Assembly: GCA_947493335.1 (NCBI GenBank)
Contig: CANLQO010000002.1
Span: forward strand, 1-64,000
From: an uncultured Paracoccaceae bacterium
GTDB taxonomy: Bacteria; Pseudomonadota; Alphaproteobacteria; Rhodobacterales; Rhodobacteraceae
Direction: 5' to 3'
DNA length: 64,000 bases
Each line of letters opens with the position of its first letter. The first letter of the stretch is position 1. A program made the translations under genes and the position numbers. Shown here in pieces: positions 1 to 64,000 of this stretch. The notes beneath the pieces are model-generated. The model was not told where the DNA came from, did not search any database, and saw only the letters and a program-made list of their open reading frames with translations.

Positions 1-453
1 CGCCTGATCGACATCCGAGGTCATGAAACTGGCAAAACTGGGCACGACGTCGCGCTGCTTGCCGCCCAGCAGCTGATAGACCGGCACGCCCAGCCGCTTG
101 CCGAGCAGATCGTAAAGCGCGATGTCGATGGCCGAGATGGCGGCGGTCAGCACGCGCCCGCCCTCGAAATACTGGCTGCGATAGCATTCCTGCCAGATCC
201 GCCCGATCTGGCGTGAATCCTTGCCCAGCAGAAAGGTGGCGAATGCGTTGACCGTCTCGGCCACCGCCGCCTCGCGCGAGGACAACCCCGATTCCCCCCA
301 GCCCACCAGCCCATCTTCGGTCTCGACCCGCACCAAAAGCTGATTGCGCCCCCCAACACGCGCAGGAATGGCCTCAATCCGCGAAAGGGCGGCAGCTTTT
401 GATGCTGATGCAGCGGTGCCGGTCGCAATTGCGCCTGACGTTGATCCTTCCAA
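1..453 (-). CDS. Mandelate racemase/muconate lactonizing enzyme family protein (N-terminal part)
   Basis: This is the first 151 codons of an enolase-superfamily enzyme whose C-terminal barrel lies beyond the left edge. The translation runs from an N-terminal capping domain (RVETEDGLVGWGESGLSSRE) into the conserved segment AISAIDIALYDLLGKRLG followed by PVYQLLGGK, which is typical of galactonate dehydratase/mandelate racemase-like proteins. These are Mg-dependent enzymes that abstract a proton alpha to a carboxylate and often dehydrate sugar acids. The only possible start in this frame is TTG at 451-453, because a stop codon lies at 478-480; a strong GGGGAGG at 459-465 sits five bases upstream. 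The catalytic Lys and metal ligands are outside the window, so the substrate cannot be read. Confidence 0.85.
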   Translation of the reverse strand, partial: MEGSTSGAIATGTAASASKAAALSRIEAIPARVGGRNQLLVRVETEDGLVGWGESGLSSREAAVAETVNAFATFLLGKDSRQIGRIWQECYRSQYFEGGRVLTAAISAIDIALYDLLGKRLGVPVYQLLGGKQRDVVPSFASFMTSDVDQA

Positions 454-807
454 AACCGCCTCCCCCTGCGAATCCGCTTAACAGGACACTAACACGAAAC
501 TTTCCAAATCATACATTATATTAAATAAATCGCGCTTTATATTGGAATCAAAGCGGATTCTGCTCAAGCTATGAAGGCAAACAAGGGGGCATCCGGGATT
601 TCAGCGCGCAAGAATGTAGTGCGCTCCATGACCGTGCATTGGCGCTGGAACACGCTTGTAATGCGGGGCAATCACCACAGCGCAACGCGACGCGCGGCAA
701 TACAATCATTTCGATGTCAGGGTTGAGGGGGCAGCAAAGGCGGCCTTCGCCATGTCACATCAGTCAGCACGCCGTGCAGAAGCCGGGTCAGACGAACATA
801 GCAGCGC
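454..807. other. Intergenic region with an AT-rich island
   Basis: This 354-bp gap separates the TTG start of the enolase-superfamily gene from the 3' end of hspQ. Positions 500-550 are strikingly AT-rich for this genome and include TATAAT on the minus strand (515-520), a candidate -10 box for the leftward gene, although I see no good -35 box at standard spacing. A 51-codon reading frame at 571-726 (+) has no ribosome binding site or recognisable product and I do not call it. The rest shows no feature I can support. Confidence 0.5.
470..560. promoter_or_regulatory. 10-bp inverted repeat flanking the AT-rich promoter region
   Basis: GAATCCGCTT at 470-479 is repeated perfectly in inverted orientation (AAGCGGATTC) at 551-560, and one copy lies just upstream of the TTG start of the leftward gene. 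The pair brackets the AT-rich segment with the TATAAT box. This layout would suit a paired operator for a regulator of the sugar-acid-type gene. That function is inferred from position only. Confidence 0.35.
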
Positions 808-1134
808 CTAGTTCAACTGCACCTGCAAAGGATAGTGACCATCCTCGAACGGTCCGAAAAGGTCGTCCAGATCGGGGTGCTCCACCGGCTCGCCGCTATA
901 GTCGGCGACAAGGTTCTGTTCAGAGACATAGGCCACGTAATAGCTCTGATCGTTCTCGGCCAGCAGGTGGTAGAATGGCTGGTCTTTTGCCGGGCGGCTG
1001 TCCTCGGGGATCGCCTCGTACCAGGCATCGGTGTTGGAAAACATCGCGTCCACGTCAAACACCACACCCCGAAACGGGTGCTTGCGGTGCCGGACAACCT
1101 GTCCCAAATGATATTTCGCGCGCGTTTTGAACAT
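808..1134 (-). CDS. hspQ: Heat shock protein HspQ
   Basis: The 108-residue product belongs to the HspQ/YccV family (hemimethylated-DNA-binding-like fold). In E. coli HspQ is a small heat-shock factor that affects Lon proteolysis and DnaA stability. The family signature is clear: LGQVVRHRKHPFRGVVFDVD near residues 10-29, then WYEAIPEDSRP and QPFYHLLAEN, and YVAYVSEQNLV. I chose ATG 1132-1134 because the family begins only a few residues before the GQVVRH segment; the open frame extends further upstream, but only as antisense to the next gene. It is divergent from the carrier gene at 1220, so the 85 bp between them must hold both promoters. Confidence 0.9.
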   Translation of the reverse strand: MFKTRAKYHLGQVVRHRKHPFRGVVFDVDAMFSNTDAWYEAIPEDSRPAKDQPFYHLLAENDQSYYVAYVSEQNLVADYSGEPVEHPDLDDLFGPFEDGHYPLQVQLN

Positions 1135-1219
1135 AACACTTCTTACCCCCACGCCCCCTTCTACGCCTCGCCTTAGGGCAGAGTCTACGGTAACACCGCT
1201 AAAAATAAGGAAACAGTCT

Positions 1220-2101
1220 GTGAACTTGACACTGACAGTCCTGAACATCACCGCGCCGGTTTTCCTTTTGGCCGCCGTCGGTTTTGTCTGGGTGAAAATG
1301 GGGTTTGAGTACCGCGTGCAGTTCGTCACGCGGCTTGCGATGACGCTTTCGGTGCCCTGTCTGATCTTTGTGGCACTGATGCAAACGCAGGTCGATCCAT
1401 CCGCGCTGGCCGATCTGTCACTGGCCACACTTGTCGCCTACGGACTGGTCATTCTGGCCTGTTTTGGGCTGGTCCGGGTGATGCGGCTGGACGTCCGCAC
1501 GTATCTGGCACCTCTGATTTTCGGCAATACCGGCAACCTTGGCCTACCGCTTGCGCTTTTTGCTTTTGGTGAGGTCGGGCTGGGCTATGCGGTGGTGATC
1601 TTTGCCGTGATGGCCGTGATTTCGTTCACCTTTGGTGTCTGGCTGGTGGCAGGCTCCGGTTCGGCCACACGTGTCATTCAGGAACCGATGGTTGCCGCCA
1701 CGCTTCTGGGTGCGCTCTTTCTCTGGCAGGGGTGGGAAACGCCGCTCTTTCTGACAAACACGCTCGATCTGATCGGGCAGATGGCGATCCCGCTGATGCT
1801 GATCACCCTTGGCGTCGCCGTCGCGCGGCTCGAGATTTCGGGCTATGGGCAGGCGATTTTTCTGTCCTGCGCCAAAGCGGTGATCTGCGTCGCAGCGGGC
1901 TGGGGTGTCGCGACATGGTTCGGCCTGCCCCCGATTGCCGCCGCCGTCCTGATCCTGCAGGTGGCCACACCGGTGGCCGTGACATCTTATATGATCGCTG
2001 AAAAATACGGGGCGGATGCACAGGCCGTGGCCGGTCTTGTCGTCGTCTCGACCCTGATTTCGGTGATCACATTACCGCTTATCCTGTCATTTGTGATCTG
2101 A
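1220..2101 (+). CDS. AEC family transporter (auxin efflux carrier type)
   Basis: This is a 293-residue integral membrane protein of the bile/arsenite/riboflavin transporter superfamily, AEC family, whose bacterial members move malate, malonate and similar organic anions. The product is almost wholly hydrophobic with about ten predicted membrane segments. Conserved features include the FGNTGNLGLPLALFAFGE segment with its Asn-rich crossover loop and a second half with QVATPVAVTSYMIAEKYG. I place the start at GTG 1220, preceded by AAGGAAA at 1207-1213; the frame is open back to about 1127 but that part would overlap the hspQ start and reads unlike a membrane protein. The substrate is unknown. 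Confidence 0.8.
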   Translation: MNLTLTVLNITAPVFLLAAVGFVWVKMGFEYRVQFVTRLAMTLSVPCLIFVALMQTQVDPSALADLSLATLVAYGLVILACFGLVRVMRLDVRTYLAPLIFGNTGNLGLPLALFAFGEVGLGYAVVIFAVMAVISFTFGVWLVAGSGSATRVIQEPMVAATLLGALFLWQGWETPLFLTNTLDLIGQMAIPLMLITLGVAVARLEISGYGQAIFLSCAKAVICVAAGWGVATWFGLPPIAAAVLILQVATPVAVTSYMIAEKYGADAQAVAGLVVVSTLISVITLPLILSFVI

Positions 2102-2181
2102 ACGCGCGCCTTTGCCCGTTCACAGCGCGCCCATTCCACGCTATAGTTGCCGCAATAAATATAAAGATAAGCGAGAGGCAG

Positions 2182-2766
2182 ATGAGCAGTTTCTTTCGCG
2201 CCATGATCCTTTTGGTCGTTCTGGGCTCTTGCTCGGGTGGCTATGGGTCCGCGCCCCGCAACCTCGACAACGCCTGCTCTATTGTGAGCGAACGGCCCGA
2301 ATACCTGCGTGCTTTCAAGAAGGTTGAACGCAAATACGGCGTCCCCGTGCCCGGCCTGATGGCGATGATCTATCAGGAAAGCAAATTCATCTCGAACAAC
2401 CGCCCGCCGCATCGCTTTGCGCTTGGGGTGATCCCCTTGGGGCGGCAATCCTCGGCTGTGGGGTATTCTCAGGCGCTGGACGGCACCTGGGCTGAATATC
2501 AGGCCGCTGGCGGCGGTCGCGGCGCGCGGCGCGACGACATCCACGACGCGACGGACTTTATGGGCTGGTACATGGTGCAGACGGTGGCTGAGAACGGCAT
2601 CCCGATCCACGACATCCGCAACCAGTATCTGGCCTATCACGATGGTCGCACCGGCTATCGCCGCGGCACGTGGAAATCCAAAAGCTGGCTGATCCGCATC
2701 GCCGGAGAGGTCGAAAGCCGTGCGGTGCTATACGATCAGCAATTGCGGGCCTGTGGAAAACGGTAG
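2182..2766 (+). CDS. Lytic transglycosylase-like lipoprotein
   Basis: The product (194 residues) starts with a short hydrophobic signal and a lipobox LGSC with Cys17, so it should be a lipoprotein. Residues 35-190 resemble an SLT/lysozyme-fold domain: GLMAMIYQESKF carries the probable catalytic Glu66, and GYSQALDGTWAEYQ resembles the conserved GxxQ/TWxxY region of soluble lytic transglycosylases. These enzymes cleave peptidoglycan glycan strands. GAGAGG stands just upstream of the ATG. The gene is 80 bp after the AEC carrier and faces the liv operon tail to tail. Related proteins in this family are usually annotated only as transglycosylase SLT domain proteins. Confidence 0.75.
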   Translation: MSSFFRAMILLVVLGSCSGGYGSAPRNLDNACSIVSERPEYLRAFKKVERKYGVPVPGLMAMIYQESKFISNNRPPHRFALGVIPLGRQSSAVGYSQALDGTWAEYQAAGGGRGARRDDIHDATDFMGWYMVQTVAENGIPIHDIRNQYLAYHDGRTGYRRGTWKSKSWLIRIAGEVESRAVLYDQQLRACGKR

Positions 2767-2857
2767 GATCTGCAGAGGATCAGCCCGGCGCCTGCGCCAG
2801 CAAAAGGCCGTCAATCGACCGCCATGCCGGGGCGTGACGGTTTAGGCAATCTGGTCA

Positions 2858-3544
2858 TCAGACGCCAAGGTATCTGTGCGAGACCTCGGGGGTCAGCGCG
2901 CTCATGCGCCCCTGCCACACGGTCCGCCCACGTTCGAGGATCACTGCACCGTCCGAGATCAACGACAGCTCTTTGAGCGATTTGTCGATCACCAGAATTG
3001 CCATGCCGGTTTCTTGCTTCAACTGCGCGATGGCGGCCCAAATTTCTTGCCGGATCAGCGGCGCAAGCCCTTCGGTTGCCTCATCAAGGATCAGCAGCTT
3101 CGGGTTGGTCATCAGCGCCCGCCCAATGGCAAGCATCTGCTGCTCTCCGCCTGAAAGCGACGCGGCACGCTGCTGGGCGCGTTCGCTCAATCGTGGGAAA
3201 AGCCCGCCCACCGTTTCAATCGTCCAGTCGCCAGGGCGCGCGGCTGCGATCAGGTTTTCCCGCACCGTCAGATCGCGAAAGCACCGCCGCCCCTCGGGAC
3301 AAAGACCTATTCCAAGTCGCGCGACGCCGTGGCTGGGCAAGCTGTGCAGCGTCTGACCTGCAAATTCCAATCGTCCATCGGACGCCATCATCCGGCAAAT
3401 CGACCGCACCGTTGTCGTTTTGCCCATCCCGTTTCGACCCATCAGCGCAACCACTTCGCCTGCATCAATCGACAGGCTGACATCAAACAGCACTTGCGAA
3501 TGGCCATAGCTGGCCGACAGGTTCTGGACCGTCAAAAGGCTCAT
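2858..3544 (-). CDS. livF: Branched-chain amino acid-type ABC transporter ATP-binding protein LivF
   Basis: This 228-residue ATPase is the second nucleotide-binding subunit of a HAAT-type importer. Walker A is GRNGMGKTT (about 36-44), the ABC signature LSGGEQQ and Walker B LLILDEATEGLAP follow in order. The residue after Walker B at the usual switch position lies in VIDKSLKEL, a variant common in LivF subfamilies from Rhodobacteraceae. It is the last gene of a five-gene minus-strand operon and its start overlaps the livG stop by 4 bp. It energises uptake with LivG; the substrate is set by the binding protein at 6270-7400. Confidence 0.93.
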   Translation of the reverse strand: MSLLTVQNLSASYGHSQVLFDVSLSIDAGEVVALMGRNGMGKTTTVRSICRMMASDGRLEFAGQTLHSLPSHGVARLGIGLCPEGRRCFRDLTVRENLIAAARPGDWTIETVGGLFPRLSERAQQRAASLSGGEQQMLAIGRALMTNPKLLILDEATEGLAPLIRQEIWAAIAQLKQETGMAILVIDKSLKELSLISDGAVILERGRTVWQGRMSALTPEVSHRYLGV

Positions 3545-4290
3545 GGTGCCGCCCCCAGATAGGCTTCGCGCACCGCATCCGAGCTGCGGATTTCCGCGAC
3601 AGTACCGGTGACGATGACCTGACCATTAACCAGCACGCTGATCCGGTCGGCCAGGGCAAAAACCGCGTCCATGTCGTGCTCCACCAGCAGGATCGGTGCC
3701 TCTGACCTCAACCCATCAAGAAACCCGGTCAGCGCCTTTGACCCCTCCGCGCCCAATCCCGCCATGGGTTCGTCCATCACAAACGCCTTGGGTGCCAGCG
3801 TCAGCGCCACGGCGACCTCCACCTGCCGTCTTTGGCCATGGGACAGATCGGCACAGCGGGTGTCTTTGGCATTCGCCAGCCCAACCTGGTCAAGCGCTGC
3901 CATCGCGCGTTCGGCCAGCGCCCTGTTCCGTGCAACCGGTGAGAACATTGCCCAAGCGCCAGCGGTCGCGCCAATCACCCCCAACAGCACGTTCTCAAAA
4001 ACGGTGTCTTCCATGGCAAGCGCCGAGATTTGAAAGGTCCGCCCCAACCCCGCCCGTGCCCGTGCAGCCGTGCTGAGCGCTGTCACATCCTGCCCCATGA
4101 TCTCGACTCGCCCCGCGTCAGAGGCAAGACCGCCGCTGATCTGCGAAATCAACGTGGATTTGCCCGCACCATTGGGCCCGATGATCGCGTGAATTTCACC
4201 GGGACGCAGATCAATCGACACATCATCCGTCGCAACCAGCGCGCCAAAGGACTTCATCAACCCATGGGTGGCAAGGACCGGATCAGACAT
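3541..4290 (-). CDS. livG: Branched-chain amino acid-type ABC transporter ATP-binding protein LivG
   Basis: The first ATPase of the importer, 249 residues. Walker A GPNGAGKST, a slightly altered signature LSHGQRRQVE, Walker B AFVMDEPMAGL and the switch motif LVEHDMD are present in order. The C-terminal extension (GTVAEIRSSDAVREAYLG) is the usual LivG ending that contacts the membrane subunits. It overlaps livM by 8 bp and livF by 4 bp, indicating translational coupling within one transcript. Confidence 0.93.
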   Translation of the reverse strand: MSDPVLATHGLMKSFGALVATDDVSIDLRPGEIHAIIGPNGAGKSTLISQISGGLASDAGRVEIMGQDVTALSTAARARAGLGRTFQISALAMEDTVFENVLLGVIGATAGAWAMFSPVARNRALAERAMAALDQVGLANAKDTRCADLSHGQRRQVEVAVALTLAPKAFVMDEPMAGLGAEGSKALTGFLDGLRSEAPILLVEHDMDAVFALADRISVLVNGQVIVTGTVAEIRSSDAVREAYLGAAP

Positions 4291-5266
4291 GTGGCCCCGC
4301 TTTCCCGGTCAGCAAACCGATGACGCCGCCGCGCCCGAACAGCACGATCAAAAGCAGGATGGCCCCCAACCAGACGTGCCAGAAATCCGTCAGCCCCCCC
4401 AGCCAATGTTCCAGTGCCACGAAAATGGCCGCCCCGATGACCGGGCCCATCAGGCGACCGACCCCGCCGATGATGATCAGGATGATCAACTCTCCCGACA
4501 ACTGCCAACTGAACATGGTCGGTGATACGAACCGATTGAGATCGGCGAACAGTGCACCCGCAAGCCCGGTGATCGCACCAGAGATCACAAAGGCCAACAG
4601 CTTCAGTCGCATCGGGTTCAGCCCGACGGTCTCGACCCGCTCGGGCGTCTGCCGGGCGGCATTCAACGCCAGCCCGAAGGCAGAGCCTCGAAGCCGCCAT
4701 TGCAGCAGCAGGGCAAGACAAAGGGCCGCAAAACACAAGCCGAAGAACTGGATGGGGACCAGCGTGTTCAGACCGGGAAAGCCATTGCGCACATAAATCG
4801 ACATCCCGTCTTCGCCGCCATACGCGCTCCACGAGATGGTGAAGTAGAAAAACATCTGCCCAAAGGCGAGTGTGATCATGATGAAATAGACGCCCGTGGT
4901 CCGAAGGCTCAGCAACCCGATGACCCAGGCCGCCAGCGCAGAGACCGCCGTCGCCACCACCCAGATCACCGGCATCGACTTGGTTCCGTTCACGCTCACC
5001 AGGCCAAGGTCCAGTGGTGTGAAGGTTTGGGCATGAAAGGCAAGGATCCCCATGGCATAGCCGCCCAGCCCAAAAAACACCGCATGGCCAAAGGACACCA
5101 GACCGCCAATGCCCAGCGCGATGTTCAGCCCCACAGCGGCCAGCGCAAGGATCACCGCCCGTGTCGTCAGCGTGATGGTGAATATCTCATCGGCCATGAC
5201 CGCCCAGATTGGCACCGCCAACAGGCCACAGATCACCGCTGCGTTGATGGCGCGCTCGGGGATCAT
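4283..5266 (-). CDS. livM: Branched-chain amino acid-type ABC transporter permease LivM
   Basis: A 327-residue permease with about nine to ten membrane segments. The family hallmarks are visible: ALAAVGLNIALGIGGLVSFGHAVFFG near the N-terminus and the cytoplasmic coupling region around LNAARQTPERVETVGLNP that meets the ATPases. Its start overlaps the livH stop by 4 bp. It forms a heterodimeric channel with LivH. Confidence 0.92.
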   Translation of the reverse strand: MIPERAINAAVICGLLAVPIWAVMADEIFTITLTTRAVILALAAVGLNIALGIGGLVSFGHAVFFGLGGYAMGILAFHAQTFTPLDLGLVSVNGTKSMPVIWVVATAVSALAAWVIGLLSLRTTGVYFIMITLAFGQMFFYFTISWSAYGGEDGMSIYVRNGFPGLNTLVPIQFFGLCFAALCLALLLQWRLRGSAFGLALNAARQTPERVETVGLNPMRLKLLAFVISGAITGLAGALFADLNRFVSPTMFSWQLSGELIILIIIGGVGRLMGPVIGAAIFVALEHWLGGLTDFWHVWLGAILLLIVLFGRGGVIGLLTGKAGPHV

Positions 5267-6183
5267 GACCGCGCACCAAAAAGCCCGGTGGGCCGCCAGA
5301 TCAGGACAATCCCCATCAGGATATAGGCCGCCATCGCCGCCAGCGCCGACCCGGTTTGGGTGGCCGCGCCGCTCTCCATGAAAAGCTTGAACAGCTCAGG
5401 CAGGAAAATGCCGCCCAAGGTGTCCGTCAGACCCACCAGAAGCGCCCCGATAAACGCGCCACGAATGGACCCGATGCCGCCGATAACGATAACGACAAAG
5501 GCAAGGATCAACACAGGCTCGCCCATGCCGACCTGCACAGACTGGATCGCACCGACCAATGCACCGGCCAACCCGGCCAGCGCCGCACCAATGGCAAAGA
5601 CCAATGTGTAAAGCTTTGAGATATCAACACCAAGGGCCGCGATCATCTCGCGGTCATTTTCGCCCGCACGGATCTGGATGCCGACGCGGGTGCGCGCCGT
5701 CAGCCACCACAGACCAAGTGCCACAACACATCCCACACCGATCAGCACCAGCCGGTAGAACGGATACTGAATGCCGCCCGGCAAGGTGACCGGCCCGGAC
5801 AGATACGCCGGAATATCAAGGAACAAGGGAAAAGAACCAAAGACATAGCGGGTGCCTTCCGAAAAGATCAGGATCAGCGCAAACGTCGCGAGGACCTGAT
5901 CAAGATGGGCCGCCTTGTAAAGCCTGCGAATGACCAAAACCTCGATCAGCGCGCCCGCTGCGGCGGCTGCGGCAAGTGCCGCGGCAAGCGCCAGCAGAAA
6001 TGACCCAGTCGCCCCGGCGACCCAGGCCGCCGCAAAGGCCCCCACCATATAAAGCGAACCATGCGCGAGGTTGATCAACCCCATGACGCCAAAAATCAGC
6101 GTCAGCCCGGCAGCCATCAAAAACAGCATCACACCGAACTGCAGCCCATTCAAAACCTGCTCAATGATAAGGACTGTCGACAT
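5263..6183 (-). CDS. livH: Branched-chain amino acid-type ABC transporter permease LivH
   Basis: A 306-residue permease. The stretch LTLIFGVMGLINLAHGSLYM and the coupling-helix region RAGENDREMIAALGVD followed by VIVIGGIGSIRGAFIGA are characteristic of LivH. A good AGGAAGG lies upstream of ATG 6181-6183. The preceding 80 bp separating it from the binding-protein gene contains a strong hairpin (6238-6263), so expression relative to the binding protein is probably set at the RNA level. Confidence 0.92.
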   Translation of the reverse strand: MSTVLIIEQVLNGLQFGVMLFLMAAGLTLIFGVMGLINLAHGSLYMVGAFAAAWVAGATGSFLLALAAALAAAAAAGALIEVLVIRRLYKAAHLDQVLATFALILIFSEGTRYVFGSFPLFLDIPAYLSGPVTLPGGIQYPFYRLVLIGVGCVVALGLWWLTARTRVGIQIRAGENDREMIAALGVDISKLYTLVFAIGAALAGLAGALVGAIQSVQVGMGEPVLILAFVVIVIGGIGSIRGAFIGALLVGLTDTLGGIFLPELFKLFMESGAATQTGSALAAMAAYILMGIVLIWRPTGLFGARS

Positions 6184-6237
6184 GAAGCCTTCCTGTCCCG
6201 GACCTTCGCCGGGGGCTATTTCGAAGAATTGCAGCGG

Positions 6238-6263
6238 ATGGCTCCGGACGTCGCCGGAGCCAT
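6238..6263 (-). promoter_or_regulatory. Intercistronic hairpin between the binding-protein gene and livH
   Basis: ATGGCTCCGG (6238-6247) pairs perfectly with CCGGAGCCAT (6254-6263) around a 6-base loop. It stands just after the stop codon of the binding-protein gene. There is no T-tract, so a role in protecting the upstream mRNA end from 3' decay is more likely than termination. This is the usual way such operons make excess binding protein. Confidence 0.6.
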
Positions 6264-6269
6264 GCCAGC

Positions 6270-7400
6270 TTACATTTTGCAGTCAGCCGCGTAGGCGTCC
6301 GAATGGTTCTCAAGCGCGGTGCCAATGATCTTGTTGGTAAAGACATCACCCTCCTTGATCACTTCGCGCGCATAGATCGTCTGCACCGGGTGGTGGTTCG
6401 GACCAAAGGCAAAATCACCCCGCGTGCTGTCGAAATTCGCGGCCCGCAAGGCGTCACGGAACGCGTCCGCGTCTGTCACATCCGCAGCCTCAATCGCCGA
6501 AATCAGCAGGTTCGCGGTATCAAACCCCTGACTGGCATAAAGCGATGGCAGCCGCCCATACGCTTCCTGAAAGCTCTCGACAAAGGCGGCATTTGTCGGA
6601 TTGTCGATGTCCTTGTTCCATTGCGAGGTGTTCACGACGCCCAGCGCCGCATCGCCAACGGCTTGCAAAATGCCCTGATCAAAGCTGAACGCGGGCCCGA
6701 CAATCGGCAGGTCCACCCCGCTGTCGGCGTATTGCTTGAGGAACGAAATCCCCATGCCGCCGGGCAGAAAGAAATAAACACTATCCGCGTCAGAGGCGCG
6801 GATCTGCGCAATCTCGGCTGCATAATCCGTTTGCCCAAGCTGGGTGTAGACCTCGCTCGCAATGCCACCTTCAAAGGTGCGCTTATATCCCGTCAGCGCG
6901 TCCGTGCCTGCCGGATAGTTGGGCGCAAGAATAAAGCTGTTGCCATAGCTGGCGGTGTTGGCATAAGCCCCTGCCGCTTCGTGCAAATTGTCGTTCTGCC
7001 ATGCAACGTTGAAATAGTTCGGATGGCAGCCCTGCCCCGCCAGTGGTGAAGGACCGGCATTTGGCGAAAGGTAGAATTTGCCCTGCGCCGTCACACTTGG
7101 CACCACGGCCATCGCAAGGTTCGACCAGATGATGCCTGTCAGCACGTCGACCTTCTCGGCCTGCACCATCTTGTCGGCAAGTTGCACCGCGATATCAGGC
7201 TTGCGCTGATCGTCCTCGATCACGACCTCGATGTCGTCGCGACCCGATTGCTGGATCGCCAGCATGAAACCGTCGCGAACATCGATGCCCAGACCGGCCC
7301 CGCCGCCCGAAAGCGTGGTGATCATCCCAACTTTCACCTCGGCCAGTGCGGGGGCGGCCAAAAGCGCCGCAGCAGCGCTTGCCAGAATTGTGTTCTTCAT
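6270..7400 (-). CDS. Periplasmic substrate-binding protein of the Liv-type ABC transporter
   Basis: A 376-residue type I periplasmic binding protein. It opens with a clear signal peptide ending APALA before Glu21, then VGMITTLSGGGAGLGIDVRDG, typical of Leu/Ile/Val-, amide- or aromatic-acid-binding receptors. I chose ATG 7398-7400, with GGGAGAAG just upstream; the frame extends ten codons further but these would precede the signal peptide. The ligand cannot be read from sequence. The remnant of an acyl-CoA ligase directly upstream suggests the cluster may once have handled an aromatic or other carboxylic acid, a common pairing for this receptor branch in Rhodobacteraceae. That is an inference. 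Confidence 0.88.
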   Translation of the reverse strand: MKNTILASAAAALLAAPALAEVKVGMITTLSGGGAGLGIDVRDGFMLAIQQSGRDDIEVVIEDDQRKPDIAVQLADKMVQAEKVDVLTGIIWSNLAMAVVPSVTAQGKFYLSPNAGPSPLAGQGCHPNYFNVAWQNDNLHEAAGAYANTASYGNSFILAPNYPAGTDALTGYKRTFEGGIASEVYTQLGQTDYAAEIAQIRASDADSVYFFLPGGMGISFLKQYADSGVDLPIVGPAFSFDQGILQAVGDAALGVVNTSQWNKDIDNPTNAAFVESFQEAYGRLPSLYASQGFDTANLLISAIEAADVTDADAFRDALRAANFDSTRGDFAFGPNHHPVQTIYAREVIKEGDVFTNKIIGTALENHSDAYAADCKM

Positions 7401-7426
7401 TGTCTTCTCCCTGTTTATGAGCGGCA

Positions 7427-7600
7427 TCAACCACCCGGTCTTAGCCGGACCCTTTGGAATTTCCCAGTTGGGGTTTTCGGCAGTTGGCCGCAGAAGCTGA
7501 TGCTTTGCGGATATTTGTAAGGTGCGATCAACGCCTTGACCTGATCTTGAAGCGCCTTTGAGCGCAAATCAATGAACTGCAGAAATTGGCCTGTCCCGCC
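7427..7600 (-). pseudogene. Remnant C-terminus of an AMP-forming acyl-CoA synthetase
   Basis: One frame reads LQDQVKALIAPYKYPQSISF followed by CGQLPKTPTGKFQRVRLR, the unmistakable C-terminal end of the ANL superfamily, including the catalytic-type Lys in PKTPTGK. Upstream of about 7600 the frame no longer matches the family and no adenylation domain is present, so only roughly the last 50 residues survive. It lies immediately upstream of the binding-protein gene in the same direction, consistent with decay of a ligase that once headed the operon. Its upstream boundary is approximate. Confidence 0.7.
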
Positions 7601-7731
7601 CGTGCATGACCCATGCGCAAAAGGGCGCCTTTGGACACCGGGCGATGACCTACACCGCCATTGACGGCGCGACCAAAGACTTGGTCCCCAGCCATCGCCT
7701 GCGCCGGTCATCAAGGAACCGCCAAAGCGCG

Positions 7732-8196
7732 CTAAGCCCCCGGCTTGTACCGTCCTTCGACATCGCTTGCGAATTCTGCCACGCGTTTTTTGAACCGGTG
7801 CGTCAGGTTCGCTTTGGCAAGCTTCAAAGACTGCAACAACAGGCGCGCGGATAAGGACTTGGCCCGCAGTTCAATCGACACCGCCAGCCGTGTCCGCCTT
7901 GGCGAAAGCGGCACCAGATCAACCACCGTTTCACCGTCGATGCCGGCGGACGCGGTGTTCAGTTGCAACCCCTGCTCTTCCAGCCGGGTCAGTTCGGCCT
8001 TCAGCTTGCGTTCCTTGCCGCGAAAACTGAAGGCAACCTGCCATGTGGCCCCTTCCTGTGCGGGGCCGCTGCCGTCGGTGCGCCGAACATCGGCACCGCG
8101 CCGCAGGGCTTGGCGCTCAAACGCCGGGAAATCGGTGATTGCGGCATAGACGTGGTCAATTGGCGCTTCAATGTCTTCGCGTGAACTGAATTTCAT
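7732..8196 (-). CDS. SRPBCC family protein
   Basis: A 154-residue protein with the START/polyketide-cyclase-like (SRPBCC) pattern. It begins MKFSSREDIEAPIDHVYAAI with the typical DFPAFERQ helix, continues through a beta-rich middle (WQVAFSFRGKERKLKAELT) and ends in a long basic helix (LKLAKANLTHRFKKRVAEF). Proteins of this fold bind hydrophobic ligands; there is no catalytic signature here. It stands alone between the acyl-CoA ligase remnant and nudC, both on the same strand, about 50 bp from nudC. Confidence 0.75.
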   Translation of the reverse strand: MKFSSREDIEAPIDHVYAAITDFPAFERQALRRGADVRRTDGSGPAQEGATWQVAFSFRGKERKLKAELTRLEEQGLQLNTASAGIDGETVVDLVPLSPRRTRLAVSIELRAKSLSARLLLQSLKLAKANLTHRFKKRVAEFASDVEGRYKPGA

Positions 8197-8247
8197 GCTC
8201 TTGCCCTCGGTGCTGCGCCTGTTTCGGTCTTTGATGCAAAGATGTGG

Positions 8248-9195
8248 TTAATCCAGCCTGTCCGCCAGCCAGTTTTCCAGCAGAAAATGGGCGATAGCCC
8301 CCTTTCGCGCGGGCAATATCTCCGGGTGTTGCCCGGCGATTACATCGCTCATCTCTTCGCGTGTGACCCAGCGGGCGTCTTCAATCTCGGCGGGATCAAT
8401 CGTGATTTCGCGGTCCAGCGCCTCGCCCCGGCAGCCAAACATCAGCGAGGATGGAAAGGGCCAGGGCTGGCTTGCCAGATAGCTGACCGGCCCCACCGTG
8501 ATCCCGCTTTCCTCAAGGACCTCGCGCCGCACCGCGGCCTCCAGCGTCTCGCCGGGTTCGACGAAACCCGCCAGCAGGGAATACATCCCCGCGGGCCAGC
8601 CGGGCGAGCGTCCGACCAGCACGCTGTTGCCGTGGGTGATCAGCATGATCACAACCGGGTCTGTGCGTGGGAAATGATGGGTGTTGCAGGCCGGGCAGTC
8701 GCGCTGCCAGCCGCCCAAGGCAAACAGGCTTTCCTGCCCGCAGGCGGCGCAAAACCGGTGCGAGCGATGCCAGCCAAAAATCGCGCGCGCCGTGGCGGCC
8801 AATTCCGCATCGCTGCGCGACAGCCGGGTCATCACACTGCGCAATTCTGCAAAAACCGGCCCATCCGGCAGCGCGGGGTGGCGCTGTTCGCTGGGGTCCA
8901 GAAAGGTATCCAGCGTCTCTGTATCCAGATCATCCGGCGTCCACCCGGACAGATCAGCCGCAAACACCAGCCCGCCCGCGTCGCGCCCCAGCAACACAAG
9001 GTCAGGACCGGCGTCCTGCAACACCGGATGCCCGGCGGCGACCCGGACCAATTGATCGCCCCGCAGCATCGGCTTGCCGCGCCACAACAAGATGACCTCT
9101 TGCGCCTCTTTTGCCAGATCTGCCGCCTTGCTGCGCTGGTCTGCGGCGCGGTCAATCCCGCCGCTGCCAAATGTCACTGTCTCTGCATGTCTCAT
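8248..9195 (-). CDS. nudC: NAD(+) diphosphatase NudC
   Basis: A 315-residue Nudix hydrolase that splits NAD(H) into NMN(H) and AMP; family members also remove NAD caps from RNA. A zinc ribbon with Cys149, Cys152, Cys167 and Cys170 (CAACG...DCPAC) precedes the Nudix box at about 210-232, GFVEPGETLEAAVRRE then VLEESG. The NudC-specific SQPWPFPSS follows, which separates this branch from other Nudix proteins. I take ATG 9193-9195; the longer open frame reaches 9360 but would overlap the start of the divergent nucleotidase gene. Confidence 0.92.
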   Translation of the reverse strand: MRHAETVTFGSGGIDRAADQRSKAADLAKEAQEVILLWRGKPMLRGDQLVRVAAGHPVLQDAGPDLVLLGRDAGGLVFAADLSGWTPDDLDTETLDTFLDPSEQRHPALPDGPVFAELRSVMTRLSRSDAELAATARAIFGWHRSHRFCAACGQESLFALGGWQRDCPACNTHHFPRTDPVVIMLITHGNSVLVGRSPGWPAGMYSLLAGFVEPGETLEAAVRREVLEESGITVGPVSYLASQPWPFPSSLMFGCRGEALDREITIDPAEIEDARWVTREEMSDVIAGQHPEILPARKGAIAHFLLENWLADRLD

Positions 9196-9325
9196 GCGGC
9201 TTTCGTGACACGATGGCGCAGGCTGCGCAATTGACCATCTTTTTGACGTGTTCTTCCCGTTAGGGTTGTGGCGCGCCTTGCGCGCGCTACATTCACCTTG
9301 ATCTGCTTTCATTTGGGGGGGCGTT

Positions 9326-11152
9326 ATGATCACAGCCCGCCTGCGTCTTTTACAGACCACCGATCTTCACATGCACCTTCTGGGGTATGATTATCTGATC
9401 GACCGCCCCGCCCCGGCGCAGGGGCTGACCCAGCTTGTGCCCCTGATCACCGCCGCCCGTGCCGAATGTTCCGCGACACTTCTGTTCGACAATGGCGACT
9501 TTCTACAGGGCAACCCGCTCGCCGATCAGATCGCGCGGCATGGCACCACCAAGGGGCCCCATCCCATCGCACAGGCCTTCAACACCCTGCAATATGACGC
9601 CATCGCGCTTGGTAATCACGAATTCGACTATGGGCTGTCGTTCCTGTCTCAGGCGCTCTCGGATTGCGCGATGCCGGTGGTCTGCGCCAACGTCCGGACC
9701 TCGCCCACCCGCAACTTCGTCGCCCCTTGGACGGTTATCCAGCGTGACGTGACAGCCTCTGATGGTGAGACCTACAAGCTCAAGATCGGTGTCATCGGCT
9801 TTGTGACGCCGCAGCTTGTCGACTGGAACGCCCATGTCTTGAACGGGGCCGTGCAAACGGATGACATCATTGCCGCGGCCCGCAGCCACCTGCCCGGATT
9901 GCAGCGCGCCGGGGCCGACGTCGTTGTCGCGCTCTGCCATGCGGGCATTTCGGATGCGCCACATCATGACGGGATGGAAAACGCGGCCCTGCATCTCGCG
10001 GCGCTGCCGGGGATTGATGTTGTCTTTGCCGGCCACACCCATGACCGCCTGCCGGGGCCGGACTTTGCCGATCTGGCCGAAACCGACGCTGACGCCGCAA
10101 CGCTGCACGGCAAGCCCGCCGTCATGGCAGCGGCCTACGGTCGGGCCCTTGGCGTGGTTGACCTTGACCTGACCCTCGACCCCGATGGCTGGCAAATCAG
10201 CGGCCACCACGTCGAACTGCGCAATCCCGATCCCGCGACAATCGCCCCCACCACACTGCAAAGTGCCGCGATCTCCCGTCATGTGGAACCCGATCACGAC
10301 CGCACACTGGCGAAACTGCGCGAACCGATTTGCCACACGCCCCGCCGCCTGACGAGCTTCTTCGCCGCCCTTGGTCACGACGACACTGCGCCCCTGCTGG
10401 CCGCAGCTCAGATCGCCGCCACGACACAGGCACTCGGCCGCACCGATTTCGCTGACCTGCCGGTTTTGGCCACGACCTCATCTTATCGGGCGGGGGGGCA
10501 TAACGGCCCCGGCAATTACGTCGACATCGCCCCCGGCCCGGTCACCCGGCGGCACGTTGCGGCAATCGCGCCCTTTGACAACCCGATCGTCGGGGTGCTT
10601 CGCCGTGGCTGGCAACTGCGCAACTGGCTGGAACAGGCCAGCCGGATTTTTGCGGTCCTGACACCCGGCGCCGCTGACCAGACGCTGATTGACCCCCATG
10701 TGCCTTCTTATCACTTTGATCTGATCCATGGGCTGCGCTACCGCATCGATCTGACATTGCCGCCGCGCCTTGATAACGACCCCGCCCGCCCCGCGCGGGT
10801 GCGCGACATCAGCTTTCAAGGGCAGCCGCTGGCCGATGACGCGCTTTTTGTGGTGGCCACCACCAGCTACCGCGCCCATGGCGGTGGGGGGGTCGCCGTG
10901 ATTCCCGGACAAGACATGATCTACACCTCGACCCGCGGGCTGACGCAGATCATGACCGACCATCTTGTTGCTCAGGGCGTACCAGACGTGCCGCCGCCGG
11001 GGCATCTGGGCTTTGTCCCCTCTCCCGGCACACAAGCGTATTTCGCCACAAACCCCCTTGCTGTCACGATAAATTCCCCTTCTCCCGCGGTTACACCTGA
11101 CCCGGACGCCGCTGTGCCACATGGCTTTGCCGCGATGCGTCTGACGCTCTAG
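9326..11152 (+). CDS. CpdB-like 2',3'-cyclic-nucleotide phosphodiesterase/3'-nucleotidase
   Basis: The 608-residue product has the two-domain 5'-nucleotidase architecture. The N-terminal calcineurin-like metallophosphoesterase domain carries TTDLHMH, DNGDFLQGNP, GNHEFDYG and GHTHDR, the metal ligands in order; the substrate domain begins near residue 330 and includes TSSYRAGGHNGPGNY and TTSYRAHGGGG. The family releases nucleosides from 2',3'-cyclic and 3'-nucleotides to recover phosphate. Unlike the periplasmic E. coli enzyme this protein starts at once with the catalytic strand (MITARLRLLQTTD), without any signal peptide, so it should be cytoplasmic unless the start is wrong. A run of G just upstream serves as ribosome binding site. 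Confidence 0.85.
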   Translation: MITARLRLLQTTDLHMHLLGYDYLIDRPAPAQGLTQLVPLITAARAECSATLLFDNGDFLQGNPLADQIARHGTTKGPHPIAQAFNTLQYDAIALGNHEFDYGLSFLSQALSDCAMPVVCANVRTSPTRNFVAPWTVIQRDVTASDGETYKLKIGVIGFVTPQLVDWNAHVLNGAVQTDDIIAAARSHLPGLQRAGADVVVALCHAGISDAPHHDGMENAALHLAALPGIDVVFAGHTHDRLPGPDFADLAETDADAATLHGKPAVMAAAYGRALGVVDLDLTLDPDGWQISGHHVELRNPDPATIAPTTLQSAAISRHVEPDHDRTLAKLREPICHTPRRLTSFFAALGHDDTAPLLAAAQIAATTQALGRTDFADLPVLATTSSYRAGGHNGPGNYVDIAPGPVTRRHVAAIAPFDNPIVGVLRRGWQLRNWLEQASRIFAVLTPGAADQTLIDPHVPSYHFDLIHGLRYRIDLTLPPRLDNDPARPARVRDISFQGQPLADDALFVVATTSYRAHGGGGVAVIPGQDMIYTSTRGLTQIMTDHLVAQGVPDVPPPGHLGFVPSPGTQAYFATNPLAVTINSPSPAVTPDPDAAVPHGFAAMRLTL

Positions 11153-11188
11153 CGCCTTGCGCGACAGCGCGCAGCGGCCTATATGAGC

Positions 11189-11287
11189 GGTGAGAGGTTG
11201 GCGCGGGCAGGCGCCTCGCCAACCTGGTCAGGTCCGGAAGGAAGCAGCCATAACGAGCCCCGCTTGGGTCGTTGTCAGCCTCTCACC
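11189..11287 (+). ncRNA. ffs: Signal recognition particle RNA (4.5S type)
   Basis: The 99-nt segment folds end to end: GGTGAGAGG at 11189-11197 pairs with CCTCTCACC at 11279-11287. Its centre holds the nearly invariant SRP domain IV core, GGTCAGGTCCGGAAGGAAGC (11227-11246), with the GGAA tetraloop and asymmetric internal loop bound by Ffh. It works with Ffh in co-translational targeting of membrane proteins. It lies between the nucleotidase gene and rsgA, and is followed at once by a hairpin cluster that may end its transcript. Confidence 0.93.
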
Positions 11288-11295
11288 TCCCGCGC

Positions 11296-11482
11296 GTTTG
11301 CTTCGCAAACATGCGGCGTTGGACAGAGTGAAAATCGTTCTTCACGATTTTGGCGGAGTCCAACATGGAACAAACCAAGTGACTTTGCGCAGCAAAGTTG
11401 CGTTGCCCGACAGAGCGATTTCGCACCGCGAAATGGCGGAGTCGGGGGAAACCGCTCAAAGTCGCCTCGCGATTCTGGCGGC
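11296..11482. repeat. Cluster of five related hairpins between the SRP RNA gene and rsgA
   Basis: Five compact stems lie in 190 bp. (1) 11296-11310, GTTTGC/GCAAAC. (2) 11318-11364: outer stem GTTGGAC/GTCCAAC, internal loop AGAGTG/GGCGGA, inner stem AAAATCGT/ACGATTTT. (3) 11382-11398, ACTTTGC/GCAAAGT. (4) 11406-11446: outer stem CCCGAC/GTCGGG, internal loop AGAGCG/GGCGGA, inner stem ATTTCGC/GCGAAAT. (5) 11460-11474, AGTCGC/GCGATT with a G-T pair. Hairpins 2 and 4 share loops while both stems differ but remain complementary. No convincing protein is encoded here: the open frames are arginine/serine-rich and lack family resemblance. One or more may act as terminator for the SRP RNA, although no long T-tract follows any of them. 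Confidence 0.7.
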
Positions 11483-11527
11483 ACCCATAACGAAAACAGT
11501 CTCGCCTTTGGAACAGGGAGGACAGCC

Positions 11528-11566
11528 ATGACCCAGTCAGACACCTTCCCGGTCCGGGCCCGCTGA
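11528..11566 (+). CDS. Possible 12-residue leader peptide upstream of rsgA
   Basis: A very good ribosome binding site (GGGAGGA at 11517-11523) precedes ATG 11528, which opens a 12-codon frame, MTQSDTFPVRAR, ending in TGA at 11564-11566. It is followed by a terminator-like hairpin (11598-11620) and then the rsgA start. This arrangement resembles a leader peptide with attenuator, but no run of a single regulatory amino acid is present. It could equally be the broken N-terminus of a lost gene. Confidence 0.3.
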   Translation: MTQSDTFPVRAR

Positions 11567-11597
11567 CCTATTCCCTGCTGTCCCGACCGGAAATGCC

Positions 11598-11627
11598 CGG
11601 CCCCGCACCCCTGCGGGCCGCCCTTTT
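11598..11627 (+). terminator. Terminator-like hairpin upstream of rsgA
   Basis: CGGCCCCGCA pairs with TGCGGGCCG across a CCCC loop (9 bp with one bulged C), followed by CCCTTTTCCC. The T-run is short, so termination may be partial. It falls between the possible leader peptide and the rsgA ribosome binding site. Confidence 0.45.
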
Positions 11628-11648
11628 CCCTCGTCAAAGGACAGACCA

Positions 11649-12686
11649 TTGACCACCTCCATGACCCTTGCCGACCTCGGCTGGACCAACCGCTACCTGT
11701 CGCAATGCGACATCGACGAACTTGAAACCCTGACCCCCGCCCGCATCTCGGGCGTGCAACGCGCCTCTGTCACCGGATTGACCGTGGACGGCGCGTATGA
11801 CCTGACCCTCGATCCCGGCACCTCAACCGGCGCGCTTGCTGTCGGGGACTGGGTGCTAGCCGACCTCGCCCGCCACCGGGTGATCCGCCTGCTTGACCGC
11901 GCCACGATCCTGCAACGTGGCAAAGAGCATCTGACAGGCGACCGGCAGTTGATTGCCGCCAACCTCGATACGCTGTTTATCACCACTTCCTGCAATGCCG
12001 ACTTCAACCCGGCGCGGTTGGAACGCTATCTGGCCCTCGCCCATGACGCAGAAATCACGCCGGTGATCCTGCTGACCAAGGCCGACATGGCCGACGACCC
12101 CGACAGCTACACCACGCAGGCGCAGGCCCTCGGGCGCGATCTGATGGTTCTGACGCTCAATGCCAAGGACCCCTCCGTCGCCGAACACCTCGCGCCGTGG
12201 TGCGGAATTGGGCAAACCGTGGCACTCGCGGGGTCCTCTGGCGTGGGCAAGACCACCGTCGCCAATGCGTTGACGGGCGGGGATGCCGCGACCCAAGGCA
12301 TCCGGGAAGATGACGCACGCGGCCGCCACACCACCACCGACCGCAGCCTGCATCGTATTCCCGCGGGTGGCTGGCTCATCGACACGCCGGGGATGCGCGG
12401 TCTTGGCGTGGCGGATGTGGCGTACGGGATTGAAACGACATTTTCAGAAATCACCGAACTGGCCGATCAGTGCAAATTTCGAGATTGCATGCACGCCTCT
12501 GAACCCGGTTGCGCGGTGCAGGCCGCCATCGCGCGCGGAGAGGTCGATCCAGACCGGCTGACCCGCTACAACAAGCTCAAGCGTGAAGACCAATACGCAA
12601 CCGAAACCATCGCCCAGGCCCGCGACCGTTATCGCAAGCTGGGCAAGATGTATCGCTCCGCCACGGCCAAGAAAAAGAACCGGTGA
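11649..12686 (+). CDS. rsgA: Ribosome small subunit-dependent GTPase A
   Basis: A 345-residue circularly permuted GTPase that helps mature the 30S subunit. An OB-fold N-terminal domain precedes the permuted G motifs: G4 LTKAD (142-146) comes before G1 AGSSGVGKTT with Lys201, then the G2-type RGRHTTT and G3 DTPGMRG (about 245-251). The C-terminal zinc site is C275-x4-C280-x-H282-x5-C288. TTG 11649 has AAAGGA six bases upstream; ATG at 11661 (residue 5) is the alternative. An attenuator-like hairpin lies upstream. Confidence 0.92.
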   Translation: MTTSMTLADLGWTNRYLSQCDIDELETLTPARISGVQRASVTGLTVDGAYDLTLDPGTSTGALAVGDWVLADLARHRVIRLLDRATILQRGKEHLTGDRQLIAANLDTLFITTSCNADFNPARLERYLALAHDAEITPVILLTKADMADDPDSYTTQAQALGRDLMVLTLNAKDPSVAEHLAPWCGIGQTVALAGSSGVGKTTVANALTGGDAATQGIREDDARGRHTTTDRSLHRIPAGGWLIDTPGMRGLGVADVAYGIETTFSEITELADQCKFRDCMHASEPGCAVQAAIARGEVDPDRLTRYNKLKREDQYATETIAQARDRYRKLGKMYRSATAKKKNR

Positions 12687-12792
12687 TCTGACGCATTGGG
12701 GGGGTCACCCGTCAAAAGGGGTGCTGCGGGTGACACCATCCGCGCACACCGCTCAGCCCTCAAAACCACCCATGTTTCGCGCGCGAAACGGG

Positions 12793-12886
12793 TTAATGGT
12801 TAACACCGGTCCCTTAACACCGGCGTTTTCGGCTTTCACCAGCACGGGTTGTGTACCGGATGTGTACGGAATGTGCATGCGTTAAC
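12793..12886 (+). repeat. 11-bp-phased TGTG array with TTAAC elements (locus 1)
   Basis: Three TGTG cores start at 12850, 12861 and 12872, exactly 11 bp apart, in the units GTTGTGTACCG, GATGTGTACGG and AATGTGCATGC. TTAAC elements lie 5' of the array (12800-12804, 12814-12818) and GTTAAC follows at 12881-12886. The site is between the convergent ends of rsgA and the phosphatase gene. Closely similar arrays occur at 25281-25350 and 42648-42718. The same gap (12687-12903) also has an 8-bp stem GTCACCCG/CGGGTGAC at 12704-12734, without a T-tract. Confidence 0.6.
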
Positions 12887-12903
12887 TTTTGAATCATGGG
12901 CCG

Positions 12904-13398
12904 TTAACTCTTTGATTCGGCAGCACTTTGCATTGCCCATGCCATCTGCGCCTCGGTTTCCACCGCGCAGGGTCTCACGCGGCGCAAAACGGTTAAGGCA
13001 TCCGCAACGCCTGCCGCCCGCATCAGCCGCAGCACGACCATCCCCGACCGCCCGCAGCCGCCAAAGCAATGCACCAGCACCCGACCGCCCCCGCCAAGCA
13101 CCGCCAGCAGTTCGGCCTCGACCTCTGGCCAGCGGGCATCAAGCGCGGCATCGGGCGTGCCGTAATCCGGCACCGGCAGATGCAGCCAACGTTTGCCCGC
13201 ATTTTGCAAATCCGCGCCCAGCGTGCCCGCCCCTTTCCGCTCCAACTCGTGCATTTCTGTCATGGAAACAACAACATCCGGGTTCCAATCCACCAGCCGC
13301 AACCAGTCGGTGTAGTAGTGTCTTGTCCGCCCCGGCAGCGGTGAAATCGCAAGGATCCCACCGCCCACCGGCAGCTCATGCGGCACGAACTCAGGCAC
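12904..13398 (-). CDS. Tyrosine/dual-specificity phosphatase-like protein
   Basis: A 164-residue protein with the cysteine-phosphatase loop HC-x5-R: His110, Cys111 and Arg117 in HCFGGCGRSGM, preceded by GGGRVLVH. The general-acid Asp is plausibly in PVPDYGTP (Asp78). Proteins of this type remove phosphate from tyrosine or other phosphomonoesters; the target is unknown. Its start overlaps the stop of the ankyrin-repeat gene (13391-14911) by 8 bp, so the two are probably translated together. The gene ends just beside the TGTG array. Confidence 0.8.
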   Translation of the reverse strand: MPEFVPHELPVGGGILAISPLPGRTRHYYTDWLRLVDWNPDVVVSMTEMHELERKGAGTLGADLQNAGKRWLHLPVPDYGTPDAALDARWPEVEAELLAVLGGGGRVLVHCFGGCGRSGMVVLRLMRAAGVADALTVLRRVRPCAVETEAQMAWAMQSAAESKS

Positions 13399-14911
13399 CT
13401 GTCACCTGCCCCGGATGCGCCTCTGCCCAGCTTTTCAGAAAGTCGGCCATCTCCGTTGAACCGGCCAGCCGTACCGCCTGTCGTGGCAGTGCCACGCCAT
13501 GTTCCAGCGCAATACGCGCGCAGCCCACGTGATCCCGCTCAGCCCTGTCCGGCGCGTTCTCTGACCCGTGGATAATCGTGCTCAGCAGCGTGCCGCCGTA
13601 GCTGTTGGTATGGCTCAGATCGGGACGCAACGTCAGGAGATAGGACATCACCTCCGTTAACCCTTCCCAACCCGCGACCTGCACCGGTGTCAGCCCTTCG
13701 TTATCGGGCTTGTCATAGAACAGGCCAAGCGCCACCAACGCTTTGATATGGGGCAGTTTTTCCGGCATATGCACCATCTCTCGGATGATATTCCGATAGG
13801 TCTGTGGCAGCTGCGCCTCGTCCAGATAGACGCCTTCCGGCACCCTGCCCTCTGCGGCCATCGCCAACAATTCTTCTTCTTTTGACAGCTTCGGCACCGG
13901 CCCGCGATCCTCGATCATCCGCGCCAGACCGGGATGCCCAAAGACCTTGGCAAAGGCATAGGCGCTGGCCCATTGATACTCCCGCCCGGGATCCGCCCCG
14001 GCCTTCAGCAAAACGGCGCACATCTCGTCCGAAACCTGCCGCCGCGCGGCCTGATGCAGCGCCGGAATGACCCATGGCATTTCACCGCCGACAGGCCCGC
14101 TTTCAAAGGCGTTGGGATCAGCGCCCGCATCCAGCAACATTTGCACCGCTTCCACGTCGTCAAAGTCCATCGCCCGCAACAAGGCATTGGTTCCATTGGG
14201 TTTTGCGCCATGCTCCAACAGCATGCGCAGACCCTCATGATGGCCCAATTCGGTCGCGTGATAAAGCGACTCGCCATCGTTCGCATCCGCCCCCTGTTCC
14301 AGCAGCCAGCGCCCAAGCACCATGTTGTTCGCATGCCCGATGGCCCCATAAAGCGCCGACAGGGGGTGATCTCCCTGCATCAGCGCCTCATTCACATCCG
14401 CACCATTGGCCAGCAAGGCCTCTGCAATCGCCAGCATCGCTGGCGCGCGGTCCGGCCAGATGTGAATGGCGCGGGAAAAGGCAAGGTGAATCATCGGCTT
14501 ACGCGGCCCAATCGACCGCGTCGCCAACCCCGGATCATCCTGCAACGCCGCCAGAACCGGCCCGTCCTGCAACAACGCCACCTGTAAGCCGAAATGCCCC
14601 TCGGCAAGGTCAGGCACCTGATCAAGCAGCCGTTTCACCACCCCGGTCTGCCCATGCGCCACGGCAATCTTCAGCCGTTGCACCTGTGCCGCCCGGTCCA
14701 TGCCCAACGTCTCAACCGCCTCTTTCATCTGCGGCCAACTGGCAAAGCTTTTCTCTTGCGCGATGACGTGCAGAAAGTCGGCGCGCTTCAGCGCCTTTTT
14801 GCCCGGCGGCAGGTACTGCCCCACGCGTTCAAGCGCAGATGTATCGCCTGCTTGGTATTGTTTTTGAAGGGTTTTTGCCTGCCTGCGCAGGTTATCCAAT
14901 GGATCTGTCAT
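13391..14911 (-). CDS. Ankyrin repeat protein
   Basis: The product has 506 residues. A helical N-terminus (MTDPLDNLRRQAKTLQKQY) leads into ankyrin-type repeats from about residue 75 on: ALLANGADVNEAL, WLLEQGADANDGESLYHATELGHHEGLRMLLEHGAKPNG in pieces, MLLDAGADPNAF and VLLKAGADPG. A further block toward the C-terminus ends ARIALEHGVALP. Ankyrin repeats bind proteins, so it is probably an adaptor; no signal peptide or membrane segment is present. ATG 14909-14911 has GAGGAAG upstream; the frame is open to 15046 but that part reads as non-coding. It is coupled to the phosphatase gene, suggesting a functional pair. Confidence 0.8.
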   Translation of the reverse strand: MTDPLDNLRRQAKTLQKQYQAGDTSALERVGQYLPPGKKALKRADFLHVIAQEKSFASWPQMKEAVETLGMDRAAQVQRLKIAVAHGQTGVVKRLLDQVPDLAEGHFGLQVALLQDGPVLAALQDDPGLATRSIGPRKPMIHLAFSRAIHIWPDRAPAMLAIAEALLANGADVNEALMQGDHPLSALYGAIGHANNMVLGRWLLEQGADANDGESLYHATELGHHEGLRMLLEHGAKPNGTNALLRAMDFDDVEAVQMLLDAGADPNAFESGPVGGEMPWVIPALHQAARRQVSDEMCAVLLKAGADPGREYQWASAYAFAKVFGHPGLARMIEDRGPVPKLSKEEELLAMAAEGRVPEGVYLDEAQLPQTYRNIIREMVHMPEKLPHIKALVALGLFYDKPDNEGLTPVQVAGWEGLTEVMSYLLTLRPDLSHTNSYGGTLLSTIIHGSENAPDRAERDHVGCARIALEHGVALPRQAVRLAGSTEMADFLKSWAEAHPGQVTGA

Positions 14912-15094
14912 GGGCTTCCTCATCCATGCGCCCAACGGTCCGCTACCCGGGCAATGAGAAAAACCAGATGTGGTCGTCTCGGGTCTTTTCAGGGTGCCGT
15001 GATCAGCTTTCTGCGAACCAAGTTGCCGCCCCGACGGCACCGACACCTTATCTTCATTTCTTTCCCACTACAATCTTTGTGCTAGGTGTCGATC

Positions 15095-15460
15095 ATGGCA
15101 AAGGACAACAACGACCTCGCACAAGACCGGACCGATTGGGCGGAAGATCGCACCATCATGGCCAACGAACGCACCTTTTCCAGCTGGATGGGTACGGGTT
15201 TGGGCGCAATTGGCGTCGCCATCGGGCTCAAGGCAGTCTTTGGCGCGTTTGAACCCACCTGGGCCGCCAAGGCTGTCGCCAGCCTCTTCTTGCTAGCGGC
15301 CATCCTGATTTTCTGGTCAGCCCGGCATCAGGCCTGCAAAACTTTCTCGCGCCTGCGCGAAAGCGACGTAGAGGCGACCCCGACCCGCAATTTCACCTTG
15401 CTCGCCGCAATCATGACATTTGCGGCCCTCGCAACGGGTGTCATCCTCTGGTCACTCTGA
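15095..15460 (+). CDS. DUF202 family membrane protein
   Basis: A 121-residue protein with the DUF202 pattern: a charged N-terminus with LAQDRTDWAEDRTIMANERT, where the family has a conserved LAxERTxLAxxRT motif, then three membrane segments around residues 33-50, 62-80 and 102-121. The function of the family is unsettled; related proteins occur in the yeast vacuolar transporter chaperone complex, which is only a distant hint. ATG 15095 is taken as start; GTG 15086 in the same frame is possible. Confidence 0.8.
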   Translation: MAKDNNDLAQDRTDWAEDRTIMANERTFSSWMGTGLGAIGVAIGLKAVFGAFEPTWAAKAVASLFLLAAILIFWSARHQACKTFSRLRESDVEATPTRNFTLLAAIMTFAALATGVILWSL

Positions 15461-15525
15461 GCGGTGGACCTCGCCCCGCCATCACCCTAGTCTGATCCAG
15501 TCATCCGAATCCGACGAAAGTACCC

Positions 15526-17271
15526 ATGTCCGACCAACCCGCCTATCAGGTCCTCGCCCGCAAATACCGGCCCGAAACCTTTGCCGATCTGGTGGGGCAG
15601 GACGCCATGGTGCGGACCCTGAAAAACGCCTTTGACGCCGACCGGATCGCGCAGGCTTTCATTATGACCGGCATCCGGGGAACGGGTAAAACCACGACCG
15701 CCCGGATCATCGCTAAGGGCATGAATTGTATCGGAAAAGACGGCCAGGGCGGCCCGACAACCGACCCTTGCGGCGTATGTGAACACTGCGTCGCGATCAT
15801 GGAAGGCCGCCATGTCGACGTCATGGAAATGGACGCGGCATCCAACACCGGCGTGCAGAACATTCGCGATGCGATCATCGAAACTGTCAGCTACCGCGCC
15901 GCCTCTGCCCGCTTCAAAATCTTCATCATCGACGAAGTGCACATGCTGTCGACCAGCGCGTTCAACGCGCTCTTGAAGACGCTCGAAGAACCGCCCGCCC
16001 ACGTCAAATTCATCTTTGCCACCACCGAAATCCGCAAGGTTCCGGTGACCGTTCTGTCGCGGTGCCAGCGCTTTGATCTGCGCCGGATCGAGCCCGAGGT
16101 GATGATTGCCCTCTTGCGCAAGATCTCGACTGCCGAAGGTGCGGAGATTTCCGACGATGCGCTCGCACTCATCACCCGCGCCGCAGAGGGCTCTGCCCGC
16201 GATGCGGAATCCCTTTTGGATCAAGCGATTAGCCATGGCGCAGGGGAAACCACCGCCGATCAGGTCCGCGCGATGCTGGGCCTTGCCGACCGGGGCCGCA
16301 TCCTTGATCTTTTTGATATGATCCTGCGCGGCGAGGCGGCCGCGGCCCTGAACGAACTCTCATCACAATACTCCGACGGGGCCGACCCGATGGCGGTGCT
16401 GCGCGATCTGGCCGAGGTCTGCCATTGGGTCAGCGTCATCAAGATCACGCCCGACGCCGCCGAAGACCCCACCGTCAGTCCCGATGAACGCACCCGCGGT
16501 CAGGCGATGGCCGCTGGCCTGCCGATGCGCGTGCTCTCCCGAATGTGGCAGATGTTGTTGAAATCGCTGGAAGAAGTCAGCGTAGCACCCAACGCCATGA
16601 TGGCCGCAGAAATGGCCGTGATCCGCCTCACGCATGTGGCCGACCTGCCCACGCCGGATGAATTGGTCCGCAAGTTGCAAGACGCTACACCACCACCCTC
16701 GGGTGGCCCCACTGGCGGCCGTCCCGCCCCGCAAGGCGGCCAAACCGACGCCATGGCCCGCGCTCCTGCGCCAACCCATTCTGGCCCCTTCGGCCCTTCG
16801 GCGGCACTGGCTGTTGCGCCGGACACCGACGCGCTGGCGCACTACGCCCGGTTCGAGGATGTGGTCAATCTGATCCGCACCCACCGCGATGTGAAACTGC
16901 TGGTGGACGTGGAAACCTCGCTCCGCCTTGTGGCCTATCAACCGGGCCGGATCACCGTGAATCCGACCGATGCCGCACCGCGCGATCTGGTGCAAAAGCT
17001 GGGGTCGCGCCTGCAAGCCTGGACCGGCAATCGCTGGGCCATCAGCGTGGTCAGCGAAGGCGGAGAGCCGACGATTGCCGAAATTCGCGATGCCGCCGAA
17101 AACGCGCTGAAACAAGAGGTGACAGAGCATCCGCTGATGCAGGCCGTGCTGGCAACATTTCCAAAGGCCCGGATCACCCGGATCGAATCCGCAGCTGACA
17201 AAGCGCAAGACGCGCTGGAAGATGCCCTGCCAGAGGTGGACGACGAGTGGGACCCCTTCGACGAGGATTGA
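15526..17271 (+). CDS. dnaX: DNA polymerase III subunit gamma/tau
   Basis: A 581-residue clamp-loader ATPase. The N-terminal AAA+ module contains LARKYRPETFADLVGQ, Walker A TGIRGTGKTT (48-57), a four-Cys zinc module with Cys68, Cys82, Cys85 and Cys88, Walker B FIIDEVHML and the sensor region LSRCQRFDLRRI. A proline/glycine-rich linker near residues 390-430 leads to the C-terminal tau domain that contacts DnaB and the polymerase. I saw no obvious slippery A-run to suggest programmed production of gamma. It heads a plus-strand operon with a small membrane protein, ybaB and recR, a conserved order. Confidence 0.95.
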   Translation: MSDQPAYQVLARKYRPETFADLVGQDAMVRTLKNAFDADRIAQAFIMTGIRGTGKTTTARIIAKGMNCIGKDGQGGPTTDPCGVCEHCVAIMEGRHVDVMEMDAASNTGVQNIRDAIIETVSYRAASARFKIFIIDEVHMLSTSAFNALLKTLEEPPAHVKFIFATTEIRKVPVTVLSRCQRFDLRRIEPEVMIALLRKISTAEGAEISDDALALITRAAEGSARDAESLLDQAISHGAGETTADQVRAMLGLADRGRILDLFDMILRGEAAAALNELSSQYSDGADPMAVLRDLAEVCHWVSVIKITPDAAEDPTVSPDERTRGQAMAAGLPMRVLSRMWQMLLKSLEEVSVAPNAMMAAEMAVIRLTHVADLPTPDELVRKLQDATPPPSGGPTGGRPAPQGGQTDAMARAPAPTHSGPFGPSAALAVAPDTDALAHYARFEDVVNLIRTHRDVKLLVDVETSLRLVAYQPGRITVNPTDAAPRDLVQKLGSRLQAWTGNRWAISVVSEGGEPTIAEIRDAAENALKQEVTEHPLMQAVLATFPKARITRIESAADKAQDALEDALPEVDDEWDPFDED

Positions 17272-17645
17272 TCGTCGCCGCCTTGCCGGGACCAGCCTGG
17301 GCAGAGGTCTGCGACAAGGAACGTCCCGACTGGGACGGCCTGCCCACCACCCCGGTGGATGAGGCCGTGCTGCTCTTCTCAACTCTGCCCGCACTGGCGC
17401 TGATTGCCGCCACCCTTCTGGCATGGCGGTTTCGCAGCACATGGGGTGGATTGATCTGCGTGCTGGCATGGTCGTCACTCATCACGCTCTTCATTTCGCT
17501 CGATGCAGATGGTGTCCGCGATGCAGTGCTGGAAGAAGGCTGTCGTGGCGACCCGATCTTGTTTATTGCTGCCGTGATTGCGATATGTGTGGCAACGGTA
17601 TTCTACACGGCGCCCCACAAACCCCGCGCCAAGGACGGAGAATGA
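17247..17645 (+). CDS. Small membrane protein in the dnaX-recR operon
   Basis: The product (132 residues with the GTG start at 17247) begins with a signal-like segment GLIVAALPGPAWA, then has a Cys-containing loop and three hydrophobic segments around residues 42-62, 66-84 and 104-122, ending in a short charged tail. I recognise no family. It overlaps the dnaX 3' end in another frame; TTG 17268, which overlaps the dnaX TGA, is an alternative start. Its stop is one base before ybaB, so it is probably part of the operon. Confidence 0.6.
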   Translation: MGPLRRGLIVAALPGPAWAEVCDKERPDWDGLPTTPVDEAVLLFSTLPALALIAATLLAWRFRSTWGGLICVLAWSSLITLFISLDADGVRDAVLEEGCRGDPILFIAAVIAICVATVFYTAPHKPRAKDGE

Positions 17646-17646
17646 G

Positions 17647-17991
17647 ATGCTCAAAGGATTAGGCGGCCTTGGCGATATGGCCAAGATGATGAAACAGGCG
17701 CAGGAAATGCAGGGCAAAATGGCCCAGATGCAGGACGATCTGGACAACATCATGGTCACCGGCGAAAGCGGGGCCGGGTTGGTCAAGGCCACCGCGACGG
17801 CCAAGGGCGAACTTAAGGGCCTCGACATCGACCCCAGCATTTTCAACGGAGATGACAAGGAAGTCGTCGAGGATCTGATCCTCGCCGCCATCAAGGACGC
17901 GCAATCGCGCGCGCAGGAGCGCAGCCAGCAGGAGATGTCGAAGATGGCAGAGGCCATGGGCCTGCCACCGGGCATGAACCTGCCATTCTGA
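17647..17991 (+). CDS. YbaB/EbfC family nucleoid-associated protein
   Basis: The 114-residue protein has the family pattern: an N-terminal helix rich in Met and Gln (MAKMMKQAQEMQGKMAQMQDD in parts) and the central strand region TGESGAGLVKATATAKGELK, ending MGLPPGMNLPF. YbaB/EbfC is a dimeric, sequence-tolerant DNA-binding protein encoded between dnaX and recR in most bacteria, as here. ATG 17647 is chosen; the frame is open further upstream only because it overlaps the preceding gene. Confidence 0.93.
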   Translation: MLKGLGGLGDMAKMMKQAQEMQGKMAQMQDDLDNIMVTGESGAGLVKATATAKGELKGLDIDPSIFNGDDKEVVEDLILAAIKDAQSRAQERSQQEMSKMAEAMGLPPGMNLPF

Positions 17992-18001
17992 GGGCTCCCC
18001 T

Positions 18002-18035
18002 GCTTCTTCTGGTCCCAAATACTTCCGCCGGAGGC
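18002..18035 (-). repeat. Dispersed GCCTCCGGCGG repeat, copy a
   Basis: On the minus strand the sequence reads GCCTCCGGCGGAAGTATTT, then GGGACCAGAAGAAGC. Two further copies with the same order of elements (GCCTCCGGCGGG, ATATTTT, AGAAAG) occur at 22544-22576 and 44913-44948. Such elements are common between genes in Rhodobacterales as far as I recall; the function is unknown to me. Confidence 0.6.
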
Positions 18036-18036
18036 G

Positions 18037-18082
18037 TCAAATCCGCAAACGGATTTGATCAAAATCCATTGAAAGGATTTTG
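18037..18082. repeat. Two tandem hairpins upstream of recR
   Basis: TCAAATCCG (18037-18045) pairs with CGGATTTGA (18050-18058), a perfect 9-bp stem with loop CAAA. One base later CAAAATCC (18060-18067) pairs with GGATTTTG (18075-18082). They separate ybaB from recR and end six bases before the recR ATG, so the GAAAGG used as ribosome binding site is in the loop and 3' arm of the second hairpin. Confidence 0.65.
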
Positions 18083-18088
18083 CCGCCC

Positions 18089-18682
18089 ATGACAAATGGC
18101 ACCGAAGACCTCGACGACCTGATCGCGCTTCTCGCCAAGCTGCCGGGGCTTGGCCCCCGCTCGGCGCGCCGGGCCGTCCTGCACCTGATCAAGAAACGCA
18201 GTCAGGTGCTGATCCCGCTGGCCGAGGCGATGCAAAAGGTCGGTGCCACAGCCCGCGAATGCCTCAACTGCGGCAATATCGGCACCACCGACATCTGCGA
18301 TATCTGTGCCGCCGAAAAACGCGCCACGGGCGAGATCTGCGTGGTCGAGGATGTGGCCGATCTCTGGGCGATGGAACGCTCTGCCGTCTTCAAGGGCCGC
18401 TATCACGTGCTGGGCGGCACGCTCTCAGCGCTCGACGCCGTTGGCCCCGAAGACCTGCGCATCCCCAAGCTGATCGACCGCGTCAAGACCGAGGGCGTGA
18501 CCGAGGTGATCCTCGCCCTCTCTGCCACAATCGACGGGCAAACGACTGCACATTACATCGCCGACCAATTGCCCGGCGTCACGGTGACGTCACTGGCCCA
18601 AGGCGTGCCTGTGGGGGGTGAGCTTGACTACCTTGATGACGGCACCATCACGGCCGCTCTGAACGCCCGCCGCTCACTCTGA
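18089..18682 (+). CDS. recR: Recombination protein RecR
   Basis: A 197-residue protein of recombinational repair that acts with RecF/RecO to load RecA. It has the helix-hairpin-helix [18 protein letters not shown], the four-Cys zinc finger Cys58, Cys61, Cys70 and Cys73 (CLNCGN...CDIC), the Toprim domain with [14 protein letters not shown] and the C-terminal Walker-like [21 protein letters not shown] 18089 is used; TTG 18080 would add three residues. Its 3' end overlaps the serB 3' end by 9 bp. Confidence 0.95.
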
Positions 18683-19549
18683 TCCCACGAAATCGGCCCG
18701 CGCATAACCCTGTAAATAGAGCAGCGCAGTCAGGTCGCCATGGTTCACCCGCACCTCACATTCTGCCTGCACGCTCGGCTTGGCATGTAGCGCCACACCT
18801 GTACCCGCACGCCCCAACATGCCCAGATCATTGGCCCCATCGCCGACGGCCAGCACATCGCTTTCACCAATCCCCAAGCGCGCAGTAATCTCTTCCAGCG
18901 CTTCGACCTTGGCTTGCCGCCCCAGAATGGGCCGCCGCACTTGCCCGATCAGCTTGCCATCCTCAACCAGCAACGTGTTGGCACGGTTCTCATCAAACCC
19001 CAGTTGGCCCGAGACAGCCGCCGTGAAGGCGGTGAACCCGCCAGAGACCAGCGCCGCATAAGCCCCATTGGCCTTCATCGTCGCCAGCAACACCTGACCG
19101 CCCGGCATCAGATCAATCCGTGTCTCCAGCACGCGGGCAATCACGGCCTCATCCAACCCTTTCAACAGCCCGACGCGTTCGTCAATCGCGGCTTCAAAGT
19201 CCAACTCACCATTCATCGCCCTTGCCGTGATATCGGCAACCCGGTCGCCCACACCGGCCTCTGCAGCCAGTTCGTCAATGCATTCCTGCCGGATCATGGT
19301 GCTGTCCATATCAGCCAGCAACATGGCCTTGCGCCGCCCTTCGGCAGGCTGCACCACCAGATCAACGCCCTGTTTTTGCAGGTCGTCCCAAACGCCCCAC
19401 CGATTGTCCGGCACCACGGCAAGCGCAAATTCCGCCGCCTCATCCACCGCAAGCCAATCCAGTTCACTGCCACCCCAGGCATTGCGCAGGCTTTCGGCCA
19501 GCGTTCCGTCCAGTTTGCCCGGGGCAGCGATCAGGGTGGCAACGAACAT
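18674..19549 (-). CDS. serB: Phosphoserine phosphatase
   Basis: A 291-residue HAD-family enzyme that makes L-serine from phosphoserine, the last step of the pathway whose first two enzymes are encoded just to the right. The HAD motif I is [10 protein letters not shown] with nucleophile Asp80 and Asp82; motif II lies in [10 protein letters not shown] and motifs III/IV in [12 protein letters not shown]. The N-terminal 75 residues form the small ACT-like region usual in proteobacterial SerB. AGGAAA lies five bases before ATG 19547-19549; the open frame extends further only through the divergent leader. Confidence 0.93.
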
Positions 19550-19629
19550 CAGGTTTCCTATCGGCGTCATGGGTGTCGCAAAAAGCGGCTCAAGCGGCGA
19601 CTTAGCGCCATTTCCCCTGTTGCGAAACC

Positions 19630-19700
19630 CCCGCCACCCCCGTAAGTCCGGCGGTGGGACACCCTTCCCCAACGAAGGGCGCATATCTGTAAGGATACCA
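19630..19700 (+). promoter_or_regulatory. Structured leader of serC, resembling the serC RNA motif
   Basis: The 150 bp between serB and serC contain two hairpins directly before the serC ribosome binding site. The first can form with CCGCC (19631-19635) or CCACC (19634-19638) pairing to the GGCGGTGG at 19650-19657, which are mutually exclusive. The second is CCCTTC (19662-19667) with GAAGGG (19674-19679). A two-hairpin element at this position in alphaproteobacteria is known as the serC RNA motif, a candidate cis-regulator. I cannot align it to the published consensus here. Confidence 0.5.
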
Positions 19701-19703
19701 GAA

Positions 19704-20846
<1,143 letters not shown>

Positions 20847-20847
20847 T

Positions 20848-20902
20848 CCGAATTTTCCAGAAAATTCGGGGCCCCAAAAGTCTTCTAGAAGACTTTTGCC
20901 CC
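20848..20902. repeat. Two tandem hairpins between serC and serA
   Basis: CCGAATTTTC (20848-20857) pairs with GAAAATTCGG (20860-20869), a perfect 10-bp stem. Next, 20876-20897 is a perfect 22-bp palindrome, centred on TCTAGA and flanked by GGGGC (20867-20871) and GCCCC (20898-20902), which can extend the stem. The pair starts right after the serC stop codon and ends 19 bp before the serA ATG. It mirrors the paired hairpins before recR. Confidence 0.7.
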
Positions 20903-20921
20903 GCACACGAAAGACAAAGAC

Positions 20922-22511
20922 ATGCCCAAAGTACTGATCTCTGACAAACTCTCCCCTGCCGCCGTACAAATCTTCAAGGATCGCGGCATCGACGTCACCT
21001 TTGAACCCGACCTCGGCAAGGACAAGGAAAAGCTCCTTTCGGTCATTGGCGACTACGATGGCCTCGCCATCCGCTCGGCCACCAAGGCCACCGAAAAGAT
21101 CATCGCCGCCGCCAGCAACCTCAAGGTCATAGGCCGCGCGGGCATCGGTGTCGACAACGTCGACATCCCGGCCGCGTCCAAAAAGGGGATCATCGTGATG
21201 AACACCCCTTTCGGCAACTCGATCACGACAGCCGAGCACGCCATCTCCATGATGATGGCCGTGGCCCGCCAGATCCCAGAGGCCAACGCCTCCACCCACG
21301 CAGGCAAATGGGAAAAGTCGCGCTTTATGGGCGTGGAACTCACCTCCAAAACCCTTGGCGTCATCGGCGCGGGCAACATCGGCTCCATCGTGATCGACCG
21401 CGCACAGGGCCTGAAGATGAAGGTCGTGGCCTATGACCCCTTCCTCAGCGAAGAACGCGCGCTGCAAATCGGCGTCGAAAAGGTCGAACTGGACGAACTC
21501 CTTGGCCGATCTGACTTCATCACCATGCACGTGCCGCTGACCGAGCAGACCAAGAACATCCTCTCCGCCGCCAATATCGCCAAGCTGAAAAAGGGCGTGC
21601 GCATCGTCAACTGCGCCCGTGGCGGTCTGGTCGACGAAGAAGCCCTCGCCGCCGCGCTGAAATCCGGCCATGTCGCCGGAGCGGCCTTTGACGTCTTCGC
21701 CGTGGAACCCGCCACCGAAAGCCCGCTTTTCAACCTGCCCAACGTGGTCGTCACCCCGCACTTGGGCGCGGCCACCACCGAGGCGCAGGAAAACGTAGCC
21801 CTGCAAGTGGCCGAACAAATGTCCGACTACCTGCTCACCGGGGCTGTAACAAACGCGCTCAACATGCCGTCCGTCACTGCGGAAGAGGCCAAGGTCATGG
21901 GCCCCTGGATCAAGCTCACCGGACATCTGGGCAATTTCACCGGCCAGATGACGGATGAACCGATCAAGGCGATCAACATCCTCTTTGACGGTGAAGCGAG
22001 CGAGATGAACCTCAAGGCGCTCACAGCCGCCACAATCGCGGGCATCATGCGTCGCCGGAACCCTGACGTGAACATGGTCTCGGCCCCGGTGATCGCCAAG
22101 GAAAACGGCATCAAGGTCTCGACCACCAAACAGGACCAATCGGGCGCCTTTGAAGGCTATGTCAAAGTCACCGTGGTCACCGACAAACGCGAACGCTCGG
22201 TCGCGGGCACGGTCTTCTCCGACGGCAAACCGCGTTTCATCCAGATCAAGGGCATCAATATCGACGCCGAGGTGGGCGCGCATATGCTCTATACCACCAA
22301 CGAAGATGTGCCGGGCATCATCGGGGCGCTCGGACAGACCATGGGCGAAAACGGCGTCAACATCGCCAACTTTACCCTCGGCCGCGCCGCTGCTCAGGGC
22401 GAGGCCATCGCACTTCTCTACGTGGACGAACCTGTCCCGGCCCCGGCCATCGCCGCCCTTGAAGGCACCGGGCTTTTCCAACAGGTCAAACCCCTGACCT
22501 TCGACGTCTGA
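20922..22511 (+). CDS. serA: D-3-phosphoglycerate dehydrogenase
   Basis: A 529-residue, long-type PGDH that commits 3-phosphoglycerate to serine synthesis. The NAD-binding domain has LGVIGAGNIGSIV; the catalytic residues are the Arg in NCARGGLVDEEAL, the Glu in VEPATESPLF and the His in TPHLGAATTEAQ. After about residue 320 come the allosteric-substrate-binding domain and a C-terminal ACT domain (IGALGQTMGENGVNIANF), which usually binds serine for feedback inhibition. With serC upstream and serB opposite, the complete pathway is encoded within 4 kb. A terminator follows. Confidence 0.95.
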   Translation: MPKVLISDKLSPAAVQIFKDRGIDVTFEPDLGKDKEKLLSVIGDYDGLAIRSATKATEKIIAAASNLKVIGRAGIGVDNVDIPAASKKGIIVMNTPFGNSITTAEHAISMMMAVARQIPEANASTHAGKWEKSRFMGVELTSKTLGVIGAGNIGSIVIDRAQGLKMKVVAYDPFLSEERALQIGVEKVELDELLGRSDFITMHVPLTEQTKNILSAANIAKLKKGVRIVNCARGGLVDEEALAAALKSGHVAGAAFDVFAVEPATESPLFNLPNVVVTPHLGAATTEAQENVALQVAEQMSDYLLTGAVTNALNMPSVTAEEAKVMGPWIKLTGHLGNFTGQMTDEPIKAINILFDGEASEMNLKALTAATIAGIMRRRNPDVNMVSAPVIAKENGIKVSTTKQDQSGAFEGYVKVTVVTDKRERSVAGTVFSDGKPRFIQIKGINIDAEVGAHMLYTTNEDVPGIIGALGQTMGENGVNIANFTLGRAAAQGEAIALLYVDEPVPAPAIAALEGTGLFQQVKPLTFDV

Positions 22512-22517
22512 AACCGC

Positions 22518-22551
22518 AGGGCGGCGCAACCCGCGTCGCCCTCTTTCTTTT
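22518..22551 (+). terminator. Rho-independent terminator after serA
   Basis: AGGGCG (22518-22523) pairs with CGCCCT (22537-22542), with further pairing possible inside, and the run TTTCTTTTG follows. It stands seven bases after the serA stop codon and partly overlaps the dispersed repeat at 22544-22576. Confidence 0.7.
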
Positions 22552-22576
22552 GAACAAAAATATGCCCGCCGGAGGC
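22544..22576 (-). repeat. Dispersed GCCTCCGGCGGG repeat, copy b
   Basis: On the minus strand it reads GCCTCCGGCGGGCATATTTT, then TGTTCAAAAGAAAG. This is the same order of elements as in copies a (18002-18035) and c (44913-44948). It directly follows the serA terminator and no strong hairpin adjoins its GCCTCC end, unlike the other two copies. Confidence 0.6.
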
Positions 22577-22686
22577 TCCCACCCCATCCCCTCTTCCCTT
22601 TCACCTGATCAGGCGCGATACGGGACGGCGGGCGGGGCGTTTTGGCCGCGCCCGCGGACAAGAGCGGCGCACGACGGACCCAGATC

Positions 22687-23478
22687 ATGATCTACGCCAT
22701 CGGCGACATCCACGGCCAGAAAGAGATGCTGGATCAGGCCCTTGCCCTGATCGACGCGGACGGTGGTTCGGATGCCCAAATCGTCTTTCTGGGCGATTAT
22801 ACCGATCGCGGCCCCGACAGCCGCGGCGTGCTCGACACCCTGATCAAGGGCGTCAATGCAGGCCGCAACTGGATTTGCCTCAAAGGCAATCATGACCAGA
22901 TGTTCCACGATTACGTGACCGCTGGCATCGAACACGACGCCCATGTCAAATCCGGCATCTCCTGGATCAACCGGCGTCTGGGCGGCATCACCACGCTTGC
23001 CTCTTACGGGATCACCGGTGATGCGCACTTTCTGCATCCCGCAGGCGGCGGCCTCGAAACACTGGCCTCCTATGACGTCGGCACCGATACGCTTACCGCA
23101 GCAGAGGTCCAGCGCCGCGCGGCAAAATCCGTCCCGAAATACCACCTCAATTTCCTCGCCAACCTGCCCGTCGCCCATGAAACCGAGGACCTGCTCTTTG
23201 TACACGCGGGCCTGCGCCCCGGCGTCCCAATGCTGGACCAGTCAGAGGATGATCTGTTGTGGATCCGCGATGGCTGGCTAGAGGACACCCGCGACCATGG
23301 CAAGCTGGTGGTGCATGGCCACACGGCCCTTGAACACCCGCAACACCATGGCAACCGCATCAACCTCGATGGCGGTGCGGGCTATGGACGCCCGCTGATC
23401 CCTGCCGTCTTCGAAGGTCGCGAATGCTATCTGTTGACGGAAAACGGCCGCGAACTTCTTTGGCCGCATCACGCGTGA
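22687..23478 (+). CDS. Serine/threonine-type metallophosphoesterase
   Basis: A 263-residue PPP-family phosphatase. The metal-binding signatures are in order: GDIHGQ (residues 6-11), GDYTDRGPDSRG and KGNHDQM, with later ligands in VVHGHTALEHP and GAGYGRPL. Bacterial members include PrpA/ApaH-like enzymes; this size and the RGPDSRG motif fit a protein phosphatase-like branch, but diadenosine polyphosphates are possible substrates. ATG 22687 is the start that places the catalytic strand at the N-terminus. Its end overlaps the DUF1801 gene by 10 bp. Confidence 0.85.
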   Translation: MIYAIGDIHGQKEMLDQALALIDADGGSDAQIVFLGDYTDRGPDSRGVLDTLIKGVNAGRNWICLKGNHDQMFHDYVTAGIEHDAHVKSGISWINRRLGGITTLASYGITGDAHFLHPAGGGLETLASYDVGTDTLTAAEVQRRAAKSVPKYHLNFLANLPVAHETEDLLFVHAGLRPGVPMLDQSEDDLLWIRDGWLEDTRDHGKLVVHGHTALEHPQHHGNRINLDGGAGYGRPLIPAVFEGRECYLLTENGRELLWPHHA

Positions 23479-23831
23479 TAGCGCAGCGCGCGTCGCGCCA
23501 GTATCCGTAACACGGCTTCAGGCAAATCATCCTCAACCCGCCATGACACTCCGCGATTGCCGTCCCAGATCAGACCCTCACCCGCGACGGCCTGCACGTC
23601 GCTCATGACGGATGACTGACAATGGGTGAACACGGACGGCAATCCTGCCTTGCTCACACCCAGCCGGATCGTCGTTCCCTTTTTGGTCAGATAGGCTGGC
23701 TGCCCCCAGCGCAGCGCTTCTTCCACCGGCACATCACCCGCCTCATTCAGGATCAGATCGCGCACCGCCAGCAACACCCTGCGCGGCGCAGGGTCTATCG
23801 CTTCAAAGGCGGCATTCACCTCTGGTGTCAT
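23469..23831 (-). CDS. DUF1801 domain protein
   Basis: A 120-residue protein of the DUF1801/YdhG-like family: VRDLILNEAGDVPVEEALRWGQPAYL and TTIRLGVSKAG are the recognisable segments. The fold is known from structural genomics but the role is not established. It is separated by three bases from the end of the pentapeptide-like gene on the same strand and may be cotranscribed with it. Confidence 0.75.
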   Translation of the reverse strand: MTPEVNAAFEAIDPAPRRVLLAVRDLILNEAGDVPVEEALRWGQPAYLTKKGTTIRLGVSKAGLPSVFTHCQSSVMSDVQAVAGEGLIWDGNRGVSWRVEDDLPEAVLRILARRALRYHA

Positions 23832-23834
23832 CGC

Positions 23835-25232
23835 TTACTCCTTTCGGATAATGCCCGTGACCGCCGCCGCCCCAATGGCCGTCACGATCCAGCCCATGGC
23901 AATCAGCCACCAGCGGATCCACCACAGCCACCAACCCCAGGGGCCCCGCGTTGTTGAAGGTGCCCAGGCCTTTTCCTGCCCCAGTTGGACCAGCGGGATC
24001 ACCAGATCGACGCCGTAATAAAACGCCTCGAACGTCTCATAATCGCGGCCCGCCTGATCCGGCCCGGACCAAACTTCTGCCGGGTTCGCCATCTGATCCG
24101 GCCCGACCGAGACCGCCTGCCAGCCCGGCGACATCAGCACAGGCGCCGCATTGGGCGCAAAATCCCCCGCCTCCCAGGCCTGATGAGCCAGAAATGCACC
24201 AATCAGGATCAACACCAACAATGCCGCGACCGACCGCAACGGCTGATAGCCGTAACCCACCAGCCAACGCTGGGTGTGATCGGCAATCAAGGACCCTGCC
24301 ACCTTGTGGCCCTGCCCGCCCTCACTCCGCCAGCGTCGTCGGGCAAAGGCACGCTGCAGGCGTTCCTTCTCCATCATCACGCGGCGCGCTTCGGCGGTGT
24401 GTCCGGTTTCGCGCATCACATCGGCAAAATGCGCATAAGGATGGGGCCGGAATTCGTCATCGACCACCGCGCCACGCTCTAACCAAGGCAGGCGCATCTC
24501 CATATCGGTCGGGCCGGACAGCCGCTCAAACTGCAGGCCGTCAAACATCAGATCGGGCGTCATCGCCCAGCTTTCCGCATCATCCGCGAGCGAGTTGAAC
24601 CGCGCGCCGGTCAGCCGCACCATGCCGTCGATGCCTGCCAGTTCACGCCAGAAAAACGCCTTGCCCACCACCAGACCCTGCGCATTGAGCGCATCGGCGC
24701 CGGGGTTCAGCAAGGTCGCCCCGTCAAAATCAACCTGCCCCCCGGCCCGTGCACTCATCAGGTTCAGGCCACCCTCGACCGCGACCTCGCGGAACAGCAT
24801 GTCACCCGCAATCTGACTGCCATGCAGATCGACGCCCTTTGGAAAGCGGCTGCGGTTCAGCACCACGGCGGCCACGTGAAACTGCCGCGTCACAAGCGCC
24901 CCTTCAAATTGGCAATCCCGCAGGTGCAGCCGCCCCACGCCTTCGCCAAACGACAGGTTCAGATCCTGCCTGATCCACGCCCCCCGGATCGAAATGCCTT
25001 GCACATCGGTTGGCCACTCGGGGCAACCGCCAAGCACCACGAACCGCAACAGCGACGCGCGGATCATGACCTCTGGATCGGGCGCCTTCGGAACCTTTTC
25101 GCGCAGGGCGGTCACCGCACCGATCCGCGCCATATCCAGCAGGGTCTCTTCAGCGGGGGTCAGCCCACCATCATCACGCAGCTGTTTAAGCTGGGCGTAG
25201 CTGGTGATCTGCGCAAGGTCCGGATACTCCAT
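23835..25232 (-). CDS. Pentapeptide-repeat-like membrane protein
   Basis: A 465-residue protein. After a helical N-terminus, residues 75-260 have a right-handed beta-helix look with irregular five-residue rungs (DLNLSFGEGVGRLHLRDCQF, SRFPKGVDLHGSQIAG, GGLNLMSARAGGQVDFDGAT). A basic linker follows, then a membrane segment near 330-350, a soluble loop and a final Trp-rich pair of segments (WWLWWIRWWLIAMGWIVTAI). Homologues are sometimes named oxidoreductase without evidence. No catalytic motif is visible. The gene's promoter region holds locus 2 of the TGTG arrays, shared with the divergent mnmH. Confidence 0.65.
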   Translation of the reverse strand: MEYPDLAQITSYAQLKQLRDDGGLTPAEETLLDMARIGAVTALREKVPKAPDPEVMIRASLLRFVVLGGCPEWPTDVQGISIRGAWIRQDLNLSFGEGVGRLHLRDCQFEGALVTRQFHVAAVVLNRSRFPKGVDLHGSQIAGDMLFREVAVEGGLNLMSARAGGQVDFDGATLLNPGADALNAQGLVVGKAFFWRELAGIDGMVRLTGARFNSLADDAESWAMTPDLMFDGLQFERLSGPTDMEMRLPWLERGAVVDDEFRPHPYAHFADVMRETGHTAEARRVMMEKERLQRAFARRRWRSEGGQGHKVAGSLIADHTQRWLVGYGYQPLRSVAALLVLILIGAFLAHQAWEAGDFAPNAAPVLMSPGWQAVSVGPDQMANPAEVWSGPDQAGRDYETFEAFYYGVDLVIPLVQLGQEKAWAPSTTRGPWGWWLWWIRWWLIAMGWIVTAIGAAAVTGIIRKE

Positions 25233-25280
25233 CCCCGCAGATTAGATGCCGTCCCACAATGCGCAACACCCACCGCACGG

Positions 25281-25350
25281 TTAACCGTGCTTAACACTTT
25301 GATATGTACACTTTGTGCATCGTTTGTGCACAGGTTGTGAACGGGCTGTG
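25281..25350 (+). repeat. 11-bp-phased TGTG array with TTAAC elements (locus 2)
   Basis: Four TGTG cores start at 25314, 25325, 25336 and 25347, exactly 11 bp apart, in units TTTGTGCATCG, TTTGTGCACAG, GTTGTGAACGG and GCTGTGTCACG. TTAAC occurs at 25281-25285 and 25291-25295 on the 5' side. The array lies between two divergent genes, 47 bp before the mnmH start, and could affect either promoter. It is the most regular of the three loci. Confidence 0.65.
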
Positions 25351-25396
25351 TCACGCCCCCTGTCACCCGCCTTGCCAATAGGTTAAGGCTCCGCTC

Positions 25397-26446
25397 ATGG
25401 CCGAATTCACCGCATTGTCCGCGCTGCTCAACCACGGGTTTGATACCGTGATCGATGTGCGCAGCCCGGCCGAATTCGCCGAAGATCACCTGCCCGGAGC
25501 CATCAACCTGCCCGCGCTGTCAAACGATCAGCGGGCCGAGGTCGGCACAATCCACAAGCAGGTCAGCCCCTTCAAAGCACGCAAAATCGGGGCCGCCCTT
25601 GTGGCGCGCAATGTGGCCGATCACCTGACCGGTCCGCTGGCGGAAAAGCCCGGCGCATGGCGGCCGCTGGTCTATTGCTGGCGGGGCGGTCAGCGCTCGG
25701 GGTCTTTCGCCTCGATCCTGACGCAGATCGGTTGGCGGGCCGAGACGATCAAGGGCGGCTATATGACCTACCGACGGCTGGTCTTTGGAATGCTTTATGA
25801 CACACCGATGCCGCATCGGATCGTGCTTCTGGACGGCAACACCGGCACCGCAAAAACGGATATTTTGCAACGCCTTAGCGCCCGCGACCTGCAGGTTCTG
25901 GACCTTGAAGGCATGGCGGGCCATCGCGGGTCGTTGCTGGGGGCAACCGCTGCCGGGCAGCCCGCGCAGAAGGGTTTTGAAAGTCAGTTGGCGGCGGCGA
26001 TTACAGCGCTTGACCCCGACAAGATCACAGTGGTCGAGGCAGAAAGTTCCAAGATTGGCCAGATCAACCTGCCCAAGCAAATCTGGGCTGCGATGACGAC
26101 GGCACCGCGCCTTGTCATCGACGCCCCCTTGCAGGCCCGCGCGGCCTATCTGACGCAAGCCTATTCGGACGTGATATCGGACCCGGCAGAGCTAAAGAAG
26201 CGCTTGAATCCATTGCGAAATTTGCGCAGCCACGCGGTTGTGGATGGTTGGATTTCCCTTCTGGATCAAGGCGACATGGAGGGGTTGGCGACCGCACTGA
26301 TGCGCGACCATTATGACCCGGCCTATACGCGCAGTCGCAGGATCGATAGCCGCGCGATGCTGGGTGAGGTCGCGGTCGAGACGCTGGATCCAATTGGTCA
26401 GGACAAGGCTGCAGACGACATAGCGAAGCGGCTTAAACAGCTTTGA
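25397..26446 (+). CDS. mnmH: tRNA 2-selenouridine synthase
   Basis: A 349-residue protein (also called SelU/YbbB) that replaces sulfur by selenium in the wobble 2-thiouridine of certain tRNAs, using selenophosphate. The N-terminal rhodanese domain has TVIDVRSPAEFAEDHLPGA and the active Cys94 in YCWRGGQRSG; the C-terminal half contains a P-loop-like LLDGNTGTAKTDIL and binds the geranylated intermediate. It faces selD, which makes the selenophosphate, with the two genes overlapping by 14 bp at their 3' ends. Confidence 0.93.
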   Translation: MAEFTALSALLNHGFDTVIDVRSPAEFAEDHLPGAINLPALSNDQRAEVGTIHKQVSPFKARKIGAALVARNVADHLTGPLAEKPGAWRPLVYCWRGGQRSGSFASILTQIGWRAETIKGGYMTYRRLVFGMLYDTPMPHRIVLLDGNTGTAKTDILQRLSARDLQVLDLEGMAGHRGSLLGATAAGQPAQKGFESQLAAAITALDPDKITVVEAESSKIGQINLPKQIWAAMTTAPRLVIDAPLQARAAYLTQAYSDVISDPAELKKRLNPLRNLRSHAVVDGWISLLDQGDMEGLATALMRDHYDPAYTRSRRIDSRAMLGEVAVETLDPIGQDKAADDIAKRLKQL

Positions 26447-28544
26447 TCGCGACAGGACTGTCAGTGATGTCCCCAATGATTGCTGCCGGATAGCCTGCCG
26501 CGTGTAAATCGGCCAGAACCGTCGCGGCCCGTTCATGCGGCACCGTTGCCAACAAACCACCGGCCGTTTGCGGATCAAACAACAGATCAAACCGCGCACC
26601 CGCAGGGCCAAAGACATCTCCGGCACCGCTGACATTGTCGGCATAAAGCGATGACCTCACACCACTTTCCGCAAGGTCCAACGCCCCGTCCATAACGGGG
26701 ATATCCAACAGGTTCAGCCGCGCCCCCACGCCCGACGCCGCGCAAATACCATTGAGATGTCCAGCAAGTCCAAAGCCGGTCACATCCGTCATCGCATGGG
26801 CGGTCGTCAAGACATCCGCAGCCCCGGCCTGTGATTTTTGCATATGGATCAACGCGTTGTTCACCACAGCGCCGCTTGCGGCCCCATCCATTTCAGCGGC
26901 CATAATGACCCCAGAGCCCAAGGGTTTTGTCAGGATCAGCGCATCACCCGGGTTTGCCCCCTGCAACGTCTTGGGCGGGGTCGCGCAAATCCCCGTCACG
27001 CTGAAGCCGATGGTCAATTCCGCCCCAAGAGAGGTGTGACCGCCCACGATCTCGGCCCCGGCTTCACTCACCACCTCACGCGCGGTGGCGGTAATTTCGG
27101 CCAGTGTCCGGCGCTGCAGCTCTGGCGACATCCGTGGCAGGATCAGGTTCAATGTCACAGCCTGCGGCGCGGCACCCATCGCCCAGATGTCACCCAGCGC
27201 ATGAACCGCCGCGATGCGCGTCATCACCACCGGATCGGCCCAGAACGACCGCAGGTGATCTGTGCTGATGACCTGCTGCACGCCGCCGGTTGTGATGATC
27301 CCGGCATCGTCCCCCGCGCCCAGAACATCCATCAAGGCCCCTCGCCCGACCTTGGCACCGCAGCCGCCGCACATGGGCTTGTGGCCCTGCGCCTCTTTCA
27401 GGCCAAGGGCGTGGGTCAGGGGCGGCTTGGGAGCCGCCATCACCGGCAAATCTTCAAACTGACGCATGAACTTAACGTCGATATGGTCCTTCCACCGCCA
27501 CAGCAGCGGACCGGCCCTTGCGGTCCCGAATTTCTCGGCCAACGCGGTTTTGCCGCCCAGCGAAATCAGCTTGAGGTAGTCCTTTTGCGGCACATAGGGC
27601 CGCAGCGCCCCGCCAGACAGAACAGCCCGAAGATTGTCAAACAGGACGGGTGCTTCGCGCACTGCAAAAACGCCCGCCTTCGGACGGGGATTGGCGGTCA
27701 GATGAGCACAGTCACCGGCTGCAAAGACCGCAGGGTCAGAGGATTGCAAGTTGGCATCCACGGCCACAAAACCGTCGTGCAGATCAACGCCGATATCCGC
27801 GATCCAGTCATGCGGCTTGGCCCCTGCGGCCCCGGTGGTAAAGCCCGACGGGATGCGGCGGCCATCGGCAAGGATGACCTCTTTCTTTGTGACCTGCACC
27901 GCTTCGGCGTTTTCCACGACAACGACGCCGGCCGCTTGCAGCGCCTCAAGCATCTTGCGCCGCGCTGTATATCCCAGCGCATCAAGCACCCGCCCCCGGT
28001 CGATCAGATGCACCGTCGCATCGGACCGCGCATGATGCATCGCAAGCGCAAGCTCTGCCCCTGCGACACCGCCACCGATGACGGCGATTTGTGGCGTTTC
28101 CACCGAGTTGCGAAAGCTGTCCCAGCGCGAGGCAAAGCGCCCTAAGGGTTTGGCAGGTATGCCAAAATCGACGAACCCGGGTAGCGTCGGCATGGCAGAC
28201 GTGATGCCGACATCAAGGCTCGCGACATCGTAGACAATGGGCGGACGGCCCGGCACGCTAATATGTCGGGCGACAGGATCAATCGCCGCTACGGCACCAT
28301 CTATGATCCGCGCACCGGCGAAACGCGCGAGCCTTACCAAATCAATGTCCAACTCATCGCGGGTGTAATGCCCCGCGACAAACCCCGGTAGCATCCCCGA
28401 ATAGGGGGCGGTCGGGCCGGGGTTGATGACTGTGACGCGTACGCCGACCAGCGGCTGCATCCCCCAACGGCGCAGCACCAGCGCGTGGGTGTGTCCACCA
28501 CCAATCAGCACAAGGTCGCGGGTAAATGGGAAATCCGGCGTCAT
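26433..28544 (-). CDS. selD: Selenide, water dikinase fused to an NADH dehydrogenase-like flavoprotein
   Basis: The 703-residue product joins two enzymes. Residues 1-370 are an NDH-2/pyridine nucleotide-disulfide oxidoreductase-like FAD protein (LVLIGGGHTHALVL, AVIGGGVAGAELALAMHHA, VFAAGDCAHL). Residues 385-703 are SelD, which makes selenophosphate from selenide and ATP: the active-site region MCGGCGAKVG has Cys395 and Lys398 at the C-x-x-K spacing of E. coli SelD, followed by DVTGFGLAGHLNGIC. The catalytic residue is Cys, not selenocysteine. The fusion is known in several bacterial groups; the flavoprotein half may supply reduced selenium or guard the reaction, which is inference. It follows the ABC-AttH unit on the same strand by 25 bp. 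Confidence 0.92.
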   Translation of the reverse strand: MTPDFPFTRDLVLIGGGHTHALVLRRWGMQPLVGVRVTVINPGPTAPYSGMLPGFVAGHYTRDELDIDLVRLARFAGARIIDGAVAAIDPVARHISVPGRPPIVYDVASLDVGITSAMPTLPGFVDFGIPAKPLGRFASRWDSFRNSVETPQIAVIGGGVAGAELALAMHHARSDATVHLIDRGRVLDALGYTARRKMLEALQAAGVVVVENAEAVQVTKKEVILADGRRIPSGFTTGAAGAKPHDWIADIGVDLHDGFVAVDANLQSSDPAVFAAGDCAHLTANPRPKAGVFAVREAPVLFDNLRAVLSGGALRPYVPQKDYLKLISLGGKTALAEKFGTARAGPLLWRWKDHIDVKFMRQFEDLPVMAAPKPPLTHALGLKEAQGHKPMCGGCGAKVGRGALMDVLGAGDDAGIITTGGVQQVISTDHLRSFWADPVVMTRIAAVHALGDIWAMGAAPQAVTLNLILPRMSPELQRRTLAEITATAREVVSEAGAEIVGGHTSLGAELTIGFSVTGICATPPKTLQGANPGDALILTKPLGSGVIMAAEMDGAASGAVVNNALIHMQKSQAGAADVLTTAHAMTDVTGFGLAGHLNGICAASGVGARLNLLDIPVMDGALDLAESGVRSSLYADNVSGAGDVFGPAGARFDLLFDPQTAGGLLATVPHERAATVLADLHAAGYPAAIIGDITDSPVAIKAV

Positions 28545-28569
28545 GCCAACCCCTTAGCGCGAAATGCGC

Positions 28570-29124
28570 CTAGGGCGAAAGCCATTGTCCGGCCCAATCA
28601 TCATCTCGTGAAAAGGACGCGCGCCGGTGATCGCGGCCCAGATGGACGACATCCATCGCCATTACCCGGCAATCCAGGACGGCAAAGGTCGCTGGGTCCG
28701 GGTCCTTGGAATAAGCCAGCGCATCAGCAATCGGTCGGCCCGGCGCGGGCTTGGTGCCATAACTTTGGCGGCTGTGGTCAGGTACCCCATCCCAATCGGC
28801 ACCTACCGCCGCCCCGGTCAGTATGTCGACGTGAGCAAGAATGCGGATTTGCAGGCTTTGCCCCGCGTCCCAGATGTGCAAGGCCGCCTGCGGGTGTGCC
28901 TGCAAGCTCCTGATTTTATAAGAGTATATGTCCGTGAAAATGCGTAGGTTGTCGGGCCGGTCGATTACACGCAAAACCACCGTCCGCGCCTCTGGCGCGC
29001 CATCAGGTGCAACGGTCGCAAAGGTCGGATAGCGGGCCGGGTGGTCGGCATCAGCCACCCCTTGTGCCAATGTGTCCCAGACCCGGGCATGCATGCCGCC
29101 AAGCGTTTCAAACCACTCACTCAT
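28570..29124 (-). CDS. Pyridoxamine 5'-phosphate oxidase-like flavin-binding protein
   Basis: A 184-residue split-barrel protein: YPTFATVAPDGAPEARTVVLR, NLRIFTDIYSYKIRSLQAHP and AALHIWDAGQSLQIRI match the FMN-binding PNPOx-like fold. The C-terminus ends in a short VVHLGRDHRRASFSRDD segment related to the PNPOx dimerisation region. It may act on pyridoxamine phosphate or another substrate; true PdxH has a longer C-terminus. Its start overlaps the AttH-like gene by 8 bp. Confidence 0.78.
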   Translation of the reverse strand: MSEWFETLGGMHARVWDTLAQGVADADHPARYPTFATVAPDGAPEARTVVLRVIDRPDNLRIFTDIYSYKIRSLQAHPQAALHIWDAGQSLQIRILAHVDILTGAAVGADWDGVPDHSRQSYGTKPAPGRPIADALAYSKDPDPATFAVLDCRVMAMDVVHLGRDHRRASFSRDDDWAGQWLSP

Positions 29125-30148
29125 AGCCTGTCATCTCCAGATAGCCTTTTCCCTGATGCGAGCCTGACACGGTCACCGGCCCTTCCCAATAGGGCACCGA
29201 AGTCTCCATCCATGCGCCATCATAGATCGCCGTCACTGTCACATCGACGCCCCGGTCGGGCAGTGTGACTTGCCAGCTTGTCGGGATCTCGCGGCCCGCG
29301 ACCTTTGCCATGGCAAGAGGCCGTGCCGAAAATGCGCCATCCCCATAAGCCGTCGTACTTTCCGCATCTATCCATGTGGCCGAGGAATACGCGCTGCCAT
29401 CGGTCTGCCGCAAAAGGAACCCCATCAGCTTGGTGCCATCCTCAAAGGAAAGCGAAAACCAATCCCAGCCCTCCTGATCCTCTGCCAAAGGCTGCGAGGA
29501 CCATTCCCGGTCAAGCCAGGCATTGCCCGTCACGGCGACCTCTCCTGACGGCAGGGTCAGGGTGCCCGCGACCTCATAAAAAGGCTGGGAATAGTAGTAT
29601 GACGCCTGCCCGCTGGCGGATTTGACTGAATAGCCATCGGCACCGTGAAAGATCAGCGGGCCGGTTGCGGTCAGGTCCATGTCATAGGCAAAATCCGGGC
29701 CACTCGCGGTCATGGTCAGCGCGTCAAAGCGGCCAGCCAACTGCCAATCGTCGATCCATGCAGCGAAGGGGTCGGCGGTGACGCCAGCCTGACCAACCCC
29801 GCCGCGCGCCAGCCGTTCGGTCACAAAATGCGCATCAGGCGTGGTGACGGCGGCATGGCCCATCCAAAGCTGCGGCGCTGTCCAACCTTCTCCGGCCTCT
29901 GGCGCCAGAGCCGACCGGAAGAGCGTCCATTGTAGCCCATAAGGCGTGCCATCTTCGGCCTGAAGGTTCGCGGTCAGATACCACCATTCGATCCGGTAGT
30001 CGGGGTGTGGCCCGTGGTCGGCGGGAAAGTCGAAGACCGGGTCGGGCTTTGGAACAGCAAAGCCATCCGCATCGGTGCCCAGCCCGGCAAACCCCTGTGC
30101 GCTTGCGGCGAGGGGAAAGAGCAAAAAGGTCAGGGCCTTAACGTTCAT
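29117..30148 (-). CDS. AttH/CrtC (lipocalin-like) family protein
   Basis: A 343-residue exported protein: MNVKALTFLLFPLAASAQG is a signal peptide. The mature part carries the family signature HPDYRIEWWYLTANL and, later, DREWSSQPLAEDQEGWDWFSL. The family includes carotenoid 1,2-hydratase and AttH-type proteins with two lipocalin-like barrels and is often encoded with a MacB/LolCDE-like ABC transporter, exactly as here. I place it in the periplasm as lipid- or ligand-handling partner of that transporter. ATG 30146-30148 overlaps the permease stop by 11 bp. Confidence 0.83.
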   Translation of the reverse strand: MNVKALTFLLFPLAASAQGFAGLGTDADGFAVPKPDPVFDFPADHGPHPDYRIEWWYLTANLQAEDGTPYGLQWTLFRSALAPEAGEGWTAPQLWMGHAAVTTPDAHFVTERLARGGVGQAGVTADPFAAWIDDWQLAGRFDALTMTASGPDFAYDMDLTATGPLIFHGADGYSVKSASGQASYYYSQPFYEVAGTLTLPSGEVAVTGNAWLDREWSSQPLAEDQEGWDWFSLSFEDGTKLMGFLLRQTDGSAYSSATWIDAESTTAYGDGAFSARPLAMAKVAGREIPTSWQVTLPDRGVDVTVTAIYDGAWMETSVPYWEGPVTVSGSHQGKGYLEMTGYE

Positions 30149-32528
30149 TGGAAAACACCTTGAGCAGGTCGCTGGGCGGCGTCCGCGAGAGCCGCCAGGC
30201 TGGCCAAAGCGCGGCAAGAGCCGCTGCGATCAGCGCGAAGACCAACAGACGCAGGTAGTCCAGCGGGAAAAGGAACATCGGCAGCTTCCACCCAAAGGCC
30301 GCGACATTGACAATCGCCAGCAGGGCCCAGGCCAGCGCCAGCCCCAAGGGCAGTGCGGCCATGGCGGTCAGGACAGCCAGCAGCACCGCGCGGATTAGCT
30401 CAAACCGGCCCAACTGCGCGCGGGTCATGCCCATGGCCCAGGCCGGGGCCAGTTGCGGAACCCGCATCGCCGCGAGGGTCAGCAGGCTCATCAGAATGGC
30501 AAAACCCGCAACGGCAAGGGTCAGCACATTCAGCGCAGTTGTGACGGTGAAGGTGCGATCAAAGACATCGAGCGAGAACTGCTTGATACGGGCCTGATTG
30601 ATGGTCTGGTCGGGCGGCAGGCTCAGGTCCTTTGCCAGCGACTGGACCAGATCAGGCACCGCGGCCGGGTCCATCCGCAGGCCAAAACGCAGCGGCGTTT
30701 CCGATGGGTAGAGCCGCGCGAACAGCGGCTCGGTGATAATGACCTGCCCGATTGGATTGCCATAGTCGCCATAGGTCGCAGCGATCGTCAGTGGCGTCGC
30801 GCCAAGCGTCACAATGTCCCCGACCGCCAACCCCGAGCGGCGCGCGAGTTGCTCATTGATAAGGATCGCCTCGCCCGCAGCTAAATCATCCCATGGGGTT
30901 GGCGCTGCGGTCAGAAAGGTCCAGCCTTCGCGGTAGGTCGCATGGTCGCGCGCGCCAAAAACCTCGGTCGGGAAGCCTGCGATTTGTGCCTCGGCTGACT
31001 GGATTGGCAAAATGGCTTCGACCTTGGGGGCCACGTAGGATTGCAGCGCGGCCGCCTCTTGCGGTGTGCGGGCGGTCACGTAAAGCTCTGACGCGAGGCG
31101 TTGGTCCAGAAATCCGGTGAAGGTCAGGCGGAAGCTGCTGACCATGGTCGAGACGCCAACATTGGCCGCCATCGCCAGCAAGAGCGCCATGAGCGCCAGT
31201 GACAAACCGGGGAGTTGCTGGCGCGTATCGGCCCAAAACCATGCCGCACGGACCTCGCCTGCGCGCAATTGCAACAGGGCGAGCACCCGGTCAAGCAAAA
31301 GCGGCAGGGCAAGGGCAGCCCCGATCAACAAGCAGGCCAACATGGCGAAGCCCGCCAGAAGACCGTTACCCGTGATGCCGAGCAAAAGGGCCGCGATCAA
31401 CAGGATGATGGCCGCGACACCTTGCAAAACAGCCCGCCGTCCTGCGGCCATCGCCAGCGCGCGTGGCGCGGCACCGGCCAGCAGCGGCATCCGCGCCAAC
31501 CGCCAGAAAGCGCCACCCGCCGCCATGGCCGTCCCCCCCATGGCAATCGCAAGGCCCGAGAGCCACCAGACCGGGCGCAATTGCAGCGTGCCCGCCACGT
31601 CGGCCCCATAGAGCCCGCGCAGGGTCGCGGCGACGTCGGGCAAGAGAAGCGAGGCGATCAGATAGCCGAGCATTACGCCCGCCACCCCGGCCAGAAGCGC
31701 CATCAGCATGAGTTCCACCGCCATCAGCGCGATCAGCCGGGGCAAGGGCACGCCCAGCGCGCGCAGGGTGCGGACCACCGGGCGGCGCTGTTCAAACGCC
31801 AGCCCAATCGCGCCATTCACGATGAAAATGCCCACGGCAAAGGACAGCAGACCAAAGGCGGTGAGGTTCAGATGAAAGCTGCCCGTCAGCCGCCCGATGT
31901 CCGAGCCCCCTTGCGCAGGCTGGCGGCGCAGATCGGGGGCGGCCTGTTCCAAGGCAGTCTGGATCAGCGGTTGCCGCGGCGCGATCAGCAGGCGGTTGAT
32001 CTGGTCGGGCTGATTCAGCAGCCGCTGCGCCACGCCGATATCAGTGATAACAGTGCCGGGGGCCACATCAGGCGAAAGCACGGGGTCTGCGTCGATGTCA
32101 CCGAGTTGGTCCAACGCCTCTTGCGTGCCAAAGATCTGACCCTGTCCGGATAGAAACGCCCCGATGTCGGCCCCCTGATCCAGCGTCACGGGGCCAAGGC
32201 CACCGGGGGCTGTCAGCGGGTCCTGCCCGACGATGCGGACGCCGTTCAAGCGCCCCTCAACCACCGGCGACACCAGCCAGCCTGCGCGGCGCAACGCGAT
32301 ATAGGTCGCCTGTGGAATTGGTCCGCCACCCTCGGCCAAAAGCTGATCAAACTGCCCCTCGCCCAGTGTTGCGGCGGCGGCATCATATGACGCACGCGCC
32401 TCTGCGTTGACGGCCTGAACGCCCGACCAAAGCGCCGTCGCCAGCGCAAGTCCCGCCAAAAGCGTGAACAATTGCAACGGGTTGCGCCACCAGTGAGAGG
32501 TGAGCGCGGCAAAGACCGCCCCCGTCAC
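30138..32528 (-). CDS. ABC transporter permease with two FtsX/MacB-type domains
   Basis: A 796-residue permease. One membrane helix at the N-terminus, a large periplasmic region (about 40-210), a first group of FtsX helices (about 215-450), a second periplasmic region (about 455-620) and a final set of helices near 650-790, ending in TPPSDLLKVFSNER. This is the fused two-domain type found in lipoprotein-release and lipid-export ABC systems. It is coupled to the ATPase gene by a 4-bp overlap and to the AttH-like gene downstream. Confidence 0.85.
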   Translation of the reverse strand: MTGAVFAALTSHWWRNPLQLFTLLAGLALATALWSGVQAVNAEARASYDAAAATLGEGQFDQLLAEGGGPIPQATYIALRRAGWLVSPVVEGRLNGVRIVGQDPLTAPGGLGPVTLDQGADIGAFLSGQGQIFGTQEALDQLGDIDADPVLSPDVAPGTVITDIGVAQRLLNQPDQINRLLIAPRQPLIQTALEQAAPDLRRQPAQGGSDIGRLTGSFHLNLTAFGLLSFAVGIFIVNGAIGLAFEQRRPVVRTLRALGVPLPRLIALMAVELMLMALLAGVAGVMLGYLIASLLLPDVAATLRGLYGADVAGTLQLRPVWWLSGLAIAMGGTAMAAGGAFWRLARMPLLAGAAPRALAMAAGRRAVLQGVAAIILLIAALLLGITGNGLLAGFAMLACLLIGAALALPLLLDRVLALLQLRAGEVRAAWFWADTRQQLPGLSLALMALLLAMAANVGVSTMVSSFRLTFTGFLDQRLASELYVTARTPQEAAALQSYVAPKVEAILPIQSAEAQIAGFPTEVFGARDHATYREGWTFLTAAPTPWDDLAAGEAILINEQLARRSGLAVGDIVTLGATPLTIAATYGDYGNPIGQVIITEPLFARLYPSETPLRFGLRMDPAAVPDLVQSLAKDLSLPPDQTINQARIKQFSLDVFDRTFTVTTALNVLTLAVAGFAILMSLLTLAAMRVPQLAPAWAMGMTRAQLGRFELIRAVLLAVLTAMAALPLGLALAWALLAIVNVAAFGWKLPMFLFPLDYLRLLVFALIAAALAALWPAWRLSRTPPSDLLKVFSNER

Positions 32529-33181
32529 GCGACTTGCCCTCGCGCCAGATGCAACCGTCGCACCATACGCCCGGCCAGACGGTCGGAATGGGTGACCATC
32601 AACAGACCCGCCTGCGTCTCGGACACCAGATCCAGCATCAGGGACAGGACAACCTCCGCCGTCGCCTCATCCAGATTGCCGGTGGGTTCATCGGCCAGCA
32701 CGAGCTTGGGCTTGGGCGCGAGCGTGCGGGCAATGGCCACGCGCTGCTGCTGCCCACCCGATAGCTGTTCGGGATATTTGCGCAGTTGCGGCTTCAGCCC
32801 CATGCGGTCGGCCAGTTCTGCGCACCATGCAGCATCATGTTGCCCCGCCAGACGTGCCTGAAAGGCGATATTGTCGATGACCCGCAGGCTGGGGATCAGA
32901 TTGAATTGCTGGAACACCACCCCTACGGTCCCGCGCCGCAGGGCCGCACGGCCGGTGTCGTCAAGAGCGGCGATATCCACGCCATCCAGCATGATCTGCC
33001 CCTGATCGGGCACATCAAGCCCGCCAATCAGATGCAACAGCGTGCTTTTGCCGCTGCCGCTTTCGCCGGTCAGCGCCAGTGTGTCACCGGCAGCGAGCGT
33101 CAGGCTGACACCGCGCAGCACCGCAAAGGGTCCATCGGCGGTTTGAAAGGTCTTGTGAATATCTGTTGCATTCAGCAGCAT
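32525..33181 (-). CDS. ABC transporter ATP-binding protein, LolD/MacB type
   Basis: A 218-residue ATPase with Walker A GESGSGKSTLLH, Q-loop VFQQFNLIPSL, signature LSGGQQQRVAIAR, Walker B LVLADEPTGNLD and switch His in MVTHSD. The sequence VFQQFNLIP and the DEPTGNLD ending place it in the type VII (LolD/MacB/FtsE) ATPases that power mechanotransmission rather than import. First gene of a minus-strand unit continuing through the permease, AttH-like, flavin and probably selD genes. Confidence 0.9.
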   Translation of the reverse strand: MLLNATDIHKTFQTADGPFAVLRGVSLTLAAGDTLALTGESGSGKSTLLHLIGGLDVPDQGQIMLDGVDIAALDDTGRAALRRGTVGVVFQQFNLIPSLRVIDNIAFQARLAGQHDAAWCAELADRMGLKPQLRKYPEQLSGGQQQRVAIARTLAPKPKLVLADEPTGNLDEATAEVVLSLMLDLVSETQAGLLMVTHSDRLAGRMVRRLHLARGQVA

Positions 33182-33316
33182 GGGTCGTCCTGTCGTCTCT
33201 TGCCGGGCAAGGTAGACCGCAAAGTGACGCCGGACACCACCCTGTGACGGGACGTCTCACTGGTCGTGCCGTGACGCGGGCGGCTAGATGACCGGGAACA
33301 CACGAAAGGGCACTCT

Positions 33317-34492
33317 ATGACTGATATCGTAATCCTCAGTGGCGCGCGCACCGCGATTGGCACCTTTGGCGGCAGTCTAGCGGGCACCACGCCGATTGAT
33401 CTTGGCGCAACCGTGACCAAGGCCGCGCTGGATCGTGCGGGGTTGGTCGCAGCACAAGTGGGTCAGGTCGCCTTTGGCCATGTGATCAACACAGAGCCGC
33501 GCGACATGTATCTGTCCCGTGTGGCTGCGATGGACGCAGGCGTGCCAGACGCGACGCCCGCGATGAATGTCAACCGCCTGTGCGGGTCCGGCGTGCAAGC
33601 CATCGTGTCGATGGTGCAGGCGCTGCAACTGGGCGATGCAGATTTTGCCGTGGCCGGTGGCGCGGAAAGCATGTCACGGTCACCGTTTATCCTGTCGGAC
33701 GCCCGCTGGGGCGCAAAGATGGGCGACGTGAAGACTCGCGATATGATGTTGGGCGCGCTCAATTGCCCCTTTGGCACCGGGCACATGGGGGTGACGGCAG
33801 AAAATGTCAGCCGCGAACATGACATCAGCCGCGCTGCACAGGATGCCTTTGCGCTCACCTCACAGGAGCGGGCAGCCAAGGCGATCGCGGCGGGGCATTT
33901 CGACGCGCAAATCACACCCGTGCAGGTGCGGAAAAAGCGCGAGATGGTCGATTTCGTCACCGATGAACACCCCAAGGCGACAACGGCAGAGACTTTGGCC
34001 GGATTGCGCCCGGTCTTTGAAAAAGACGGCAGCGTGACGGCGGGCAATGCCTCTGGCCTGAATGACGGGGCGGCGGCAGTGACGCTGGCGACGGCAACGG
34101 CGGCAGAAAATGCCGGGCTGACGCCAAAATTCCGCGTCTTGGGTTATGCCCACGCAGGCGTACGGCCCGACGTCATGGGCATTGGACCCGTACCTGCGGT
34201 GCGCAACCTGCTGGCGCGCACCGGTCTGTCCATCAGCGACTTTGACGTCATCGAAAGCAATGAGGCCTTTGCGGCCCAAGCCCTTGCTGTGACACAGGAA
34301 CTTGGCCTCGATCCAGCACGCGTCAACCCCAATGGCGGCGCAATTGCGCTCGGGCATCCGGTCGGGGCCACAGGTGCCATCATCACCGTCAAGGCGATGT
34401 ACGAGCTTGAGCGCACGGGCGGCAGCCGCGCGCTGATCACCATGTGCATTGGTGGCGGTCAGGGCATCGCGCTTGCAATCGAGCGGCTTTAG
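33317..34492 (+). CDS. Acetyl-CoA acetyltransferase (thiolase)
   Basis: A 391-residue biosynthetic-type thiolase condensing two acetyl-CoA to acetoacetyl-CoA, as in polyhydroxybutyrate or ethylmalonyl-CoA metabolism. Nucleophile Cys89 is in NVNRLCGSGVQA, the His in NPNGGAIALGHPVGATGA and the second Cys in MCIGGGQG. No phaB reductase is adjacent, so it may be phaA or another thiolase paralogue. It overlaps yaaA by 4 bp at the 3' end. Confidence 0.9.
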   Translation: MTDIVILSGARTAIGTFGGSLAGTTPIDLGATVTKAALDRAGLVAAQVGQVAFGHVINTEPRDMYLSRVAAMDAGVPDATPAMNVNRLCGSGVQAIVSMVQALQLGDADFAVAGGAESMSRSPFILSDARWGAKMGDVKTRDMMLGALNCPFGTGHMGVTAENVSREHDISRAAQDAFALTSQERAAKAIAAGHFDAQITPVQVRKKREMVDFVTDEHPKATTAETLAGLRPVFEKDGSVTAGNASGLNDGAAAVTLATATAAENAGLTPKFRVLGYAHAGVRPDVMGIGPVPAVRNLLARTGLSISDFDVIESNEAFAAQALAVTQELGLDPARVNPNGGAIALGHPVGATGAIITVKAMYELERTGGSRALITMCIGGGQGIALAIERL

Positions 34493-35265
34493 GCCGGATC
34501 AGGGTAGGGCCGGGTAAAGACCGGCTTTTCCGGTGTCGACAGCACCGGGTCAAAGGCATAGCCATCCGTGGCAAAATCCTTGATCGCCTCGGCCTCTGTC
34601 AGGCGGTTGGTGATGATGTGCCGCGCCATCGCCCCCCGTGCCCGTTTTGCGAAAAAGCTGACCATGCGGGGGCGGTCATCTTTAACCTCTAGAAACTGCG
34701 GCGTGGTCACGCGCAACTTGAGCGCCTTGTGATCCGCAGCGCCAAAATATTCCTGACTTGCGCAGTTGATCAGGGTGTCGGTCCCAAGCTGGTCTGCCTG
34801 CCCATTCAGGGCCTTGGCGATGGTATTTCCCCAATAGTCATAAAGGTTGCCGCCGCGCCGGGTTTTCAGACGGCTGCCCATCTCCAACCGGTAGGGCTGG
34901 ATCGCGTCCAAGGGCCGCAACACACCATAAAGGCCTGAAAGGATGCACAGGTGATCCTGTGCCCAGTGCAAGTCGTCGGGCGTCAGCGTCTTGGCCTGAA
35001 GGCCCTGATAAGTGTCACCGTTGAAGGCGAGTGCCGCCGGCTTCACTGTCTGCGGCGCGGGCTCTGCCGCGAAGGCCTTGAACCGGTCGCGGTTCAGCCG
35101 GGCAAGGTCATCCGACAGCCCCATGAGCGCCTTGAGCTGCGTCAGCGTCTGACCGCGCATCGTCTTGGCCAAGCGCACCGCATCTGCCTGAAAGGCGGGA
35201 TCCGTCGGCGCGGTGTCAACAGGTTCAAAATCAAGCGATTTGGCAGGAGAAATCGTAATCAGCAT
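34489..35265 (-). CDS. yaaA: Peroxide stress protein YaaA
   Basis: A 258-residue UPF0246/DUF328 protein. It starts MLITISPAKSLDFEP, has LSGLYGVLRPLDAIQPYRLEMG in the middle and VSFFAKRARGAMARHIITNRL near the end, all family hallmarks. In E. coli YaaA lowers free iron during hydrogen peroxide stress and binds DNA. ATG 35263-35265 is preferred over the GTG two codons upstream. Confidence 0.92.
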   Translation of the reverse strand: MLITISPAKSLDFEPVDTAPTDPAFQADAVRLAKTMRGQTLTQLKALMGLSDDLARLNRDRFKAFAAEPAPQTVKPAALAFNGDTYQGLQAKTLTPDDLHWAQDHLCILSGLYGVLRPLDAIQPYRLEMGSRLKTRRGGNLYDYWGNTIAKALNGQADQLGTDTLINCASQEYFGAADHKALKLRVTTPQFLEVKDDRPRMVSFFAKRARGAMARHIITNRLTEAEAIKDFATDGYAFDPVLSTPEKPVFTRPYPDPA

Positions 35266-35352
35266 GGGCACCCCTTTGGTCGTGACCCGCTACTTAGCAC
35301 GTCATGAAGCCGGGGCCATGGGCTTTGCGGCAATCGGGGATCGGACCGGCGC

Positions 35353-36018
35353 TTATTTCTGGCGCACGGTTCCTGCGACATCGGGCACCGAAAGCGACAG
35401 GTCAATCAGTTCGGCGACCGAATGGATGCCCATCTTTTCAAGTATCCGCGCCCGGTGGTGATCGACGGTGCGCGGGCTGATGTTCAATTCGCGCCCGATT
35501 TCCTTGCTGGCCGTATTGGACGGATTGGCGATCATGAACTGCGCAATCTCGCGTTCGCGCGTGGTCAGGCGGTCGAACTTTTGCAGCGTCATATGCCGCG
35601 TATCATCGGCGGCGCGTGCCTGACGGTCGACCTCAAACGCATTGTTGATACAGTCGATCAGGATGTGCTGGCGGAACGGTTTTTCAAGAAAATCTATCGC
35701 GCCGGATTTCATCGCCTGCACCGATTCCCGCACACCGCCATGGCCCGAAATGAAGATGATCGGGATGTTGATCTGCTTGTCAGACAACAGCGTTTGCAGC
35801 TCCAATCCGTTGAGTTCCGGCAAACCATAATCAAGCACAAGGCACCCCGGGGCCGCCGGATCGTAGGCGCGCAGGAAATGGGCGGCGTCCTCAAACACAC
35901 GCACCGAAAAGCCGCGTTTCGACAGTGCGCGCGAGAGCGTTGCCCGCACCTTGGCATCATCGTCGATCAAAAAGACCGTCGGGTCCTGATCGTCAGTCCT
36001 GGCTAAGGCATTTGTCAT
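35353..36018 (-). CDS. FixJ/DctR-like response regulator
   Basis: A 221-residue two-component regulator. The receiver domain has the acidic pocket FLIDDDAK (17-24), phosphoacceptor Asp63 in LVLDYGLPELNG and the conserved Lys in FLEKPFR. The C-terminal LuxR-type helix-turn-helix is in LTTREREIAQFMIANPSNTA and RTVDHHRARI. Its ATG overlaps the stop of the sensor kinase, so the two form one operon. By gene order and architecture it resembles DctR of the DctSR system that controls dicarboxylate TRAP transporters; here the likely target is the divergent TAXI TRAP operon at 38471. Confidence 0.88.
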   Translation of the reverse strand: MTNALARTDDQDPTVFLIDDDAKVRATLSRALSKRGFSVRVFEDAAHFLRAYDPAAPGCLVLDYGLPELNGLELQTLLSDKQINIPIIFISGHGGVRESVQAMKSGAIDFLEKPFRQHILIDCINNAFEVDRQARAADDTRHMTLQKFDRLTTREREIAQFMIANPSNTASKEIGRELNISPRTVDHHRARILEKMGIHSVAELIDLSLSVPDVAGTVRQK

Positions 36019-37970
36019 GTCTGCGCCCCATCAATCGGCACAGTGAAGAAGAATGTCGTCCCGTCTGCGCCGTCCGTCTTGTACCATAGCCGCCCGCCAT
36101 TCGCCTCTGCAATGGTGCGCGAGATTGACAGCCCTAATCCCAGCCCATCGGGCTTGCTGGTCTGAAACTGCTTGAAAAGTACAAGATCAGACGCGATGCC
36201 CGGCCCTGTGTCTGCGACGCTGACCCGGACGTATTCCCCGTCCTGTTGGGCGGAAATCGTGACCTCGCGACGTTCGCTGTCAGCGGATGACATCGCCTCA
36301 ATCGCGTTGCGCAGCAGGTTGGTCAGCACCTGCGCAATACCGACCCGGTTGCCAAGCACCTCGGGCAGGTCACCGACGTGCGACGCGATCGTGACGTCGT
36401 GCTCGGTCGCCTCGTGCCGCATCAGGCGGCAGGTCTGGGCAATCAGATCAGGCAGGGCAAAACGCGCTGGCGTATTCGTGTCCTTGCGCACAAAGCCGCG
36501 CAGGGACCGGATGATATCGCCGCCTTGATGGGCCTGTTCGTCCAGTTCTGAAAGGACACGCAACAGTTCTGTGGGGTTGTCAGGGTCCTGCTGGGCCAGA
36601 CTGATGGCGGTGTCGACGTTTTGTGTGATCGCCGTCAACGGCTGGCTCAGTTCATGCGCAAGCCCGGTTGCCATTTGCCCCATCATGTTAACACGCGTGG
36701 CATGCGAAAGCTCTCGGTTGAGGTCCTGATTGCGTGCGTCCAATTCGCGCCGCTTTGCGATCTCGCTGATCAGCGTCTGGTTGGCATCGCGCAATTCCTG
36801 ATAGGTACCGGGCAGGGGTTCATGCGCCGAAACCTCCCCCTGCGACACCAGCGAGGTCCGCACCGCAAATGCCCGCACCGGACGCAGGATCAACTCTGCC
36901 AGCGTGACCCCGGCAATGGCCGAAAGAAGCGAGATCAACGCCGCGATCCAGATGTTGCGACGGCGGTTGTCCTTGATCCCCTGAATAAAGTCATTCTCGG
37001 GCACAAAGACAGAAATGATCCACGGTAGTGAGGTGCCCGTCATCGGCCCAAGCAGGGTCAGATAGGCCTCTCCTGCGTATTCAAACCCCGATTGCACCAC
37101 CTCATCTGACAGATCGGCGGTCTGATCAAAGCCAGCGAAGGCTGCGCGCGTCACCGGATCGCTGATCTCGTGCACATTCACAAAGTCCACCGTGCCGTCC
37201 GCCGCCTGATCCGCGATATCGGCAAAATTGGGATGCGCGATGACATCGGCATTCTCATTCAGAATGACCGCCAACCCCTGCTCTCCGATGCTTAGTTGTG
37301 AAAGGAAAGTGGAGATATCTGCGATCTCGATGTCCACGCCCACCACGCCAGAGACCCGGTTGCCTGCTGACAGGACCGGGGCGGCCACGGTAATGCCGGG
37401 CTGTTGAGAAGAAAAGAAGATATAAGGATCGGTCCAGACGCTGGCACGCGCGGCGGCTGCATCGACATACCAGCGCCGTTCGCGCGGATCAAAGGTGTCT
37501 TCGGGGTCAAACTCTCGCGCGGCGACGGTGCCATCCTCTTCGCGCCAGAGCAGTTCAATCACACGGTTGTCAGGGTCATTGGCGATAAACTTCGTCCGGT
37601 AGGGGCCCGGACCATCGCTGCGCATCACGTAAGTAAAGTTCCCCGCCGCATCGCCATAGAAGATGCCCGAAAGCTGGGTTTCGGTTTGCAGATGCTCAAA
37701 CAGAAAGGTTTCAAGGGCGGTAGGGTCGTTGGCATCCACGATGCCCGCTTCAATCATCCGGCTGGACAACTCTGCCGCTTCGCGGGCGGGTTCAAGAAAT
37801 CCGTTGGTATGTTCGACGGCTGTCAGCCGGGCATCGCCCAAAAGGCCGCGCGCGTGTTCCAGCATCGCCCTCTCGGACGAGATATAGGATGTGGACACCA
37901 CAAAAAGGATCGCCAGAAACTGAAGACCAGCCAGGCTGAGCGCCAGAACAAAGCCCAGCGAATACCTCAT
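36015..37970 (-). CDS. Sensor histidine kinase with a double Cache domain
   Basis: A 651-residue membrane kinase. Two membrane helices (about 8-30 and 338-360) frame a large periplasmic domain whose core RRWYVDAAAARASVWTDPY and GITVAAPV is typical of dCache ligand sensors. A HAMP-like linker and coiled coil lead to the H-box with phosphoacceptor His439 (GLAHELSQPLTAI), then NLLRNAIEAM, VADTGPGIA and GLGLSISRTI. The Cache domain commonly binds organic acids or amino acids, so the ligand may be the substrate of the adjacent TRAP transporter. Cotranscribed with the response regulator. Confidence 0.9.
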   Translation of the reverse strand: MRYSLGFVLALSLAGLQFLAILFVVSTSYISSERAMLEHARGLLGDARLTAVEHTNGFLEPAREAAELSSRMIEAGIVDANDPTALETFLFEHLQTETQLSGIFYGDAAGNFTYVMRSDGPGPYRTKFIANDPDNRVIELLWREEDGTVAAREFDPEDTFDPRERRWYVDAAAARASVWTDPYIFFSSQQPGITVAAPVLSAGNRVSGVVGVDIEIADISTFLSQLSIGEQGLAVILNENADVIAHPNFADIADQAADGTVDFVNVHEISDPVTRAAFAGFDQTADLSDEVVQSGFEYAGEAYLTLLGPMTGTSLPWIISVFVPENDFIQGIKDNRRRNIWIAALISLLSAIAGVTLAELILRPVRAFAVRTSLVSQGEVSAHEPLPGTYQELRDANQTLISEIAKRRELDARNQDLNRELSHATRVNMMGQMATGLAHELSQPLTAITQNVDTAISLAQQDPDNPTELLRVLSELDEQAHQGGDIIRSLRGFVRKDTNTPARFALPDLIAQTCRLMRHEATEHDVTIASHVGDLPEVLGNRVGIAQVLTNLLRNAIEAMSSADSERREVTISAQQDGEYVRVSVADTGPGIASDLVLFKQFQTSKPDGLGLGLSISRTIAEANGGRLWYKTDGADGTTFFFTVPIDGAQT

Positions 37971-38470
37971 GTTGCGTCCGATATCGTGACCATCAAGCTC
38001 TTCTTAACATAGTTTGCGGCAGGCTGAACCGGGCCCGCCTGCGCTGCTGACTGCCAAGGAATCACATGCGCCGCGCGCTGAAAAACCGGGCAAGGCGGGC
38101 GACTGCCTGTGCAGGCCATGCGTGGTGCGCACATTTGCGCCGCCTCGAAAGAGGTTCAGCGCCCCGTGCCCGCCGATGCGACAGGCCGCGGCGGCGATGT
38201 GATCTAAGCCACTGCAATAGAATGGAAAAACCCGGAACATCGGTCGGCCCTTTGCTATGTCGATGCAAAGCCTCTCATTCCGTCGCCTGCATTTCTATAG
38301 GTAGTTACGCGCATAGACAGGCCTGCAACGCGCTGAAACATTTGGCGCATAAGCAGAAAAAACCTGCACAAGTCCTTGAGGGGAGGTCGCGTCAAATTTG
38401 GATCATTGCACCGCAAGGGCAATGTCCGCTGCCCCCCTTTGTGATCACAACTGACCTCGGGAGTCTCATA
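37971..38470. other. Divergent regulatory region before the TRAP operon
   Basis: This 500-bp gap separates the sensor kinase start from the TAXI binding-protein gene. The frame of the latter stays open back to 38066, but the extension is arginine- and cysteine-rich and precedes a perfect signal peptide, so it is not coding. I see a palindrome at 38439-38450 and a small ATTGC/GCAAT stem near 38404-38422; I cannot point to a convincing sigma-70 or sigma-54 promoter. Confidence 0.5.
38439..38450. promoter_or_regulatory. Perfect palindrome TTGTGATCACAA upstream of the TAXI gene
   Basis: The 12-bp perfect palindrome lies 20 bp before the TAXI ATG, between the likely promoter and the ribosome binding site. 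Symmetric sites of this type bind dimeric regulators. Whether the response regulator at 35353-36018 or another protein uses it cannot be told. Confidence 0.35.
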
Positions 38471-39442
38471 ATGACACAGACAAAGTATCTTACACTTGCC
38501 GCGGCCTCTGTCGCGCTGACGCTGTCCGCGCCTGCGGCCATCGCCGAAGAATTCATCACCATTGGCACAGGCGGTGTCACGGGCGTGTATTACCCCACTG
38601 GCGGCGCGATCTGTCGTCTGGTGAACCAGGGCCGCCGCGACCACGGCATCCGCTGCTCGGTCGAATCCACCGGTGGGTCGGTCTACAACATCAACACAAT
38701 CCGCGAGGGTGAGCTGGAATTCGGCGTCGCCCAGTCCGACTGGCAGTACCACGCTTTCAACGGCTCCTCCCGCTTTGAAGAGGCTGGCGCTTTTGAAGAC
38801 CTGCGCGCCGTCTTCTCGGTCCATGCAGAGCCCTTTACCGTTGTGGCCCGTGCAGATTCAGGCATCACTTCGCTTGAGGATCTGGCCGGTAAGCGCGTCA
38901 ACATCGGCAACCCCGGTTCCGGTCAGCGCGGCACGATGGAAGTCGTGATGGAAGCCATGGGCTGGACCATGGACACGTTTGAATTGGCATCAGAGCTGAA
39001 AGCGGCCGAACAATCCGCAGCCCTTTGCGACAACCAGATTGACGCGATGGTCTACACCGTCGGTCACCCATCCGGTTCGATCCAGGAAGCCACCACAGCC
39101 TGCGATTCCGTGCTGGTGGAGATTTCCGGCGACGTGATCGACGCGCTGATCGCTGACAATTCATACTATCGTGCCGCAACTATTCCCGGCGGCATGTATC
39201 GCGGAAACGATTCCGATACGGCAACTTTTGGTGTGGGCGCAACGTTCGTGTCCTCTGCCTCTGTGTCGGATGAGGTGGTCTACACCCTCGTGTCCGCCGT
39301 CTTTGACAACATCGACGATTTCCGCGGATTGCACCCGGCATTTGCTAATCTTGTCCCCGAGGAGATGTCTTCAGCCGGTCTGTCAGCCCCTATCCATCCC
39401 GGGGCGCTGCAGTACTACCGTGAGCAGGGCTGGGCGGAGTGA
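38471..39442 (+). CDS. TRAP transporter substrate-binding protein, TAXI family
   Basis: A 323-residue periplasmic receptor. The signal peptide MTQTKYLTLAAASVALTLSA ends before EEFITIGTGGVTGVYYPTGG, the diagnostic TAXI start. Further family segments are SVESTGGSVYNINTIREGEL, FGVAQSDWQYHA and LAGKRVNIGNPGSGQRGTME. TAXI receptors feed fused TRAP permeases and import glutamate, ketoglutarate or other acids in the few studied cases; the ligand here is unknown. GGGAG lies before ATG 38471. A strong hairpin follows the gene. Confidence 0.93.
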   Translation: MTQTKYLTLAAASVALTLSAPAAIAEEFITIGTGGVTGVYYPTGGAICRLVNQGRRDHGIRCSVESTGGSVYNINTIREGELEFGVAQSDWQYHAFNGSSRFEEAGAFEDLRAVFSVHAEPFTVVARADSGITSLEDLAGKRVNIGNPGSGQRGTMEVVMEAMGWTMDTFELASELKAAEQSAALCDNQIDAMVYTVGHPSGSIQEATTACDSVLVEISGDVIDALIADNSYYRAATIPGGMYRGNDSDTATFGVGATFVSSASVSDEVVYTLVSAVFDNIDDFRGLHPAFANLVPEEMSSAGLSAPIHPGALQYYREQGWAE

Positions 39443-39471
39443 CCCACACCCCGCCAATGCCGGGAAAGCAA

Positions 39472-39499
39472 GCAGGAAAGCGGGCAACCGCTTTCCTGC
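39472..39499 (+). promoter_or_regulatory. 12-bp hairpin with GCAA tetraloop after the TAXI gene
   Basis: GCAGGAAAGCGG (39472-39483) pairs perfectly with CCGCTTTCCTGC (39488-39499) around GCAA, a GNRA tetraloop. No T-tract follows, and the permease gene begins 60 bp on. It probably protects the receptor mRNA so that more receptor than permease is made. Confidence 0.65.
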
Positions 39500-39559
39500 A
39501 CCACCACAAGGGACGGGTGGCATTGATCATCTGACCTGAACCCGAGGGAGTGACGTGAT

Positions 39560-42175
39560 ATGGCCACCGATCAAGATCAGCGCCAAGGACTAAGCGAAGA
39601 AGAGCTGCAAGAGCTCGTATCGGCATCTGATGCCGGTGCCCGCAACCCGGTTGGGGCCGTTGGCACCTTTCTGGCCATCGTGGCGATCGTCTGGTCCGTC
39701 TTTCAAGTCATCCTCGCCTCACCGCTGTCGAACCAGCTTTTGCCCGGTTCGGTGGTGAACAATTCGCGCCAGATCCATCTGGCGTTCGCGATCTTTCTGG
39801 CCTTCATGGCCTATCCCGCCCTGAAATCCAGCCCCCGCAACTACATCCCAATTCAGGATTGGGTGATGGGTCTTTTGGGCGCTTTCATCGCGCTTTACGG
39901 CTATTTCTTCTATGACAAGATCGTCAATTCCGGCGGTCTGGCCGACGACATGGACAAGTGGTTCGCGCTTGCAGGTCTGATCCTGCTGTTCGAAGGCGCA
40001 CGCCGCGCGCTTGGCCCGGCCATGGCGATCATCGCCGTGATCTTTTTGCTTTATGTCTTTTACGGTTCTTCCAACGTTGTCCCCGACGTGATCCGCTGGG
40101 GCGGTGCCTCGCTGAAAAAGGCGATGAGCCATATGTGGATCACCTCCGAAGGGGTGTTCGGCATCGCGCTTGGCGTCTCGACCAAGTTCGTGTTCCTCTT
40201 TGTGCTGTTTGGCGCGCTTTTGGATAAGGCCGGGGCGGGCAACTACTTTATCAAGATGGCCTTTGGCGCGCTGGGGCACCTCAAGGGTGGCCCGGCCAAG
40301 GCGGCTGTTGTCGGCTCTGCCGCGACGGGCCTGATTTCGGGTTCGTCCATTGCCAACGTGGTCACCACCGGCACCTTTACTATCCCGCTGATGAAGCGGG
40401 TGGGCTTCACCTCGGAAAAGGCAGGCGCGGTTGAAGTCGCCTCTTCCGTCAACGGGCAGATCATGCCACCGGTGATGGGGGCTGCGGCCTTCCTCATGGT
40501 GGAATACGTCGGCATTTCTTATGTCGAGGTCATCACTCACGCGTTCCTGCCCGCGACAATTTCCTACATCGCATTGGTCTATATCGTGCATTTGGAAGCG
40601 GTGAAGAACAACATGCCCACATTGGGCGATCGGGTCGTGTCGATGGGTCGCACCATCGGCGGGATGGCCGCGTTCTTTGTGGGCTTCGCGCTGCTGTGTT
40701 ACGGCGTGCAATACCCGGTGCGCGCCATCACAAGCGCCCTGCCCTCGTCCGGCCTGATCCTGTCGGCACTGGTGTTCCTTGTCTATGTCGCGCTGTTGTG
40801 GGTCGCCTCGAGCGTGCCTGACCTGGAAGCAGACGACCCCAACGCCAAAGAGGTCGAGTTGCCAGTTGTTGGCGAGATCTACAAAGCGGGCCTATACTTC
40901 CTGCTACCGATCATCGTGTTGGTCTACTTTCTGATGATCGAACAGAAGTCGCCGGGCCTGTCGGCATTCTGGGCCACCATCCTGCTCTTTGTGATCCTGC
41001 TCACGCAGCGCCCGCTCAAGGCCATCTTCCGTGGGGAAAGTGAATTGGTCGAACGCATCAAGGACGGCATTGTCGATCTGATGCAGGGCCTGATTGATGG
41101 CGCGCGGAACATGATCGGTATCGGTCTTGCGACCGCGACCGCAGGCGTGATCGTCGGCACCGTGACCCTGACTGGTGTGGGTCAGGTCATGGCTGACCTT
41201 GTGGAGTTCCTCTCAGGTGGCAACCTGATCCTGATGCTGATCATGGTCGGACTGTTGTCACTGGTTCTGGGTATGGGTCTGCCGACGACCGCCAACTATA
41301 TCGTCGTGTCCTCTTTGATGGCGGGCGTTGTCGTCGAACTTGGTGCGCAATCGGGGCTGATCGTACCGTTGATTGCGGTGCACCTGTTCGTTTTCTACTT
41401 CGGCATCATGGCCGATGTGACGCCGCCAGTGGGCCTTGCCAGCTTTGCCGCTGCCGCCGTGTCAGGCGGTGACGCGATCCGCACCGGGTTTGTTGCGTTC
41501 TTCTACAGCCTGCGCACCGTGGCGCTGCCGTTTGTCTTTATCTTCAACACCGATCTGCTGTTGATCGATGTCGGATGGGCGCAAGGCATACTTGTCTTCG
41601 TCACGGCCAGTATTGCGATCCTTGTCTTCACCGCTGGCACCATGGGCTATTTCGTCACCCGCAGCCGGATCTATGAAAGCATTGCGCTGATCTTCATCGC
41701 CTTCATGCTGTTCCGGCCTGATTTCTTCATGGACCGCTTTCAGCCGCCCTATGCCGATGTGGCCCCGGCGGCACTGGCCCAGACCGTGGAAGAGGCCGCG
41801 CCGGGCAGCGAAATCCGTGTCGTGGTCAATGGCCCGGACTTTGACACCAGCGAGTTGCGCGACACAACAATCGTGTTGAGCATCGGAGACGAGGACCCCG
41901 CAACACGGCTTGATACCATGGGGCTGGCGCTTTTTGAGGAAGGTGACGCCATCACCCTGGATGAGCCGATGTTCGGGTCGCCCCATGCGGATGCTCTGGC
42001 AGATTATGACTTCTACGGTGATGAATTCGTGACCATCAAAGAAGTCCTGGCACCCCAAACGCAGATGCCAAAAGAGCTGGTGTTCATCCCGGCCCTGATC
42101 CTGCTGGCCGGTGTCTTCATGCTGCAACGTGGCCGGGCCCCGGCCCGGGTCGAAGAAGAAGGAGAACCCGCATGA
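39560..42175 (+). CDS. TRAP transporter fused permease (DctQM type)
   Basis: An 871-residue membrane protein joining the small (DctQ-like, about 30-200) and large (DctM-like, about 200-690) TRAP subunits, as is usual for TAXI systems. Recognisable segments are VVGSAATGLISGSSIANVVTTG, VNGQIMPPVMGAAAFLMVEY and MGLPTTANYIVVSSLMAGV. Residues 720-850 are a soluble C-terminal domain of the DUF3394 type, ending with a final membrane helix. The stop overlaps the universal stress gene by 4 bp. Confidence 0.93.
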   Translation: MATDQDQRQGLSEEELQELVSASDAGARNPVGAVGTFLAIVAIVWSVFQVILASPLSNQLLPGSVVNNSRQIHLAFAIFLAFMAYPALKSSPRNYIPIQDWVMGLLGAFIALYGYFFYDKIVNSGGLADDMDKWFALAGLILLFEGARRALGPAMAIIAVIFLLYVFYGSSNVVPDVIRWGGASLKKAMSHMWITSEGVFGIALGVSTKFVFLFVLFGALLDKAGAGNYFIKMAFGALGHLKGGPAKAAVVGSAATGLISGSSIANVVTTGTFTIPLMKRVGFTSEKAGAVEVASSVNGQIMPPVMGAAAFLMVEYVGISYVEVITHAFLPATISYIALVYIVHLEAVKNNMPTLGDRVVSMGRTIGGMAAFFVGFALLCYGVQYPVRAITSALPSSGLILSALVFLVYVALLWVASSVPDLEADDPNAKEVELPVVGEIYKAGLYFLLPIIVLVYFLMIEQKSPGLSAFWATILLFVILLTQRPLKAIFRGESELVERIKDGIVDLMQGLIDGARNMIGIGLATATAGVIVGTVTLTGVGQVMADLVEFLSGGNLILMLIMVGLLSLVLGMGLPTTANYIVVSSLMAGVVVELGAQSGLIVPLIAVHLFVFYFGIMADVTPPVGLASFAAAAVSGGDAIRTGFVAFFYSLRTVALPFVFIFNTDLLLIDVGWAQGILVFVTASIAILVFTAGTMGYFVTRSRIYESIALIFIAFMLFRPDFFMDRFQPPYADVAPAALAQTVEEAAPGSEIRVVVNGPDFDTSELRDTTIVLSIGDEDPATRLDTMGLALFEEGDAITLDEPMFGSPHADALADYDFYGDEFVTIKEVLAPQTQMPKELVFIPALILLAGVFMLQRGRAPARVEEEGEPA

Positions 42176-42609
42176 CCGGTCCAGTGCTTTGCGCCATCGA
42201 CGTCTCGGACGCGCAGCGGGATGACGCCGTGATCCGCACCGCGCACCGCATGGCGCAGGCGGAAAATACCACCCTTGACGTCGTGACAGTGGTGCCGGAT
42301 TTCGGCAAAAGCCTTGTCGGCAGCTTCTTTGAAGACGACCACCATTCCAACATGGTCACCGCCACCAAAGAGGCGCTGAACGCTGTTGTCGCCGTCGCAA
42401 TTGGCGAAGAGGCCAACAAGAACGTCCGACACATCGTCGCCACGGGCACCGCCTATGAAGAGGTGTTGAATCTGGCCGAAACCGCAGGTTCCAGCCTGAT
42501 TGTGATCGGCGCGCACAAGCCTGATTTCAAGGATTACCTGCTGGGGCCAAATGCGGCACGTGTGGTGCGCCACGCCAGATGTTCGGTTTTTGTGGTCCGT
42601 TCTGACTGA
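42172..42609 (+). CDS. Universal stress protein of the TRAP operon
   Basis: A 145-residue UspA-fold protein: VLCAIDVSDAQRDDAVIRTA at the start and the nucleotide-binding VIGAHKPDFKDYLLGPNAAR near the end. In Halomonas the comparable TeaD is an ATP-binding regulator of the ectoine TRAP transporter TeaABC; the overlap with the permease gene here suggests a similar role, which is inference. Confidence 0.88.
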   Translation: MTGPVLCAIDVSDAQRDDAVIRTAHRMAQAENTTLDVVTVVPDFGKSLVGSFFEDDHHSNMVTATKEALNAVVAVAIGEEANKNVRHIVATGTAYEEVLNLAETAGSSLIVIGAHKPDFKDYLLGPNAARVVRHARCSVFVVRSD

Positions 42610-42647
42610 TCACCGCCCGTGCACCGCACGCCGCGAAATCACCGGGG

Positions 42648-42718
42648 CACAGAGCATACACACTTTATGCACAACCGATGCACAAACCATCAGCATGAAA
42701 GCCTGAATTGGCGTTAAC
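42648..42718 (-). repeat. 11-bp-phased TGTG array with a TTAAC element (locus 3)
   Basis: On the minus strand four TGTG cores (CACA on the plus strand at 42648, 42659, 42670 and 42681) are exactly 11 bp apart, within TTTGTGCATCG, GTTGTGCATAA and AGTGTGTATG plus a fourth weaker unit. GTTAAC at 42713-42718 lies on the 5' side in this orientation, as at the other two loci. The array sits between the convergent ends of the universal stress gene and recQ. Confidence 0.65.
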
Positions 42719-42753
42719 CTGTGCGGCGCGGCGCAAAAAAGAAGTGGCGCGCT

Positions 42754-44799
42754 TCAGGCAACATCCTGCGTGAGCACAGTCAGGAACGCATCACCAAAAC
42801 GGTCCGCATGGCGATCCCCCAAGAGCCGCTCAATCGCATCGCGCGAGGGGTCGCGCAATTGGGCGACCTTGGCCAATAACGACGCCGAACAGGTCATCGG
42901 TTTGCCCGTGCCATCCGCGCCACGTTGCAGATCGGCCTGTGCTGCCAGCAGCCGGTCATAGACGGCCCCTTCTGTGCGCCCGGCAAGCTTGCGGCGCGAG
43001 GGGTGAAGCTGTTGCGTCTCACCGGCGATGACCTCAAGAAAGGCGTTGCCGTAGCTTTCGAGCTTTTTCGCCCCAACGCCATTAATCCGGGCCATGTCAT
43101 CAAGGGTCTGGGGCCGGGTTTCAGCCATCTCAATCAGGGTGCGGTCATTGAAGATAATATAGGCCGGACCGCCCTGCGCCTCTGCCAGCGCGCGGCGTTT
43201 GGCCTTGAGGGCGGACAAAAGCGGCGCGTCTTCTTCGCTGACCATCTGGCGGACCTTTGGCCCCGCAGTCTTGGCGGCCTTGATCGTGTCACGGCGCAGC
43301 TTGATCGTCGCCTCCCCCCGCAAGATCGGCAGGGCGTGATCGGTCATACGCAGCGCACCATGACGTTCGGGGTCGGGGCGAAACAGGTCATGCCCCATCA
43401 TCTGACGGAAGATCGCCTGCCACTGCGGTTTGGAGTATTCTTTGCCGACACCATAAGTCGGCAAGCTGTCATGGCCGCGCTGCGCGATCTTGTCAGTACG
43501 CGCGCCCATCACGATGTCGATCAGGTGGCCAGCCCCGAACCATTCATCCGTGCGCAGCGCTGCAGAAAGCGCCATGCGCACCGGTTGTGTCGCATCAAAA
43601 ACCTCTGCCGGTTTGTCGCACAGGTCACAATTGCCGCAAGGGGCCGGGTCTTCGCCAAAGTAGGACAAAAGGTTCTGGCGGCGGCAGTGCAGCGCCTCTG
43701 CCAGCCCCAGAAGCGCATTCAACCGGCCATGGTCTGCGGCGCGGCGTTCGGGCGGGGCCAGGCCTTCATCAATTTGCTGGCGGCGAAAGCCGATGTCCTG
43801 GCTGCCAAAAAGCGTCAGCGTCTCGGCCGGTGCGCCATCGCGACCGGCGCGGCCGATTTCCTGATAGTAAGCCTCGATCGACTTGGGCAAATCGGCATGG
43901 GCCACCCAGCGGATATCGGGTTTGTCCACGCCCATGCCAAAGGCCACGGTGGCGCAGACGATCAAGCCATCCTCTTGCTGGAAGCGGCGCTCGACGTCGC
44001 GGCGGGCCTCAGCCTCCATCCCGCCGTGGTAGTGACAGGCGATATGGCCCGCCTCAGACAGCGCACGGGCAAGCGTTTCCGTCTTGGCACGGGTGCCGGT
44101 GTAGACGATGCCCGATTGCCCTTTGCGGGCGGCGGCGAAGTGCAGGATTTGCTGGCGCGGGCTGTCCTTGACGGCGAAGGCAAGATGGATGTTCGGGCGG
44201 TCAAAGCCGCGCAGGAAAGTGGCGGGCTGCTGGCCGCCAAAGAGCTTTTCAACGATCTCGGCCCGGGTTTCGGCATCCGCTGTGGCGGTGAAGGCCGCAA
44301 GTGGCACGTCGAGCGCGCGTTTGAGTTCACCGATGCGCAGATAATCGGGCCGGAAGTCATGCCCCCATTGGGAGACGCAATGCGCCTCATCCACGGCAAT
44401 CAGGCTGACGCCCGCCTCTGCCAGCATCCGCTGCGTGCCGCCCGAGGCCAGCCGTTCTGGCGCCATATAGAGCAGTTTCAGCGTGCCATCGGTCAGGCCG
44501 CGCCAGACCTCATCGGTTTCTGCTTCCGTATTGCCGGAGGTCAGCGCACCTGCGGCAACACCGGCGGCACGCAGCCCCCGGACCTGATCGCGCATCAGCG
44601 CGATAAGCGGCGAGATGACGACGGTGACGCCGGATCGCGCCAGCGCAGGCAATTGAAAACACAGGGATTTCCCGCCACCGGTCGGCATGATCGCCAGCGT
44701 GTCTTCGCCACAGGTGACGGCGTCAACGATCTCTTCCTGCCCGGGGCGGAAGGCATCAAAGCCAAATACGTCAGACAAGAGCGTGGCAGCGCTTTGCAT
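42754..44799 (-). CDS. recQ: ATP-dependent DNA helicase RecQ
   Basis: A 681-residue 3'-5' helicase of recombination and repair. Walker A is IMPTGGGKSLCF, Walker B/DEAH VDEAHCVSQWGHDFRPDY, and motif VI lies in YYQEIGRAGRDG. The zinc-binding region has CHYH and later CGNCDLCDKP, followed by a winged helix and a C-terminal HRDC domain near residues 510-590 (LRAKRRALAEAQGGPAYIIFND in part). ATG 44797-44799 has AGGA upstream and gives the standard N-terminus. Confidence 0.95.
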   Translation of the reverse strand: MQSAATLLSDVFGFDAFRPGQEEIVDAVTCGEDTLAIMPTGGGKSLCFQLPALARSGVTVVISPLIALMRDQVRGLRAAGVAAGALTSGNTEAETDEVWRGLTDGTLKLLYMAPERLASGGTQRMLAEAGVSLIAVDEAHCVSQWGHDFRPDYLRIGELKRALDVPLAAFTATADAETRAEIVEKLFGGQQPATFLRGFDRPNIHLAFAVKDSPRQQILHFAAARKGQSGIVYTGTRAKTETLARALSEAGHIACHYHGGMEAEARRDVERRFQQEDGLIVCATVAFGMGVDKPDIRWVAHADLPKSIEAYYQEIGRAGRDGAPAETLTLFGSQDIGFRRQQIDEGLAPPERRAADHGRLNALLGLAEALHCRRQNLLSYFGEDPAPCGNCDLCDKPAEVFDATQPVRMALSAALRTDEWFGAGHLIDIVMGARTDKIAQRGHDSLPTYGVGKEYSKPQWQAIFRQMMGHDLFRPDPERHGALRMTDHALPILRGEATIKLRRDTIKAAKTAGPKVRQMVSEEDAPLLSALKAKRRALAEAQGGPAYIIFNDRTLIEMAETRPQTLDDMARINGVGAKKLESYGNAFLEVIAGETQQLHPSRRKLAGRTEGAVYDRLLAAQADLQRGADGTGKPMTCSASLLAKVAQLRDPSRDAIERLLGDRHADRFGDAFLTVLTQDVA

Positions 44800-44889
44800 G
44801 GGGTCCTGTCGGTTTATTGTTCTGCTCTTTGAGGGTGACAATCGCAGATGAACACGCGGTTAACAAGAGATTGAGACTTTGGAGGTCAG

Positions 44890-44948
44890 ACGATTATTCG
44901 GTGAATAATCGTGCCTCCGGCGGGCATATTTTCATTCAGAAGAAAGCA
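44890..44948 (+). repeat. Hairpin plus GCCTCCGGCGGG repeat, copy c
   Basis: ACGATTATTC (44890-44899) pairs perfectly with GAATAATCGT (44903-44912); the dispersed repeat GCCTCCGGCGGGCATATTTT starts at the very next base and ends CAGAAGAAAGC. Copy a at 18002-18058 has the same order: a perfect hairpin joined to the GCCTCC end. It lies in the 204-bp gap between the recQ start and the phosphatase gene. Confidence 0.65.
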
Positions 44949-45003
44949 GGGCGTTGCGTTGGAGGTTCGCTCGTCCTACCCCTGAGCGCAAAGGGAGAAC
45001 TTC

Positions 45004-45648
45004 ATGGGTGAAATTACGCTCGTCCGGCACGGGCAGGCCAATTCGGCTGCCGACAATGAGGCGGATTATGACCGGTTGACCGAATTGGGCCACCAGCAGG
45101 CGAAATGGCTGGGCGATTGGATGCGGGCACATGATGGTGCGTTTGATCATGTGGTGTCAGGGTCGCTGCGCCGCCAGCGCGAAACGGTGGCCAATATGGG
45201 CTGGGCCGATGCGGAAGTGGACGCGCGCCTGAACGAGATCACCTATTACGATCTGACGGCCGAGATGGACGCATTGGGTGAGATCAAACGGGACGGGCCC
45301 GAGGATTTCGCAGTGCATTTCCCCGCCACTTTGCAGGCGTGGAAGGACGGCAGGATCAAGGGCACCGAAAGCTGGACCGCCTTTGTCGACCGTGTGCAGG
45401 GGGTGATGCAGATGGCGGCCCAACCGGGACGGCGGGTGTTGTGCGTGACTTCGGGCGGGATCATCAGCCGGGCGGTGGCGGACCTTTTGCACCTCGACAT
45501 TCCCCAGATGGCGCAGATTGCCCTGCCGATTTTGAATACCTCGGTGCATCGGATACATGTGACACCGCACGGGCCAATCCTGTCGACGTTCAATTCCGCG
45601 CCGCATCTGGACCATATCGACCGATTGGAAGCACGCACGCATTACTAG
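45004..45648 (+). CDS. Histidine phosphatase family protein
   Basis: A 214-residue member of the branch-1 histidine phosphatases. The catalytic LVRHGQAN is at residues 6-13 and the second conserved His falls in the region after VLCVTSGGIIS, where the family has VxHGG; here it reads VTSGGI, with Thr-Ser in place of His. This suggests altered or lost catalysis, or a different acid residue. The gene leads a plus-strand series with a GST and a saccharopine dehydrogenase. Confidence 0.8.
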   Translation: MGEITLVRHGQANSAADNEADYDRLTELGHQQAKWLGDWMRAHDGAFDHVVSGSLRRQRETVANMGWADAEVDARLNEITYYDLTAEMDALGEIKRDGPEDFAVHFPATLQAWKDGRIKGTESWTAFVDRVQGVMQMAAQPGRRVLCVTSGGIISRAVADLLHLDIPQMAQIALPILNTSVHRIHVTPHGPILSTFNSAPHLDHIDRLEARTHY

Positions 45649-45657
45649 GGGGGAGCC

Positions 45658-46260
45658 ATGTACCGACTGCATTACGCGCCAAAGACTATCTCGATCGCGA
45701 CGGCCATTGCGCTGGAAGAAGCGGGCGTGGCCTATGAGGCGGTGCCGGTGGATTTTGCCAGCGGGGCGCAAATGGGTGCAGCCTATCTGGCAGTAAACCC
45801 CAAGGGCCGCGTGCCCGCGCTGGAAACGCCAGACGGCATTCTGACCGAAACCGGGGCGCTGTTGGAATATGTGGCCCCCGCGCTGGTCCCGGATGACGCG
45901 CTGTTGGCGGCCCGAATGCGCGAGGTGATGTATTACCTTGCCAGCACCATGCATGTGGCCCACGCCCATAAGTTACGCGGGACCCGTTGGGCGGACCAGC
46001 AAAGCAGTTTTGACGACATGCAGGCCAAGGTGCCGGAAACCATGACCGCCTGCTGCGCCTATCTGGAAGAGGTCTTGCCGCTGGCCCCCTTCGCCTTGGG
46101 CGAAGGGATGAGCTGTGCTGATCCCTATCTTTTCATGGTGCTGAGTTGGGCGCCGGGTGACGGGGTCGACATGACAAACTTTCCCAAGTTGAGCAGTTTC
46201 AGCGCCATGATGGAAGCCCGGGAAAGCGTCAGGTCGCTGACCGAAAGGGGGTTCCTGTGA
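45658..46260 (+). CDS. Glutathione S-transferase
   Basis: A 200-residue GST: an N-terminal thioredoxin-like domain (MYRLHYAPKTISIATAIALE; VPALETPDGILTETGALLEY holds the glutathione-binding cis-Pro and Glu/Thr) and an all-helical C-terminal domain. The Ser/Tyr catalytic position is probably near residue 12. Its start follows a GGGGGAG and the stop overlaps the next gene's GTG start by 3 bp. Substrate unknown. Confidence 0.85.
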   Translation: MYRLHYAPKTISIATAIALEEAGVAYEAVPVDFASGAQMGAAYLAVNPKGRVPALETPDGILTETGALLEYVAPALVPDDALLAARMREVMYYLASTMHVAHAHKLRGTRWADQQSSFDDMQAKVPETMTACCAYLEEVLPLAPFALGEGMSCADPYLFMVLSWAPGDGVDMTNFPKLSSFSAMMEARESVRSLTERGFL

Positions 46261-47315
46261 CGCATCTGTGGGTCCGCGCAGAGAGCCGCCCGAACGAAGA
46301 GCGGGCCGGGCTGACCGCTGAGGGTGCCGCAGCCCTGATGGCAGCAGGCATGCAGGTGACGGTGGAGGAAAGCCGGCAAAGGGCGTTGCCGCTGGATGGC
46401 TATCGCGCGGCGGGTTGTGAGATTGCAAAGGAAGGCGCATGGGTTGACGCACCAGAGGACGCGCTGATTTTCGGGCTGAAGGAACTGCCCGAAGATGGCA
46501 CGCCCTTGCGGCACCGGCACATCATGTTTGGACATGCCTATAAGGGGCAGGCCAGCGGCAAAGTGCTGCTGGGCCGTTTCGCGGCAGGCGGCGGCACGCT
46601 TTATGATCTGGAGTATCTGGTCGATGATGCGGGCCGCAGGGTAGCCGCCTTTGGCTATTGGGCCGGGTTTGCAGGTGCTGCCGTGGCGCTGCGTTGCTGG
46701 ATTGCGCAACAACGCGGCGGGATTGCGGGGCCGGTGCATACCTATCTGAGTGCGACGCATATGACCGCCGACTTGCAATCGGCCCTGACCCGGCTGGGCG
46801 CGGAACGTCCTAGCGCCCTGATCATAGGGGCCAAGGGCCGGGTCGGGACAGGTGTCGCGGACCTGTGCCGCGACATGGGCGTGGCAACCACGCTTTGGGA
46901 CATGGAAGAGACCGCTCATGGCGGGCCGTTCCCGGAGATCCTGCACCACGATCTGTTTTTCAACTGCATTCTGGCCCGCGACGGGACGCCGATTTTCGTG
47001 CACGAGGGCGCCCGGACAGTGGAGCGCCGCCTGCGGGTGATTGGCGATATCGCCTGTGATCCCGACAGCGCGTTCAACCCGATCAAGGTTTATGACCGCG
47101 CCACCACATGGGAGGCCCCGGCGCTGCGGGTGCATGACCAGCCGATGCTGGACGTCATGGCGATTGATAACCTGCCTGCGATGTTGCCCGTTGAAAGTTC
47201 CGAGGATTTCGCTGGGCAATTGCTGCCGTCGCTGCTGACGCTTGGGCAGATTGAGGCAGGTGTCTGGGGACGTGCGAAGGCAACGTTTGATGCGGCCATG
47301 GGCGACGCAGGCTAG
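46257..47315 (+). CDS. Saccharopine dehydrogenase (lysine-forming type)
   Basis: A 352-residue protein of the alanine dehydrogenase/PNT-like fold of fungal Lys1: WVRAESRPNEERAGLT at the start, DALIFGLKELPEDGTPLRHRHIMFGHAYKGQ and then a dinucleotide-binding core ALIIGAKGRVGTGVADL. In fungi the enzyme interconverts saccharopine and lysine plus 2-oxoglutarate. Bacterial homologues occur widely in Rhodobacteraceae; the role, perhaps in lysine metabolism, is inferred. GTG 46257 overlaps the GST stop. Confidence 0.85.
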   Translation: MTHLWVRAESRPNEERAGLTAEGAAALMAAGMQVTVEESRQRALPLDGYRAAGCEIAKEGAWVDAPEDALIFGLKELPEDGTPLRHRHIMFGHAYKGQASGKVLLGRFAAGGGTLYDLEYLVDDAGRRVAAFGYWAGFAGAAVALRCWIAQQRGGIAGPVHTYLSATHMTADLQSALTRLGAERPSALIIGAKGRVGTGVADLCRDMGVATTLWDMEETAHGGPFPEILHHDLFFNCILARDGTPIFVHEGARTVERRLRVIGDIACDPDSAFNPIKVYDRATTWEAPALRVHDQPMLDVMAIDNLPAMLPVESSEDFAGQLLPSLLTLGQIEAGVWGRAKATFDAAMGDAG

Positions 47316-48028
47316 CGCCAGTCGCCCAGCGCGGTTTGCCACAGCGCAAGCGCCGCGACGGCGGCCGTGTCGGCACGCAGGATGCGCGGGCCAAGGCTGA
47401 TTGCATGGGCGTAGGGCAGGCCTCGCAACCGGTCGCGTTCGGCGTCGGAAAAGCCACCCTCTGGCCCGATCAGGATCGCCCAGGGGCCGGGGATGTCTGG
47501 CAGGACTGGTGATGCGCCCGATGCCGCCTCATCACAGAACATCAACTGCCGGTCTGCGGGCCAATCGGCCAAAAGCGCATCGAGTTTTTGTACCACGCTG
47601 ACCTGTGGCACATAGGTGCCGCCAGATTGCTCTGCTGCTTCAACCGCATGGGCCTGCAGCTTGTCCGGGCGGGTCTTTTCGTTGGTGAAGGCGGTTTGCA
47701 CGGGGATGATACGCCGTGCGCCCATCTCAACCGCCTTTTCGACGATAAAGTCGGTGCGCGCCTTTTTGATCGGGGCAAAGACCAGCCAAAGGTCAGGCGG
47801 CAAAAGAAGCGGGCAGGTCTGGCTTTGGCACAAGAGGATACCGCCGCGCTTGTTGCCCTCTACCACCTTTGCGTCCCATTCGCCGTCGCGGGAATTGATC
47901 AGCGACAGCACGGTTCCCACCGGCAGACGCATCACCGCAAAGAGATAATTGGCCTGTTCCCGCGACAGCGGAACCGATTGCCCTTCCCCCAGCGGGTGCT
48001 CTACAAACAGACGAACCTTGGATGCCAT
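47312..48028 (-). CDS. rsmE: 16S rRNA (uracil(1498)-N(3))-methyltransferase
   Basis: A 238-residue SPOUT methyltransferase. An N-terminal PUA-like domain (VRLFVEHPLGEGQSVPLSRE, NYLFAVMRLPVGTVL) precedes the knotted SAM-binding part with KKARTDFIVEKAVEMGARRI, ILIGPEGGFSDAERD and SLGPRILRADTAAVAAL. It modifies the decoding region of 16S rRNA. ATG 48026-48028 is only 11 bp from the divergent ubiA start. The stop overlaps the saccharopine dehydrogenase stop by 4 bp. Confidence 0.94.
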   Translation of the reverse strand: MASKVRLFVEHPLGEGQSVPLSREQANYLFAVMRLPVGTVLSLINSRDGEWDAKVVEGNKRGGILLCQSQTCPLLLPPDLWLVFAPIKKARTDFIVEKAVEMGARRIIPVQTAFTNEKTRPDKLQAHAVEAAEQSGGTYVPQVSVVQKLDALLADWPADRQLMFCDEAASGASPVLPDIPGPWAILIGPEGGFSDAERDRLRGLPYAHAISLGPRILRADTAAVAALALWQTALGDWR

Positions 48029-48039
48029 GGGCGCAACAT

Positions 48040-48996
48040 ATGACCGAGCCTTCACCAACGCCAGACGGGATTGTGGCCGATAGCGCGGGCAATTGGGTGG
48101 ATACCATTGCGCCAAAGATCACCCGCCCCTTTCTGCGGCTGAGCCGGGCGGACCGGCCCATCGGCACATGGCTCTTGTATGTGCCATGCCTGTGGGGGCT
48201 GGCGCTCGCGATCCTCGCCACGGGACGTTATTCGACCCATGATCTGTGGACGATTGTCGGCTGCGGGATCGGTGCCTTTCTGATGCGCGGTGCGGGGTGC
48301 ACATGGAATGACATCACCGACCGCGACATTGACGGGCAGGTTGCCCGGACCCGGTCACGGCCGATTCCGTCAGGGCAAGTCTCGGTCAAGGGCGCTTTGG
48401 TCTGGATGACGCTTCAGGCGATTCTGGCCTTTTTCATCCTGCTTACCTTTTACCCCACCGCGATCTGGCTTGGCATCATCGCGCTGTTGCCGGTCGCGAT
48501 CTATCCCTTTGCAAAGCGCTTCACCTGGTGGCCGCAGATCTTTTTGGGGTTGGCCTTCAACTGGGGGGCGCTGCTGGCTTGGGCCGCGCATACCAACACG
48601 CTCAGCTGGTCGCCCTTTGTCCTTTATCTGGCGGGCATTGCCTGGACGCTGTTTTATGACACGATCTACGCCCATCAGGACACTGAAGATGACGCGCTGA
48701 TCGGGGTCAAATCCACGGCGCGGCTGTTTGGCGACAAGTCCAAAGTCTGGCTGCGCGGCTTTCTTGTGGCGGTGCTGGCACTGATGGGGCTGGCGGTTGT
48801 GCTGGCCTGTCAGGACCGATCCGTGCTGAGCCTTGTGATCGCGCTTGGCGGGCCCTGGGCGCTGGGATGGCACCTGTCATGGCAGCTGTCGCGGTTCAAT
48901 CCAGAGGACGACGCCGGGCTGCTCAAGCTCTTTTGGTCTAATCGCAACGCGGGTCTTTTACCCCTGCCGTTTTTTGCCATTGCGCTATTCGTGTGA
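48040..48996 (+). CDS. ubiA: 4-hydroxybenzoate polyprenyltransferase
   Basis: A 318-residue membrane prenyltransferase that attaches the polyprenyl tail to 4-hydroxybenzoate in ubiquinone synthesis. The first Asp-rich motif is NDITDRDIDGQVARTRSRP and the second DTIYAHQDTEDDALIG; about nine membrane segments surround them. I chose ATG 48040; ATG 48022 in the same frame would overlap the rsmE start. Confidence 0.93.
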   Translation: MTEPSPTPDGIVADSAGNWVDTIAPKITRPFLRLSRADRPIGTWLLYVPCLWGLALAILATGRYSTHDLWTIVGCGIGAFLMRGAGCTWNDITDRDIDGQVARTRSRPIPSGQVSVKGALVWMTLQAILAFFILLTFYPTAIWLGIIALLPVAIYPFAKRFTWWPQIFLGLAFNWGALLAWAAHTNTLSWSPFVLYLAGIAWTLFYDTIYAHQDTEDDALIGVKSTARLFGDKSKVWLRGFLVAVLALMGLAVVLACQDRSVLSLVIALGGPWALGWHLSWQLSRFNPEDDAGLLKLFWSNRNAGLLPLPFFAIALFV

Positions 48997-49057
48997 TTGA
49001 ACCCCTGCCCGTCTGACCCTATTGAAGAGGTCACGCGGTCAACCGTGACGGAGTGTT

Positions 49058-50923
49058 ATGCGCCTTTCCTCACTTTTTCTACGCATCGGTGTCTTCATCA
49101 TCGCGGCCTTTATCTCTGTGCTGGCGGCACGGGCAACGGTGGCCGTGGTCGAGGATCGCTCTGTTGTGGCGGTGCAAGAAGAGCTTTTGGACCAGAACCA
49201 CGAATGGGCATCGGTGGTCGGCGACGGCCTGCAGGTGATTATCGAGGGCGAGGCCCCGAGCGAGGCATCCCGGTTCCGCGCGATTTCGGCGGCAGGGCGC
49301 ATCGTGGACGCCAGCCGCGTGATTGATGTGATGAGCGTGGTGGACAATGCAGGCATAGCACCGCCCGAGTTTGCCATCGAAATCCTGCGCAATGATAGCG
49401 GCATTTCCCTGATCGGTCTGATCCCGGCAGATACCAACCGCGAAGAATTGACCAATCGGATCACGCGGTTGGCAGGCAATCAGCCGGTGACGGACCTGTT
49501 GGAGATGGCCGATTATCCGGTGCCGGACACCTGGCGTCCGTCGCTGAATTTCGCGCTGCGGGCGTTGTCAGAGCTGGAGCGGAGCAAAATCTCGGTCACG
49601 GCGACACGGGTGTCGGTCAACGCGATAGCCGACAGCGCAGAAGAAAAGCGGCGGATGGAAACAAGTTTGGCGCGCAACACGCCTGACGGGGTGGCGATGG
49701 CGGTGGCGATTACAGCGCCGCGGCCCGTGATCTCGCCCTATACAACGCGGTTTGTGCTGGATGACAGTGGCGCGCGGTTTGTGGCCTGCGCCGTGGACAC
49801 GCCAGAGGCCGAGCGGATGATCCTGTCTGCCGCCACCGAGGCCGGTTTTGAAGGCAAGGCCAATTGCGTCAACGCGCTGGGTGTGCCGTCCCGGACATGG
49901 GGCGAGGCGGTCGCGCTTTCGATCGGGGCGATCAAGACGCTGGGCGGTGGCACCGTGACATTGTCGGATACCGACGTCACGCTTGAGGCCGCATTGGGCA
50001 CCAACGAGACGCTTTTTGAACGCACCGTGGGCGAGCTGGAAAGCAGCCTGCCGGATGTCTTCGCGCTTTCGGCGACCCTGCCCAAACCACCCGACGCCAG
50101 CGCGGAAGGTCCCCCGCAGTTCACGGCAACCCTCAGCCCCGAAGGGGCGGTGCAGTTGCGCGGGCGGGTCCCGGATGATCTGGTCAACACCACGGCCGAG
50201 AACTTTGCCAAGGCCAAGTTCGGCCAGACCAATGTCACTATGGGAACGCGCGTGGTCGAAGGCCTGCCTGCCGGGTGGACCGTGCGGGTGCTTGCCGGGA
50301 TCGAGGTGCTTTCGGAGCTGTCAAACGGCGCGGTCGTGGTTGAGCCTGATCTGGTCAGCGTCACCGGTAACGCCAACGCCAATACCGAGATCACCAGTCT
50401 GCTGATCGACAAGCTGGGCCAAAGCACCAAGGTCGAGCTGGATGTGACCTATGTCGAAACGCTGGACCCGATTGCGGCCTTGCCCACGCCTGAGGAATGC
50501 GTGGCACAGATTGGCGTCGTGACCGAACAGCGCAAGATCCTTTTTGATCCCGGTTCTGCCTCGATCACATCCGAAACACAGCCCGTCGTGGATGACATCG
50601 CGGAAATCCTGCAAAAATGTCCCGACCTGCGCATCCGCATCGCAGGGTACACCGACAGTCAGGGCCGCGAAGAGATGAACCAGCAATTGTCACAGCAGCG
50701 AGCCGAGGCGGTTCTGGCCGCCCTGCGGGTGCGCCGCGTGCCGGTCGCAAGCTTTGAAGCGGTAGGCTTCGGCGAGGCCGATCCGATCGCCGACAATGAG
50801 ACGGAAGCCGGGCGCGAGGCCAACAGACGTATTGAATTCAGTCTGATCGTGCCAGAGCCTATCCCCGAGGAAACAACTGCATTAGAAGAGCTTGAAGCCA
50901 CGCCCGACGAGGCCGGCGAATGA
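49058..50923 (+). CDS. OmpA-family protein with BON-like modules
   Basis: A 621-residue envelope protein. A signal or anchor helix (8-28) is followed by a long alpha/beta region with at least two BON-like segments and, from about residue 500, an OmpA/MotB domain: KILFDPGSASITSETQP, IRIAGYTDSQGREEMNQQLS, QRAEAVLAALRVRRV and GREANRRIEFSLI, the last with peptidoglycan-binding Asp and Arg. It should sit in the periplasm, bound to peptidoglycan. Similar OmpA-BON proteins (for example mycobacterial ArfA) are linked to envelope stress; the role here is unknown. The acidic C-terminus ends within 16 bp of the next gene. Confidence 0.83.
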   Translation: MRLSSLFLRIGVFIIAAFISVLAARATVAVVEDRSVVAVQEELLDQNHEWASVVGDGLQVIIEGEAPSEASRFRAISAAGRIVDASRVIDVMSVVDNAGIAPPEFAIEILRNDSGISLIGLIPADTNREELTNRITRLAGNQPVTDLLEMADYPVPDTWRPSLNFALRALSELERSKISVTATRVSVNAIADSAEEKRRMETSLARNTPDGVAMAVAITAPRPVISPYTTRFVLDDSGARFVACAVDTPEAERMILSAATEAGFEGKANCVNALGVPSRTWGEAVALSIGAIKTLGGGTVTLSDTDVTLEAALGTNETLFERTVGELESSLPDVFALSATLPKPPDASAEGPPQFTATLSPEGAVQLRGRVPDDLVNTTAENFAKAKFGQTNVTMGTRVVEGLPAGWTVRVLAGIEVLSELSNGAVVVEPDLVSVTGNANANTEITSLLIDKLGQSTKVELDVTYVETLDPIAALPTPEECVAQIGVVTEQRKILFDPGSASITSETQPVVDDIAEILQKCPDLRIRIAGYTDSQGREEMNQQLSQQRAEAVLAALRVRRVPVASFEAVGFGEADPIADNETEAGREANRRIEFSLIVPEPIPEETTALEELEATPDEAGE

Positions 50924-50939
50924 CAGTCAGGACCCGACG

Positions 50940-51266
50940 TTGAACCGTACCGAATTCATTATCGCCACCGCGATCATCCTGTTTGTGGCCTTTATGCTGG
51001 GCTGGTTTGCCAGCTGGCTGGTCAACCGCTTTACCCGCGTGACCAAGGCCGAGATTGGCGAGCTGGACAAGATGGCGCAGGCGCTGCACGAGGCCGAAGA
51101 GACCCGCGATCAGGCGATCACCTATCTGCAGCAGCGCGAAGCCGAGATCACCAACCAGCTGGCCCAGACCGAAGCGGAACTGCGCGCGGCGATGGACGGG
51201 CTGCGCGACGCGCGACGCGAAGCGGAAGAATTACGCGCCTATGTTGAGCGGCAAAACGCCGGTTAG
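50940..51266 (+). CDS. Single-pass membrane protein with a coiled coil
   Basis: A 108-residue protein: a membrane helix at about 6-26 (FIIATAIILFVAFMLGWFAS), then a long charged coiled coil (AQALHEAEETRDQAITYLQQ, REAEITNQLAQTEAEL, RDARREAEELRAYVE). No enzymatic motif. I take TTG 50940 as start; no ATG is available in this frame before the membrane helix, and AGGA lies upstream. It follows the OmpA-type gene by 16 bp and probably works with it in the envelope. Confidence 0.7.
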   Translation: MNRTEFIIATAIILFVAFMLGWFASWLVNRFTRVTKAEIGELDKMAQALHEAEETRDQAITYLQQREAEITNQLAQTEAELRAAMDGLRDARREAEELRAYVERQNAG

Positions 51267-51370
51267 CGCTATAACGTCCAAAAAATTGTCCCCGTTCTAT
51301 TTGGGAATTAACCATTTGGCGTGATAATGCCTGTATCGGATTGAAAACAGGGCATTTCACAGGGCACCAC

Positions 51371-52105
51371 ATGACCAATGATCCCTATGCGGACCACCCC
51401 GGATTGCGTGGTAAAATCACCGATCCGATGGATAGCTACTTTCGCACCAACGACTTGCGAGAGGTGATGCTGTCCAACCCCGCAACAGCGCCGTTCTGGC
51501 ACTTGTTGTACACGCCAGAAGAACGCCAGGCCTCGCGCGATGCGGCATTGGCCGATCATTCCGGCGATCTTTGGGTCTTTGCCTATGGGTCCCTGATGTG
51601 GAACCCCGCTTTGCGGTTCGACAAGGTTCTGCGAGCACATGCCCCCGAACACGCCCGCGCATTTATCCTGCGCGACATCTATGGCGGGCGCGGGACAGAG
51701 GACAACCCGGGCCTGATGGCGGCATTGGACGCGGGCGACGGTTGCGACGGCCTCGTCTTTCGGGTGCCCGAGGCCTTGATCGAAGAGGAAACCGACATCC
51801 TTTGGGCGCGGGAATTTGTCGGCCCCGGCTACACCCCCGAACTGATCGAAACGAACACCAAGATCGGGCCGATCAAGGCGCTTGCTTTTCTGGCCGACCA
51901 CGATTCGGTCATTATGACCGCCGACATCAGCTATGAAGAGCAGATCAAATGCGTGGCACAGGGTGAAGGCTTCATGGGCACCTCACTGGATTATCTGCTT
52001 GGGATCAAAAAGCAGTTTGATGTGCTGGATATCACCGACCCGACCGTCGATGAATTACTCGCGGCGGCGCAGTCCTATTTGCGGGTGCAGGCCAAAGCCT
52101 CTTAA
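51371..52105 (+). CDS. ChaC-like gamma-glutamylcyclotransferase
   Basis: A 244-residue protein of the ChaC family, which degrades glutathione to 5-oxoproline and Cys-Gly. The hallmark WVFAYGSLMWNP occurs near residue 64, with ILRDIYGGRGTEDNPGLMAAL and the catalytic Glu probably in REFVGPGYTPELIE-like context. A 60-residue N-terminal extension precedes the domain. ATG 51371 is used; upstream codons in frame lack a start with a ribosome binding site. Its stop overlaps the agmatinase stop by 4 bp. Confidence 0.85.
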   Translation: MTNDPYADHPGLRGKITDPMDSYFRTNDLREVMLSNPATAPFWHLLYTPEERQASRDAALADHSGDLWVFAYGSLMWNPALRFDKVLRAHAPEHARAFILRDIYGGRGTEDNPGLMAALDAGDGCDGLVFRVPEALIEEETDILWAREFVGPGYTPELIETNTKIGPIKALAFLADHDSVIMTADISYEEQIKCVAQGEGFMGTSLDYLLGIKKQFDVLDITDPTVDELLAAAQSYLRVQAKAS

Positions 52106-53070
52106 CCGGCGGGGCCCGCGGACTGGCGGTGATGCAGGATGCGCCCGATGGTATTGAGCAAGAGTTGTGCCGCCAGAATAGCCGTGCCGCCGGTCTGGTC
52201 GTAATCCGGCGCGACCTCGACCAGATCAATCCCCACGACGCGCTGGCGCTTGGCCACGGCGGCGAGCAGTTCCAGAACTTCGTAATAAAGGAACCCGCCA
52301 TGGCTGGGCGTCCCGGTGCCCGGCGCGATTGAGGGGTCAAAGCCGTCGATGTCGATCGTCAGGTAAATATCAGCCTCTGCCGGGATCCGTGCCAAGAGCG
52401 CCTCTGTCCCCAAGGCACGGCACTGCCGCACCGACAGAATGTCCGACCCCATCGCGCGGGCATCAGCATAGCCCGATTTGGCCGTGGAAGAGACATTGCG
52501 GATGCCGAACTGTGACAGGCCGGTCACATGGTCCTGTTCTGCCGCGCGCCGCATCGGATTGCCGTGGCCATGGCGGACGCCATGCCGTTCATCAACGAAA
52601 TCCAGATGCGCGTCGATCTGCAGGATATGGATCGGGCCACGCCCTGCAAAAGCCCGCACACACGGGATATTCACCGAATGATCGCCGCCCAGAACAACCG
52701 GCAAAGCGCCCGCATCAAGGATCGTGCGCACGCCGGTTTCGATGTTGGCATGGCTCGTCTCGGTGTCGGTGTGCACAATGTCGGCGTCGCCGATGTCGAC
52801 GACGCGCGTGCCCTCGCCCAGATAGGTGACGTCATCTTCGTGGTCATAGGCCCCGGCATGTCCAAAGGCAAAAAGGGTCGAGGCTTCGCGGATCGCGCGG
52901 GGACCAAAACGCGCACCGGGCCGCCATTGCGTGCCAAAGTCGAAGGGCGCGCCCATCACGGCCACATCGGCGTCGATCGCGGACCAATCGGCCACGTATT
53001 CATATTTGCCAAAGGTCGAAATGCCCACAAAAGGCAGGTTCAGGCGACCGGTGTCATAGTCATGGGGCAT
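52102..53070 (-). CDS. speB: Agmatinase/ureohydrolase family protein
   Basis: A 322-residue Mn-dependent ureohydrolase. The metal ligands are in order: VVLGGDHSVNIPC, ILQIDAHLDFVDE and YLTIDIDGFDPSIAPGTGTP. This set is shared by agmatinase, guanidinobutyrase and guanidinopropionase; RPGARFGPRAIREAS at the N-terminus is typical of the agmatinase branch. It probably makes putrescine and urea from agmatine, although the substrate is not certain. ATG 53068-53070 has AGGACG upstream. Confidence 0.85.
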   Translation of the reverse strand: MPHDYDTGRLNLPFVGISTFGKYEYVADWSAIDADVAVMGAPFDFGTQWRPGARFGPRAIREASTLFAFGHAGAYDHEDDVTYLGEGTRVVDIGDADIVHTDTETSHANIETGVRTILDAGALPVVLGGDHSVNIPCVRAFAGRGPIHILQIDAHLDFVDERHGVRHGHGNPMRRAAEQDHVTGLSQFGIRNVSSTAKSGYADARAMGSDILSVRQCRALGTEALLARIPAEADIYLTIDIDGFDPSIAPGTGTPSHGGFLYYEVLELLAAVAKRQRVVGIDLVEVAPDYDQTGGTAILAAQLLLNTIGRILHHRQSAGPAG

Positions 53071-53186
53071 AAGACGTCCTTTTACCCGCGAACAGAGCAT
53101 TCAAACCGCGCCAAATCAATCACTTGTTCATCTTCCCATGGGCGCAATGGGGTGGCAGAGTGGCGCAGAAATGCAGGAGGGACAGC

Positions 53187-53924
53187 ATGTCGACATTCGT
53201 GATTTGGGGAGAGGCCGACCATCGGGTCCGCGCGACCGGTCTGGCGCAGGCCTATGGGACCACCGCAGCGGGGATTGACGCCCCGGCGGCCCAGATTGCG
53301 GGACTGGATAAGCTGGTCTTCTGGGGTCACGGTACAGCCACCCATTTCTGCGGCAAAACACCCGAGCAATTCGTCAAGACGATCAAGACATGGCGCACGA
53401 TCAACAAGGGTCTGAAAACGGTTGAGATGCTGACCTGCAACGCGCGGCATTCCGAAAACGGCCGCGAAAGCTATACCGATCAGGTGGTCACCGCGCTGAG
53501 CCGCAAGGCCAACAGCCGCGCCGACAAGGTGAACTTTCGCGCGCTGCCGGTCTGCACAACGCCCAGTGGCAAGACCTGCCATTATTCGATCCTGAAATGG
53601 CACCCCGGTAGCCAGACATGGGCTTATATCGCCGCGCCCAAGAAGGATGAGATCAACCATTGGGACAATCACATGCACGACGGCGTGGTGAAGTTGGAAG
53701 ATTTCATGGTGCCGCGCGGCGCGGCAACCGATTATCCAAAGGCACATGCGGCCTTTAAGGCCTCAAACGGCAAGCTTTTGACCGACCCATATGCGGTGCG
53801 GCACAATTGGAACACGGATGATTTTGATACCTATAACAAGGACTTCAAGCGCATTCGCGATGACACCTTTATCGCCACCGGCAACCTAGGGCTGTTGCGC
53901 TGGTTCCTGACCGATATCAAGTAG
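53187..53924 (+). CDS. Putative clan CD-like (C80/caspase-fold) cysteine peptidase
   Basis: A 245-residue soluble protein with no signal peptide and a perfect AGGAGG ribosome binding site. I know no exact family match. Its first half reads like the core of a caspase-fold peptidase: a hydrophobic strand LDKLVFWGHGT with His48-Gly49, a helix EQFVKTIKTWRTINKGL and a second strand KTVEMLTCNARH with Cys84. The order His-Gly, helix, hydrophobic strand, Cys is that of clan CD peptidases such as the C80 domain of MARTX and large clostridial toxins (GHG ... LLGCN). Spacing of 36 residues is shorter than usual. The second half is basic and rich in Lys/Trp. It is divergent from speB and may act alone. 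Function is inference. Confidence 0.55.
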   Translation: MSTFVIWGEADHRVRATGLAQAYGTTAAGIDAPAAQIAGLDKLVFWGHGTATHFCGKTPEQFVKTIKTWRTINKGLKTVEMLTCNARHSENGRESYTDQVVTALSRKANSRADKVNFRALPVCTTPSGKTCHYSILKWHPGSQTWAYIAAPKKDEINHWDNHMHDGVVKLEDFMVPRGAATDYPKAHAAFKASNGKLLTDPYAVRHNWNTDDFDTYNKDFKRIRDDTFIATGNLGLLRWFLTDIK

Positions 53925-54855
53925 CGCGGGGCGCTGCCGCACGGCGCAGGCGGTCATTGATCGCCGCGCCAAGGCCATGATCGGGAATGGGTGAGACCGC
54001 GATATGACGCGCGCCCATGGCATCAAGTTGGTGCAGCATGTCAAAAAGGTGCGCTGCCGCTTCGATCAGATCACCGGAGGGTGACAGGTTCAGCGGTGCG
54101 TCCACCGCGCCAAAGCCCAGCAGGGTTTCTTCCGGGGTTGGGTCCGTGACGCAAAGGCGCACAGACCCGCGCGGCGCATAGTGAGAGGCCAATTGCCCCG
54201 GCGCTTGCGGGTTTTGAGGCGTGAGGTCATGCGCCAATGACGCGCCAAGGCAAGCCTCCAGCGCCTCTGCCGGGATGCCACCGGCACGCAGAAGCGTCGG
54301 AGGATCACAGGCCAGAATCGTCGATTCAAGACCAACACCACAGGCCCCGCCATCCACGACGGCCCCGATCCGACCGTCGAGACCGGCAAACACGTGATCG
54401 GCTGTCGTCGGGCTGATCCGGCCCGAGGGGTTGGCCGAAGGTGCAGCCACCGGGCCGTCAAAGGTGGCAAGCAGGCCCTGCCCCACCGGATGATCGGGCA
54501 CGCGGATCGCAAGTGTTGGCAGCCCCGCAGTCACCAGTTTCGAAATACCGGCCTCTGCCCGCAAAGGCAGCACAAGAGACAGCGCACCGGGCCAGAATGC
54601 GGCTGCCAGACGCTCTGCCGCGTCGTTGAACGTGACGTAACGCCGGGCGGTCTGCAAATCGGGCACATGCGCGATAAGCGGGTTGAAACTGGGCCGTCCC
54701 TTGGCCGCGTAGATGCCTGCCACCGCAGTATCGTTGCGCGCATCAGCGCCAAGGCCATAGACGGTCTCTGTCGGGAAGGCGACCAGATCACCCGCACGCA
54801 AGAGTGCGGCAGCCTGTGACAAGCCAGCGGGATCGGGGGAAAGGCGCAAGGTCAT
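53917..54855 (-). CDS. Threonylcarbamoyl-AMP synthase, Sua5 type
   Basis: A 312-residue enzyme that makes threonylcarbamoyl-adenylate for the tRNA t6A modification. The YrdC domain (1-190) has LVAFPTETVYGLGADARND, FNPLIAHV and APSANPSGRISPTTADHV; the C-terminal 110 residues are the Sua5 domain, beginning PGQLASHYAPRGSVRL, which short TsaC proteins lack. It overlaps the end of the peptidase-like gene by 8 bp. Confidence 0.94.
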   Translation of the reverse strand: MTLRLSPDPAGLSQAAALLRAGDLVAFPTETVYGLGADARNDTAVAGIYAAKGRPSFNPLIAHVPDLQTARRYVTFNDAAERLAAAFWPGALSLVLPLRAEAGISKLVTAGLPTLAIRVPDHPVGQGLLATFDGPVAAPSANPSGRISPTTADHVFAGLDGRIGAVVDGGACGVGLESTILACDPPTLLRAGGIPAEALEACLGASLAHDLTPQNPQAPGQLASHYAPRGSVRLCVTDPTPEETLLGFGAVDAPLNLSPSGDLIEAAAHLFDMLHQLDAMGARHIAVSPIPDHGLGAAINDRLRRAAAPRAT

Positions 54856-54969
54856 GACGTGGCGTTTCGGTTGATGGGCAGCAGTGGCTTGCTACCTTGG
54901 GCGAAAGATTTCAGTTGCATAGCTGCGGTCCGCCATTTTGCCAAGCCGCGCACAAGTCAAGGACGTCCC

Positions 54970-56670
54970 ATGCCGTATCGCGCCCCCGTCGCCGATTTTC
55001 GCTTTCTGCTCGATCATGTGACCGGCTTTGAAGCCGTCAGCGCAACCGAGACCTTCGCAGAGGCGACCCCGGACATGGTCGATGCCATCCTGACCGAGGC
55101 GGGCAAGATGTGTGAAGAGGTGCTGGCGCCGCTGAACCGCGCGGGTGATCTGCATCCTGCGGTGTTGGAAAATGGCGTTGTGCGCACCTCTCCGGGGTTT
55201 GGCGACGGCTATCGCGCGATCGCTGACGGCGGCTGGATCGGGATGAGTGCCAGCCCTGACAACGGCGGCATGGGCCTTCCGATGACCTTGACCACCGCGG
55301 TGAACGAGATGATGTCGAGCGCATGCCTCGCACTACAGCTTAACCCGCTGATGACCCAAGGCCAGATCGAGGCGCTGGAACATCACGCGAGCGATGAAAT
55401 CAAGGCGCTTTACCTGCCAAAGCTGATCTCGGGCGCATGGCACGGCACGATGAACCTGACAGAGCCGCAGGCGGGGTCCGATGTGGGCGCGCTGCGGTCG
55501 AAGGCTGAACCCAATGGCGATGGCAGTTACAAGATCAGCGGCCAGAAGATTTACATCAGCTGGGCCGACAATGATTTTACCGAAAACACCTGCCATCTGG
55601 TGCTGGCGCGCCTGCCCGACGGGGTGCCCGGCACGAAAGGGATCAGCCTGTTCATGGTGCCCAAGTTCATCCCCGACGCCGATGGCAACCCCGGCCAGCG
55701 CAACAGTCTGCGGGTCGTCAGCCTTGAACATAAACTGGGGCTCCACGGCTCACCCACGGCGGTGATGGAATATGACGAGGCGACCGGCTGGCTGGTGGGC
55801 CCCGAACATGGCGGCATGGCCGCGATGTTCACAATGATGAACAATGCGCGTCTTGGCGTTGGTGTGCAGGGTGTTGGGGCTGCGGAAGGCGCCTATCAGC
55901 ACGCATTGACCTATGCGCAGGACCGCAAACAGGGCAAGGCGGGCGGCACTGGCACGATCATCGAACATGCAGATGTGCGCCGGATGCTGGCCGAGATGAA
56001 GGCCGATGTCTACGCGGCACGTTCGATCGCCCTGATGAACGCGGTGGCAATTGACATGGCGACCGCCACCGGCGACGCGGGCTGGGAGGCGCGCGCCGCG
56101 CTGCTGACCCCCATCTGCAAGGCGTTTGGCACAGAGACCGGCATCGCGGTTGCGAATGCAGGCGTGCAGGTGCACGGCGGCATGGGCTTTGTCGAGGAAA
56201 CCGGTGCTGCGCAATACAGCCGCGACGTGCGGGTGACCGCGATCTACGAAGGCACCAACGGCATTCAGGCGATGGACCTAGTGGCCCGCAAGATGATGGA
56301 CGGAGGCGAAGCCGCGTTCCGCCTGATCGAAGAAATCGAACAGGGTGCAGAGGCCGCAAAGGCCAGCCACCCCGATCTGGCCGAGGCCGTTTGGGGAGCT
56401 GCGGAATCCCTGCGCGAAACGACCGAATGGCTGGTGGAACAGGACATGACCGACCGCTTTGCAGGCGCGGTACCTTTCCTGCGGGCCTTTGCGCGGGTGC
56501 TGGGCGGACATGTGCATCTGACCTCGGCCATCAAGGGCGATGCGACCCGTGCGCGGCTGGCCACTTTCTACATCAACCGTCTGCTGCCGGAGTTTGCAGG
56601 CCTGCTGGCACAGGTCCGCGAAGGGGCCGAGGACGTGATGGCAATCACGCCCGAAGATCTGGTGGCATGA
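54970..56670 (+). CDS. Acyl-CoA dehydrogenase, DmdC-like
   Basis: A 566-residue flavoprotein with an extended C-terminus. It begins MPYRAPVADFRFLLDHV, followed by an N-terminal helical domain, NLTEPQAGSDVGALRSKAEP and KIYISWADNDFTENTCHLV in the middle domain, and the catalytic-loop region RDVRVTAIYEGTNGIQAMDL, in which the Glu of YEGTNGIQ is the likely base. Such long dehydrogenases include DmdC, which acts on 3-methylmercaptopropionyl-CoA in DMSP degradation; other medium- or long-chain acyl-CoAs are possible. AAGGA precedes ATG 54970. It leads a unit with a small protein and a beta-lactamase-fold hydrolase. Confidence 0.88.
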   Translation: MPYRAPVADFRFLLDHVTGFEAVSATETFAEATPDMVDAILTEAGKMCEEVLAPLNRAGDLHPAVLENGVVRTSPGFGDGYRAIADGGWIGMSASPDNGGMGLPMTLTTAVNEMMSSACLALQLNPLMTQGQIEALEHHASDEIKALYLPKLISGAWHGTMNLTEPQAGSDVGALRSKAEPNGDGSYKISGQKIYISWADNDFTENTCHLVLARLPDGVPGTKGISLFMVPKFIPDADGNPGQRNSLRVVSLEHKLGLHGSPTAVMEYDEATGWLVGPEHGGMAAMFTMMNNARLGVGVQGVGAAEGAYQHALTYAQDRKQGKAGGTGTIIEHADVRRMLAEMKADVYAARSIALMNAVAIDMATATGDAGWEARAALLTPICKAFGTETGIAVANAGVQVHGGMGFVEETGAAQYSRDVRVTAIYEGTNGIQAMDLVARKMMDGGEAAFRLIEEIEQGAEAAKASHPDLAEAVWGAAESLRETTEWLVEQDMTDRFAGAVPFLRAFARVLGGHVHLTSAIKGDATRARLATFYINRLLPEFAGLLAQVREGAEDVMAITPEDLVA

Positions 56671-56894
56671 ACCTGGCAGCTGGGTTTGTCTGGCAAATCC
56701 GCAAAGGCGGCACGGTTGAGATCACGCATGACGGACGGCGTGCCGCAAGCTTGCGCGGTGACCGGGCCAAGGCGTTCCTTGACGACATGGATGCGCTCGA
56801 CCATCAAGGCCAGCAGGACGAAATGGCCCGTCTGACTGGCAACTATAAGCGTGGGAACGAACGTCTTGCAAAACACCATCCACGCAACCGGTAG
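56667..56894 (+). CDS. Small conserved-looking protein downstream of the acyl-CoA dehydrogenase
   Basis: A 75-residue basic protein (MNLAAGFVWQIRKGGTVEIT, HDGRRAASLRGDRAKAFLDD, MARLTGNYKRGNERLAKHHP). Its ATG overlaps the dehydrogenase TGA and its end overlaps the next gene by 44 bp, so translation is tightly coupled. I do not recognise the family; the sequence looks like a compact alpha/beta cap with a charged helix. Confidence 0.7.
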   Translation: MNLAAGFVWQIRKGGTVEITHDGRRAASLRGDRAKAFLDDMDALDHQGQQDEMARLTGNYKRGNERLAKHHPRNR

Positions 56895-57921
56895 CATTAC
56901 CACACCCTTTGCAGACATCCCCGCAGAAGGCGACGCGGTGACGGTCGCCCCCGGCGTGCTGTGGCTGCGGTTGCCGCTGCCGATGGCGCTGGACCACGTC
57001 AACGTCTATGCCTTTGATGAAGGCGACAGCTGGACCATTGTTGACACCGGTTTTTCCACCAAGCGGACCAAGGCCATCTGGGGCAAGCTGCTGGCCGGAC
57101 CGCTGGGCGGCAAGCCCGTGTCCCGGGTGATCGTAACGCATTACCATCCCGACCACGTCGGCCTTGCGGGGTGGTTCATGTCCCATGGCGCGGAACTGGT
57201 GACAACGCGCACGTCCTATCTGTCAGCCCGGATGCTGATGCTTGATGAACAACCGCTGCCAACGCCCGAGGCGCTGACCTTCTACATCCGCGCGGGCATG
57301 GATGCCGACGTGCTGGCCAAAAGGAAGGCCGAGCGCCCCTTTAACTTTGCCGATTGCGTTGACCCGATCCCGCAGGGCTATACCCGCATCAAAGAAGGTG
57401 ACGTGATCACCTTTGGTGGGCGGACGTGGGATGTGCGTTGCGGTGATGGACATGCGCCCGAACACGCCACCTTCTGGAGCCGGGATGACAATCTGGTGGT
57501 CGGTGGCGATCAACTGCTTTTGTCGATCAGCGCGAACATCGGGGTCTATCCCACAGAACCAGAGGCCGAACCGCTGGGCGAATGGCTTGCTGCTTGCGAA
57601 GGATTCAAGCCCTTTGCACGGGACGATCAACTGATCCTTGCCGGACACAAGGTGCCATATACCGGCCTGCCGTTGCGGTTGGAGCAGATGATCGAAAATC
57701 ACAAAAGCGCTTTGCGGCGGTTGATGGAACATCTGGCAGTGCCGCGCAGCGCGGGGCAATGCTTTCTGCCGCTATTCAAGCGCGAGATTGGTGGCGGCGA
57801 ATACGGGCTGGCACTGGTTGAGGCGGTCGCGCACCTCAATCACCTGCATCAGACCGGGCAGGCATCACGCACGATCGGCCCCGACGGCGCATATTTGTTT
57901 CAGGCCGTAGCGGGCGGTTAA
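56851..57921 (+). CDS. MBL-fold metallohydrolase
   Basis: A 356-residue metallo-beta-lactamase-fold hydrolase. The metal motif is VIVTHYHPDHVGLAGWF near residue 90, with further ligands in GDGHAPEHATF and VVGGDQLLLS. Residues 20-60 form the usual first strands (VNVYAFDEGDSWTIVDTGFS). A C-terminal helical extension of about 80 residues resembles that of thioesterase- or lactonase-like members. By context it may hydrolyse an acyl-CoA or acyl thioester made by the neighbouring dehydrogenase. The start is GTG 56851, inside the preceding gene. Confidence 0.83.
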   Translation: MGTNVLQNTIHATGSITTPFADIPAEGDAVTVAPGVLWLRLPLPMALDHVNVYAFDEGDSWTIVDTGFSTKRTKAIWGKLLAGPLGGKPVSRVIVTHYHPDHVGLAGWFMSHGAELVTTRTSYLSARMLMLDEQPLPTPEALTFYIRAGMDADVLAKRKAERPFNFADCVDPIPQGYTRIKEGDVITFGGRTWDVRCGDGHAPEHATFWSRDDNLVVGGDQLLLSISANIGVYPTEPEAEPLGEWLAACEGFKPFARDDQLILAGHKVPYTGLPLRLEQMIENHKSALRRLMEHLAVPRSAGQCFLPLFKREIGGGEYGLALVEAVAHLNHLHQTGQASRTIGPDGAYLFQAVAGG

Positions 57922-57944
57922 CCCATTCGCGCTAGGCTGCGCGC

Positions 57945-59330
57945 ATGACGTTTCAGCTGTTCCTGAGTGATGCGCGCAACTGCCCTTCGGCGACCATGCG
58001 GATGAGCCAGATTCTGGCCCCGCTCAGCCACGCGCTTGATATGACAGAAGGGCAGGCACCGGGCCATTGCATCCGCTGCGCCTATATCGGGACGCGGCTG
58101 GGGCAGGAATTGGGGTTCAGCGGTGATGCGCTGAACGATCTTTATTACACCCTGCTTTTGAAGGACTTGGGATGTTCGTCCAATGCGGCGCGAATTTGCG
58201 CGCTTTATCTGGCCGACGACATTAGTTTCAAGCGCGATTTCAAGACGATAGACGGATCACTTTCGTCGGCGCTCCGGTTTGTTTTTGCCAAAACCGGGCT
58301 GGAATCGGGGCTGTCGGAACGATTTCGCGCAATCGTCAACATCATGCAGAACGGCGGCGAGATCAGCCGCGATCTGATCGAAACACGCTGCCAAAGAGGG
58401 GCTGAAATCGCAGGCAAGATGCGGTTTTCCAAGGTCGTGCAGGCCGGGATCATGGCGCTGGATGAACATTGGGACGGGTCCGGCAAGCCCGAGGGGTTGG
58501 TGGGGGGGGCGATCCCGCGTGAGGCGAACATCGCGCTGCTGTCGCAAGTCGTTGATATCTTTCACCAAAGCGAAGGGCGCGATGCCGCGATGACAGAGGT
58601 GCGCCGCCGGTCGGGTGGGTGGTTTGACCCTGACATCGTGACTGCGATGGACCGCCTGGCCAGGGACCCGGGGTTCTGGGCCGACCTCAGCGACAGCCAC
58701 ATCGAAGAGGTCGTTTTTCAACTGCCGCCTGCGCTGAACGAAACCCCGGTGACCGAGGGGTTTCTGGACGATGTGGCGGCGGCTTTTTCCGACGTGGTCG
58801 ACGCCAAAAGCCCCTATACGGCCGATCATTCCGGGCGCGTGACGCTTTATACGGACATGATCGCGGAAGAAATGGGGCTGGCGGCAGGGCATCGGCGCTG
58901 GCTGCGCCGCGGCGCGCTTTTGCACGATCTGGGCAAGCTGGGGGTCAGCAATCAGGTGCTCGACAAACCTGCCAAGCTGGACGAGGCGGAATGGCAATCG
59001 GTGCGGCATCATCCGACCAATGGTGCCCGCGTTTTAAGCCAGATTGACGCCTTTGCCGATATCGCACCGGTGGCGCACGGCCATCATGAAAAGCTGAATG
59101 GCGCGGGCTATCCGCTGGGCCTTGGCGGTGAAGAAATCAGCCTGGAAGTGCGGATGGTCACGGTGGCGGACGTGTTTGATGCGCTGTCAGCAGAGCGGCC
59201 CTATCGCGGGCCAATTCCGATTGCCGATGTGTTTCAGATGATGCGCGCAGAGGTGGGGTCAGCCTTTGACGTCGATTGCCTGAACGCGCTGGAAAGCGGG
59301 ATGGCCAAGTTCAGCCGGACGCGGCACTAG
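57945..59330 (+). CDS. HD-GYP phosphodiesterase-like protein with duplicated HD module
   Basis: A 461-residue protein with two HD-like halves. The C-terminal one (about 290-450) is a canonical HD-GYP domain: TADHSGRV, LLHDLGKLGVSNQVLDKP with His327-Asp328, and HHEKLNGAGYPLGLGG. These domains hydrolyse c-di-GMP. The N-terminal half (about 38-205) repeats the layout in degenerate form: GHCIRCAYIGTRL, LLKDLGCSS where Lys73 replaces the metal His, and DEHWDGSGKPEGL. The first copy is probably regulatory. No receiver or membrane domain. Confidence 0.9.
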   Translation: MTFQLFLSDARNCPSATMRMSQILAPLSHALDMTEGQAPGHCIRCAYIGTRLGQELGFSGDALNDLYYTLLLKDLGCSSNAARICALYLADDISFKRDFKTIDGSLSSALRFVFAKTGLESGLSERFRAIVNIMQNGGEISRDLIETRCQRGAEIAGKMRFSKVVQAGIMALDEHWDGSGKPEGLVGGAIPREANIALLSQVVDIFHQSEGRDAAMTEVRRRSGGWFDPDIVTAMDRLARDPGFWADLSDSHIEEVVFQLPPALNETPVTEGFLDDVAAAFSDVVDAKSPYTADHSGRVTLYTDMIAEEMGLAAGHRRWLRRGALLHDLGKLGVSNQVLDKPAKLDEAEWQSVRHHPTNGARVLSQIDAFADIAPVAHGHHEKLNGAGYPLGLGGEEISLEVRMVTVADVFDALSAERPYRGPIPIADVFQMMRAEVGSAFDVDCLNALESGMAKFSRTRH

Positions 59331-59333
59331 CGC

Positions 59334-60086
59334 CTAGGCGGCCTGCGCCGCGTGGTCAGATGGCCCAAGGCGACACAGCGTATCTTCACGGATCATGGTC
59401 CAGCGCCCACCGGTGCTGCAAAGCGGCTCTGACGCGATACCGCGGCCACCATTATCAAGCGCGCCCGAGACGTAAAGCGTAGGTGCGGTGCCGTTGCTTG
59501 CATGACGAAAACCATAAAGCGTTTCGCCGTCGGAAAAGCAGCAAGTCAGCTTGACCGGCCCTGCATCGCCTGTCCCGATCTCTGCGATGGTTTGGCGCAG
59601 TGCTGCATCTGGATCGCGATCCAGCCCATGGGCCAAAAGGGTGAGAAAGATAACCTCGCTGTCAGTCGTCCCCTGCCGCGCAGCATAGAGGTCATCGGGG
59701 AGGGCTGATTCCAACCGGCGGCGGATCGCGGCAAAGTGCGGGATCTGGCCGTTGTGGCAAAAGGCCCAGCGCCCGTGGGTGAAGGGGTGGCAGTTCACGC
59801 GGCTCGTCTCGCCCACGGTTGAAGCGCGGACATGGGCAATGAAATGCGGGCTGCGCACCATGCGGCACAAATGGGCCAGATTGCTGTCAGCCCAGGCGGG
59901 TAAAACATCACGGAACAAGCCGGGTGCAGCCCCGTCCCCATACCACGCGACGCCAAAGCCGTCGCCATTGACGGCCAGCTTGGCCTCATTGGCGTGCTGG
60001 CTTTGCGCGATCAGCGAATGATGCGGACGGGTAACAATGTTTTCCAGCGGGATGGCCGGACCGGTATAGGCAGCGATCCGGCACAT
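59334..60086 (-). CDS. Class II glutamine amidotransferase (EgtC-like)
   Basis: A 250-residue Ntn-type amidotransferase with nucleophile Cys2 (MCRIAAYTG) and the oxyanion-loop segments GDGFGVAWYGDG, HVRASTVG and NCHPFTHGRWAFCHNGQI. Family members include EgtC of ergothioneine synthesis and YafJ-like proteins; no other egt gene is nearby, so that role is not supported. Its ATG directly follows the stop codon of the small membrane gene. Confidence 0.85.
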   Translation of the reverse strand: MCRIAAYTGPAIPLENIVTRPHHSLIAQSQHANEAKLAVNGDGFGVAWYGDGAAPGLFRDVLPAWADSNLAHLCRMVRSPHFIAHVRASTVGETSRVNCHPFTHGRWAFCHNGQIPHFAAIRRRLESALPDDLYAARQGTTDSEVIFLTLLAHGLDRDPDAALRQTIAEIGTGDAGPVKLTCCFSDGETLYGFRHASNGTAPTLYVSGALDNGGRGIASEPLCSTGGRWTMIREDTLCRLGPSDHAAQAA

Positions 60087-60323
60087 TCAGTGGCGCGCCG
60101 CGATCTTGTCGTGCAACCGCTTAAGAATGCGGCTTGCCGTGGTTTCACAAAGTGCCGGGATCAGCGCGTGGATAAGCGCCGCGCCTGCCGCGACGGCCAA
60201 CCAGAAGCTGAACCCGAAGGCAAAGCGCATATGCCCGAAATAGCTTTCATCGACGGTCGCGGGATGATCGAGGAAGATCCGCGCAAAAAGGGTCGAATTG
60301 CTGTGAGTGGTGGTATCAGACAT
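60087..60323 (-). CDS. DUF6356 family small membrane protein
   Basis: A 78-residue protein: LFARIFLDHPATVDESYFGH, then a hydrophobic pair of segments (FGFSFWLAVAAGAALIHALI) and a tail ETTASRILKRLHDKIAARH. The pattern DHPxxVxESYFxH and the LIHxLIP segment match DUF6356; function unknown. ATG 60321-60323 has AGGAA just upstream. It starts the two-gene minus-strand unit with the amidotransferase gene and is divergent from the Lrp gene. Confidence 0.8.
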   Translation of the reverse strand: MSDTTTHSNSTLFARIFLDHPATVDESYFGHMRFAFGFSFWLAVAAGAALIHALIPALCETTASRILKRLHDKIAARH

Positions 60324-60428
60324 GGGGTTATTCCTGCGTTGGGTCCCTTTCAGCCTATACCAGCGCATAGTTTGACCGGTCCCAAAGATGATTGCGAAGC
60401 GCGCTAATTTTGGGATATCATCCCGCCA

Positions 60429-60890
60429 ATGAGCCAAATGATTGACGAAATAGACCGCCGCATTCTTGACCTGCTGCAATCTGATACCACGCTCAGCGTC
60501 GATGATATCAGCGCGCAGGTGGCGCTGTCGCGCAATGCCTGTTGGCGCCGGATCAAGCAGATGGAAGCCGCAGGTGTGATCCGCGCGCGTGTCGCCTTGG
60601 TCGATGCCGCGGCAGTTGGTTGCCCGCTGACGGCCATGGTCCTGATCCGCACAAATGCGCATGAGGCAGGCTGGATCGACAAGTTCCAATCGGTTCTGAG
60701 GCAGATGCCCGAGGTGGTCGGTGCCTATCGCATGACCGGCGATCTGGATTATGTCCTGCGGGTGCGGGTGGCGGATGTGCCGGCTTATGACGCTTTTTAC
60801 AAAAGACTGACCTCACGGATTTCTGTATCGGACATCTCGGCAAGTTTCGTTATGGAAGAGATCAAGGAAACAACGGCGGTGCCCCTATGA
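60429..60890 (+). CDS. Lrp/AsnC family transcriptional regulator
   Basis: A 153-residue regulator with an N-terminal helix-turn-helix (IDRRILDLLQSDTTLSVDDI, LSRNACWRRIKQMEAAGVI) and a RAM ligand-binding domain (MPEVVGAYRMTGDLDYVLRV). Such proteins sense amino acids. Nearby candidates for control are the divergent small genes at 60087-60323 and the AzlCD exporter. The stop overlaps the next ATG by 4 bp. Confidence 0.9.
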   Translation: MSQMIDEIDRRILDLLQSDTTLSVDDISAQVALSRNACWRRIKQMEAAGVIRARVALVDAAAVGCPLTAMVLIRTNAHEAGWIDKFQSVLRQMPEVVGAYRMTGDLDYVLRVRVADVPAYDAFYKRLTSRISVSDISASFVMEEIKETTAVPL

Positions 60891-61357
60891 GCAATTCGAT
60901 GAACACGATCGACACCAGCGCAGAGATTGTCGAGAACGCGGCGATCCCCAGCACGCAAGAGGTCCATTGCGGCCCGGTGCAGACGCCGCTGTCACTGCCG
61001 CCAGCGCTGCAGGAATCGCCCAAAGGCAAAAGCGCTGCACAATGGGCCTATGAGCGGCTGATCAACTATATCCGCAACTTCGAAGAGGGTCTGGATGCCG
61101 ATCACGAGGTCGGCATGGGTCTGGTTGGTGGTGAGGGTGGCCTGATCACCATTCAGGGTCTGGGCTATTTCGACCCCGATCTGATCACCTTTTATGGCGT
61201 GACCGAGCGCGGCGCGCGCACGCAACTGGTGCAACATGTCAGCCAGTTGAACGTGATGCTTGTCGCCGCCCCCAAACAGCCCGATCATAAGGAACCGGCC
61301 CGGATCGGGTTTCAATTGGCCAAGGCGCTGGAACGCGAAACGACTGCGACCGCCTGA
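60887..61357 (+). CDS. Hypothetical protein (DUF6173-like)
   Basis: A 156-residue protein with a poorly conserved N-terminal 50 residues and a compact second half: AQWAYERLINYIRNFEEGLD, VGMGLVGGEGGLITIQGLGY, FDPDLITFYGVTERGAR and QLVQHVSQLNVMLVA. I believe this matches DUF6173, a family without known function, but I cannot verify it. It overlaps the Lrp gene by 4 bp and should be coexpressed with it. Confidence 0.7.
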   Translation: MSNSMNTIDTSAEIVENAAIPSTQEVHCGPVQTPLSLPPALQESPKGKSAAQWAYERLINYIRNFEEGLDADHEVGMGLVGGEGGLITIQGLGYFDPDLITFYGVTERGARTQLVQHVSQLNVMLVAAPKQPDHKEPARIGFQLAKALERETTATA

Positions 61358-61420
61358 CCCCGTGACAGCCGGTTCTGAATCGTCTAGACGGTGCGCAACA
61401 CGCAATTGAGGACGACGGAT

Positions 61421-61555
61421 ATGTCAGAACACAAGCACGGCGAAATGGACATCTCGGTTCAGGAAAAGACGTTTGGCGGGTTCATCAAGATGACCCAGCG
61501 CGCAGTGATCCTGATCATCTGCATCCTGATCTTCATGGCGCTCGTCAACGGCTGA
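61421..61555 (+). CDS. aa3-type cytochrome c oxidase subunit IV
   Basis: A 44-residue protein: a hydrophilic start MSEHKHGEMDISVQEKTFGG, then FIKMTQRAVILIICILIFMA with one membrane helix, ending LVNG. The pattern EKTFxGFxK before a single helix is the bacterial aa3 oxidase subunit IV family, a small accessory subunit of unknown need. No other oxidase subunit is nearby. Its TGA overlaps the next ATG. Confidence 0.85.
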   Translation: MSEHKHGEMDISVQEKTFGGFIKMTQRAVILIICILIFMALVNG

Positions 61556-62178
61556 TGCACAGGCGGGCGTTCTTGGCGGGCGCCGCTTTTGCGGGCCTCG
61601 CGGCCTGTAGCGGTGAGCCGGTCTGGGCCCCGCAAGAGGTGGTTTCGGCCAAGGCCTTTCGCGGCACCGGACCGAAGTCGCTGACACTTTACACCATGAA
61701 GAACACCGGCTCTGGCAATGGCGCACACACCGCGCTGTTGGTGGATGCCAGCCAAAGGGTCATGTTTGACCCCGCAGGCACCTTTGGGCACCCCACGATC
61801 CCAGAGCGCAACGATGTGCTCTTTGGTTTCAGCCCGCAGGTTGAACAATATTACGCGTCTTATCACGCGCGATCCTCTTTCTACATCGTCAGCCAAAAGG
61901 TCATCGTCTCACCACAGGTGGCTGAACGCGCGTTGCAACTGGTGCAGGCCAACGGGCCGGTGGCCAAGGCCAATTGCACCCGCGCCACAAGTGCGATCCT
62001 GCGGCAATTGCCGGGTTTTGGCGGCTTGTCGCAGACCTGGTTTCCCAACAGCCTATCGGATGATTTCGCGCGTTTGCCCGGTGTCGAAACGCGCGAATAC
62101 CGCGAAAATGACAGCGACGACAAAACCCTTGCCGCGCGTCAGGTGGACATGCAGATCAGAGCTGCCCAGTCGCAATAA
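61555..62178 (+). CDS. Putative lipoprotein of unknown function
   Basis: A 207-residue protein with an RR-type signal (MHRRAFLAGAAFAGLAACSG) and a lipobox LAAC at Cys18. The mature part includes TKNTGSGNGAHTALLV-like segments (TMKNTGSGNGAHTALLVDAS) with VMFDPAGTFG and ANCTRATSAILRQLPGF, somewhat like papain-fold NlpC or DUF4105-type cores (His in GAHTALL, Cys in ANCT), though no firm assignment is possible. Its 3' end overlaps azlD by 23 bp. Confidence 0.68.
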   Translation: MHRRAFLAGAAFAGLAACSGEPVWAPQEVVSAKAFRGTGPKSLTLYTMKNTGSGNGAHTALLVDASQRVMFDPAGTFGHPTIPERNDVLFGFSPQVEQYYASYHARSSFYIVSQKVIVSPQVAERALQLVQANGPVAKANCTRATSAILRQLPGFGGLSQTWFPNSLSDDFARLPGVETREYRENDSDDKTLAARQVDMQIRAAQSQ

Positions 62179-62491
62179 GCCCTGCGTAAAGCACCACGAC
62201 CCCGGCGATAATGCCCCAAAGCGCATTGCGCCGCCACCAGCTGACCACCAGCACCGCAAGGATCGCGGCAAGCCGGACCGGCTCTGTCTCGCCCCCCGTT
62301 GCCGCGGGGTAAAGGGCCAGGGGCGCGACCATTCCGGGCAGCACTGCAACCGGCGTAAAACGCAACAGTTTCAGCACCAGCGGCGGCATGGGGCGGTCGC
62401 CGATCAGACCCAGAAAGGAAAACCTGATCAGATATGTGCCGACAGCCAGAACCGCGATAATCAGCCAGATTTCTGCGTTCGAGTAATTCAT
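62156..62491 (-). CDS. AzlD family branched-chain amino acid exporter subunit
   Basis: A 111-residue membrane protein with four helices, the first reading WLIIAVLAVGTYLIRFSFLG. With AzlC it exports branched-chain amino acids or analogues (azaleucine resistance in Bacillus). Its start overlaps the azlC stop by 4 bp. The gene order and partner support the assignment. Confidence 0.88.
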   Translation of the reverse strand: MNYSNAEIWLIIAVLAVGTYLIRFSFLGLIGDRPMPPLVLKLLRFTPVAVLPGMVAPLALYPAATGGETEPVRLAAILAVLVVSWWRRNALWGIIAGVVVLYAGLIATGQL

Positions 62492-63192
62492 GCCCGCTCC
62501 ATCCAGGTTTCAACCGCCGCCCCAACGCCCATGGCGCAGAAGGCGGCGATGATCAGGCCCATGCCGGACGGCAAACCCAAAAGCAAAAGCGCCACGACGC
62601 AGGATGTGAATGCAGCCGCCACATGGGCCAGCGATTTCAGCATCGGTCCGACCATCGCCATGAACATGATCGGCACAATGAAATCGAGCGCGTATTCCGG
62701 CGGGATTGCCTGACCGACCACGGCCCCGACAATCGTCGCGATCACCCATGCGGGCGCGATCAGCGAGGCGACACCAAGGAAATACCAGGCCTTGAGCGGG
62801 GCCGAAAGCTCTGGCCGCTCTTCAAACTCGATCATGCTTTGCATGTAGCTTTGATCGAAATTGATATAGGCGACCAGCGCCCGTTGCCACAAAGGGGCAG
62901 CCCCCAGATGGGGGACCAGCGCGGCAGAATACATCGCCATGCGCAGGTTGACCGCCAAAGCGGCCAGCAGCACCAGCACAATTGCGGCATTGTCGATCAT
63001 CATTTGCAGGGCGGCGAATTGTGACGCCCCCGCAATCACCAAAAGCGAAAAACCGATGATCTGGGCCAGTTGCAAACCCGCCTCTGCTGCCGCCACACCA
63101 AAGAAAGTGGCGAAGGGCAGCGCCATCAGCAAAAACGGGGCGCCGTCGCGGACGCCCTTGCGGTAGACGGATTTGACAGTGGCAGCGGTCAC
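62488..63192 (-). CDS. AzlC family branched-chain amino acid exporter
   Basis: A 234-residue membrane protein of the AzlC/YgaZ family: RDGAPFLLMALPFATFFGVA and GASQFAALQMM near the N-terminus, then LRMAMYSAALVPHLG. It forms the large subunit of the exporter with AzlD. It is divergent from fdhD, about 60 bp apart. Confidence 0.9.
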   Translation of the reverse strand: MTAATVKSVYRKGVRDGAPFLLMALPFATFFGVAAAEAGLQLAQIIGFSLLVIAGASQFAALQMMIDNAAIVLVLLAALAVNLRMAMYSAALVPHLGAAPLWQRALVAYINFDQSYMQSMIEFEERPELSAPLKAWYFLGVASLIAPAWVIATIVGAVVGQAIPPEYALDFIVPIMFMAMVGPMLKSLAHVAAAFTSCVVALLLLGLPSGMGLIIAAFCAMGVGAAVETWMERA

Positions 63193-63254
63193 GGGATTGG
63201 CCTAGCTTGGGATTGCTTGCACAAGCGTTACTCTGACAAGGGCTATGGTTCAAT

Positions 63255-64000
63255 TTGGCGCGGCTTGAAAATACATCAGATTATGTGATCGCCCCCGCGC
63301 CAAAACGCGATGGGTTGACCCGGCGGGTGCAGGGATTTGACCACACCGGCGCTGCAATTGATCTGAGTGTGGTCGAGGAACGGCCCCTGACGATCTACCT
63401 GAACCGCAGAGAGATCGTCACCGCCATGACGATCGGGGACTATCCAGAGTACCTTGCGCTGGGATTTCTGCGCAATCAGGGCATGTTGACCGACGCAGAT
63501 GTGGTCACTGCGGTCGATTTCGATGCAGAGGTTGAGACGGTTGTTGTGCGGACAGCGGTTGAGACGGATCACGAAGACAAGCTTGCCCGCAAGACCCGCA
63601 CCAGCGGCTGCGCGGTTGGCACCGTCTTTGGTGACATGATGGCCGGGCTGGAGGGCGTGACCCTGCCCAACACACCCGTCCGGACATCTGACCTTTATGC
63701 GTTGGCCGCGCAGATCAATCGCACCCCCAGCCTGTATCTTGAGGCAGGCGCGATCCACGGCACGGTGCTGTGCCAAGGCAATCGCCCGCTGGTCTATATG
63801 GAGGACGTTGGCCGTCATAACGCCGTCGACAAGATCGCGGGCTGGATGATGTCCGAAAGGGTCAAGGCCGAGGATAAGATCCTTTACACCACCGGGCGGC
63901 TGACCTCTGAAATGGTGATCAAGACTGCAATGATGGGTATTCCGGTGCTCGCTTCCCGGTCAGGCTTCACGGCGTGGGGCGTTGATATCGCCCAGCAGGT
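63255..64000 (+). CDS. fdhD: Formate dehydrogenase accessory sulfurtransferase FdhD (partial)
   Basis: The first 248 codons of FdhD, which passes sulfur to the molybdenum cofactor of formate dehydrogenase. Recognisable segments are EERPLTIYLNRREIVTAMTI, GDYPEYLALGFLRNQGML, the Cys loop RTSGCAVGT (one Cys where E. coli has Cys-x-x-Cys), YMEDVGRHNAVDKIAGWM and the late TTGRLTSEMVIKTAMMGIP. The right edge cuts the C-terminus. The start is uncertain: TTG 63255 and GTG 63285 are both in frame and neither has a well-spaced ribosome binding site. Confidence 0.9.
   Translation, partial: MARLENTSDYVIAPAPKRDGLTRRVQGFDHTGAAIDLSVVEERPLTIYLNRREIVTAMTIGDYPEYLALGFLRNQGMLTDADVVTAVDFDAEVETVVVRTAVETDHEDKLARKTRTSGCAVGTVFGDMMAGLEGVTLPNTPVRTSDLYALAAQINRTPSLYLEAGAIHGTVLCQGNRPLVYMEDVGRHNAVDKIAGWMMSERVKAEDKILYTTGRLTSEMVIKTAMMGIPVLASRSGFTAWGVDIAQQ

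Follow-up and report, generated by a model that had tools for sequence, protein, structure and literature searches.

The four TGTG units that precede mnmH in the 64,000-nucleotide stretch of DNA analyzed here (the window) are one of many instances of a repeated polar chromosomal element, which for the arrays is nearly certain. The main feature of the copy at mnmH, one beyond the reach of an earlier note made from the letters alone, is a helically phased tract that continues for about 270 bp past the array and into the gene. We are confident that such a tract is a statistical property of the arrays as a group and is not strong at every locus.

The array at mnmH and its flanks

The TGTG cores begin at 25314, 25325, 25336 and 25347, in steps of exactly 11 bp, with two TTAAC elements on their 5' side; the earlier note had placed all of these correctly. 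The features of the locus are listed below, "own genome" and "own genus" being those of the window.

23835..25232, reverse strand: divergent neighbor, weakly pentapeptide-repeat-like (PF13576, E=1e-4, under the Pfam cut-off)
25271..25280, forward strand: CACCGCACGG motif, over-represented near own-genome arrays
25281..25285, forward strand: TTAAC element, at -33 from the first TGTG, the own-genus part of the element (logo peak at -33 to -29)
25291..25295, forward strand: second TTAAC element, at -23 from the first TGTG, 10 bp after the first TTAAC
25303..25313, forward strand: degenerate first unit TATGTACACTT, at position -11 of the array, one turn ahead of the first TGTG
25314..25357, forward strand: four 11-bp TGTG units, TGTGCATCGTT, TGTGCACAGGT, TGTGAACGGGC and TGTGTCACGCC, the polar anchor of the element
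25355..25627, forward strand: helically phased tract into mnmH, its AT content oscillating once per 11.34 bp in a phase lock with the array
25397..26446, forward strand: mnmH, tRNA 2-selenouridine synthase (NF008752, E=1.9e-136), whose 5' end holds the tract

A degenerate unit one turn before the first TGTG occurs in many copies of the array, and logos show conserved bases there, with A at -6 in 0.88-0.93 and T at -11 in 0.69-0.78 of arrays. Conservation within the own genus covers TTAAC around -33, with a per-base identity of 0.69-0.87 across 45 orthologous pairs, and TTAA around -23. The sequence CACCGYRCGG or its reverse complement (CCGYRCGGTG) accompanies some of the 65 own-genome arrays within 100 bp, on the upstream side in 7 cases and on the downstream side in 8, never on both, which amounts to 15 of 130 array sides compared to 6 of 1128 random 100-bp stretches. 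A further array, at locus L363 of genome G130, lies beside a gene whose product looks, by eye, like a pentapeptide-repeat protein, a situation similar to that of the array at 25314.

Two other arrays lie in the window.

12850..12875, forward strand: second array, 3 units, in the convergent gap between rsgA (+) and a phosphatase-like gene (-)
42648..42684, reverse strand: third array, 4 units, in the convergent gap between a universal-stress gene (+) and recQ (-)

The pattern TGTG-N7-TGTG-N7-TGTG has five matches in the window, where shuffles expect 0.01, and these make up the three arrays (12850, forward; 25314 and 25325, forward, one array; 42648 and 42659, reverse, one array). The earlier note had claimed that the arrangement recurs in two other intergenic regions in the same orientation. 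Both recurrences exist, with TTAAC on the same side, though farther off at 12850. Near some arrays we also observed parS-like palindromes (of the TTTCGCG..CGAAA kind), at 12772-12789 of the window and at loci L159 and L170; in strict form they have a match no more than 120 bp away from 2 of the 65 own-genome arrays and from none of 1128 random points.

Copy number and distribution of the arrays

In the whole genome, the three-unit pattern has 38 matches against 1 in a backward-pattern control, and the two-unit pattern TGTGYAYN4TGTG has 101 against 3. Pairs of TGTGYAY at gaps of 0-30 bases gave 98 matches versus 1 in the control; counted by eye, 80 of the 98 were spaced at 11 bp, 11 at 22 bp, 2 at 33 bp and 5 elsewhere. 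The consensus of the unit is TGTGYAYNNNW. The own-genome set used below comprises 65 arrays of this unit, drawn from 100 of the 101 two-unit matches; at least one further own site, C6:119350, lies outside the set. Coincidence, the verdict that the earlier note attached to arrays at chance frequency in shuffled genomes, was not borne out by the shuffled window (5 vs 0.01) or by the reversed-pattern control that took the place of shuffled genomes (38 vs 1). Since there are tens of sites per genome, the replication-initiator (iteron) role that the note had entertained is unlikely.

We scanned 394 genomes of the family, representing 393 genera. At least one strict two-unit match was present in 66, and 11 genomes had at least 20 matches:

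G000, 73; G199, 74; G032, 72; G063, 47; G084, 28; G237, 97
G261, 21; G266, 28; G303, 42; G305, 96; G355, 49

Among the remaining genomes, 6 had 5-13 strict matches and the others 0-4, the reversed control giving 6 matches overall. The matches listed from named genome contigs (at least 118 loci) fall mainly in Rhodobacteraceae and relatives (Actibacterium, Vannielia, Harenicola, Litoreibacter, Pontivivens and others), with matches in Actibacterium atlanticum, Vannielia litorea, Harenicola maris and Pontivivens insulae. We excluded 22 loci that belong by title to other groups and are by eye mostly simple repeats. When one mismatch was allowed, G202, a genome of the own genus with no strict three-unit match, gave 42 matches versus 3 in the control, and G018, which has no strict array, gave 27 versus 1, a hint of a variant unit in the latter. 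The other 19 of 20 array-poor genera gave 0-7 matches against 0-7 in the control. The counts in G202 and G018 indicate that the sequence of the unit drifts, so that strict counts underestimate its spread.

Placement with respect to origin and terminus was considered and set aside. Coarse GC-skew sampling of one contig (G199:C1) places sites near the skew maximum, so that the terminus is not avoided, but their distribution is asymmetric, with 15 of 22 within the first 1.35 Mb. A phage origin was likewise rejected: the 50 viral contigs that carry the pattern show, by eye, mostly unrelated simple repeats. Viral contigs L290, L303, L317 and L327 do hold 11-bp-phased arrays of the TGTGYATAA kind, some of them beside DnaA-box-like TGTGGATAA or TTATCCACA, and these differ from the present element.

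Conservation between genomes

The gap at mnmH carries the element in all six genomes of the genus that were compared, in which MnmH is 72-80% identical to that of the window; the array thus withstood the check on close relatives that the earlier note had proposed. In three other genomes of the own genus, the sites that have one or more flanking genes in common with an own-genome site number 24 of 32 in G198, 6 of 7 in G200 and 17 of 20 in G201 (47 of 59 in total), the G201 figure covering 20 compared sites of at least 29 compiled. Across the 45 orthologous pairs, the best-kept bases include the TGTG cores (partly demanded by the search), the third unit and TTAAC, and spacer positions are no better kept than their surroundings.

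Orthologous arrays differ by gain or loss of entire 11-bp units. This is also seen between G198 and G199, whose two compared loci have 93-97% identity, one pair having further indels. Four sites were found in G199 only; a G198 counterpart was identified for two, the differences consisting of unit gain or loss and point change, with no clean insertion in these two site pairs. Few flanking genes are common between genera, and copies are patchy among other Rhodobacteraceae genera.

A helically phased tract extends from the arrays

On the 3' side of the last TGTG, the AT content of 103 arrays from other genera oscillates, reaching 93% at +13, 17% at +18 and 70% at +23, and continuing. From +8 to +280, the best period is 11.34 bp for 104 other-genera arrays (bootstrap 11.32-11.40) and 11.32 bp for 92 arrays of the own genus (bootstrap 11.28-11.36). 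For 160 less redundant arrays pooled together, the 1% null is exceeded in each of the eight 34-bp windows with starts from +12 to +250, at phases of -30 to -43 degrees, and in none of the four with starts from +284 to +386. Since significance extends from +12 to +283 and is lost thereafter, the tract measures about 272 bp, or 24 turns.

The phase of the tract is locked to the array. With the 65 own-genome arrays counted once each, the phases at +60 to +280 cluster strongly (R=0.561, p=1e-9, phase -50 degrees) compared to the upstream mirror (R=0.083, p=0.64), and other genera gave a similar result with one array per locus (n=102, R=0.574, p=2e-15, phase -43 degrees), a set that still holds several loci from some genomes. 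The lock was present in the 32 own-genome arrays of at least three units (R=0.458, p=0.001) and in the 33 of exactly two (R=0.712, p=5e-8). Random anchors gave R=0.05 (n=493) and single TGTGYAY decoys R=0.197 (p=0.054, n=75). On the mirror side, the pooled 160 arrays show one significant window, 46-79 bp from the array, and a redundant set of 196 arrays (192 usable) a weak lock (R=0.219, p=1e-4), which the own genome taken by itself lacks. The lock is no more than a trend in array-poor genomes, with R=0.37 (p=0.09) for 17 intergenic arrays and R=0.29 (p=0.17) for 21 when four ORF-internal arrays are included. Same-genus sets hold orthologous arrays, and the less redundant tests (65 own, 102 other-genera, 160 pooled, 24 families) are more trustworthy. 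The later other-genera sets are without a Planctomycetes locus and three same-genus loci, which were discarded or reassigned to the own genus, and include 14 additional loci from G355, G237 and G303.

AA/TT and GC/CC oscillate in antiphase, with strand symmetry, an alternation like that of DNA bent round a protein. Most of the tract is genic, with 84-88% coding from +150 onward, and all codon positions carry the phasing (7.6, 8.6 and 11.6 s.d. in the redundant set, the third position being strongest). We compared these stretches with orthologous coding stretches of other genera that have no array within 350 bp (39 pairs, 24 gene families). The projection was 0.005 for the latter and 0.038 with an array (Wilcoxon p=1e-3); phase clustering in the same families was modest with an array (R=0.41, p=0.017) and R=0.12 (p=0.72) without. 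The array-less orthologs being unphased, the phasing goes with the array. Already phased DNA may in part have been chosen as array site, rather than having been shaped by later selection, a course that the phasing of codon positions 1 and 2 leaves possible.

At mnmH, the tract from 25355 to 25627 has an amplitude of 0.157 and a phase of -76 degrees, near the group phase of -48 degrees. The third array has a tract that runs toward lower coordinates (amplitude 0.107, phase -53 degrees), and the tract of the second is unphased (amplitude 0.047, phase +23 degrees). When the 264-bp windows of the 64 kb are ranked at the 11.34-bp period, 25253-25516, with the array inside it, comes second; the strongest, 61954-62217, is array-free. 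Measured against ordinary window DNA, only 14% of the 196 array tracts pass its 99% level and 41% its 90% level, and many array-free windows reach a similar amplitude. What sets the tracts apart is therefore that their phase is locked to the array, rather than how large their amplitude is.

Genomic context of the arrays

The own-genome set of 65 divides into 33 arrays in tandem gaps, 14 in convergent gaps, 9 in divergent gaps and 9 within predicted ORFs. Genes were predicted with a small custom script, and these last nine may include mispredictions. Background gaps of at least 80 bp in the same genome number 48 tandem, 7 convergent and 35 divergent (Fisher test, convergent versus divergent, p=6e-4). 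The 98 loci of other genera, whose Fisher test takes the own-genome gaps as background, comprise 45 tandem, 29 convergent and 9 divergent gaps, with 5 loci inside ORFs and 10 at edges; this set omits 21 loci outside Rhodobacterales (by title) and includes one Planctomycetes locus and three loci from same-genus contigs. In tandem gaps, the strand of the array is indifferent (18 versus 15 in the own genome, 24 versus 21 in other genera), and in 25 of 33 own-genome cases the upstream stop is closer than the downstream start. The neighbors are diverse and unrelated, as judged from 12 flank proteins read by eye and 6 window proteins.

Mapping with GapR-seq in E. coli and yeast, as described in PMC8360656, places positive supercoils downstream of transcribed genes, notably between convergent genes. 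Arrays sit where positive supercoils collect: between genes, near 3' ends and in convergent gaps.

A structured RNA was considered and rejected, mean folding z being -0.15 and -0.46 over 56 sites (RNA parameters). A simple terminator scan found 1 terminator at 56 gene ends in array gaps versus 4 at 57 in other gaps, too few to use. The intergenic sites among 20 loci of array-poor genomes revealed no shared locus that would name a binding protein; two loci there have the pattern inside one homologous gene. We also observed that Lrp-type genes, named by eye, adjoin two arrays, and that at position ~2501 of loci L217 (G198) and L271 (G201) an array lies just past a small predicted gene beside a gyrA-like gene (PF03989 matches).

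Proposed mechanism

From the arrays, their copy number and polarity, the group phasing and its absence from the array-less orthologs tested, the context and the conservation within the genus, we infer a bound protein, the wrapping of DNA, its handedness and a function. The earlier note had suggested that a protein binds cooperatively along one helical face, and our results fit this suggestion, with a possible role in chromosome architecture. The reading that we think probable, if only by a little, is that a putative protein nucleates on the array, in a polar manner, and forms a DNA-wrapping nucleoprotein complex over ~320 bp, which would act as a supercoil sink or boundary. Of its parts, the wrapping of DNA by a nucleated assembly of protein has our moderate confidence, and the supercoil role less.

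The putative protein would nucleate on the polar array and then wrap or polymerize along ~320 bp, with one subunit (or contact) per helical turn, the simplest picture given that the AT oscillation stays in register with the array units. About the first four contacts, on the degenerate unit and the TGTG units, would read TGTGYAY specifically. For the next ~24 contacts, on the TGTG-3' side, a face with AT-rich minor grooves opposite a face with GC-rich ones would suffice, and such shape-only contacts could explain a sequence patterned each 11.34 bp for ~272 bp, even within genes. The DNA would probably be coiled right-handed, with ~142 bp per superhelical turn and about two gyres; the handedness is suggested by a period of 11.34 bp that exceeds the 10.5 bp per turn assumed for B-DNA. 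A right-handed coil would hold positive supercoils. Given sites between genes, near 3' ends and in convergent gaps, the likeliest job of the complex would be that of a topological boundary or supercoil sink, or of a landing platform. The patchy distribution of the arrays is odd for an essential architectural factor.

DnaA, ParR-like proteins and condensin are leads as candidate binders. The iteron-type partition site parC consists of 11-bp direct repeats bound by ParR, and there, as proposed here, repeats occurring once per turn seed a DNA-wrapping protein assembly; unlike the 65 chromosomal arrays, parC is a single site per plasmid beside the partition operon. Low-affinity DnaA-box arrays are built of TTWTNCACA boxes, some of them 2 bp apart, and the DnaA filament is right-handed. 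The present unit shares with them the fixed letters TGTGNA of the reversed box, the head-to-tail order and the 11-bp pitch, and would share the right-handed filament, but C and S replace the TT of the box, and the arrays are patchy and present at tens of non-origin sites. Four loci of ±1.5 kb around dnaA held at most one single unit each and no TTATCCAC. Regions bound by GapR resemble the array sites in their 3' ends, convergent gaps and positive supercoils, whereas the GapR crystal structure described in PMC8360656 is without base-specific contacts and GapR has no array.

Alternative explanations

Gyrase is the known right-handed DNA wrapper, and the alternative that survives best, in our judgment an unlikely one, is that the element serves DNA gyrase as a strong site and corresponds, in Rhodobacteraceae, to BIME-2 of E. 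coli, with the TGTG steps as flexible gate and the GyrA C-terminal domains wrapping the tract. The gyrase sites mapped in E. coli, as described in PMC6379681, have phased G/C with a 10.75-bp period, lie downstream of highly transcribed operons and are over-represented in intergenic BIME-2, and gyrases of several species show a 10-11-bp GC periodicity (PMC12324340). The arrays resemble these sites in kind of location and in phasing: AT/GC alternation at a period above 10.5 bp (11.34 bp here, somewhat longer than 10.75), positions downstream of genes and in intergenic DNA, and many copies. The E. coli motif of PMC6379681 is, however, symmetric, with 130 bp and a 36-bp center between periodic arms, whereas the present tract is one-sided, ~272 bp long, unbroken and array-anchored; the same account gives the E. 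coli motif no specific repeat anchor and builds BIMEs of REP palindromes. Gyrase is also universal and the arrays are patchy. Among the matches listed, PF03989 (GyrA-C) occurs at two loci only in 11 of 11 array-bearing genomes, in ORFs of lengths like gyrA and parC, and a third GyrA-C-like protein was absent from the matches listed for 22 genomes, save for a 369-aa ORF in array-poor G009.

More doubtful again is a mobile or ex-mobile intergenic repeat of the REP or MITE kind, lodged in readily bent DNA at 3' ends, its units being the binding sites of the mover. The arrays are indeed dispersed, intergenic and patchy, they avoid divergent gaps, and at 3 of 30 scanned loci of the REP-associated tyrosine transposase RAYT an array lies within ~0.6 kb of the gene (L390, L393 and L396, in G389, G201 and G091), as does, by coordinates, G199:C1:2174163. 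RAYT is present in all six own-genus genomes. A homologue of the cold-shock-like gene that neighbors an own-genome array was observed at 11 of the 30 RAYT loci and may explain the proximity of RAYT and array. A RAYT/REP origin in particular, which had been prompted by one locus (where Pfam PF01797 fails to recognize the RAYT protein), was rejected, since RAYT (NF047646, E<=0.001) is absent from eight array-rich genera (G032, G063, G084, G237, G261, G266, G303 and G355), whereas 13 of 36 array-poor genomes contain it. The palindrome or hairpin of the REP kind is missing (fold z near 0 over 56 sites), and an inverted pair of flanking motifs, suspected by eye, occurred in its strict form on both sides of 0 of 65 arrays. 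Array positions are kept within the genus, the two G198/G199 site pairs differ by unit gain or loss and point change with no clean insertion, and the phasing is missing in array-less orthologs, all of which argues against a mobile repeat.

It is slightly less probable still that there is no dedicated protein, and that the array and phased AT curvature alone pin plectonemes of supercoiled DNA. A periodicity of about 11 bp is general in bacterial genomes and is commonly taken, as set out in PMC4132750, as the pitch of negatively supercoiled DNA. Against a protein-free element, the strictly kept TGTG.A, letters partly demanded by the search pattern, and the one-sided layout suggest base-specific recognition.

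OmpR/PhoB-type regulators bind 11-bp direct repeats. Repeats ~10-11 bp apart are what such tandem binding calls for, a spacing that the arrays share, and CenR of Rhodobacter sphaeroides, in the same bacterial family, binds a tandem direct repeat about one turn apart (PMC9275681). We nonetheless consider it very improbable that the array is the operator of a transcription regulator for mnmH and the pentapeptide-like gene. A promoter operator was rejected on gene context, with convergent gaps favored, no divergent enrichment and no strand preference in place of a consistently oriented promoter position; at least 65 copies and neighbors that are unrelated where read likewise count against the gene regulator at a divergent promoter that the note had envisaged, and the CenR operator, described in PMC9275681 as TGA-N8-TGA with two half-sites within 100 bp upstream of transcription units, differs from TGTGYAYNNNW.

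Implications

We return to the array as nucleation site of a wrapping complex. It is quite possible, at somewhat short of an even chance in our estimate, that the arrays represent a new class of bacterial chromatin element in some Rhodobacteraceae, in which a polar code between transcription units would seed a right-handed wrapping particle (~28 turns, roughly two gyres in the tract), a helical-phase code would be laid on coding DNA, and the particle would serve as a nucleosome-like sink or boundary for positive supercoils. Among the papers listed from the open PMC library, we saw no prior description of such arrays or tracts.

If true, bacteria would possess a positioned, directional, nucleosome-like wrapping signal, partly written inside genes, at the places where transcription accumulates positive supercoils. 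Whether fixed sites and a dedicated protein insulate neighboring genes topologically becomes a question testable with one DNA fragment. The finding further raises the question of whether chromosome packaging may act as a constraint on coding sequence.
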